DNA of 32,797 nt, taken from IMG/VR virus record IMGVR_UViG_3300021397_000006, positions 1-32,797 of that record; one strand, given 5' to 3'. The DNA comes from a virus. The notes beneath the pieces are model-generated. The model was not told the DNA's origin. It did no database searches and saw nothing but the letters and a program-made list of their open reading frames with translations. Below are positions 1 to 32,797 of this stretch, in pieces (the first letter of the stretch is position 1; each line of letters begins with the position of its first letter). Both the position numbers and the translations under genes were made by a program.

Positions 1-1
1 A

Positions 2-1495
2 AAGATACAAGCTGGCTCTTCTGTAATAGGCCAAGGACACAACCTAGTTAACTTCTTTAACAGAGATAGAAGCACCTTAGGTTCGTACACAACTAGGGCT
101 GGTGGTACTATTAGCCTTCCAAGTAGTTTAGCTACAGAGGTTATTAAAGATAGGTTTTCAACTGTAGTAGCTATGTCAGGCAGAGGGTTTTACTCAGGTC
201 TAAATAGGGGTAACCACGAAGAAAGTAATGTAGTTCTTTTCTCAAGGATCGTTGAAGGGGCTTCTTCAAGTATCTCTGTAGACTCAACAGGGCTAGGTGA
301 TTGTCACCAAAAGAATGACCCAACTTCAGAAGACTTCTCTGATTTGTTAGATGATGACGGAGGTGTAATTAGAATCCCTGAGGCTTATGGTATTCGTAAA
401 CTACACCAGTTTAATAACAGTGTCTTTGTCTTCGCTGAGAATGGTGTGTGGCAAATCAAAGGTGTAGACGACGTATTTAGAGCTACAGGTTTTGCAATTA
501 ACAAGATTTCATCTATAGGTATATTCAATAGAGAAACCTTTGTTTCTGCTGATGGTATTCCATTCTGGTGGAGTGACCAAGGTATACACACTCTTGGTTT
601 TAATGACCAGACATTTCAAGCAGCTGAGAATAACATCAGTCTGAATACTATCCAGAAGTTTTTTGATAAGATCGACGCTACACAGAAAAGTAAATGCACA
701 GGTGTTTTTGATCCTGTCAATAAAAGAATTTTTTGGATGTATCCTAGTGCATCTGAAGCTATTGAGGCTAAGTTAAATAACTTCCTAATCTTAGACATTG
801 CTCTTCAGGCTTTTTACCCTTGGACTGTATCTGACGCTTCTGTAGACTCTCCTGAAATATTAGGTGCTTCTTACTACAAAGGTTTCTCGTCTGAAGTTCT
901 AGCATTTAACATAGTTGACGGAGACGAAGACACAGTAGTTGATGCAAACGGGGATACTGTAATTAAATATGACAATAGTTTCGTAGCTACAGGAGAACCT
1001 GCACTAATTTTTCTTTGTAGAAACGCATCAAGCAATACTGTGTCTATGGCTTTTTTCTATAAGACAGACTTTAAGGACTGGGGTTCAGCTAATTACTCAT
1101 CCTTTGCTGAGGCAGGCTATGAGTTTATGGGTGATCTTATGCTACGAAAGAACGCACCCTACATTCAAGTCTACTCCAGAGTAACTGAAACAGGTTGGAC
1201 AGGTAATGAGACAAGTGGTTACGAACCAATCAGAGAAGGCTCCTTGTTGGTTTCTTCCTTCTGGGACTTCAGTAAGGCAGGTACACAGCAACAGCAAGCG
1301 TACAGACTTAAACCTATGCCTATTGTTGACCCCACTAACTTGACTGACTTTGGATATCCTGATACAGTGATAGATACCAGACTTAAAATTAGGGGCAGAG
1401 GTAAATCTATGCGTCTTAAGTTTGAGTCAGAAGAAGGTAAAGACTTTCACCTACTTGGATATGGAGTTTTAAGTGCCATCAACAGAAGGTTCTAA
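2..1495 (+). CDS. Tail nozzle / tail tubular protein B-like (5' partial)
   Basis: The reading frame is open from base 2 to the stop at 1493-1495, so the gene is cut by the window edge. The first internal ATG, at 173, is not a credible start because coding continues upstream of it. About 497 codons are visible, while T7 gp12-type nozzle proteins have roughly 800 residues. The protein is rich in beta-strand-like segments with aromatic and glycine turns (for example GVWQIKG and SADGIPFWWSDQGIHTL), as in the beta-propeller nozzle and DNA-stabilisation proteins of short-tailed phages. It would form the distal tail tube through which DNA is ejected. The ejection-protein genes directly downstream match T7-like gene order. 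The family is assigned by resemblance and order, not by a search; a generic tail protein is the alternative. Confidence 0.6.
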   Translation, partial: KIQAGSSVIGQGHNLVNFFNRDRSTLGSYTTRAGGTISLPSSLATEVIKDRFSTVVAMSGRGFYSGLNRGNHEESNVVLFSRIVEGASSSISVDSTGLGDCHQKNDPTSEDFSDLLDDDGGVIRIPEAYGIRKLHQFNNSVFVFAENGVWQIKGVDDVFRATGFAINKISSIGIFNRETFVSADGIPFWWSDQGIHTLGFNDQTFQAAENNISLNTIQKFFDKIDATQKSKCTGVFDPVNKRIFWMYPSASEAIEAKLNNFLILDIALQAFYPWTVSDASVDSPEILGASYYKGFSSEVLAFNIVDGDEDTVVDANGDTVIKYDNSFVATGEPALIFLCRNASSNTVSMAFFYKTDFKDWGSANYSSFAEAGYEFMGDLMLRKNAPYIQVYSRVTETGWTGNETSGYEPIREGSLLVSSFWDFSKAGTQQQQAYRLKPMPIVDPTNLTDFGYPDTVIDTRLKIRGRGKSMRLKFESEEGKDFHLLGYGVLSAINRRF

Positions 1496-1934
1496 AGTAA
1501 GAGAAGCTACGCATGAGGATATCTTTGAGCTTCTAATGTTAGCCTATGAGTTTTCTAAAGAAGGCCCAGATCACTTCAAACCCTTCGAGAAAGATGTAGT
1601 TGAAGAAAGACTGACAGGTGCCATAGCTAACGAAGATTATCTTGTTCTCGTACTAGAAAACAATGAAGAAATACAAGGAGGTATCGTAAGTGTGTGCATG
1701 GCTCCTTGGATGATGAGTGAACCTTTTGCTGTTGAGTTAGCTTGGTTTGTTCGTAAGTCAGCTAGAGACGGCAGAGGAGCCATTAAACTAGTTAAAGCCT
1801 ACGAAACTTGGGCTAAGTCTAAAGGTGTTACTAAAATAGGTATGAGTGACTTAACTAAGATTCAGAGTCTAGGTAAACTTTATGAAAGACTAGGTTATTC
1901 TCTTAGCGAGACTAGTTACATTAAGGAGATTTAA
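1473..1934 (+). CDS. GNAT-like N-acetyltransferase family protein
   Basis: This 153-aa protein starts at a GTG (1473-1475) preceded by GGAG at 1463-1466, six bases upstream, so the 23-base overlap with the nozzle gene is probably real and translationally coupled. The layout (REATHEDI at the N-terminus, a central strand around AVELAWFVRKSARDGRGAIKLVKAYETWAKSKG, and a C-terminal LYERLGYSLSETSYIKEI) is that of small phage GNAT-fold proteins. The canonical acetyl-CoA pyrophosphate loop (Q/RxxGxG/A) is only weakly matched by RKSARDGRGA. Such genes recur between tail and ejection genes in marine podoviruses. The substrate is unknown, and it may have a structural or head-associated role instead of enzymatic activity. 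Confidence 0.65.
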   Translation: MPSTEGSKVREATHEDIFELLMLAYEFSKEGPDHFKPFEKDVVEERLTGAIANEDYLVLVLENNEEIQGGIVSVCMAPWMMSEPFAVELAWFVRKSARDGRGAIKLVKAYETWAKSKGVTKIGMSDLTKIQSLGKLYERLGYSLSETSYIKEI

Positions 1935-1935
1935 T

Positions 1936-2445
1936 ATGGCAGGGATAGCAACAATAGCCCTTGTAGGTTTATCCGTTGTAGGTACTGGCTTTAGTGTTGT
2001 ACAGCAGCAAAAAGCAGCTAAGCAACAGAGAAAAGCTAGAAGAGCGCAACAGCGTCAACAAGAGGTTAGTGCTAGAAGAGACAGAATTAGAGCTGTACGC
2101 CAACAACAGATTGCTGCGTCACAAGCTAGGGCTTCTTCGGCTGGTCTAGGTGGCTTAGAGACTTCAGGGTTTAGAGGTGGTCAAACAGCACTACAGTCTA
2201 ACCTTGGGGCGGGTCTTGGGTTCTCTACTGAGATGTCAGGCTTAAGTAGAAACATTAGTATGTTCCAACAGAAAGCTGCAAATGCTATGGGTCTAGCTAG
2301 AATGGGTCAGGCTTTTTCTGGTTTGGCTATGCAAGGGGCGTCTTTAAGTATGCAAATGGGTAGTCAACCTAATCAGGCTGAAATACCTAGGCTTGGTGGC
2401 GGCACACCAAACGACTACGGTGGTATTTACAATTTAGGTTACTAA
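1936..2445 (+). CDS. Small internal virion (ejection) protein, T7 gp14-like
   Basis: This 169-aa protein starts at an ATG with a strong AAGGAGAT ribosome site, one base after the GNAT-like stop. It has an N-terminal hydrophobic segment (residues about 3-22), then a Gln/Arg-rich helical stretch (about 23-70), then a Gly/Ala/Met/Ser-rich low-complexity tail. That architecture and size, and a position just before two giant virion proteins, match the T7 gp14 class of ejection proteins, which form an outer-membrane channel. The primary sequence of this class diverges quickly, so the call rests on architecture and gene order. Confidence 0.65.
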   Translation: MAGIATIALVGLSVVGTGFSVVQQQKAAKQQRKARRAQQRQQEVSARRDRIRAVRQQQIAASQARASSAGLGGLETSGFRGGQTALQSNLGAGLGFSTEMSGLSRNISMFQQKAANAMGLARMGQAFSGLAMQGASLSMQMGSQPNQAEIPRLGGGTPNDYGGIYNLGY

Positions 2446-2486
2446 TTAGTAAAAACCTTTTGTAGTCTAGCTTTAAGGAATAACGT

Positions 2487-5400
2487 ATGCCTGAGATTGA
2501 TACCTTCGACGAACAGTCTGATCTAACTATTGACGAAAGATTCCCTTCTGTTGACCCTTATGAACCTGACTCTGTAAGAGCTAAGGACATTGTTGTAGCT
2601 ACAGGTGAAGAAACAGACACGTTTGAAGCTAAACAAAAGTTCTCAGATATTAGTCAGCAAGCCTTTTCTGAGGTCTTTGCTAGAGGACAGCTTTTCAATA
2701 AGTCAGCAGAACAGTTAGTTCAAGAAGCACAAGACCTATCTAACAAACAAAGGGAGTTCAATGAAAACCCTGACTTTGTGATTGAACAGGCATTACCTCA
2801 GCGTGACCAAAACTGGGATGACCTACAGACTAGAGTAGCTGTCAACTATCAAATAGCTCAAGAAGTCTCATCTAATCTTATGGACCAAACTAAGGCGGAA
2901 GGTACGTCTTGGTTTACTTACGGGACTGACTTCTTAGGTAGATACATCTTCAGACAAATCCCTATAGGCACCTACGAAGACTTTACAGGAAGAACTGAAA
3001 GAAAAGGTAGGGAAATCCTATCTAAAGTCGTAGCTCTTCCTCCTAAGGAATTTAAAGTATGGATGCAAAACTACGCAGACGAAGTATCTAAAGAAGGCTT
3101 TCTAAGTGACAAGAATCTATTTGCTGCTTTAGCTCTCCAAGAGGAAGTAGGTAGCAAAGGGTTTGACCCTAACAAAGAACTAACTAGATTGTTAGCTGTC
3201 CTAGATATCCCTACTCCAGCGGCAATACTAAAGGCAGGTAAACTAGCATCTAAAGTTGGTTCTTCCATGAAGTCAACCACAGCTATTGGCAGAGTTACAG
3301 CCGTTGCAGGGGATGACGCAGGTCAAGCTGCTGCTGAGAGAACCCTAGCTAAGAGTGCTGACCCTGAAACATTAAGTAATTTAGGTGATGAAGCCACAGA
3401 CTTGAATGCACCAACCACCCCTGTAAGACCAAGTAACACAGCCTTTGTACGGCGTATGAAGGAAAATGACATAATTCAAAAGATAGACCACGTTTGGAAA
3501 CAAGGTGGTTTTGGTCGAGTTATGCCTAGGGAAAAGATTGCAGAAGTAGCCAAAGGAATTGCAGAAGATTACTCAGCAAAGATTAACCATGTCGTCCATT
3601 CAGGTGTTGACTTAGTAGACGAAGGCTTGGGTGTATATGTAGCTAGGTTTAAGCTAGGTAATCCTGACAGTGGTGCTGTGTTTGAACCTGTAGCTTACAG
3701 GGCAGGGTTAGACGGTAAAAGAGTTGATGTTGATCTAGCTGAAGAAGCCGGTACAGTAGGTGGCAGAGCCGTAGGGCCGGACGGTGTTAGAGTACCTGGA
3801 GCAACTAGGCTTAGTCAATTAGACGAAGTAGGTGAAGGTACTGAAGCAGCCTCTAAGGTAGAGACTAAGTACGAGCCACCTCAGGCAGTAATAGACATGG
3901 CTGAGAAAGTTGGCCCTAATGCTAAAGTGGTTCAGTTCGATCCTTCTGATGCCTCTAAGGGTTACCTAATTGAGGTTTCAGAACGTATAGACACATTAGG
4001 TCTTCCTGAGAAATTGTCTGACCAAATGTGGGAAGCAACCAATCTGTCTCTTGCTGGTAGGATTGTTAGAGATACAGTAGGCAAATTGTTTAACAACTCA
4101 CTAACTACGTCTGCTGCTATAAGAGATAACGAAAGACTTACTGTCTTAGCTCAGCTAGGTCAAGGTGGTAGGGCCGCAATAAAAGAGATTGTAAGACCCT
4201 ACGAAAAAGCTATTAAGGCTATTAACTCTGAAGCTGAGTACACACTTAGGGCTGTCTACACTAAACTAAGAGACGGAGCAGATGCTCACCTAAGAGTTAG
4301 ATACACAGAGGCTGAGTTTAGACAAGAGTATAAAAACCTTCACCCTAGTAAGTTAGAGGCTACAGACAAAGAAGTTGAGGCATACAATGCTCTAGCTACT
4401 GTAGAAGAAGCTGATTACATTCTTAAAGCTACGAAAGAAATTCAAAGGTATGTAGCTAAAGGTTACACTACAGCCGTTGAAGTTGGGGAAGACGTTGCTG
4501 GGAAAGGTATCTTCGTACCAGCTAAAAGAATTAACCCATCCCAACTAGAAGCCGGAGCTATTGTCAGAACTGTTGAAGGTAAAATCTTTGGACCTATTGA
4601 CGAAATCTTAGATGAAGTACCTGAAGACTTTCCTGTGTGGAAACTAGACAAACCACTAGGAACAGGTGAAAAATACATTATTCAACCTAAGAGTTCTCGT
4701 ATGGTCAGCCCTTCAGATGTTATGGGCTACAACCCAGGTGGCTCAAGGCTTAATCCTTTTGCTAATTACTTTGTTGTTATAGGCGATGGAGAAGGGTCCA
4801 GACTTAAGTCTCTTATATCAGCTTTTTCTGAAGTAGACGGTAACAAAGCCCTAGACCAGATACGAACAATTATAAAAGCAATCGACTCAGGTGCTGATAA
4901 CATTGATGACATCATTAAAGCCAACAGGGACTGGAACCCCGGTATCCAAAATAAGAATGACTTTGATGAGTACGCATTTAAAGTCGGTTGGACAAAAACT
5001 AAGGGTGAGGCCTTAACTGGGGAACTAGCTCTTAAGGGAAGAAACGACACTCTTGTTAAGGGTGACCTAGATAACCCAGATATTTGGGATAAAGCTAAGG
5101 TTACCGACTTCATTGAAAGTGACATGAGAAGAAACGACAAAGTTCTTCCTGAGTTTGGTGGCGGACTAGCCTACAATGAAGACCCTGTGTCCTCTGTGTT
5201 TTCTCAGTTTGGTAATTCAGCCTACACCTACAGTAACAGAGCCTACACTCAGAACGCTATGGTTGGGTGGGTTAAAGCTGTCCAAAACACTGAAGGACAG
5301 AAGACAGGTCAGTTCAACTGGCTAAAGCAAACTGAAGGTGTAAGCGAAACTGACTACGAAACTCTCTTCAGAACAGCAGAAGTAACAGGTACAGGTGCTT

Positions 5401-7127
5401 TTGCTAGACGTATGAGAGAGATGAGGAACATTACTCTTCGTAGACTAGACATGCAAGATGAAGCTGCTGATAGACTGAATAGGTGGGGGGATCAAGCCGC
5501 TGAGTATGTTTTCGACGGTAAGTTACCCTTTGGTGCGTTCAAAGGTAAAAAGATGGACTTAGGTGATCCAACTAATCTATTGCTTAAAGTTGGTTTTCAG
5601 TCTGCCTTTGGTTTTTTGAATGTCTCTCAGTTCTTTATGCAAGGGTTCCACGCTACAACTATTATGGCTATCTCCCCTGTACATGGGTTCAAAGGTGCAG
5701 CTATGACCTTTACTCAGAGAGGTTTGTTGTCAGCAGTTAAAGACCCAGCTACTTACAAAGAAGGTATCAAGAGGTTTGCTAAAGCTCACGATCTAACCGA
5801 AGAAACTGCTGAAGAATTGATGGAGTACATCAGAACCTCAGGTAGACATATTGTTGATGGTGACGCTATCGAAGCTGGTACAGGAATAGGCTTTGGAGTG
5901 TCCGGTTGGAGAGGGCAAGACCTAACGTACAGCGCCATGAAAGCTAGGACTAACGAGCTTAAGGACGCAGCAGGTAAAGTATTAGATGTAGGTCTTAAAC
6001 CTTTTAATGCAGGTGAGCGTTTGTCTCGTCTTACAGCACTTAACACAGCTTTCTTGGAGTTTAAGAAGGCAAACCCTAACGTCTCAGCTATGTCAGATAG
6101 AGGAAGAAGTTGGATTACATCTAGGGAACAGACTTTAACTTTCAATATGACTACCGCAGATAAATCTATGGTTCAGTCAAGTCTTATGAAGGTTCCTACT
6201 CAGTGGTTGTCATACAGTATGAGATCAATGGAAGCTGTCTTTGTAGGCAGGGGTCTATCTGAAGTTGAAAGACTAAGACTATTCGGTATACTTGGACCTA
6301 TGTACGGTCTTTCCGGCTTTGGCTTTGGCACTTCGGCTGACTACATAGGTGAGAAGCTAGAAATTGAACCTGACAGTAGTTTGTATGTAGGGCTTAAGTA
6401 CGGCGTTATTGACGGTTTGTCTGACTATCTGCTTGGTGATGCTGGTGGTGCAGTAGGTGTTGGTCAGAGGCTTGCCCCTATTAATGCCTTCGTAGATACC
6501 TACAAAGCTATCGTAGAGGAAGGAACACTACAAACCCTAGGTGGTCCATCAGGTGAGATTACCTTTAACATCCTTAAAACTGCCTTTGAAGCTATGGATA
6601 ACTTAGCTAACGGACATACTGTGTCTATGACTGAGGACGTAATTAAAGTTCTTCGTCAACCTTCTGGATTGAATAACATAGCTAAGGGTGTTGGTATCTT
6701 AAACAACGGCATCTACCGAAGTAAAAATGGTATAGCTATCCCAGGTGAGATGGACGTTCCTCAGGCTCTAATCTCCTTTTTAGGTTTTACTCCTTTACAG
6801 GTGCAAGAGTTTTACAGCAGAAAAGGCTCTATGTATAACAGTGACAAACTCCTTCGTACCTTCAGAAAAGAAGTTAACACAGACGCTGAAAATGCCTTCA
6901 GACTTATAGACGCAGGGGATAAAAGAGGTTTTGAATTGTTAAACGAAGTTAGCAGTAAGATAGCTTTGTCAGGTTTTGCTTGGAGGGATCAAGTATCTCT
7001 TCGTAGGTCAGCAATGAAAAGACTTGAGTCTCAGTGGCCTACAATGGCTAGAAAACTACTTAGACAAGATAGACTTTATGGGTTGCAAGCTACAGAATCA
7101 ATAATTTTTCCTGAGGAGAATAACTAA
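2487..7127 (+). CDS. Large internal virion (ejection) protein
   Basis: This 1546-aa protein is the largest in the window; AGGAATAA precedes its ATG. It is mostly helical and charged, with several hydrophobic stretches, notably around residues 1030-1055 (LLLKVGFQSAFGFLNVSQFF) and 1260-1290. This suits a protein that is packed in the capsid and inserts into the host envelope during DNA ejection, like T7 gp15/gp16. I see no recognisable catalytic motif; the lysozyme-like domain lies in the next gene. The stop overlaps the next start by one base (TAATG), which implies translational coupling and co-assembly of the two proteins. Size and gene order support the role; the sequence alone would not. 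Confidence 0.65.
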   Translation: MPEIDTFDEQSDLTIDERFPSVDPYEPDSVRAKDIVVATGEETDTFEAKQKFSDISQQAFSEVFARGQLFNKSAEQLVQEAQDLSNKQREFNENPDFVIEQALPQRDQNWDDLQTRVAVNYQIAQEVSSNLMDQTKAEGTSWFTYGTDFLGRYIFRQIPIGTYEDFTGRTERKGREILSKVVALPPKEFKVWMQNYADEVSKEGFLSDKNLFAALALQEEVGSKGFDPNKELTRLLAVLDIPTPAAILKAGKLASKVGSSMKSTTAIGRVTAVAGDDAGQAAAERTLAKSADPETLSNLGDEATDLNAPTTPVRPSNTAFVRRMKENDIIQKIDHVWKQGGFGRVMPREKIAEVAKGIAEDYSAKINHVVHSGVDLVDEGLGVYVARFKLGNPDSGAVFEPVAYRAGLDGKRVDVDLAEEAGTVGGRAVGPDGVRVPGATRLSQLDEVGEGTEAASKVETKYEPPQAVIDMAEKVGPNAKVVQFDPSDASKGYLIEVSERIDTLGLPEKLSDQMWEATNLSLAGRIVRDTVGKLFNNSLTTSAAIRDNERLTVLAQLGQGGRAAIKEIVRPYEKAIKAINSEAEYTLRAVYTKLRDGADAHLRVRYTEAEFRQEYKNLHPSKLEATDKEVEAYNALATVEEADYILKATKEIQRYVAKGYTTAVEVGEDVAGKGIFVPAKRINPSQLEAGAIVRTVEGKIFGPIDEILDEVPEDFPVWKLDKPLGTGEKYIIQPKSSRMVSPSDVMGYNPGGSRLNPFANYFVVIGDGEGSRLKSLISAFSEVDGNKALDQIRTIIKAIDSGADNIDDIIKANRDWNPGIQNKNDFDEYAFKVGWTKTKGEALTGELALKGRNDTLVKGDLDNPDIWDKAKVTDFIESDMRRNDKVLPEFGGGLAYNEDPVSSVFSQFGNSAYTYSNRAYTQNAMVGWVKAVQNTEGQKTGQFNWLKQTEGVSETDYETLFRTAEVTGTGAFARRMREMRNITLRRLDMQDEAADRLNRWGDQAAEYVFDGKLPFGAFKGKKMDLGDPTNLLLKVGFQSAFGFLNVSQFFMQGFHATTIMAISPVHGFKGAAMTFTQRGLLSAVKDPATYKEGIKRFAKAHDLTEETAEELMEYIRTSGRHIVDGDAIEAGTGIGFGVSGWRGQDLTYSAMKARTNELKDAAGKVLDVGLKPFNAGERLSRLTALNTAFLEFKKANPNVSAMSDRGRSWITSREQTLTFNMTTADKSMVQSSLMKVPTQWLSYSMRSMEAVFVGRGLSEVERLRLFGILGPMYGLSGFGFGTSADYIGEKLEIEPDSSLYVGLKYGVIDGLSDYLLGDAGGAVGVGQRLAPINAFVDTYKAIVEEGTLQTLGGPSGEITFNILKTAFEAMDNLANGHTVSMTEDVIKVLRQPSGLNNIAKGVGILNNGIYRSKNGIAIPGEMDVPQALISFLGFTPLQVQEFYSRKGSMYNSDKLLRTFRKEVNTDAENAFRLIDAGDKRGFELLNEVSSKIALSGFAWRDQVSLRRSAMKRLESQWPTMARKLLRQDRLYGLQATESIIFPEENN

Positions 7128-10096
7128 TGGCCGGTCCTTTTTATAACCCACAAGCAGGTATGGGTATCGAAGCAGCAAGTGCAAGTGCAGTAGAAAGCCC
7201 TGTAGCTCCTGTTAGAACCTCAGGTGCTGATGCAGTTACTGCTGGTTTGAACCTAGCTAGTCAGGGTGTGTCTCTGTACGGTCAGTACCAAAGGTCTCAA
7301 GGGAGGTCTGGAGGAACTAGAAGCGGTAGCCCTGACCCTAATGTGGCTGTATTTGCTGAAGAGATGAACAAAGTTGAACAGATTAGGTCAGAACAGGGTG
7401 ACTTAGCTGGTAGGCTTGCTGAAAGGTCTGTAGCTAGTAACTTCGCAGCCGCTGGTGTTTCGTTTAAAGATACAGCATACAAGTCTGTGTATGAAAGTAC
7501 TACTGGCAGGTCTTTTGATGTTTATGGCAGAGACGACGATGAGTACTTTAGACAGAAAGCACTAGAAACACCTGAAGTTCAAGCTGCTTTTATAGCTTCT
7601 AAGGCTATTCTTCCACCGGGGACATCAACAGAATCCGCAGTGGAATGGTCACTGAATGAGGTTTCTAAACGAGAAGCAGCAGCGTATGCCGTTAATAAGG
7701 CGCAGTCTGACGCTACCGTAGCTTGGCAATTAGGTGGTGATGAAGACTCAGGATCAAGTAGGGCATTTAGAGAAGTTAGGTCAGCCTTTATGGCGGGTAC
7801 CCTTGGCGCACTAATGCAAAGGTACGAAAACGGTCAGGTAGTAACTCCAAAAGATATTGCAGATGCTAAGGTGGAATGGACATCCCTTTCGGCTGGTCCT
7901 TTGAGAAGACCCCCTAGTCTTTCAGGTGCTGCTGGTGATTCCCAATGGAAAGCATTCGAAGACGGCAACAAAAGTATCAATAATTTCTTTACAACGCTTG
8001 AGAGTGCTACGTCCAGTAAAACCCTTTTAGATACTCAAATCTCTATTCTAGCAGATGCTGTTAACAAAGCAGAGGGTATGACAGTATTAGAAAGACTAGT
8101 AGCTACTGCGGCGCTTCTACAGGGAGATTCAGCCGTTTATGATTCTTTAGTAGAAGGAAAGCTAGGAGACTTATACAAAAAACTTGGGGAGGTTAAAATA
8201 CCGCCTACCGCTACTCCTGATGCTGTTAGGACTGATCCTCCTCCTGGTTCAGGAAGAAGACCTTACGAGGTTGATCCAGATGAACTAGCTAAATACCAAG
8301 GTATGACTGGCAAGGAAATATCTAACCAGATTGTAGCGACTGCTGGTCACGCTAAAGTATTCGACCCAAGTTCAATAGGCAACGCACAAAACCAAGCTAC
8401 TTTTGGGAAGACTATGACGGGTATGATTGCTGCATTACAGTCAAGCAACCAAGGGGACTTTTTCTCCCCAGCTTACCTTAAAGAAAATGTAGTAAACCCT
8501 AAAATTCTTGCAACTTTGGAGGCTTACAAAAAGTCTGACCCAGATCAAGCTGACAAACTAAGGGGTGGTCTACAGCTAGGGTATCAGATGGAGAAAATGA
8601 GACAGCTTCAGAACCTAAGTAGCATCGAAACAGGAGACTTAGCTAAGTTTACTAGGTTCAATGAGCAAACAAATTCCTACGAATTAAATGTAGATGAATT
8701 TGGTGCTGGGTTTGGTAAAGACATTGTAGCGTTTAACGATGCACTAGGTGCTTACAACAATAACTTATCTGAGGCAGCTAAAGATGGGTTTAACAAATTC
8801 TATGAAGGTGGGGGTAGAGTATCCTTTGGTAGACTTTCAGGTGATGTAGGCAACCCACTAAATATCATAAGCTTTGCTAAGCTCGCAGGTTTAACCAGTG
8901 CAGTCAAAAGAAGGGATGCCATTGCTGCTCTAGACAAAGGTATCTCTAACCTAAACCCAGAACCAAGGGAGACTGAGCTAAACCTAGGACAGACTATGAG
9001 TCAAGCACCTTTCCCTCCTGCTGTTGAACAACCGGCAGACCAAGGTATAGACATTAGTCCTAGACCTACGGACGAAGGTATAGACATTAGTCCTAGACCT
9101 ACGGACGAAGAGGATGGTCGTAGTCTTCTTCAACGTGGCTTGGATTTGATCTTTAGCCCTGCTGCTGCCGCTGAACTTACCCCTGAACTAAGAGCGCAGT
9201 TAGGAGCCATAAATAAAAGTTTGCCTCAAACCGCCATACCACCTCTTCCTGAGGCTGAGTTAGGGTCAACTGAGGCATTCAACCTTGTTCCACCCTTGTC
9301 TCAACCTAAGTCTACTTTAGCACCACCAATGGAAAAGGTATCAAGAGTAGTCGTAAAAGGTGAGTCACCCCTGGGGTACAGAGACTGGAACAGAGGTACG
9401 TCACCAAATGGTAAACCTTTGAGTAAGGCAGTTGCTGGCTTGCCAGTCGCTTATAACGATATCGTAGAGTTAACTCATGAAGAACACCTCGCCAGAAGTG
9501 GTCGTAAGATCAACGAAGACAACCCAGAAAGGTTGTTTGCCATTGGTAGGTATCAGATTATCCCTACAACTGCTATAGATGCTTTTAAGTTCTTGGGTTA
9601 CTCTAAAAAGCAAAAGTATACACCTGAAGTTCAAGACAACATGTTTAAGTACCTTTTAATGGGTAAACGTAAACCACTTTATGACTACATTAAAGATGAA
9701 AAAGGGTCTGACAAAGACAAAGCTGTACTAGAAATGGCTAAAGAGTTTGCTAGTATTGGTGTTCCTTACGATGTGCAGGTAACTGTTACTAAAACAGATG
9801 CCAACAATAAGATTGTCAGAGATGCTAAGGGTGATCCTGTAAAGATTAAAGTTACAAGAAAGAAGGGTGATTCTTACTATGGTCAACCGGCTCCAACAAC
9901 TCCTGAAGATATTAGTAAGCAACTAGACGCACTAAGAGAGTTGTACAAGAAAGACCCGGACGCTCTTGAACCTATGGGACCAAAACAAAAACAGGCCAGA
10001 GCAGCAAAGACAAGACTACCTCCTACTAGACCTGAGGATACTTTCGTAGGGGACATGAGAACAGCTATAAACATTAGCCCTAGACCTAAAAACTAA
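7127..10096 (+). CDS. Internal virion protein with C-terminal lysozyme/transglycosylase-like domain
   Basis: This is a 989-aa protein. Residues 1 to about 640 are low-complexity or helical with no motif I recognise. A proline-rich linker with a duplicated 11-residue unit (GIDISPRPTDE, encoded at 9044-9109) follows. From about residue 740 there is a lysozyme-superfamily-like domain with the signature LFAIGRYQIIPTT (about 803-815), a likely acidic catalytic residue in the preceding VELTHEEH segment, and the typical YTPEVQDNMFKYLL and RKPLYDYI helices. It would locally open the murein during DNA entry, as T7 gp16 does, but there the enzyme domain is N-terminal. The C-terminus repeats the linker theme (INISPRP). 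The lysozyme-like call is from motif memory and is fairly secure. Confidence 0.72.
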   Translation: MAGPFYNPQAGMGIEAASASAVESPVAPVRTSGADAVTAGLNLASQGVSLYGQYQRSQGRSGGTRSGSPDPNVAVFAEEMNKVEQIRSEQGDLAGRLAERSVASNFAAAGVSFKDTAYKSVYESTTGRSFDVYGRDDDEYFRQKALETPEVQAAFIASKAILPPGTSTESAVEWSLNEVSKREAAAYAVNKAQSDATVAWQLGGDEDSGSSRAFREVRSAFMAGTLGALMQRYENGQVVTPKDIADAKVEWTSLSAGPLRRPPSLSGAAGDSQWKAFEDGNKSINNFFTTLESATSSKTLLDTQISILADAVNKAEGMTVLERLVATAALLQGDSAVYDSLVEGKLGDLYKKLGEVKIPPTATPDAVRTDPPPGSGRRPYEVDPDELAKYQGMTGKEISNQIVATAGHAKVFDPSSIGNAQNQATFGKTMTGMIAALQSSNQGDFFSPAYLKENVVNPKILATLEAYKKSDPDQADKLRGGLQLGYQMEKMRQLQNLSSIETGDLAKFTRFNEQTNSYELNVDEFGAGFGKDIVAFNDALGAYNNNLSEAAKDGFNKFYEGGGRVSFGRLSGDVGNPLNIISFAKLAGLTSAVKRRDAIAALDKGISNLNPEPRETELNLGQTMSQAPFPPAVEQPADQGIDISPRPTDEGIDISPRPTDEEDGRSLLQRGLDLIFSPAAAAELTPELRAQLGAINKSLPQTAIPPLPEAELGSTEAFNLVPPLSQPKSTLAPPMEKVSRVVVKGESPLGYRDWNRGTSPNGKPLSKAVAGLPVAYNDIVELTHEEHLARSGRKINEDNPERLFAIGRYQIIPTTAIDAFKFLGYSKKQKYTPEVQDNMFKYLLMGKRKPLYDYIKDEKGSDKDKAVLEMAKEFASIGVPYDVQVTVTKTDANNKIVRDAKGDPVKIKVTRKKGDSYYGQPAPTTPEDISKQLDALRELYKKDPDALEPMGPKQKQARAAKTRLPPTRPEDTFVGDMRTAINISPRPKN
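9044..9109 (+). repeat. Perfect 33-bp tandem duplication in the ejection-protein linker
   Basis: Two identical 33-base units, 9044-9076 and 9077-9109, encode GIDISPRPTDE twice, in frame. A third, diverged copy of the core (INISPRP) forms the extreme C-terminus of the same protein, encoded at about 10067-10093. The exact nucleotide identity of the tandem pair suggests a recent duplication. Confidence 0.9.
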
Positions 10097-10106
10097 GGAG
10101 TAGATC

Positions 10107-10550
10107 ATGGGTGGTTTACCATTAGAACTAATAACCATGCTAGGCTCAGGGTTGTTATCAGGAGTTATGACACTCTGGGGCCAAGCAGCTAAGTCCAAAC
10201 AGGATGCGTTCAACAGGGCCATCGAAGGACTATCTGCACAGTCAGAAGCTACAGACCTAGCTAGGAGGTACGAGAACAAGGGGTTCCAAGTTACTCGTAG
10301 GATCATAGCTCTGTCAGCTGTAGGTGCTATCATAGTCTGGCCTAAGGTTGTAGCTGTCTTCTGGCCTGAGATACCTGTCACGGTAGGGTATACTGAGTGG
10401 CACCCAGGCTTCTTGTTCCTTACTGAGGGGACTGAGGAGACTACATGGCAGGCACTAACTGGGTTGGTCATCACACCCTTAGATACCCACCTACTTGGGG
10501 CTATCATAGGTATGTACTTTGGTGCATCTATGGTTAAGAACGCGAGGTAA
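10107..10550 (+). CDS. Three-TM membrane protein, holin-like
   Basis: This 147-aa protein follows an AAGGAG ribosome site. Three hydrophobic segments are visible: about residues 5-24 (LELITMLGSGLLSGVMTLWG), 65-87 (IIALSAVGAIIVWPKVVAVFW) and 128-144 (LLGAIIGMYFGASMV). A basic amphipathic stretch lies between the first two. This resembles 3-TM holins of the gene-transfer-agent type, which permeabilise the inner membrane for lysis. It sits after the virion lysozyme-like protein and before a set of basic small proteins, and no separate soluble endolysin is visible. The topology is clear from sequence. The holin role is inferred, and a virion membrane protein is the alternative. Confidence 0.55.
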   Translation: MGGLPLELITMLGSGLLSGVMTLWGQAAKSKQDAFNRAIEGLSAQSEATDLARRYENKGFQVTRRIIALSAVGAIIVWPKVVAVFWPEIPVTVGYTEWHPGFLFLTEGTEETTWQALTGLVITPLDTHLLGAIIGMYFGASMVKNAR

Positions 10551-10555
10551 AGATT

Positions 10556-10825
10556 ATGGCTAAACAACTAGACAAATCTAAAATGAAGTGTAACAAACCT
10601 AAGCGTACCTCAGGTCATGCTACTAAGTCTCATGTAGTTAAGGCATGTGCTAACGGCAAAGAGAAGATCATTAGGTTTGGTCAACAAGGTGTATCAGGTG
10701 CAGGTAAAAGCCCTAAGTCAGCTAAGGACAAAGCCAGGAAGAAGTCCTTCAAAGCTAGACACGCTAAGAATATCAAGAAGGGTAAGATGTCTGCTGCGTA
10801 CTGGGCTGACAAGGTGAAGTGGTAA
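10556..10825 (+). CDS. Small basic phage protein with conserved SAAYWADKVKW tail
   Basis: This 89-aa, Lys/Arg-rich protein has the pattern MKCNKPKRTSGHATKSHVVKAC, IIRFGQQG, then KSFKARHAKNI and a KMSAAYWADKVKW ending. I recognise it as a recurrent hypothetical protein of marine tailed phages, without known function. Two cysteines spaced across the N-terminal half (C12 and C31) could bind metal. It begins the run of five tiny basic genes that ends at the terminator and is translationally linked to the next gene by TAATG. Nucleic-acid binding is plausible from charge alone. Confidence 0.75.
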   Translation: MAKQLDKSKMKCNKPKRTSGHATKSHVVKACANGKEKIIRFGQQGVSGAGKSPKSAKDKARKKSFKARHAKNIKKGKMSAAYWADKVKW

Positions 10826-11004
10826 TGGCTAAAGCAACCCCAACTAATCCATCTCTGTGGTCTAGAGCTAAGACTGAGGCTAAAAAGAAGTTCAAAGTCT
10901 ATCCTTCAGCGTATGCTAATGCTTGGGCCGCTAAGTGGTACAAAGGCAAAGGCGGAGGATGGAAGGGTGGTGACAATAAAGTTTCTAAGAAGGGAAAGAA
11001 GTAA
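10825..11004 (+). CDS. Small basic protein, SAYANAWAAKWYK-motif family
   Basis: This is a 59-aa protein. I chose the ATG at 10825, which shares its A with the upstream TAA (TAATG), over a GTG six bases upstream. The sequence LWSRAKTEAKKKFKVYPSAYANAWAAKWYKGKGGGW is a short helix-turn domain found in many marine phage genomes and annotated elsewhere as a domain of unknown function (DUF5872-like, from memory and uncertain). The Lys/Gly-rich C-terminus looks disordered. The function is unknown. Its strong positive charge and linkage to four similar small genes suggest a shared role. Confidence 0.72.
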   Translation: MAKATPTNPSLWSRAKTEAKKKFKVYPSAYANAWAAKWYKGKGGGWKGGDNKVSKKGKK

Positions 11005-11175
11005 ATGGGTAAGGGTGTTAAACATTATTTAAGAGATGGCACAGAGTATAAAGGTAATATGCACAAGATGCCAAATGGTCAGATGCATTCAGGTAAGGCA
11101 CACGGTAAAACTAGTAAACGTTTGTATCACCTTAAAGACCTGAGTGCTGCATCGAAAAAGAAAGCTAAGAAGTAA
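11005..11175 (+). CDS. 56-aa basic protein (MGKGVKHY family)
   Basis: This short ORF starts at the ATG immediately after the preceding TAA and ends in TAATG with the next gene. The protein begins MGKGVKHYLRDGTEYKGNMH, continues with the HKMPNGQMHSGKAH repeat-like segment, and ends in a Lys-rich tail (SAASKKKAKK). Two Lys-xx-His-Lys/Gly-type segments (YKGNMHKMPNG and HSGKAHGKTS) look like small beta-hairpins. I have seen this family beside the neighbouring small genes in marine phages; the function is unknown. Its tight packing between coupled genes makes it real despite its size. Confidence 0.75.
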   Translation: MGKGVKHYLRDGTEYKGNMHKMPNGQMHSGKAHGKTSKRLYHLKDLSAASKKKAKK

Positions 11176-11399
11176 TGGCTAAAGGAGGATTAGGTAAGTG
11201 GTTCTCTGAAGAGTGGACTGACGTAAAGACAGGTAAGCCATGCGGCAGGAAGTCAGCTAAAGGTAAATCCAAAAGACCCTACCCAGCATGTAGACCTAAG
11301 AGTGTTGCTTCTAAAATTACTAAGAAGGAAGCATCTAAGAAGACCGGACCTAAGAAGGTTAAGTGGTCAACAACAGCAAGTGGAAAGAAAAGGAAATAA
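11175..11399 (+). CDS. Small basic protein (GKWFSEEWTDVKTGKPCGR family)
   Basis: This 74-aa protein is coupled to the previous gene by TAATG. The N-terminal GLGKWFSEEWTDVKTGKPCGR, the RPYPACRP block and the TGPKKVKWSTTASGKKRK tail define a widespread family of phage and giant-virus small proteins (DUF6321-like, from memory and uncertain). Two cysteines (CGR and ACRP) sit in a Lys/Arg-rich setting and could coordinate a metal. The role is unknown. The family often co-occurs with the other basic small proteins here. Confidence 0.75.
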   Translation: MAKGGLGKWFSEEWTDVKTGKPCGRKSAKGKSKRPYPACRPKSVASKITKKEASKKTGPKKVKWSTTASGKKRK

Positions 11400-11401
11400 A
11401 T

Positions 11402-11512
11402 ATGCCGTATTCCAAAGCTAAGGGTGCAATGCCCTACAAGAACGCTACCAAGAAAAAGGTAGAAGACAAGAAGAAAAAGAAGAAGAAACCTATGAAGAAG
11501 AAAATGAAGTAG
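11402..11512 (+). CDS. 36-aa lysine-rich peptide
   Basis: This ORF runs from the ATG at 11402 to the TAG at 11510-11512. It starts MPYSKAKGAMPYKNATKKK, after which nearly every residue is lysine. A duplicated MPYxKA/MPYKNA element opens the peptide. It follows the previous stop by two bases and precedes the terminator. The position and codon-level regularity support translation, and similar MPYKK-type peptides occur beside this cassette in other marine phages as I recall. Poly-Lys character alone can also arise by chance in A-rich DNA. Confidence 0.6.
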   Translation: MPYSKAKGAMPYKNATKKKVEDKKKKKKKPMKKKMK

Positions 11513-11520
11513 GTAAAACT

Positions 11521-11562
11521 AAGGGGAGAGCCATTGGATTGGTCCTCCCCTTTTTCTTTTTT
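11521..11562 (+). terminator. Rho-independent terminator between convergent gene blocks
   Basis: An 8-bp stem AAGGGGAG (11521-11528) / CTCCCCTT (11545-11552) can extend inward through CCA/TGG after one mismatch. It runs directly into TTTTTCTTTTTT (11551-11562). It sits between the rightward late block and the leftward thyX block. For leftward transcripts the flanking A-rich tract is weak, so efficient termination is expected mainly for the rightward block. Confidence 0.9.
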
Positions 11563-11578
11563 AGGTAGCCTCTAAGGT

Positions 11579-12277
11579 TTAATCCTGCTCGAAGGAGTAC
11601 TTATGTAACGTCTCAGGTTGAACGAACTCAACTATATCTGGGAACACCTTAGCTATCTCAAAGGCACATGCCCTAGCTAATCGCCTGTGTTCCTTCTGAG
11701 TTGACTCATGGGTTCTCAGTTCGATGTAGTGAATCCATGACCTAAGACTTGCATTGGCAAACAGTCTAGTTCTAGTCAAACCCTCAGGGAGTAATGATCT
11801 AGCCTGCTCTTTAGCTATACCCTTCTTTAAGGCTTGGTCGTACAAGCTGAAGCACTGGTCAATGACTTTATCCTGAGATGCCTTCCACCAGATTTCAATA
11901 GCTGCATCTGTATTAGGCAAGGAGTTCTGTCTGTTGACTGTATCCTGTAGCCTAGTCTCCCTTCTGTCTGCGTTAGTCTCAGTAGCTGCGTACCTCTGAG
12001 AGAACTCCTGGAACCCAGTGAAGGATTTATGTCTGAGTAGTTGTCTAGCTATATCCCTCGTAGTAGTTATGTCTAGACAAACACTGACCATCTCGAAGGG
12101 GGACCAGTGCTTGTGGTTAATCAGGTAGTGAATTAGCTTTGAGTTCTTAAGCCCTGAGATTTGAGACGTAGGGTTAGACACTCTAGCATAGTAAGCAATC
12201 AAGTCAGTGAAGTTATCACCTACACTAATTCCTTTGGTTGCCTTTGTGTAACCAGCTAGATTAACTTCACATGTCAT
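11579..12277 (-). CDS. thyX: Flavin-dependent thymidylate synthase ThyX
   Basis: This 232-aa protein methylates dUMP to dTMP using FAD, NADPH and methylenetetrahydrofolate. Family landmarks are HWSPFEM (residues 57-63), the signature region RQLLRHKSFTGFQEFSQRY (78-96), and a C-terminal ARSLLPEGLTRTRLFANASLR block with downstream QKEHRRLA. The usual signature is RHRx7S; here it reads RHK (82-84) and has eight residues before S93, so an Arg-to-Lys change and one extra residue are visible. AAAGGAG lies upstream of the ATG. With the ribonucleotide reductase and dUTPase it forms a phage dTTP supply route. The family is certain; full activity is not tested by the sequence. Confidence 0.93.
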   Translation of the reverse strand: MTCEVNLAGYTKATKGISVGDNFTDLIAYYARVSNPTSQISGLKNSKLIHYLINHKHWSPFEMVSVCLDITTTRDIARQLLRHKSFTGFQEFSQRYAATETNADRRETRLQDTVNRQNSLPNTDAAIEIWWKASQDKVIDQCFSLYDQALKKGIAKEQARSLLPEGLTRTRLFANASLRSWIHYIELRTHESTQKEHRRLARACAFEIAKVFPDIVEFVQPETLHKYSFEQD

Positions 12278-12304
12278 TGGTCTACTCCTTTAGAGTTAGT
12301 AGTT

Positions 12305-12381
12305 TGGCGTCCCCGGTAGGATTCGAACCTACGACCCACAGCTTAGAAGGCTGTTGCTCTATCCTGCTGAGCTACGGAGAC
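12305..12381 (-). tRNA. tRNA-Arg(UCU), with encoded CCA
   Basis: On the minus strand a complete cloverleaf folds: acceptor GTCTCCG/CGGGGAC (one G-T pair), D-arm GCTC/GAGC, anticodon arm ACAGC-CTTCTAA-GCTGT giving anticodon TCT, T-arm GTAGG-TTCGAAT-CCTAC, then discriminator G and an encoded CCA. It reads AGA, a codon used heavily by the rightward virion genes in this window. Its first base is the last base of the upstream gene's TAG stop, so the tRNA must be processed from the leftward mRNA. Confidence 0.95.
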
Positions 12382-12851
12382 TAATCATCGAGCAGTTTGC
12401 TTAAGACAGACTCATAGGTCTTCGGCTTTTGCTCACTCTTTGTTGGTTTGGATGACCAGATAGTAAACTTAAAGTGACTACCAAAGCCATCTATAACCTC
12501 CTTAGGGTAGCCGTTGTCAGCCAACCACTTCATAGTGTCACCAAGGATATTCTCTTGGGAGATAGGCTTAGGGAAACCCCACTTGTAACCTTGCAGAGGG
12601 TCAATGTAGTAGGAAGATTTCTTATCCTTCTCTTTGTTAGTTTTCTTTTCCTTAGTCTCTTCTGCTCTTTCAGCTAGAACTTTTTCGAACCCTTTCTCAG
12701 TCATGTAGTAAGAGGAGAGAATAGTCGCAATTGCATCCTTAACCCTCAGGTCTTCAGCGTACTCGCTAAGAGTGAAGTAGTCCTTGATGAGGGTCTCGAC
12801 TACAATCTTATCCTTCTGGTCCTCAGAGATGTCGATACTTAAGCTAATCAT
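12381..12851 (-). CDS. Hypothetical protein, charged middle region
   Basis: This 156-aa protein has no family I recognise. Residues 1-55 are acidic and helical (MISLSIDISEDQKDKIVVETLIKD is the start). A Lys/Glu coiled-coil-like stretch lies at about 60-85, followed by an aromatic segment (SSYYIDPLQGYKWGFPKPI), WLADNGY, and a C-terminal SVLSKLLDD. The gene overlaps the DUF3310-type gene upstream by four bases (ATGA), and its TAG shares one base with the tRNA. Its place in the nucleotide/replication operon suggests an early-infection role only by association. Confidence 0.7.
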   Translation of the reverse strand: MISLSIDISEDQKDKIVVETLIKDYFTLSEYAEDLRVKDAIATILSSYYMTEKGFEKVLAERAEETKEKKTNKEKDKKSSYYIDPLQGYKWGFPKPISQENILGDTMKWLADNGYPKEVIDGFGSHFKFTIWSSKPTKSEQKPKTYESVLSKLLDD

Positions 12852-13123
12852 TTGGTTTCTCCTTTTGCTACTTCAAGCTGGAGGTAACTAAGATACCACT
12901 TAGCCTTCTCCAAGTCTTGCGAAGCCTTACCTTTGTACCTCCAACGATGGAGATACTTTTTTGTGTTCCCTTCGAGGTAACCAAGGAAGGCTTGCTCAGG
13001 TAAGTTGTCTTTGAGGTATTCGATACACTCAATCTCACCTGTGTTGTAGTGTGGAGGTTTGTTGACAACATCGACCACACTGTCACCCCTTAGTTCAGTT
13101 GAGTCTGGGTACTCGTCCCACAT
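12848..13123 (-). CDS. DUF3310 / SaV-like phage protein
   Basis: This is a 91-aa protein. The hallmark VNKPPHYNTGEIECIEYLKD near residue 26, followed by FLGYLEGNTKKYLHRWRYKGK and DLEKAKWYLSYL, identifies the DUF3310 family. It is found in many phages beside nucleotide-metabolism and replication genes and is sometimes called a nucleotide-kinase-like protein, though its function is not settled. I chose the ATG at 13121-13123, one base after the reductase stop, over an upstream start 90 bases inside the reductase gene. AGGAGG and a nearer GGGG lie within the last codons of the reductase. The gene is coupled to both neighbours. Confidence 0.85.
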   Translation of the reverse strand: MWDEYPDSTELRGDSVVDVVNKPPHYNTGEIECIEYLKDNLPEQAFLGYLEGNTKKYLHRWRYKGKASQDLEKAKWYLSYLQLEVAKGETK

Positions 13124-13124
13124 C

Positions 13125-14813
13125 TTAGACCCCACAACTTCCTCCTGATCCTGAGATGTCACAGATATCGTGTGTCTCAACATGTTCGTCAAACTCCTCA
13201 CCAAGTTTCTCAACGGCTTCAGTGTATGGCACAGATGTTAGCGGCTGTCCACCCCTACTACCGTCAGGATAGCAAGTAAATCCTCTCAGCCTACCTGCAT
13301 ACTTAGCTAGGGTCTTAGAAAACTCAGGCACTGTGTCTTCGTTGTTGAGCTTACTACCCCAAGCAGGAAGGTTAATTGTTGAGGAGATACTCATATCAAC
13401 GTAGTCCTGAACGTCAGCTTGGAAGCTCATACGACGTTCGTAGTCAGAAGCTAAGTCAAGGGCTGACTCAACACTCTCAGGCTTGGCTCCGTACAGGTCA
13501 ATGAGTTCCTGTGCAGCTGAGTCAACAACGTACTGATAGACCCAACGGTTAGTTCCTTTGAGGTATCTACGCTTGTAGGCTACAGCAAAGATAGGCTCTA
13601 CGCCGGTCGATGTGCCAGCAAGAATACCAATACTACCAGTTGGAGCAATAGCCCTGTTAGCCACGGGAGTAGATACAGATAGCTCCTCAGCAAATGCCTT
13701 AGATACTTTGTCACTGACTCCCTTGTATACTGACAACCACGAATGAAGCTCCTGAGTAACCTCATACTTGTAGTTTCTCTTGATGAGCCATTCGTGTACT
13801 CCCATAAAACCAAGGCCCAGTCGTCTGTTTTTTTCCCGTGTTTCATGTACCTTCTCATATGGTAGGTGGGCTTTGAGTGTACCACAGATGAGGAACTTAG
13901 TGGATAGTTCAACTAGGTCAGACAACTCAGATAGGCTTTCGATCCTACCAAAGTTAAGGGAACCTAAGTTACATACATCACTGTCATCTTCTGAGGTAAC
14001 TTCAGTGCAGGCGTTCCGTAGGGTTTCGTTTTCCTTGTCGAAGAAGTTGAAGCTAAACCCAGGCTCAGCAGTCTTCATTGCCTGTAGTACGTTCTCCTCA
14101 AAGACCTTACCTACTTGCCCTGTTTCGTAGTAGTTCAGCAGCCACTCAGTATCGTAGTTGACACTAATGTTGGTCATGTCCATAGGTGCAGGGAAGTTGA
14201 AGTCATCCTGCTTAATATCCCACAGAGACTTACCTGTGCTACCTACTGGCATACTAGCCCAGTCTTTAGAGCTTAGGAAGTTACCTATGTCTTGGTGTTT
14301 CCAGTTGAGGGACGCATAGATAGCTGACCTGCGGCTACCACCTTGCATGACCCTACGGCCAATCTCGTTAATCATTTGCATCTTAGGGATAGGACCAGAA
14401 GCCTGTCCCCCTGTACGCTGGATGGGTGCGCCTTCATGTCGGTACACACTATAGTCTACACCAATACCTCCACCTGTCATAAGGCATGACTCAGCCTTCC
14501 AGCTTAGGTTAGCCCAGTCCTGTCTGCTGTCTTCTTCTGCCTTAAGTAGGTAACAGTTATTGAAGAACTTATTCTGTCTCCCTGCGTAGTACAGATACCT
14601 ACCACCGGGGATGAACTTCATGTCAGTGATAGCCTTAGCTAGGTCAGTGCATTCATCCCCAGTCATTAGGTCACCACATACGTCATCCACTAGGGTCTTA
14701 GCTAGGGCTTCCCAAGTCTCGCAGCCTTCATGCCGGTACTTGTGATTGAAGATGTCCTCGCTGAACTTTGACCTGAACATTGGGTTTAGGTTTGACTTGT
14801 ACGACATGCTCAT
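13125..14813 (-). CDS. nrdJ: Ribonucleotide reductase, adenosylcobalamin-dependent (class II) type
   Basis: This 562-aa protein reduces ribonucleotides to deoxyribonucleotides. C87 (FNNCYLL) and C281 (DVCNLGSLNFG) are placed as the redox pair. C269 and E271 in NACTEV correspond to the catalytic N-x-C-x-E loop. C551 and C560 near the C-terminus (SGSGGSCGV) match the re-reducing cysteine tail. GGGIGVDYS, TGSIGILAGTSTGVEP and the compact single-chain length fit phage class II enzymes, and no small radical-generating subunit is encoded nearby. The start has AAAGGAAAG upstream and lies inside the HNH-like gene, an 86-base overlap. Family is very secure; class II over a short class I enzyme is probable. 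Confidence 0.88.
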   Translation of the reverse strand: MSMSYKSNLNPMFRSKFSEDIFNHKYRHEGCETWEALAKTLVDDVCGDLMTGDECTDLAKAITDMKFIPGGRYLYYAGRQNKFFNNCYLLKAEEDSRQDWANLSWKAESCLMTGGGIGVDYSVYRHEGAPIQRTGGQASGPIPKMQMINEIGRRVMQGGSRRSAIYASLNWKHQDIGNFLSSKDWASMPVGSTGKSLWDIKQDDFNFPAPMDMTNISVNYDTEWLLNYYETGQVGKVFEENVLQAMKTAEPGFSFNFFDKENETLRNACTEVTSEDDSDVCNLGSLNFGRIESLSELSDLVELSTKFLICGTLKAHLPYEKVHETREKNRRLGLGFMGVHEWLIKRNYKYEVTQELHSWLSVYKGVSDKVSKAFAEELSVSTPVANRAIAPTGSIGILAGTSTGVEPIFAVAYKRRYLKGTNRWVYQYVVDSAAQELIDLYGAKPESVESALDLASDYERRMSFQADVQDYVDMSISSTINLPAWGSKLNNEDTVPEFSKTLAKYAGRLRGFTCYPDGSRGGQPLTSVPYTEAVEKLGEEFDEHVETHDICDISGSGGSCGV

Positions 14814-15387
14814 TTGTTTTTCTTTCCTTTGTTAGTTCATGTTTCTCAAGATAGTTTAAAGCCCTCATAAGACCTTCAATGTTGACACCTAGTATTACGA
14901 TACCCGTATTACATTTACCACAAAGCAAGCCCCTTATTAGCCCAGTATCGTGATCGTGGTCAACAGCTAAATTCATAGTTAACTCATTTTGGTGGATGCC
15001 GCAGCAAGCACACTTACCTTTTTGCTCAGTAAGTATAAGGTTGTACTCATGTAACCCTATGCCAAAATTTCTTTTTAATTCGCTCTCCCTCTTCTTATCC
15101 TTATTCTTTTCTCGGTAGGCTTTGTGCTTGACGTTAAGCTTCTCCTTATTATTTTCATAGTAAGCTCTGGCATAGGCTCTGATCTTCTCCTTGTTCTTTT
15201 CATTGTAGGCTTTGTTGTTGGCTTTCTTCCTCTCCTTGTTCTTTTCACTGTAGGCTCTTTGCCTGGCGTTAATCTTCTCCCTATTCTTTTCATTGTAGGC
15301 TTTTTCGTAGGCTTTAATCTCCTCTTTATTCTTTTCTCTGTAGGCTTTTCTGTAGGCTTTTGCATCCTCAGGATCAGCAAAAGGCAT
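14728..15387 (-). CDS. Endonuclease VII / HNH-type endonuclease with N-terminal 15-aa repeats
   Basis: This is a 219-aa protein. Residues about 14-103 are six tandem 15-residue units of the form KAYREKNKEEIKAYE, highly charged and helical, as often seen in DNA-tracking linkers. Residues about 115-165 carry the endonuclease VII/His-Me finger signature: CACCG, LAVDHDHDTGLIRGLLCGKCNTGI, with two CxxC zinc-binding pairs and the catalytic DH/DHD. Enzymes of this type act as free-standing homing endonucleases or nick-forming recombination nucleases. Its last 28 codons (VVQVKPKPN and on) are read out of frame over the start of the reductase gene. This suggests insertion just upstream of nrdJ, with the stop moved into it. 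Confidence 0.85.
   Translation of the reverse strand: MPFADPEDAKAYRKAYREKNKEEIKAYEKAYNEKNREKINARQRAYSEKNKERKKANNKAYNEKNKEKIRAYARAYYENNKEKLNVKHKAYREKNKDKKRESELKRNFGIGLHEYNLILTEQKGKCACCGIHQNELTMNLAVDHDHDTGLIRGLLCGKCNTGIVILGVNIEGLMRALNYLEKHELTKERKTNEHVVQVKPKPNVQVKVQRGHLQSQVPA
15079..15348 (-). repeat. Six 45-bp tandem repeats encoding 15-aa charged units
   Basis: The DNA has a 45-base period across six units encoding KAYxEKNKEKIxAxx. The variable positions fall mainly in the third base and in residues 13-15 of each unit. On the opposite strand the same repeats produce a long spurious hydrophobic ORF. Confidence 0.88.
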
Positions 15388-15570
15388 TTAGTTATCCTCC
15401 TCTTCGTTTAGGTAATCGTTGTCACTGAAGTAATCCTCCAAGTCGATCAACCCTTCAAAGATTAGGAGCCTAACGATTGCTTCTTCTTCGATATCAGATA
15501 TCTCTGTTATGTCTTCTAAACTGTAGCTTAAACTAAGTACTCTAGCAAGCTCAGCTATGTCATGTCTCAT
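15388..15570 (-). CDS. Hypothetical small acidic protein
   Basis: This is a 60-aa protein. I chose the ATG at 15568-15570 (MRHDIAELARVLSL) over an upstream TTG. It overlaps the upstream gene's stop by 11 bases, with GAGG about 11 bases before the start. The N-terminal half (ELARVLSLSYSLEDITEISDIEEEAIVRLLI) looks like a short helix-turn-helix with an acidic tail (YFSDNDYLNEEEDN). I do not recognise a family. A small DNA-mimic or transcription-interacting protein is possible but unsupported. Confidence 0.6.
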   Translation of the reverse strand: MRHDIAELARVLSLSYSLEDITEISDIEEEAIVRLLIFEGLIDLEDYFSDNDYLNEEEDN

Positions 15571-15817
15571 CCTCTTCGTCCTCAATAGTTTTCATAAGGT
15601 CGTCAGGGTCCAAACAAATAAGGTCCAAAGGTTCAATGTGCTTTGTAAAGTATGTGACAGGTTCGAGTGCATCATCATACGTTTCGTAGTGAACCTCAAC
15701 ATCTGCAATGGTGGCAGTTGAATCCTCAATTCTACAAAGGTTTAGATACCCACCTTCTTCTTTGTCAGGATTTACATATGGGCCGTCTACAACCCAGTGA
15801 ATTAAGAGATGCTTCAT
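15560..15817 (-). CDS. Hypothetical acidic protein
   Basis: This 85-aa protein (start MKHLLIHWVVDGPYVNPDK) has alternating strand-like segments and a strongly acidic C-terminus (LMKTIEDEEDET). No family is recognised. It overlaps endonuclease I by 53 bases at its start and the next small gene at its end. This is tight packing typical of phage early genes, and the overlap argues for the same operon. Confidence 0.65.
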   Translation of the reverse strand: MKHLLIHWVVDGPYVNPDKEEGGYLNLCRIEDSTATIADVEVHYETYDDALEPVTYFTKHIEPLDLICLDPDDLMKTIEDEEDET

Positions 15818-16232
15818 TAGTTTCTTCCTTTAGCCAAGCTGTTGGTATGAGTTTGTCATCGAACTTAAAGTCGTTCTTGATACACCAATCAGCGTAGGTA
15901 GACTTACTACCCTTGTACAGCTTAGCCTTACTGTTGCTGAAGACGAATCTAATGTCTATCTCAGGGTGCTGCTTCTTAATCTGAAGATGCTTCCTCCTGT
16001 CTGCTGACACAAACCTACCTTTGGTTTCAATTACGATACCATTAGGAAGTATGAAGTCAGGAAGATACTTATGTGAGATAACCCACTCTATCCTCACTGA
16101 CTCATACTGGTAGTCGATCTTCTTGTTACTCAGGAAGGACGCATTGTCAGCCTCAAGACCTGACCTAAACTTACCTAGACTTTTCTTGTTGGTAGATTTA
16201 CGTCTTCTCTTAGGTCTAAAATTGTAGGTCAT
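15765..16232 (-). CDS. T7-type endonuclease I (Holliday junction resolvase)
   Basis: This 155-aa protein is close in length to T7 gp3 (149 aa) and clearly homologous. FRSGLEADN, YLPDFILPNGIVIETKG, DRRKHLQIKKQHPEIDIRFVF, KLYKGS, and FDDKLIPTAWLKE align by eye with the T7 protein. The catalytic PD-(D/E)xK set is intact: E27, D59, E69 and K71. The enzyme cleaves branched DNA, resolving replication and recombination intermediates before packaging and helping degrade host DNA. It overlaps its neighbours at both ends within the leftward replication operon, where in T7 it likewise accompanies the exonuclease and SSB genes. Confidence 0.95.
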   Translation of the reverse strand: MTYNFRPKRRRKSTNKKSLGKFRSGLEADNASFLSNKKIDYQYESVRIEWVISHKYLPDFILPNGIVIETKGRFVSADRRKHLQIKKQHPEIDIRFVFSNSKAKLYKGSKSTYADWCIKNDFKFDDKLIPTAWLKEETNEASLNSLGCRRPICKS

Positions 16233-17088
16233 TAGGAAGATACTCAGGAACTCTAGGCTCTTGTTCCACTTTGACTAAGTGCTGAAGACCTGAAGAGTAC
16301 ACAAATGACCTAAGCTCAGGCCAGCATATCTTCTTGAACTCGCAGTAGTTACAGGTAGAACACAGCTTCAGGTTAGCACTGTCTTTGTACTGAGGTACAG
16401 GATCAAGGCGACCTGGAGGGGATGTATCAGCCACCATAGCTTTGATGTCCTCAATCTCCTTAGGCTTGTTCTCAATGTCCTTACTGAAGTCATGTATGTC
16501 TAACAGGATTTCACCTGAGACTTTATCAACGACTAGGAAGGCACCCTTAGTTTTGTCTGTAACTTCTGGGTCATCCTTAGCTGCTGCTACATAGGAAGAA
16601 AGCTGAGAGATATAACCAAAGCTATCTTGCTCCCTTAGATGTCCCTTCTTAAACTTCTGGAAGGAAAAGGGAGAAGCTGACTTAACGTCGATAGTCATAC
16701 CATCTATGACAGCATCCCTATGTCCCCTAATCCCGTACAGCTCCATCTTGCTTTGCTCACCTGTTACAGTGTGTCCAGCAGCCTTAGCTAAGTTAAGGAT
16801 TAGAGATTCAATTATGTCACCAAAGAAGAACTTAAGTAGGTCACTACCTTTGTTGCCGGTGGCTTCCCTTGGTTCGTTAATCTTGTACCAAAGTTTCCTC
16901 TTACATGGTGCGCCAATACCTGACATAGACAACCTAGAACGGTAAGCCTCAGGTTTAGAAAACCTAGAGTTAGAAAGGTCAGCTATCTCCTTGCCTAGCA
17001 TACTAGCAATGTAACTATGCCAACCACCTTTGCCTTTTACAACTGAGTAGATATCACCGACTAAAGTTGTTATTTCCTTCTGAGTCAT
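16216..17088 (-). CDS. Cas4/RecB-like PD-(D/E)XK exonuclease
   Basis: This is a 290-aa protein starting at the ATG at 17086-17088, which has a perfect AGGAGG site seven bases upstream; an ATG six codons earlier lacks one. Nuclease motifs are D125 in GHRDAVI, D134-V-K136 in IDVKS, and Q162-LSS-Y166, the QxxxY motif of RecB-family nucleases. C62 (APCKRKLWY) and the C-terminal cluster C243, C246, C249, C255 suggest a Cas4/AddB-like iron-sulfur cluster. In marine podoviruses this enzyme replaces the T7 gp6 5'-3' exonuclease, which supports recombination and host DNA degradation. It sits between endonuclease I and SSB, as expected. Confidence 0.88.
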   Translation of the reverse strand: MTQKEITTLVGDIYSVVKGKGGWHSYIASMLGKEIADLSNSRFSKPEAYRSRLSMSGIGAPCKRKLWYKINEPREATGNKGSDLLKFFFGDIIESLILNLAKAAGHTVTGEQSKMELYGIRGHRDAVIDGMTIDVKSASPFSFQKFKKGHLREQDSFGYISQLSSYVAAAKDDPEVTDKTKGAFLVVDKVSGEILLDIHDFSKDIENKPKEIEDIKAMVADTSPPGRLDPVPQYKDSANLKLCSTCNYCEFKKICWPELRSFVYSSGLQHLVKVEQEPRVPEYLPNDLQF

Positions 17089-17329
17089 AACTGGCCTCCT
17101 CATCACTGTATGTTTCTAGAAGAGGCCCTTCATCTAAAGCTGAGAAGTGTTCCTCTAGTTTTCTGAAGAGACGGTCAAAAGAAATGTCATAGTCTCTAAT
17201 GATCTTGTCTAGTTTAGCTGCCGAAAAAGTCTCACCCAAACCATCAGCCAATTCACTTAGGTCTTCTAGTTCAGATATTACGTTCCAACAATCTTCAAAT
17301 TCCGTTAGCAGTTTTACATAGTCTGTCAT
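17054..17329 (-). CDS. Hypothetical acidic protein
   Basis: This 91-aa, very acidic protein (MTDYVKLLTEFEDCWNVISE is the start, then SELEDLSELADGL and a DEEASYDSEGNNN tail) is probably all-helical. No family is recognised. It overlaps the exonuclease start by 35 bases, and its last codons contain that gene's ribosome site, which suggests coupling. An SSB-interacting or DNA-mimic role would be guesswork. Confidence 0.6.
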   Translation of the reverse strand: MTDYVKLLTEFEDCWNVISELEDLSELADGLGETFSAAKLDKIIRDYDISFDRLFRKLEEHFSALDEGPLLETYSDEEASYDSEGNNNFSR

Positions 17330-17362
17330 CTAACTATCTTTCTGTTACAAGTTAGACCCAAG

Positions 17363-17399
17363 GTGTAGGCTTGAGCCTAGTTTTAGTTACCTCCTACAC
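17363..17399 (-). promoter_or_regulatory. Alternative hairpins downstream of the SSB gene
   Basis: In the 82-base gap after the SSB gene, two mutually exclusive stems share bases. One is GTGTAGG/CCTACAC (17363-17369 with 17393-17399). The other is TAGGCT/AGCCTA (17366-17371 with 17374-17379). No U-tract follows on the leftward transcript, so this is not a standard terminator; it could be an attenuator or processing site. Confidence 0.35.
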
Positions 17400-17411
17400 A
17401 GGTCAGACACC

Positions 17412-17921
17412 CTAGAAACTAATGCCTGAACTAGAACCACCTTCAGCGTTGTAAGACACTAAGTCTACCACACCTACGGCTTCCAGTGTGATGCTCTCGT
17501 ACATGGAGTTATCTCCCTTGTACACATGGTACTTAATCTTAGCCTTAGTACCATTACCGATTAGACCATCATCTTGGGGGTTCCAAGGTTTAATGTACTG
17601 ACCAATGTTTTCGCTTTCCTCAGCTTTCATTCTGATCTCAGCAGCCTTGTGGTCAAATACAAGAGGTTGAGGAACCCAGCCCTCCCAATTAACCTTAGTG
17701 TGTGGGCGTTTGAACTTAATCTCATAAGAGCCATTGCCCAAGTCTTTAATCCGACTAGCTGGAACCTTAGTGTCCAACAGCTTCTGCTTCTGCTCCTCTG
17801 AGAACGTAGCTACACAGGAGTACTCACCCTCAGGTTTGTACTTAGTGTCCTTATTGAACTCAAAGAGTTTGGCCCATGAGATTTCAGCTTCAATGATACC
17901 AGGGTTGTTAATCTTACCCAT
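17412..17921 (-). CDS. Phage single-stranded DNA-binding protein (T7 gp2.5-like)
   Basis: This 169-aa protein has AAAGGAG before the ATG. The fold pattern (MGKINNPGIIEAEISWAKLF, GEYSCVATFSEEQKQKLLD, then a KxNWEGW strand and VDLVSYNAEGG) fits a gp2.5-type OB-fold. As in T7 gp2.5 the protein ends in phenylalanine (GISF), the residue that contacts polymerase. However, the usual acidic tail is replaced by a Gly/Ser stretch. It would coat single strands and coordinate polymerase and helicase. It has its own candidate promoter and lies directly downstream of the DNA polymerase gene. Confidence 0.8.
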   Translation of the reverse strand: MGKINNPGIIEAEISWAKLFEFNKDTKYKPEGEYSCVATFSEEQKQKLLDTKVPASRIKDLGNGSYEIKFKRPHTKVNWEGWVPQPLVFDHKAAEIRMKAEESENIGQYIKPWNPQDDGLIGNGTKAKIKYHVYKGDNSMYESITLEAVGVVDLVSYNAEGGSSSGISF

Positions 17922-17961
17922 TTGTAGGGTCTCCTTTTGTGGGTTTTAGTTAGGGTTGGAA

Positions 17962-17990
17962 GTCTTATCATGTTTGTTTGTTTGTGTCAA
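17962..17990 (-). promoter_or_regulatory. Leftward sigma70-type promoter for the SSB operon
   Basis: Read leftward, TTGACA (17985-17990) is followed after exactly 17 bases by TAAGAC (17962-17967), with TG one base before the -10, an extended -10. It lies in the short gap between the polymerase stop (17996) and the SSB start (17921), leaving a leader of about 35 bases. Confidence 0.55.
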
Positions 17991-17995
17991 GTGGT

Positions 17996-19894
17996 TCAGT
18001 GAGTTTCTCCCCAGTTTCTTCCGATGTCGCTGCTTCCTGCGAGCGGACAGAAGACTTTGAGTTTATCTCCTGTTGTTTCAATCGAAAGTCTTTGAACAAG
18101 TCCAACTGTTTCGGCTGTTTGTTTGTCACCTCTTACCTCCGTTTGCCATTCATCGTGAGGCCATGTCACTAGCTTGTAGTCTATGCCTCTGTCATCTAGC
18201 TGCTTAGTCCAAAGCAGTGCTGAGTGTTTCATCACAACTGCCTCACCATTCTGTAGCATACCAGCTAGGGTCTTATGCTGAGATGGTGTCTTAACTTTCC
18301 TTCCGTCTAGTCCAATGAAGTATCCTTTGGCTGCGGCCTTAGGGACAAGTTCATTCTTAAGTTCAGCTAAGCCTGAGATAGACTGAGTGAAGTTCTCAAC
18401 TGCCTGTCCAGCTTCTCTGGTATTGACCTTAAGTATCTCAGCTATCTTACCTACGCCTGCCCCAAGGAGGAACGCATAGATGAAGGTCTTAGCCATGTCT
18501 CTAGTTATGTGGCTCATGCCTAAGGCTTTGCGGTTTACGTTGTGGATGTCAGTTTCGTCCTCCTTCTTACCTGATACGATAGCCTCAACATACTCCTCTG
18601 AGTTCATTAGATGAGCAAGAACCCTGAGTTGGATGCCCTCAGCATCAGTACCAACAAGATAACAATCACTAGGCACCCTAAAAAGGGATCGTAGTCTGCC
18701 ATCGTATGTGTCCTTCACTTGGTCAACAACTGACTTAGGTTCCCCGTGGAACATAGCCGGGATGTTGGCTTGGTTGGGGGCTGAGTGAGCCATACGTCCA
18801 GTCCATGCACCTATGTGTTGGAACCTTCCGTGTATCCTGCCGTCATTAGTTCTAGCCTCGCAGCCTATCCACTCTTCTAAGGAAGACCTACGTCCTTCCA
18901 GAGTAAGCCACTCAGCAAGCCCCTTAGCCCCCTCAGGAGCGGTACTAGGTAGGGTAGCTAAGTTGGTTTCGTTACACATCCAACCGTACCTTCTGAACCT
19001 TTCTTCCTTCTCAGGTATGTCTTGTCCATCCCTAAGGTACAAGATGTGTCCTTTGGTTTTGTCAGTAGGTTCCCAACCAGCTTCCCAAAGACGTTCTATT
19101 CTGTCTTTCGGACTACCCGGCTTAAACCTGACCCAATCGTAACAAAGAAGTTTCTCATCCTTAACCTCAGTTTTAGGATAGCTACCTCTAGCCTTAAGCA
19201 CAGAAGCGACAGACGTACCATCTTTCTTTCTCCTATCTTTTAGTTCGTTGACTACCTCAAGTTTAGGTGGGAAGTCTACTTGAAACCTAGCTTCAAGGTT
19301 AGCCATACGAGATTGAACTTCAGACAGACACACTAAGGCTTCTTCCTTGTTGAAGTCGAAACCATTTTCGTGCATCTTCTGACACAGCCTTTGGATACTG
19401 TGTTCTGTACCTAAGCCTGGAGCATTCAACTCAGGCAGGAACTTCTTGTAGAGCCTAACGGTTATGTCTACGTCATTCCTACAGTAGTCTAGCATCTCAT
19501 GGCTTAGGTCTGAGAAGTCTTTGAAGTTGCCTTTGTGTAACCCCAACCTCCTGCCCCAGTACTCTAAGCTGTGCCTACCTTTGACACCTTTGAGCGGTTC
19601 GTTCTCGTAGTTCAAGAACCTACTGACTACCAGAGTGTCTAGCACTTTATCCTCAGGTATGACAGGACCAAGCAGTTTGTTGACTACAGGAACATCGAAC
19701 TGAATGCCGTTGTGGAATACGAAACGATCCACAGTTGCACAATAGTCGGTGAACCTTTGCTTTTCAGCTTCTGACTTGTCAACGTAGGTGAATTGATCCT
19801 GCTCACCTGTGCTAACGTCCTCAGTGCAGATGCACCAAATACAGGTGGCGTTTAGGTCGTCTGTTTCTATGTCCATAGCTACGACCTTAGTCAT
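17996..19894 (-). CDS. Family A DNA polymerase with 3'-5' exonuclease domain (T7 gp5-like)
   Basis: This is a 632-aa protein starting at the ATG at 19892-19894, four bases after the helicase stop; a TTG 15 bases upstream is the alternative. The proofreading domain has D8/E10 in AMDIETD (Exo I), HNGIQFDVPVV (Exo II) and YCRNDVDIT (Exo III). Polymerase motif A is VGTDAEGIQLRVLAH (about 413-427), motif B is RDMAKTFIYAFLLGAG (about 464-479), and motif C is PHDEW (about 575). The E. coli 762 position is tyrosine, as in T7. The position equivalent to Y766 (T7 Y530) is leucine instead of tyrosine. It replicates phage DNA with the adjacent primase-helicase. Confidence 0.96.
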   Translation of the reverse strand: MTKVVAMDIETDDLNATCIWCICTEDVSTGEQDQFTYVDKSEAEKQRFTDYCATVDRFVFHNGIQFDVPVVNKLLGPVIPEDKVLDTLVVSRFLNYENEPLKGVKGRHSLEYWGRRLGLHKGNFKDFSDLSHEMLDYCRNDVDITVRLYKKFLPELNAPGLGTEHSIQRLCQKMHENGFDFNKEEALVCLSEVQSRMANLEARFQVDFPPKLEVVNELKDRRKKDGTSVASVLKARGSYPKTEVKDEKLLCYDWVRFKPGSPKDRIERLWEAGWEPTDKTKGHILYLRDGQDIPEKEERFRRYGWMCNETNLATLPSTAPEGAKGLAEWLTLEGRRSSLEEWIGCEARTNDGRIHGRFQHIGAWTGRMAHSAPNQANIPAMFHGEPKSVVDQVKDTYDGRLRSLFRVPSDCYLVGTDAEGIQLRVLAHLMNSEEYVEAIVSGKKEDETDIHNVNRKALGMSHITRDMAKTFIYAFLLGAGVGKIAEILKVNTREAGQAVENFTQSISGLAELKNELVPKAAAKGYFIGLDGRKVKTPSQHKTLAGMLQNGEAVVMKHSALLWTKQLDDRGIDYKLVTWPHDEWQTEVRGDKQTAETVGLVQRLSIETTGDKLKVFCPLAGSSDIGRNWGETH

Positions 19895-19898
19895 ATTC

Positions 19899-21551
19899 TT
19901 AAGCCTCAAAGGATGAAGGGTGTGTCTCAGACAGAGTAAAGCTATCTGGATCGAATAGCAACTGACCTCCGAAACCTGTAGTGCCTGCCGGTCGGTTCTT
20001 AATGACAGTCAGGGTGGTTGTGTTGCGCTCAGTGTCTGACTCAGCGAACTTATCCCTAGACAGTTTGACAACCACTGAGGCTCTCTTACCGATCATACGA
20101 CAGTCTCTAATCTGACCTTCGTCATTCTCATGGGCAATCGTTATGATCCCTACGTTCAGTTCGGTAGCCAGCCTAGCTAACTTAGTTGATAACTCAGACA
20201 GGAACTGTTCAAGCGTACCATCACCGTGCTTGGAATAACCTAAGTCTTGGATAGGTTCAAAGAAGATGTACTTACATTCACAGGCTGTAGCAAAGAACCT
20301 AATCCTGTCCAGCAGCTCCATAGGATCATCGTCTACACCCATAGTGAACTGGTATAGCATCCCATTCTTAGTTAGTGACGTAATGCTGCCCTCTACCTCC
20401 TTGTCCATAGCGTGAGCCTCAACTAAGTCCTTCCTAGTTAGGTTCAAACCTAAGTCGTAGGATACTAAGCCTAATAGGGACCGACGCTTGCTCTCTTCGT
20501 TGTGCCAGATAGCGATAGGTACATCTGCGTGGTTCAGTAGGATGTTGTACTCTAAGAACCGCATGAACTCCGTCTTACCTATGCCCTCAGGTGCCTGAAA
20601 GATAGTGAAGTGACCCTGCATTAGCCCCAAGATGGTCTGATCCAAAGCCTCAATGCCTGTAGGTAGGTACTTACTGTCTTCCCCTTCGTTGTAGATACTA
20701 AGGAACTGGTCGGTGGTATTAAATACGTTCTCAGGTGTGTACTTGTTGGCGTTCCACCAAGCGTTCCTGTAGTCGTACTCAGCTCCGTCCTGTAGGAACT
20801 CATTGGCGTCCTTGTACTTGTCATGTGACACACGATAGATACGGTTAGGGAATAAGGCACACAGCTTAGCTGCTACTGCATCACTCTTACCGTCACTGTC
20901 GAAAGACACATAGATTTTATCGAAGGATGCCAACCAATCCTTACACTTCTCAAACAACCTACGACTTGGGTTAGCTGAAGGGAGTGACACAACTGGGTAC
21001 TTAGAACCTAGCATCTGGAAGGCTGACATAGCATCAACCTCACCTTCAGTTATCGTGCAAGCCTTAGCTGATCCTGCGTTGAACTTATCCATCCCGAATA
21101 GTTCGTCTGACTTGAAACCTCTGTCAGCCTTAAAGAATTTAGGTAGTGTCCTAATCTTCCTACCTCCACCGGGGTAAGGATAGAACTGTTCGACACTGAC
21201 ACCCTCAGAATTAACTGAAGTCTCCACCTCGTATGTCTTCATGGTAGCCTCAGTGATACCTCTGTCAGCCTTGTAAGCCTTAGTGGTATTGATGCTGAAG
21301 ACGTTTGCTTGTTGTTGCATGTAGTCAGTCCCTTCAGTTGGCTGTTGTTTACGAAAGATGCTTTGAGTATCCTTCGTTTTGTATTTCGTAGGGTATTCTA
21401 CAAGGAAGTGATCCTCATATTCAACCCCTTTCTTTGGGTAACCATTACTACAGGAGTGACAATTCCCTATCCCCTTTTCTGTGTGAAAGCTGAAGGCATC
21501 ACTTGACCCACAACCTGGGTAAGGACATGGCTTGTGAATTAGCTGAGGCAT
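19899..21551 (-). CDS. DNA primase-helicase (T7 gp4-like)
   Basis: This is a 550-aa bifunctional protein. An N-terminal zinc ribbon has C9, C14, C31 and C34. The TOPRIM primase core has TEGEVDAM (about 168-175) and VSFDSDGKSD (about 220). The RecA-like helicase domain starts near residue 290, with Walker A APEGIGKT (about 319-326), a Walker-B-like YIFFEPIQD, an IITIAHEND switch and a conserved Arg in NRPAG. Length and order match T7 gp4. It unwinds DNA and lays down primers for the downstream polymerase. Its ATG follows a copy of the 20-nt dyad motif, whose AAGGAAGG end also serves as ribosome site. Confidence 0.96.
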   Translation of the reverse strand: MPQLIHKPCPYPGCGSSDAFSFHTEKGIGNCHSCSNGYPKKGVEYEDHFLVEYPTKYKTKDTQSIFRKQQPTEGTDYMQQQANVFSINTTKAYKADRGITEATMKTYEVETSVNSEGVSVEQFYPYPGGGRKIRTLPKFFKADRGFKSDELFGMDKFNAGSAKACTITEGEVDAMSAFQMLGSKYPVVSLPSANPSRRLFEKCKDWLASFDKIYVSFDSDGKSDAVAAKLCALFPNRIYRVSHDKYKDANEFLQDGAEYDYRNAWWNANKYTPENVFNTTDQFLSIYNEGEDSKYLPTGIEALDQTILGLMQGHFTIFQAPEGIGKTEFMRFLEYNILLNHADVPIAIWHNEESKRRSLLGLVSYDLGLNLTRKDLVEAHAMDKEVEGSITSLTKNGMLYQFTMGVDDDPMELLDRIRFFATACECKYIFFEPIQDLGYSKHGDGTLEQFLSELSTKLARLATELNVGIITIAHENDEGQIRDCRMIGKRASVVVKLSRDKFAESDTERNTTTLTVIKNRPAGTTGFGGQLLFDPDSFTLSETHPSSFEA

Positions 21552-21563
21552 TGTAAGTTCCTT

Positions 21564-21583
21564 CCTTAGGATATCCTTAGTAT
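21564..21583 (-). promoter_or_regulatory. 20-nt dyad motif, copy 1 (primase-helicase leader)
   Basis: Read leftward it is ATACTAAGGATATCCTAAGG, ending 12 bases before the primase-helicase ATG. Its core AGGATATCCT is a perfect 10-bp palindrome. It is identical over all 20 bases to the copy before terS. Confidence 0.85.
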
Positions 21584-21615
21584 ATAACTATCATATGTTA
21601 TATAGTAGTTATATT

Positions 21616-21635
21616 ACTTAGGATATCCTTAGTAT
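21616..21635 (-). promoter_or_regulatory. 20-nt dyad motif, copy 2
   Basis: Read leftward it is ATACTAAGGATATCCTAAGT, 19 of 20 bases identical to copy 1, and 52 bases further upstream in the same orientation. Confidence 0.85.
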
Positions 21636-21692
21636 GGTTAAGAGAGTGGGGTCTTGGTCAACCTCTGTCAAGGGTTAGAAGTGAAATAAATC

Positions 21693-21706
21693 TGTGGATA
21701 ACCACA
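21693..21706. promoter_or_regulatory. DnaA-box-like palindrome
   Basis: TGTGGATAACCACA contains a perfect TTATCCACA on the minus strand (21693-21701), the consensus bacterial DnaA box. The whole 14 bases are also an inverted repeat (TGTGG/CCACA). It lies beside an AT-rich stretch; only one clear box is present. Confidence 0.5.
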
Positions 21707-21767
21707 ATGATTAAATCAAATCTAATTAGACAGGCTAGGAATACAACTGTAGATAGTAGATCAGTAT

Positions 21768-21962
21768 TCATAGTTGACCTGCATCTACCCATTGGTTCCT
21801 AGTTGCATGGAGGTAGGTAATCTTAGCTGCGCTTGCCAGCATAGCCCACTCCCAATACTTAAGTTCGAACTCCTTCTTGTTCTGCATGAGGTGGTCTCTG
21901 TAGTTAAACCAATTCTGAAGGTCTGCCTCTACCTCCTTGAGACTGTTATATTCTTTGGGCAT
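21768..21962 (-). CDS. Hypothetical small helical protein
   Basis: This 64-aa protein starts MPKEYNSLKEVEADLQNWFN and looks like two amphipathic helices with aromatic residues (WFNYRDHL and YWEWAMLASAAK). Its ATG shares a base with the dUTPase stop (TAATG), so it is coupled to dut. No family is recognised. Confidence 0.65.
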   Translation of the reverse strand: MPKEYNSLKEVEADLQNWFNYRDHLMQNKKEFELKYWEWAMLASAAKITYLHATRNQWVDAGQL

Positions 21963-22417
21963 TAGGATGTACCTCCTGTAGAGCCTAAGCCTCCTGTGCC
22001 TCTATCTGTGTCATCAGTATCGAAGGTATCTACAATGTTAAGGCTAGTCCTCTCTACTTTGTGGAATACCATCTGCGCTATCCTGTCCCCAGGTTTGACA
22101 CTAAAAGGTGAGCGACTTAAGTTATGCATGATAACCTTAATCTCTCCCCTGTAGTCAGCATCTAAGATACCTGGGGCGTTGCTTACGAAGACACCTTTCT
22201 TAGCGGCTAAGCCTGACCTGCTACAGACCATAGCACACATGTCTTCTGGCATCCTCATTTGGAAACCACAGCCTACTACTCCTGTCTCGTTAGGGAACAG
22301 CACAAGAGACTGGCTAGCATACAGGTCATAGCCAGCAGCCTGAGATGATCCTTTGGTTGGCACCTTAGAATGCTTATGCATTAGGTGTACTTGAATACCT
22401 TGGTATAGATCAGTCAT
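21962..22417 (-). CDS. dut: dUTP diphosphatase (trimeric dUTPase)
   Basis: This 151-aa protein hydrolyses dUTP to dUMP and pyrophosphate, which keeps uracil out of DNA and feeds ThyX. All five motifs are present: AGYDLYAS (I), SRSGLA (II), GILDADYRGEI (III, with the catalytic Asp), GDRIAQMV (IV) and the flexible C-terminal RGTGGLGSTG (V). The length is typical of homotrimeric enzymes. It overlaps its upstream neighbour by eight bases and its downstream neighbour by one. Confidence 0.96.
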   Translation of the reverse strand: MTDLYQGIQVHLMHKHSKVPTKGSSQAAGYDLYASQSLVLFPNETGVVGCGFQMRMPEDMCAMVCSRSGLAAKKGVFVSNAPGILDADYRGEIKVIMHNLSRSPFSVKPGDRIAQMVFHKVERTSLNIVDTFDTDDTDRGTGGLGSTGGTS

Positions 22418-22631
22418 TGGGGTTGTCCTGTAGGGGTCTGTAGATTGTGTCTTTGTTCATGGCTAAGGTTCTGTCCACCTGCTTCGTTGTTAGGAGTTGG
22501 TATGAACCTTCGATAGCCCATAGGTTCTCAGCTATCCAATTGTCCCTATGCCCCTTAGATTGGAACTTGTAGACTACATCCTTGTCTAAGCCTTTGACTA
22601 AGACAAACCTAGCTTTTCTGGGTTGGTTCAT
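22410..22631 (-). CDS. Hypothetical protein
   Basis: This 73-aa protein starts MNQPRKARFVLVKGLDKDVV. It is basic at the N-terminus with a mixed alpha/beta pattern (KFQSKGHRDNWIAENL, then VDRTLAMNKDTIYRPLQDN). No family is recognised. It overlaps dUTPase by eight bases and its upstream neighbour by four (ATGA), and so belongs to the same operon. Confidence 0.6.
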   Translation of the reverse strand: MNQPRKARFVLVKGLDKDVVYKFQSKGHRDNWIAENLWAIEGSYQLLTTKQVDRTLAMNKDTIYRPLQDNPND

Positions 22632-22831
22632 CGGTTCATCCTTCCGTTCACTCTGTTAGCTAACTTGTCTAAGGTATCCCCCGGCAGCCCTTTGGTCCAC
22701 CATGTGTACCCACCTTGCGTAGGGTAGGTGACTGCAATAGACCAAGCGTCGTCCTCCTGATCCCTCGTAATGGACATGTCTCCACCTTTCTTCTGGATTA
22801 GATATGCTAGGGTTTCTACTGATTTACCCAC
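22628..22831 (-). CDS. Hypothetical small protein
   Basis: This 67-aa protein starts MGKSVETLAYLIQKKGGDMS, with a central WSIAVTYPTQGGYTWWTKGLPG strand pair and a C-terminal helix. No family is recognised. The four-base and eight-base overlaps with its neighbours support expression from the dut-containing operon. Confidence 0.55.
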   Translation of the reverse strand: MGKSVETLAYLIQKKGGDMSITRDQEDDAWSIAVTYPTQGGYTWWTKGLPGDTLDKLANRVNGRMNR

Positions 22832-23180
22832 TGGATTTAACTCCTCTTCCTGTTGCTTGACCCTTTCGGATTAGGCCTGTGATAGTCCTGTTGACGTTAG
22901 GATAGTGTAGCATCCAATGGCACTCATTGTCGATGACATCAAAGCTGAATTGCCTGCCTGCCTTGTAGTTATTTTCGTAGAACCCTTCAGCTACCTTATC
23001 TAGTGGCTTGTCTGCATCGTCTAGGAAGTTATGGCTGTGGCTCAGCTTTCCTAGGTAGTTGTGTTTCTTTTTACCTTTCTTCTTGTCGGGTCTGTTTATA
23101 AAGACTGCCCAAGACCGTTGCTTAGGTCTGATCCAGTCACTACCTTGCAGGTGAGACACAATGTTCTGGAAGTTTGGCAT
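22824..23180 (-). CDS. Hypothetical protein
   Basis: This 118-aa protein starts MPNFQNIVSHLQGSDWIRPK. It has a Lys-rich loop (DKKKGKKKHNYLGKL), then HSHNFLDDADKP, and a basic C-terminus (RKGQATGRGVKSSG). The pattern suggests a small nucleic-acid-associated protein, but no domain is recognised. It overlaps the upstream gene's stop by one base (TAATG). Confidence 0.58.
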   Translation of the reverse strand: MPNFQNIVSHLQGSDWIRPKQRSWAVFINRPDKKKGKKKHNYLGKLSHSHNFLDDADKPLDKVAEGFYENNYKAGRQFSFDVIDNECHWMLHYPNVNRTITGLIRKGQATGRGVKSSG

Positions 23181-23365
23181 TAGTCCGCAGCCTCCCGTAG
23201 GTTTATCCTTAGATTGTCAGCATCGTCTGCGAACAGGGTCAGAGTGAAGGTTAGCCCTTCGGTTGTCTTTATCTGTATGTCCCTCCACGTTGCACACTTC
23301 TCTGAACTTACGGATTTAAGTTTGATGGATGACACACCGTGGATGCTCATGCTGCTTATGCTCAT
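23180..23365 (-). CDS. Hypothetical small beta-rich protein
   Basis: This 61-aa protein starts MSISSMSIHGVSSIKLKSVS; beta strands are suggested by IQIKTTEGLTFTLTLFADD. GGAG lies nine bases upstream of the ATG at 23363-23365, which favours this start over the internal ATG five codons later. Function is unknown. Confidence 0.5.
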   Translation of the reverse strand: MSISSMSIHGVSSIKLKSVSSEKCATWRDIQIKTTEGLTFTLTLFADDADNLRINLREAAD

Positions 23366-23369
23366 AGTC

Positions 23370-23534
23370 TTACACTCCTTCTTCTGGGTCTACTTCGTTC
23401 AAACCTGTGCCGTCACAGTCATAGCATTCAACTATGCGGCTCTTGATGTAACCACCATGGCTCCAGTCAGATACAGGCGTTTCTACCTCTACCTCACCTG
23501 AGCCATAGCACTCAGCACATTCACTCTGTCTCAT
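23370..23534 (-). CDS. 54-aa DnaJ-type zinc-finger protein
   Basis: This short ORF encodes two CxxCxGxG-like motifs: CAECYGSGEV (C6, C9) and CYDCDGTGL (C37, C40), separated by about 28 residues. Two such motifs together form one zinc site, as half of the DnaJ cysteine-rich domain does. There is no J domain. Phages often carry such mini-proteins of unknown role; chaperone-like or RNA-binding use is possible. It lies four bases before the next start and follows a membrane peptide gene with a 14-base overlap. Confidence 0.65.
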   Translation of the reverse strand: MRQSECAECYGSGEVEVETPVSDWSHGGYIKSRIVECYDCDGTGLNEVDPEEGV

Positions 23535-23685
23535 TACCCGCACCTTTCTCTTTCTCTTTCCTTAGTGTCTCTTCGTACCACGTTGGCAGTTGGATTAGAA
23601 GATGCGTCCATGCGGCGGCCAATGCTATAGCACCTGCGAAGAATGCTATGCATATGACCCACGACACTACGTCTATGATGTCCAT
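23521..23685 (-). CDS. 54-aa single-TM membrane peptide
   Basis: The ATG at 23683-23685 opens MDIIDVVSWVICIAFFAGAI, with one transmembrane helix (about residues 5-31) followed by a charged cytoplasmic-type tail (YEETLRKEKEKGAGNETE). A competing out-of-frame ORF here (23534-23716) has poor composition. The clear TM-plus-tail design and a start six bases after the upstream stop favour this frame. A pinholin- or accessory-type role is conceivable but not shown. Confidence 0.5.
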   Translation of the reverse strand: MDIIDVVSWVICIAFFAGAIALAAAWTHLLIQLPTWYEETLRKEKEKGAGNETE

Positions 23686-23690
23686 TGTTT

Positions 23691-24254
23691 CTATCCCCAC
23701 TGGTCAGCCATGGCATTAGCTATGCCTTGGAATGTTCTCGAACGGTCAACAGAATTGCGTGGTGTCTGATACCAGCCTTTGGTATAGCGCCTGCCGTTGG
23801 GTGTCGTGATATAGCTAATGTCCACCACCTCGGTAGGCCTCAGCTTGGGCAGGTTCTTTAGCCATAGGCATGTGCGTTTGCTGTAGTCGTGGCCGTGATG
23901 ATATGGCTGGATGGTTTGAGTGTAAGGTGGTAGGTTGGCAGCCCTTGATGGCACGGGGTTCTCTACACAGATTTTTGGTATGTCAGCGTTCAGCAGAGAC
24001 ATGAATAGGCTGGTATCTATCTTCCGACCCTCTCGCTTGTTCCAGATTGACCTAGTTCTGGCGATGTAGGTGCAAACAGGGTGTGCGATCATCATGTCCC
24101 AGCCCCTGTCCAGATGCTTTAGAACGTCATCCTGAATGTGGTGAGTGCTTGATCGCTCCGTCTGTAGCAGATCGCACGACCACGCATCGTGACCCTTGGC
24201 CCTGAATGCATCGCGGATGATGCCTGACATTTCGCATGCTATTAAAATCTTCAT
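23691..24254 (-). CDS. C5-cytosine methyltransferase-like protein
   Basis: This 187-aa protein opens with a SAM-binding-type strand-turn ([20 protein letters not shown]), continues HDAWSCDL, and has MIAHPVC61TY in the place of the catalytic PC loop and CVE98NP as motif VI. These are family marks of short phage Dcm-like proteins. HPVC replaces the commoner HPPC, and there is no target-recognition domain, so its activity and specificity are uncertain. It could methylate phage DNA against restriction or act in base modification. AGGAAAA precedes the ATG, which overlaps the upstream stop (ATGA). The gene lies in a G+C-richer segment than the replication genes. Confidence 0.75.
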
Positions 24255-24424
24255 TGGGTTTTCCTCTTGTTTCTTAGCACCAAGCGAGCGGCATACAGAC
24301 GTGCCTCTTCCTCCTCTGTGTTAAGCCATGGGTGCATCGACAAAGCCTTCACCATGTTGGCTATGGCCCACGTAGGCTGGCGCCCTACTATCTTCTCAGC
24401 TTCTGCTAGTGTCATCGGGTTCAT
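24251..24424 (-). CDS. 57-aa hypothetical phage protein
   Basis: This ORF is too short for routine calling but is tightly packed: its ATG overlaps the upstream stop by four bases and its TGA overlaps the methyltransferase-like ATG. The protein ([20 protein letters not shown] is the start, then [20 protein letters not shown]) looks like a compact helical domain recurrent in alphaproteobacterial phages, from memory. Function is unknown. Confidence 0.65.
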
Positions 24425-24636
24425 CCTTCTGCCTGCTGTGTTGGTTGTGCCTTGGGCAGATCCTCAAATGTAAGGAACCACTCCCGCCACGCCTGAGCCT
24501 TAGCCTTAGCGTTGAATGTGAACGTCCCAAGCTTTGCGTGGTCAGTCGTATCGTAGCAGGTGACAGCATATAACTTCTGGCCCTTGATCTTAGTTGCTTG
24601 GGTAGCATAGACGGTCTTATGTACTGTGTTTGACAT
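24421..24636 (-). CDS. Hypothetical protein
   Basis: This 71-aa protein starts [20 protein letters not shown], with a beta-rich half ([21 protein letters not shown]) and a helix ([18 protein letters not shown]). AAAGGA precedes the ATG, and a copy of the 24664-24720 repeat lies 27 bases further upstream. No family is recognised. Confidence 0.6.
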
Positions 24637-24663
24637 GATCTGTATCCTTTAGGGTTTAGGGTT

Positions 24664-24720
24664 AGGGTAGTCTATACAACGTCCACAGGTACGCGCCATG
24701 GGCGTTGCGAAGGCTGTCCT
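24664..24720. repeat. Intergenic repeat copy A
   Basis: About 57 bases, beginning AGGGTAGTCTATACAACGTC and ending GGGCGTTGCGAAGGCTGTCC, match copy B at 25093-25147 at both flanks but differ in a core of 8-9 bases. The conserved arms CAACGTCCA and TGGGCGTTG pair as a 9-bp stem (one G-T). It lies just upstream of the gene ending at 24421. Confidence 0.85.
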
Positions 24721-24742
24721 ATCTCACCACACGCCTAGTGCC

Positions 24743-25057
24743 TCACAGCGCCTCCCCCATGCGCCGTTTCCGCGCTTCGCGGCGTCTCTCAAAATCTTTA
24801 CTCATTTCCAGCCTTTCTCGATGCTCATCTACCATAGAATAAATCGTGTTTTCTGGCACGTTTGCCATGTCGATTACATTGTCGTCAGGGTCACACAATT
24901 CTACATCGACCCAGCGGATGCCGGTCACTGCAAATTTGGGTTCACCTGCATCAGATACAGCCGCGACTACTAAATCCAGATTGTCCGGCAGGCCGTGATT
25001 TTCGTTCCAGCGCTTGCAATATTCGATCTCAGGGCGCGTTATGGTGAAAATTTGCAT
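24743..25057 (-). CDS. Hypothetical protein flanked by direct repeats
   Basis: This 104-aa protein starts MQIFTITRPEIEYCKRWNEN. It has an alpha/beta N-terminal part (LDLVVAAVSDAGEPKFAVTGIRWVDVELCD) and a highly charged C-terminal helix (DEHRERLEMSKDFERRREAR). AAAGGGA precedes the ATG. The gene is the only one between the two copies of the intergenic repeat, and its G+C is higher than that of the replication block. No family is recognised. Confidence 0.6.
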   Translation of the reverse strand: MQIFTITRPEIEYCKRWNENHGLPDNLDLVVAAVSDAGEPKFAVTGIRWVDVELCDPDDNVIDMANVPENTIYSMVDEHRERLEMSKDFERRREARKRRMGEAL

Positions 25058-25092
25058 CTGTTTGTTCCCTTTTTGGTTTCTGTTGGGGTTCT

Positions 25093-25147
25093 AGGGTAGT
25101 CTATACAACGTCCACAGTTCGAACTATGGGCGTTGCGAAGGCTATCC
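25093..25147. repeat. Intergenic repeat copy B
   Basis: This copy matches copy A over its first 25 bases and its last about 18 bases. The variable core here is AGTTCGAACT (25116-25125), a perfect palindrome, inside the same CAACGTCCA/TGGGCGTTG stem. It lies 35 bases upstream of the gene starting at 25057. Confidence 0.85.
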
Positions 25148-25158
25148 TTGGTTTATGT

Positions 25159-25764
25159 TTAAAGGATTACGCAATCAACATGATAGGCACTGACTGCATC
25201 ACCAGTGTCCAAACGTCGATTGGCCTGGTTGCCTGCGACATATTCGCTCCACGTGTCCCACCACCATTCGGCACCTTGCGCTTGGCATAGCTCAACATAT
25301 GCAAACACCTTGGCGCGTTGCTTATCCTTTGACAGCTTGGGGGATACCTTAACGGCGCTTGGTTTCATGCCTAAGCGTTTAAGATTGTGACTGTCGATGC
25401 AAGCAGTGTTGAAACCCATGCATTGCAGAACAAAGCTAGCCTTTACCATGCCTAAATTTGGCACCTGCATAAGCAGCAAGGTAGCATCGGCGATGACTTC
25501 GGGATTGCTCGGACCCTTCTCTTTCAAGTGATGCAGCTTAAGCCATAGCCAGTCAGCATGTGTTTGGATATAGGCTAAGCCTTCTGCCTTTTTGCCCCAC
25601 AGGAAACGCGAAGATAAGCCTGTCTCTGCTATGTCCAAGCGTTGTGTCTTGACCGTGGATAGTCCCGCTTGGATTGTGCATAGGACGAATTCCACAACGT
25701 CAATTAATCCCTCGGGTGACTTGGCCGCATGATCTGATATGAGTGCTACGTCGCGTTTATACAT
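25159..25764 (-). CDS. HhH-GPD DNA glycosylase-like protein
   Basis: This is a 201-aa protein. The stretch VPNLGMVKASFVLQCMG (residues 101-117) followed by FNTACID124SHNLKRLG matches the helix-hairpin-helix plus GPD/Asp signature of base-excision glycosylases (compare LPGVG-K-TA and VDTH in endonuclease III). D124 sits at the catalytic Asp. The lysine nucleophile position reads V107, with K108 one residue later, so it may be monofunctional or not a lyase. It could remove modified bases, acting on host, phage or competitor DNA. AAAGGA precedes the ATG. The resemblance is by motif only; a fold search would settle it. Confidence 0.55.
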   Translation of the reverse strand: MYKRDVALISDHAAKSPEGLIDVVEFVLCTIQAGLSTVKTQRLDIAETGLSSRFLWGKKAEGLAYIQTHADWLWLKLHHLKEKGPSNPEVIADATLLLMQVPNLGMVKASFVLQCMGFNTACIDSHNLKRLGMKPSAVKVSPKLSKDKQRAKVFAYVELCQAQGAEWWWDTWSEYVAGNQANRRLDTGDAVSAYHVDCVIL

Positions 25765-25794
25765 TGCCTGGTTTCCTTTGTTGCGTTGTTGTGA

Positions 25795-25983
25795 TTACCA
25801 ACATTCTAGGCGGTAGGAAACGGCCCCGCTGGGTGATCCGTATTTGATTAGCAGGTTCTCGGCTTCAAGCTTAGCCTCTTCCAACGTCCGGGCCGACAAA
25901 GTTTCGCGGCAATAATCTAAGCCCGAACCTGTTAAAAATATCGCTTGGTAAGCTGCGTGCAGTGGCGCTTCGGTTTCTAACAT
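25795..25983 (-). CDS. Hypothetical small protein, first gene of the leftward block
   Basis: This is a 62-aa protein. I chose the ATG at 25981-25983 (MLETEAPLHAAYQAIFLTGS), which follows a GAGAGAGAGA purine tract. The frame continues open upstream for 64 codons, but that part crosses repeats and a promoter. The helical segment TLEEAKLEAENLLIKYG is followed by strands, and the C-terminus is YRLECW. No family is recognised. Confidence 0.55.
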   Translation of the reverse strand: MLETEAPLHAAYQAIFLTGSGLDYCRETLSARTLEEAKLEAENLLIKYGSPSGAVSYRLECW

Positions 25984-26050
25984 TCTCTCTCTCTCTTGTT
26001 TGTTTGTTGAATGAGTGGCTAGCCTACTTCGAAAACGTGCCCAGACCCCC

Positions 26051-26090
26051 ACGCAGTTTTTACATAGCAGCCATGCAGTTTTTGCATAGC
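26051..26090. repeat. Two direct repeats with internal dyad in the leftward leader
   Basis: ACGCAGTTTTTACATAGC (26051-26068) and ATGCAGTTTTTGCATAGC (26073-26090) differ at two of 18 positions and are spaced 22 bases apart, about two helical turns. The second contains ATGCA-GTTTT-TGCAT. The spacing on one DNA face suggests protein binding sites between the leftward promoter and its first gene. Confidence 0.7.
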
Positions 26091-26125
26091 TCGAGACCAG
26101 CTGGCCGTGCCTGTCTCGCATGTGT

Positions 26126-26154
26126 ATTATATAGCAAGGACAAAATGAGAACAA
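26126..26154 (-). promoter_or_regulatory. Leftward sigma70-type promoter
   Basis: Read leftward, TTGTTC (26149-26154) and a perfect TATAAT (26126-26131) are separated by 17 bases. It lies about 143 bases upstream of the first leftward gene (start 25983). The -35 matches the consensus at only three positions, so activation or extended contacts may be needed. Confidence 0.5.
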
Positions 26155-26426
26155 ATCGCAAGTCAGGGTCGCCATAGGATATCCAGCGTTAGAAAAGGCA
26201 AGGCCGCTGCAGGGCGCTTAAAACCGCTTTAAATTGCTGTGGTAATCTAGTACCGCCACAGTGCTGCAAATTTGCCACAGGTGTTGCATAAATGTCACAA
26301 GTGTTACATTGTAACAATCCGTTGGCGATTACATAGCAGGCTAATGGTTAATGCCCTAACAGTAAGTAAGACTACAGTAAGGTACGCAACAATAAGCCAT
26401 GCAACAATTAAGGGGCTAACTAATTT

Positions 26427-26545
26427 CCGTTGTGCGATGCAACATACTAGGCAGTATCCGTTGTGCAGTGCAACATACCAGGCAGTATCCGTTGTGCAGC
26501 TCAACATACCAGGTAGTATCTGTGTTGCAGTGCAGCATATTCTTG
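26427..26545 (+). repeat. 31-bp iteron array
   Basis: Three contiguous 31-base units, 26427-26457, 26458-26488 and 26489-26519, each begin CCGTTGTGC and end GTAT; a degenerate fourth starts at 26520. Each unit contains the dyad GTTG-N7-CAAC (imperfect in unit 3, GTTG...TCAAC). There are no spacers, so this is not CRISPR. Such iterons typically bind replication initiators or repressors. Confidence 0.85.
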
Positions 26546-26774
26546 GGCCTGGCCCGGGGGTACGCGGGGTAGCCTCTTATATGTACAATGCACCAAAACA
26601 TTTTCTAATAATTTTCCAGGTCATGCAAAAAGCCCTAGGAAGCTCCTGTACGTCCAAGGCTTGTTTCTAGGCTACGAACCCAGCAGATAACAAGACAAGG
26701 ACACCAAAGGAGGCTCCTAGAGCTTTACAGCAGATATTTGACATATGAAGCTACCCTAGAAAAGCGGAACCTTC

Positions 26775-26794
26775 CTAAGGATATACTTAGTACT
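26775..26794 (-). promoter_or_regulatory. Diverged leftward copy of the 20-nt dyad motif
   Basis: Read leftward it is GTACTAAGTATATCCTTAGG, 17 of 20 bases identical to the leader motif. It is followed by GAAGG, as in copy 1 before the primase-helicase gene. It is far (about 790 bases) from the first leftward gene. Confidence 0.55.
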
Positions 26795-26950
26795 ATCCTA
26801 TGTACTATAATCCTTTATATATTTCCTTTATAGATTTATCTAGTACAGTACTAAGTACTATCCTTAGTACGTCCTAAGTATAATACTAGGGTATCATACA
26901 TACCAATCTTTGTCAATATAAAAATAATAATATATTTTGCACTTTCCCTA

Positions 26951-26979
26951 TTGACACCAATATAAGAGTACTGTATAAT
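26951..26979 (+). promoter_or_regulatory. Consensus sigma70 promoter for terS and downstream genes
   Basis: TTGACA (26951-26956) and TATAAT (26974-26979) are both perfect and separated by exactly 17 bases. Start of transcription is expected near 26986, giving a 5' leader of about 75 bases that includes the 27008-27046 hairpin and the 20-nt motif. Confidence 0.85.
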
Positions 26980-27007
26980 GTCTACCAATTGATTCATTCA
27001 TATATGT

Positions 27008-27046
27008 ATATCCTTAGTCCTAGTTCATAGGACATACTAAGGATAT
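27008..27046 (+). promoter_or_regulatory. Large hairpin/cruciform in the terS leader
   Basis: ATATCCTTAGT (27008-27018) pairs perfectly with ACTAAGGATAT (27036-27046), and an inner stem CCTA/TAGG (27019-27022 / 27028-27031) encloses GTTCA. The 3' arm is part of the 20-nt motif, so protein binding to the motif and hairpin formation would compete. Confidence 0.65.
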
Positions 27047-27053
27047 CCTAAGG
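27034..27053 (+). promoter_or_regulatory. 20-nt dyad motif, rightward copy (terS leader)
   Basis: ATACTAAGGATATCCTAAGG ends eight bases before the terS ATG and is identical to the copy before the primase-helicase gene. Its last bases (AAGGAA with what follows) act as the ribosome site. Confidence 0.85.
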
Positions 27054-27061
27054 AACCCTAA

Positions 27062-27595
27062 ATGGCTTTGTTTGAAAGAGAAGCATTTATTAACTCAGTT
27101 GGTCATACAAGAATTAAATCACTATTCCTTGAGTTAAGTTATGATAACAATAAGTTCCAACTATTTACATTAAAAGATAAAGATATTGTCAACTCCGAAG
27201 GTAAGCCCCTTCTTAGTATTAAGAAATTATATTTAGATCATGTGTCAAATGACCCAACTGAGTATACCTTTGCTATGGCTGTCTTCGGTACTTGGGATAT
27301 TTGGGATACAATCAGAACTAACCCATCTCTCCGTAGATACTACAGTAAGTGGAGAGAGGAAGTTGATGTAAGGATTAAGTCAGAAGCAATCAGAAGCATA
27401 GCTGAGGAAATGAGAGAAGGTGGTAGGTCATCCTTTACAGCAGCCAAACTACTTCTAGAAAGAGGTTGGATTGAAAAGGTTAGTCCTCATGATCGTAAGT
27501 CCGAAAGACAAAAGCAAAAAGAAACTACCTTAGATCGTCAAGCTATGCAGATGCTCTCCAAAGACGCAGAACGGTTAGGTCTAAAAGTTAACTAG
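27062..27595 (+). CDS. terS: Terminase small subunit
   Basis: This 177-aa protein opens MALFEREAFINSVGHTRIKS, followed by the KKLYLDHVSNDPTEYTFAMAVFG segment and W-rich helices (WDIWDTIRTNP). Next come a coiled helix and the FTAAKLLLERGW motif, and a basic C-terminus. This is the pattern of small terminase subunits in marine podoviruses, which recognise phage DNA and deliver it to TerL for packaging. The N-terminal half is not the usual helix-turn-helix, as in several such phages. It is the first gene of the rightward block, with TerL five kilobases downstream; tail genes have been placed between them. Confidence 0.72.
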   Translation: MALFEREAFINSVGHTRIKSLFLELSYDNNKFQLFTLKDKDIVNSEGKPLLSIKKLYLDHVSNDPTEYTFAMAVFGTWDIWDTIRTNPSLRRYYSKWREEVDVRIKSEAIRSIAEEMREGGRSSFTAAKLLLERGWIEKVSPHDRKSERQKQKETTLDRQAMQMLSKDAERLGLKVN

Positions 27596-27656
27596 GGTAG
27601 ACTCAGTAGGAAGTACTCAACACTGAAAGTACTCAGTAGGAAATAGGGAATACTAA

Positions 27657-29759
27657 ATGGCTAAGAAACCTACCGTCTCGACTATTAGCTCAGGGTATGC
27701 TTCAAATACTCAGCTTAATGCTAACTTTGAAGCACTAAGAGATTCCTTTGATAACACTTTGTCTCTTGACGGTAGTAGCCCTAACGCTATGGGTTCTGAC
27801 TTAGACCTAAATAATAACGACCTAATCAACGCAGGTACGATAGCTACTAATGCTCTAAGTGTAGGTGGTACTTACCTAACAGCAGATTCAGCTACAGTTA
27901 CAGGCGCTTCTCTTCACTCAGATAACTTCACAGGTAATGGGTCCACTACAGCTTTTACTCTTACCTATAAACCATTCATTGAAAACAACACACAAGTCTA
28001 TATTAACGGTGTTTATCAAAACAAAGAAACTTATTCTATTTCAGAAAAAGTACTTACCTTTTCACAGGCACCTGTAGCAACTACATCCATTGAAGTTGTT
28101 GTAGCTAGGTCTTTAACCTTTAGTGCTACCGAGTCATCTAACGTAAGTCATATCCATTCAGGTACAGGCGCAGTAGGTCGTACCGCCAGCGCCAAACTTC
28201 AAGATGTCCTAACAGTAGCTGATTTCGATACTTCAAGTAACTTTGTAGTTTCAGCCTTAAATAATATAGCATTCATTGAATCAGATGTTACAGTCTCAGT
28301 AGCTGCGTCAGGTGGTAACGTAACCACTCTTCAAGCTGCCTTAACAGGTATTGCTAATTGGATGATTGCATCTGATGCCCTGGTTACAATCCAAATCGCA
28401 GCTGGTGTTTTTACCTGTAGTTCTATATCCTTTGACCACCCCTACGGAAGCAGGATTATAGTCCAAGGAGCAAGCCTATCCACAGTAACAGCTCCTAACG
28501 GTGTAAGTGTTACATCTAACGGAGCTAGAGACCACGATGTAGTTTGGACATCCACTGGTCATGGACTAACTACAAGCGACTATGTAGTCATTAAAGATAT
28601 TCCAGTAGCTGGCACCAACGAAGTCTTTGAAGGAATTTTTAAAGTTACAGCAGTTGGTAGCACAAATACTTTCACAGTTAAAAACACAGCTAAAAATACA
28701 TCTATTTCTTTTACAGGTTCAATTGGAACTGGTGTATCAATTCAAAAGTACGGTACAGTTTTGTCTTTCCCTAGCTTAGGTACTGGCAATGGTATCACAG
28801 TTTACGGCTACGGACCTGAGTGGGAGAACTTAGCCTTTGTAGGTGATGGCTCAGGTGACAGTGTAGGCATGATGCTTTGGTACGGAGCTTATACCCGTAT
28901 TGAAGCTGGGGCGTTCTACAACTGGTCAAGCCACGGTCTATACGGTATCTATGACGGAACAGTTGATGCTCAGTTTGTTGTTTGCTCTAACTGCGGTGAA
29001 CACGGAATCTATGCCTTAAACAACTCAACCTTTCAATTTGCAAGTGCGATCTCAACAGGTAATAATGGAAGCGGTGCAGTTAACGCAGGCAGTCATGTAG
29101 CTGCGTCAAGCTTTCTAACGGCTGGTAATACCTCAAGCGGTTACTTCGGAGGTGACGGAAGCACAGGTGTTGTTCAGAACATTGTTTCTGTTCAGAATGG
29201 CCTCTACGGTGTATCTTTAGAGGAAGCTAGTCACGTTGATGTAAAAGGTGCAAGTACGCTCATTAAAAATAACCTCGGTAACAGAGGTGTAAGTGTAAGT
29301 GAGAGATCATTTGCTGATATAACTGGCGCTACTATCAGTGGTCATACATACGACCTTTACGGAGAAAAACTTGGCTACATAGCCAGTAACGGTTCTGAAG
29401 GGTCAACAGAAGGTTTTGTAACAGGTGCTGGGCAAAATGGTGGCTCAAGTGATATAACCTTAACGGGTCAACTAAGTATTGACGGCAATGCAGCTATGGA
29501 CTACTTTGATGTAGCCACTAAAGCTCACGACTTAGGAAGCATTGCAGCGGGTGCCCAAGCTAGTACAACACTAACAATGACAGGCTCTACTACTACTAAC
29601 ACGGGTTTCTTTGTAAACTGTAACTCACCTGTAGCAGGTCTTATCTACACAGCTACTTGCTCAACAACTAACACAGTTACGATCACAGCTTCAAACATTA
29701 CAACTGGTGCTATCTCAGCTTTAGCTAGAACGTACACAGTTGCAGCAGTAGGAGTTTAG
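27657..29759 (+). CDS. Tail fiber/spike with beta-helix body
   Basis: This is a 700-aa protein. Residues 1 to about 75 form an N-terminal adaptor (TVSTISSGYASNTQLNANFE, then LDLNNNDLINAG) like those that anchor fibers in marine phages. Residues about 90-155 resemble the T7 gp17 N-terminal domain unit (VYINGVYQNKETYSISEKVL). The remainder is Gly/Ser/Thr/Asn-rich and strand-repetitive (for example GIYALNNSTFQFASA and GIYDGTVDAQFVVCSN), typical of right-handed beta-helix spikes that bind or cleave surface polysaccharide. No catalytic site is evident. The gap before it contains a duplicated ACTCAGTAGGAA. Confidence 0.82.
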   Translation: MAKKPTVSTISSGYASNTQLNANFEALRDSFDNTLSLDGSSPNAMGSDLDLNNNDLINAGTIATNALSVGGTYLTADSATVTGASLHSDNFTGNGSTTAFTLTYKPFIENNTQVYINGVYQNKETYSISEKVLTFSQAPVATTSIEVVVARSLTFSATESSNVSHIHSGTGAVGRTASAKLQDVLTVADFDTSSNFVVSALNNIAFIESDVTVSVAASGGNVTTLQAALTGIANWMIASDALVTIQIAAGVFTCSSISFDHPYGSRIIVQGASLSTVTAPNGVSVTSNGARDHDVVWTSTGHGLTTSDYVVIKDIPVAGTNEVFEGIFKVTAVGSTNTFTVKNTAKNTSISFTGSIGTGVSIQKYGTVLSFPSLGTGNGITVYGYGPEWENLAFVGDGSGDSVGMMLWYGAYTRIEAGAFYNWSSHGLYGIYDGTVDAQFVVCSNCGEHGIYALNNSTFQFASAISTGNNGSGAVNAGSHVAASSFLTAGNTSSGYFGGDGSTGVVQNIVSVQNGLYGVSLEEASHVDVKGASTLIKNNLGNRGVSVSERSFADITGATISGHTYDLYGEKLGYIASNGSEGSTEGFVTGAGQNGGSSDITLTGQLSIDGNAAMDYFDVATKAHDLGSIAAGAQASTTLTMTGSTTTNTGFFVNCNSPVAGLIYTATCSTTNTVTITASNITTGAISALARTYTVAAVGV

Positions 29760-29760
29760 A

Positions 29761-29973
29761 ATGGAAAAAACCCTCGGACCTGTTAGAGAATCTTTTTCAG
29801 AAAGTTTTAATCAGACTTTCTATTACCAAGCAGTAGGTAATGGTAAAGTTAAAATTTGGTTGTCTGATAGTGTGATTACTGAATCAGAAAATCTAACCAA
29901 TGTCCAAGACAACTACTCGGAACACGGCATTCCTTCCGCATTGTTGTGGCAAGACGACAATTTAATTCAATAA
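29761..29973 (+). CDS. Hypothetical protein between fiber genes
   Basis: This 70-aa protein starts MEKTLGPVRESFSESFNQTF one base after the spike stop. It appears beta-rich (YYQAVGNGKVKIWLSDSVIT) with an acidic C-terminus. Its location between two fiber genes suggests a small virion or fiber-assembly protein, but no family is recognised. Confidence 0.6.
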   Translation: MEKTLGPVRESFSESFNQTFYYQAVGNGKVKIWLSDSVITESENLTNVQDNYSEHGIPSALLWQDDNLIQ

Positions 29974-29996
29974 ACTTAATCTAGAAGGAAAAGTTA

Positions 29997-31166
29997 ATGT
30001 CAGGTGTTTTCAGAACAAAAGTACTCTCTGAGCTTATTGAAGATAGCTTAGAGAATAAAAACTTTACAGGGACTATGGACGCTCAAGTTAGACATCCATC
30101 AGGGGCAACTAACCTTGGGTTTGGTCTTAATACCCTAGAAGATGCAGAAGCAGGAGCAACGAACAACACAGCTTTTGGTGTTCAAGCCCTTCAAGAACTA
30201 ACCACAGGTGACCGAAATACAGCTTTTGGTTATGGAAGTCTTGAAGATAATACCACAGGGGCTAACTCAACCGCTGTGGGGTATGATGCTCTTGTCCTCA
30301 ACAACGGAGGGCAAAACCAAGCCTTTGGCGCGTTTACTTTAGACGCCAACACGTCTGGGCTTTACAACTGTGCTTATGGCTATGCAGCCCTAGGAGCGAA
30401 CGTCTCAGGCAACTACAACGTCGCGGTCGGTGGGCGTAGTGTTCTATCAGCTTGCGTTTCAGGTCTTGGTAATGTGGCAGTCAGCGGATACGGTGCCCTA
30501 GCTGCTCTAGATGATGGCGATTATAACGTTGCGCTTGGCTATTTTGCAGGCAATGACATCGAAGGCGGTTCTGATAATGTGTGTATTGGCCGTTTCGCTG
30601 GCGGCGTTATTGTTGACTCTGATTCAAATACCTGCATCGGAAACCTCAGTGGTGACGACATTAGCTCAGGGGCAACGAATACAACCTTGGGGTACAACGC
30701 AGGTGTAGGTCTTACGACAGGAGATTTCAATACCCTGATTGGTAGGTCTGCTGCTCCTTCAGCTGCTGGAGTAGATAACGAAATTACCTTGGGTGACGCT
30801 AACGTAGCAACTCTCCGTTGTCAGCAAACGAGCATTTCTGCACTTTCGGATGCCAGGGACAAAGACGAAATCCAAGACCTAAGCCTTGGGCTAGACTATA
30901 TCCAACAGGTCCGGCCAGTTGAGTTCGTCTGGCAGATGCGTGATGGTGCTGTCACAGACAAGAAAGACTTTGGCTTCATTGCTCAGGAGATGATGGCTGT
31001 TGAAGATGCTAACGATGCTGAGTGGGTTAGCAGTGTTCTGCGTAACAACCCCGAGCGTCTTGAGGTGGCACCTGCACAGCTTCTTCCTATCGCTGTCAAA
31101 GCTATCCAAGAATTGTCGGCACAGCTTGATGAACTTAAAGCTGAAGTAGCAGCGTTGAAAGGTTAA
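29997..31166 (+). CDS. Tail fiber with YadA-like head repeats and S74 intramolecular chaperone
   Basis: This is a 389-aa protein. Residues about 45-270 are about 24-residue repeats of the type NTAFGYGSLEDNTTGANS, the beta-roll fold of trimeric adhesin heads. From about residue 280, ALSDARDKDEI, then LDYIQQVRPVEFVW and DFGFIAQEM, mark a Peptidase_S74 intramolecular chaperone with its Ser-Asp catalytic pair (SDARDK). The chaperone trimerises the fiber and cuts itself off. The C-terminus is a coiled coil (LSAQLDELKAEVAALKG). AGAAGGAAAA precedes the ATG. Codon use in the middle and C-terminal part looks richer in G+C than the spike gene, which suggests a swapped-in receptor-binding module. Confidence 0.9.
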   Translation: MSGVFRTKVLSELIEDSLENKNFTGTMDAQVRHPSGATNLGFGLNTLEDAEAGATNNTAFGVQALQELTTGDRNTAFGYGSLEDNTTGANSTAVGYDALVLNNGGQNQAFGAFTLDANTSGLYNCAYGYAALGANVSGNYNVAVGGRSVLSACVSGLGNVAVSGYGALAALDDGDYNVALGYFAGNDIEGGSDNVCIGRFAGGVIVDSDSNTCIGNLSGDDISSGATNTTLGYNAGVGLTTGDFNTLIGRSAAPSAAGVDNEITLGDANVATLRCQQTSISALSDARDKDEIQDLSLGLDYIQQVRPVEFVWQMRDGAVTDKKDFGFIAQEMMAVEDANDAEWVSSVLRNNPERLEVAPAQLLPIAVKAIQELSAQLDELKAEVAALKG

Positions 31167-31171
31167 GTAAC

Positions 31172-31408
31172 ATGAGTGAAATTACATCTGAAGAAATTGC
31201 CGTCAACTACGCCGCTATGGTCACCGTCGCCAACCGCATCAATAAGATCGCAGCAGGTACTGGTATGGCTGACAGTACGGCAGAGGAAAAGCAGGAGTCC
31301 GTTGATACCTGTGTCCGTCACTTGCAGTTGATGGTAGGTAAAAGCTATTGGACTACTGAAGACATGGAACCCATCAACGCAGCTATTGCTTCTGGCCTTG
31401 CGTACTAA
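31172..31408 (+). CDS. Hypothetical fiber-associated small protein
   Basis: This 78-aa helical protein starts MSEITSEEIAVNYAAMVTVA and has a conserved-looking ending (DYWTTEDM-like: SYWTTEDMEPINAAIASGLAY). I recognise it as a recurrent small protein next to fiber genes in marine phages, with unknown function. It follows the S74 fiber by five bases and shares its higher G+C. Confidence 0.65.
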   Translation: MSEITSEEIAVNYAAMVTVANRINKIAAGTGMADSTAEEKQESVDTCVRHLQLMVGKSYWTTEDMEPINAAIASGLAY

Positions 31409-31424
31409 ATAAGGAAAACTGACA

Positions 31425-31700
31425 ATGGCTTTTACACTTTTATCTGAAGCTCTGACTAATGGGCAAACTACCTCTTCTGACGTATTTGTTGAGAAAGGAA
31501 GTTTTAATCTGGGTATCTCAGGTACGTTCACAGGAACAGTTACAATTCAAAGAAGCTCAGACAAAAGCACTTGGGCTACAGTAGATACCTTTACAGCACC
31601 TACTGAAGAAGTTGGTAACGAAAGTGAAGACATTCACTACAGGGCTTCTTACTCAGGTTCAGGTACAGCTACAGTCCGGTTTGGACAAGACCGTAATTAA
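31425..31700 (+). CDS. Small beta-sandwich virion protein
   Basis: This 91-aa protein starts MAFTLLSEALTNGQTTSSDV and is almost all strands (FNLGISGTFTGTVTIQRSSD, then WATVDTF, then HYRASYSGSGTATVRFGQ). This repeat-rich all-beta pattern resembles decoration or fiber-tip proteins found in this gene position in other marine phages. AAGGAAAA precedes the ATG. Confidence 0.65.
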   Translation: MAFTLLSEALTNGQTTSSDVFVEKGSFNLGISGTFTGTVTIQRSSDKSTWATVDTFTAPTEEVGNESEDIHYRASYSGSGTATVRFGQDRN

Positions 31701-31736
31701 GCTGTTTAATGTGACGGAGCAAAAGGATGCTAAGTC

Positions 31737-32084
31737 ATGGAAGGCGCTATTGATGTACGGCTGATTGTTACCTTAGGAGGGATACTCTTCAGTGTTGCAG
31801 GTGCAGCAGCCGTAGGTAAAATGCAGATTAAGGCTATCTTAGAAACTTTAACTGACTTAGAGAAACGACTCAGAAGCCTAGACAAACGCTTAGATACTAT
31901 GGAGACTAAGGTAGAAACTCAACACCAAAGACTATCTATTATTTCAAGTATGATGGACCCTAGTACAATGGAACGTCGTCACAGAGAAATGGCTACAATA
32001 CAAGCTGACATAGCTAGTCTTAAGTCTCATGTAGACAAACTTAGTCACATGCACAATGGCAGACATCCTGAAATTAAGAGTTAA
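31737..32084 (+). CDS. TM plus coiled-coil protein (possible inner-membrane spanin-like)
   Basis: This 115-aa protein has a single N-terminal TM segment (about residues 8-27, LIVTLGGILFSVAGAAAVGK) followed by an extended coiled coil (about 30-105, EKRLRSLDKRLDTMETKVETQ). That N-in, helix-in-periplasm design is typical of i-spanins and of phage membrane adaptors next to terminase. AAAAGGA lies 11 bases upstream. A spanin would fuse inner and outer membranes at lysis; no lipobox-bearing partner is seen next to it, so the role is tentative. Confidence 0.6.
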   Translation: MEGAIDVRLIVTLGGILFSVAGAAAVGKMQIKAILETLTDLEKRLRSLDKRLDTMETKVETQHQRLSIISSMMDPSTMERRHREMATIQADIASLKSHVDKLSHMHNGRHPEIKS

Positions 32085-32101
32085 AACAAGGGGTTACACA
32101 G

Positions 32102-32317
32102 GTGGAATTAGGTCTAATATCAAAGCTGTTGCTGTTATTGGTTGTTACTCTGCCTGATGGTTCACACGAAACAAAGTTATCTGAAGTCACTGAGTGTCCC
32201 TCCTACGAAGTAGTACAGCAGATTATGAACCACAGGCTTGAGATAAAAGAAATAACTTCTTGGTACGCTGGTTGCTCTTCGTACCCTTTCCTTGAGCTTA
32301 AGAAACAACCAGTTTAA
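32102..32317 (+). CDS. Small secreted-type protein
   Basis: This 71-aa protein starts at a GTG preceded by AAGGGG. A hydrophobic N-terminus (MELGLISKLLLLLVVTLPDG) looks like a signal sequence or short anchor. Two cysteines (C32 and C58) could form a disulfide in the periplasm. There is no lipobox. It follows the coiled-coil membrane protein by 17 bases, so the two may act together at lysis. This is inferred from order and topology only. Confidence 0.6.
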   Translation: MELGLISKLLLLLVVTLPDGSHETKLSEVTECPSYEVVQQIMNHRLEIKEITSWYAGCSSYPFLELKKQPV

Positions 32318-32325
32318 AGAGTACT

Positions 32326-32790
32326 ATGCAGCCTAAAAAACCATCATTAGATGACGTAAGACTAGCGGCTGAAGCTGACCTTTCAGTATTTATTAAGTTG
32401 GTTGCACCTGAGCAAATGCTAGGTATTTGTCACGAAGATGTAATTAACTGGTGGACTAGGCAAGACAGTAAGTCACATCAGCTTCTACTCTTTCCCCGTG
32501 ACCACGGTAAGTCTAGGTTGGTTGCATTCAGAGCAGCTTGGGAACTAACTAAAGACCCAACACTTAGGATTCTATACATTTCAGCTACAGCAAACCTAGC
32601 TGAGAAACAGTTGTCGTTCATTAAGGGTATCCTTACATCTGACACCTATCAGAGATACTGGCCTGAACATGTCCACAAAGAAGAAGGTAAGCGCACCCGT
32701 TGGACGACATCTGAGATTTGTCTAGACCACCCACTAAGGAAAGAAGAGAACATCCGTGATCCTTCCGCATTTACAGAGTGGCCAAACTAA
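32326..32790 (+). CDS. terL: Terminase large subunit, N-terminal part (frame closes early)
   Basis: The 154 residues visible are the N-terminal ATPase region: LLFPRDHGKSRLVAFRAAWEL contains the Walker A-like RDHGKS, followed by LRILYISATANLAEKQL and RKEENIRDPSAFTEWPN. TerL powers DNA packaging and cuts concatemers; family members have about 500-600 residues, with a Walker B and a C-terminal nuclease domain. Here the frame hits TAA at 32788-32790. The overlapping +1 frame (read from 32775) reads QSGQTKSL to the window end, which resembles the expected continuation. A frameshift, possibly a sequencing error near the contig end, is therefore likely. Confidence 0.85.
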   Translation: MQPKKPSLDDVRLAAEADLSVFIKLVAPEQMLGICHEDVINWWTRQDSKSHQLLLFPRDHGKSRLVAFRAAWELTKDPTLRILYISATANLAEKQLSFIKGILTSDTYQRYWPEHVHKEEGKRTRWTTSEICLDHPLRKEENIRDPSAFTEWPN

Positions 32791-32797
32791 AAGCTTA

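Follow-up and report, generated by a model that had tools for sequence, protein, structure and literature searches.

The window, as the whole stretch of DNA analysed is called here, is an IMG/VR record of 32.8 kb. Matches at about 50-80% amino acid identity tie its primase, DNA polymerase, terminase and late genes to Zobellviridae, Cobavirinae, among them Lentibacter phage ICBM2 and Roseobacter phages CRP-4 and CRP-5. The core genes in common and the two-arm gene order place the window phage in this group. Its layout is that of the cobaviruses (Bischoff et al. 2019, PMC6775973), the same phage group, with two arms and direct terminal repeats. SIO1-related cobaviruses have no RNA polymerase, and their genome ends are short direct terminal repeats (PMC6775973). 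Judged against ICBM2, the record appears to lack about 8 kb of the late arm. Two genes and the predicted genome end belong to the locus:

19899-21551, minus strand: primase-helicase gene (phrog_239)
27062-27595, plus strand: first late gene, encoding a conserved cobavirus protein; terS candidate by synteny only
26422-26589, no strand: predicted direct terminal repeat (concatemer junction), from similarity to the ICBM2 DTR ends; boundaries inferred

An earlier note on this DNA had named the 27062 gene terS, and this label was not confirmed: PHROG gives 'unknown function', no Pfam match exceeded the cutoff and no significant PDB fold match was found. Comparison with the known TerS family and fold gave sub-threshold TerS matches only, and the viral fold matches were to unnamed proteins. 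The one observation in support of the label is the position next to terL in the relative T5S1. Three 31-bp tandem repeats (TCCGTTGTGC..GCAACATACYAGGCAGTA) are present at 26426-26539, within the predicted terminal repeat.

A search of the window for the 20-mer ATACTAAGGATATCCTAAGG found two exact copies, at 21564-21583 (minus) and 27034-27053 (plus), as the earlier note had reported. A copy with one mismatch (19/20) lies at 21616-21635 (minus), 52 bases start to start from the 21564 copy, in agreement with the description of a second site upstream in the helicase leader. The 17/20 copy, with three mismatches, is also present, one base away from the 26775-26794 originally given, at 26774-26793 (minus). 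The distances to the ATG, 12 bases for the primase-helicase gene and 8 bases for the 27062 gene, are correct, and the core AGGATATCCT, described as a perfect palindrome, is one and occurs exactly three times. In shuffled windows, the mean number of ATACTAAGGATATCCTAAGG copies with up to three mismatches was 0.00. The motif is real and far above chance.

The sites lie just downstream of three predicted promoters. All three are consensus matches to sigma-70 with predicted starts, and the extent of the leaders follows from these predictions:

21643-21671, minus strand: P_M, predicted sigma-70 promoter of the primase-helicase operon; TTGACA (21671-21666), N17, weak -10 CACTCT (21648-21643)
26888-26916, minus strand: P_R, predicted divergent promoter; TTGACA-N17-TACCCT, reading in the direction of the predicted terminus and the early arm
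26951-26979, plus strand: P_L, predicted late promoter; TTGACA-N17-TATAAT, 12/12 consensus

P_R, back to back with P_L, was overlooked in the earlier note and carries the largest array of sites. The divergent P_L/P_R pair was found in nearly all of the ~65 relatives surveyed. Since the predicted terminus lies at ~26422-26589, P_R would be located at the right-hand end of the linear genome, reading toward the concatemer junction, a placement that resembles T7 phiOR; only if the genome were concatemeric or circular could its transcription enter the early arm. The stretch from the left end to the first early gene yielded no good sigma-70 consensus.

A sub-motif search showed that these leaders contain multiples of the pentamer CTWAG, at 21565/21576, 21617/21628, 26775/26786, 26851/26863/26874 and 27037/27048. 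The triple at 26851 and a single box at 27013 come in addition to the copies of the earlier note. The boxes are arranged as follows:

21616-21635, minus strand: box pair 1, two CTAAG 11 bp apart, at about +2 to +21 of P_M; kept in L001-L015
21564-21583, minus strand: box pair 2, 52 bp from pair 1, ending 12 nt before the primase ATG
26774-26793, minus strand: box pair (26775, 26786), the 17/20 match to the 20-mer
26851-26878, no strand: triple CTWAG array (26851, 26863, 26874), spacing 12 and 11, just downstream of P_R
27013-27017, no strand: single CTWAG box in the P_L leader, from the sub-motif search
27034-27053, plus strand: box pair (27037, 27048) in the P_L leader, at about +49 to +68, ending 8 nt before the ATG

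Pairs of [AC]CTWAG[GT] at 11-12 bp number 6 in 32.8 kb, where 0.02 are expected, and all 6 are in these leaders; the random scatter across the genome that the earlier note named as counting against a control site was not seen. On the sequence evidence, the conserved unit is the short palindromic box CTWAG repeated at 11-12 bp, and not the AGGATATCCT palindrome to which the earlier note gave this role. In the relatives L010-L014 the AGGATATCCT core is swapped for AGGATAACCT or AGGTTAACCT while the CTAAGG repeats are retained, and AGGATATCCT is therefore mainly a by-product of two boxes one helical turn apart. The first boxes lie at a near-constant distance from the promoter -10 elements. The pattern TTGACA-N15-19-YAYYCT occurs only twice in the window and only twice in CRP-4, and boxes follow it in all four cases. 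P_R promoters with a TACCCT -10 (six non-redundant) have a mean of 4.5 leader boxes, and those with TATAAT (28) have 1.5.

Close metagenomic relatives, with primases 80-100% identical, keep the box pairs in the primase leader. Late-leader box pairs were found in five contigs, among them L083/L013 with both leaders. In the leader alignment, which is imperfect for L006, box columns have 93% mean identity and other columns 81%; the primase leaders of L001-L015 contain TTGACA in this alignment, with the L006 row misaligned. The primase leaders of L016-L022 have TACTTAAGTA and CTWAG boxes instead. Farther primase homologs have no boxes and keep the TTGACA promoter, several with a strong -10 and another dyad seen by eye; in other relatives the back-to-back promoters are still present, with a consensus -10 and only a small number of boxes. 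In distant relatives, k-mers common to both leaders included no box-like match, and the one long match (L024) is the -35 region. A collection-wide search for the exact pattern returned mostly unrelated contigs, probably by chance, plus a few further relatives.

A second box type was found in other cobaviruses. In a motif-blind scan of the regions upstream of the late gene, CTTWAAG was the top enriched palindrome in three relatives (L036, L038 and L079) and among the top palindromes in L024 and CRP-4. Its clusters are confined mainly to intergenic control regions. The cultured cobavirus CRP-4, whose primase has 52% amino acid identity to that of the window, has TTGACA-N17-TACCCT followed within ~8 nt by CTTWAAG-type boxes at two promoters, P_R (39777) and the early-arm promoter before gp06 (1648), and gp06 has a further box directly before its start. 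The box sequence evidently differs between lineages on a shared promoter layout. The series CTWAG, CTTAAG and CTTWAAG on this constant layout may be a case of natural site evolution, perhaps together with the protein that recognises the site.

The proposal of the earlier note, a control site shared by the replication and packaging operons, is thus retained in a changed form. The sites are non-random, both leaders carry them in close relatives, and the arrangement recurs in CRP-4. The corrections are that there is a third promoter, P_R, that the sites lie at or downstream of the start, and that the box type is lineage-specific. The absence of the motif from both leaders of relatives, which had been named as evidence against the proposal, was not found in close relatives, but distant ones have few boxes or none. 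The cassette is a real, conserved cis-control element which is undescribed in the literature searched, while its general kind, the phage operator, is known.

We consider it somewhat more probable than not that the boxes are operator clusters for one phage DNA-binding regulator acting near the start of transcription. The boxes, their phasing, the promoter positions, the conservation and the parallel CTTWAAG cassette of CRP-4 can all be read directly in the DNA. Operators are expected to be sequence-specific, repeated dyad sites at promoters, and to be kept at the same promoters in relatives with a co-varying box type elsewhere; both properties were found. In an operator cluster, two or three palindromic CTWAG boxes would follow each other at intervals of one helical turn; such clusters would stand directly after the host-sigma-70 starts of P_M and P_R, and within the P_L leader. 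A dimeric phage-encoded protein would most likely bind adjacent boxes cooperatively on one face of the DNA. It might then repress or roadblock initiation at +1 to +25, where lac O1 is situated, and a second cluster at ~+55 to +75 would strengthen repression. One protein could in this way time both the replication and the late operons in a phage group without its own RNA polymerase. Protein binding, repression rather than activation, and timing are what we infer from this arrangement.

A dyad site immediately after the start, with more than one site per promoter, is also the design of lac-type operators, which are placed at +1 to +21 and have a further, auxiliary operator downstream. In contrast to these, the phage boxes are in tandem with an 11-12 bp period and are common to three phage promoters. 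The phi29 p4/p6 switch acts at the divergent early A2b/A2c and late A3 promoters (PMC10899789), and is similar in that early and late promoters come under common regulatory proteins in an early-to-late switch of a small podophage (PMC10899789). However, the late promoter of the window phage is already a perfect consensus, the boxes are not between the start sites, and no p4 or p6 homolog was identified.

Several proteins were considered as the cognate regulator. When the small early proteins were scanned with Pfam and PHROG, only sub-threshold or unrelated matches came up, and a survey of adjacent genes across relatives gave no convincing candidate. The 73-aa protein encoded at 22410-22631 has a C-terminus that looks HTH-like by eye, but its AlphaFold pLDDT is 53 and it was not found in the box-bearing L014. 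The small, very basic product of 10556-10825 is conserved in phages without arrays, and no counterpart of the ICBM2 HTH_39 protein was seen among those window proteins that were scanned. None of the scans, the survey or the one structure prediction turned up a DNA-binding protein whose occurrence follows that of the boxes.

The boxes may instead act in the transcripts of the 5' leaders as an RNA element, in the form of hairpins, an mRNA-stabilising or RNase III-processed stem, translational control at the Shine-Dalgarno sequence, or put/nut-like antitermination. Weighing the control site as RNA against the control site as DNA, we lean to the operator and regard the RNA element as possible but doubtful. 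In its favour, boxes are found almost only in transcribed leaders, and in those of several operons, as for put/nut sites: their density is at the background of 1.8 per kb between the two start sites, and rises to 7.8 per kb in the P_R leader and 8.1 per kb in the P_L leader. The last box merges into the Shine-Dalgarno sequence in both the primase and the 27062-gene leaders. The RNA of the primase leader (MFE -30.6, z -6.15) and that of the P_R leader (MFE -31, z -4.6) fold strongly, and strong leader folds are also present in L006, L008, L010 and CRP-4 P_R. However, palindromic boxes pair with each other automatically, and the strong fold of the primase leader is mostly due to this self-pairing. 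Pairing of the spacers only is significant (p about 0.01) in the window and in CRP-4 P_M; the remaining seven of the nine leaders show no such significance. Where two CTAAG boxes form a stem, an A.A mismatch stays unpaired at the centre of each box, as would be expected if every box were maintained on its own account. Although it shares the exact 20-mer with the primase leader, the P_L leader has only a weak fold (z -1 to -2), the L011 and L014 leaders fold poorly, and Rfam has no match at the leaders.

The closest RNA parallel is HK022 put and lambda nut, where the same element stands in several operon leaders just after the promoter with hairpin potential, and where identical leaders on separate operons are a hallmark. 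The boxes are similar in recurring in several leaders after the promoter and in their hairpin potential. They differ in being self-palindromic direct repeats, in that pairing outside the boxes is inconsistently conserved, and in the lack of an Rfam match. A new class of put-like processive antitermination or processing signal in the leader RNA at the P_R, P_M and P_L transcript starts seems improbable to us; if true, such a signal would let host RNA polymerase, or the phage mRNA, get through long operons and across the concatemer junction. Nothing usable on put or tandem-operator precedents came from the literature searches.

Other explanations are weaker still. The P_R arrays neighbour the terS candidate, and ~200-450 bp separate them from the predicted terminus, as would suit packaging or concatemer-junction sites bound by the terminase small subunit near the genome end, but an equally strong set is found in the primase leader 5 kb away, CRP-4 has a set before gp06, and the near-constant spacing of the first boxes from the -10 elements also argues against this; we regard such a role as quite unlikely. 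An iteron-type replication origin, suggested by the AT-rich spacer of 32-36 bp that separates the helically phased repeats before the primase gene, is slightly less likely again: the same boxes stand at the beginning of two other transcripts, no initiator gene was seen, and the GC skew changes sign only at operon boundaries. A conserved 20-mer ahead of several operons also recalls phage-type (T7-like) RNA polymerase promoters, a reading which is disfavoured and very improbable given the consensus sigma-70 promoters just upstream of the boxes, the SIO1-related cobaviruses without an RNA polymerase gene (PMC6775973), and the lack of an RNA polymerase family match among the window proteins scanned, in a record that lacks ~8 kb of the late arm.

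Cobaviruses, which lack an RNA polymerase of their own, infect marine roseobacters and have a global distribution. No description of cobavirus promoters, operators or transcriptional control was found in the literature searched; the words 'promoter' and 'operon' are absent from the main text of PMC6775973, and the cassette is not described there. A map of three promoters with common, lineage-specific boxes offers a testable account of how replication and late genes may be timed.

Some further features were found in the window and in relatives. A ~57-bp repeat with a dyad (CAACGYCCAYAG/CTGTGGACGTTG) has two copies, at 24663-24720 and 25092-25148, which occupy two gaps in the minus-strand early operon. 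There is a tRNA-Arg gene (anticodon TCT) at 12305-12381 (minus); the cultured ICBM phages were reported without tRNAs (PMC6775973). In the fibre gene (27657-29759, plus), the match to most cobavirus tail fibres is limited to the first 45-75 residues, and the remainder appears unrelated. A contig of another phage lineage (L098, 1-300) has divergent consensus promoters with a CCTTAGGGAATCCTTAGG box pair beyond the leftward promoter. In L090 (2672, minus) and L091 (2570, minus), promoter-like TTGACA sites run antisense to the early operon, each -10 being followed immediately by the dyad AGGGCTTGTCCCTGACAAGGG. The same two contigs have a perfect TTGACA-N17-TATAAT (28619, minus, and 28106, minus, respectively) just downstream of the neighbour of the major capsid gene, in the gap before or after the capsid region.
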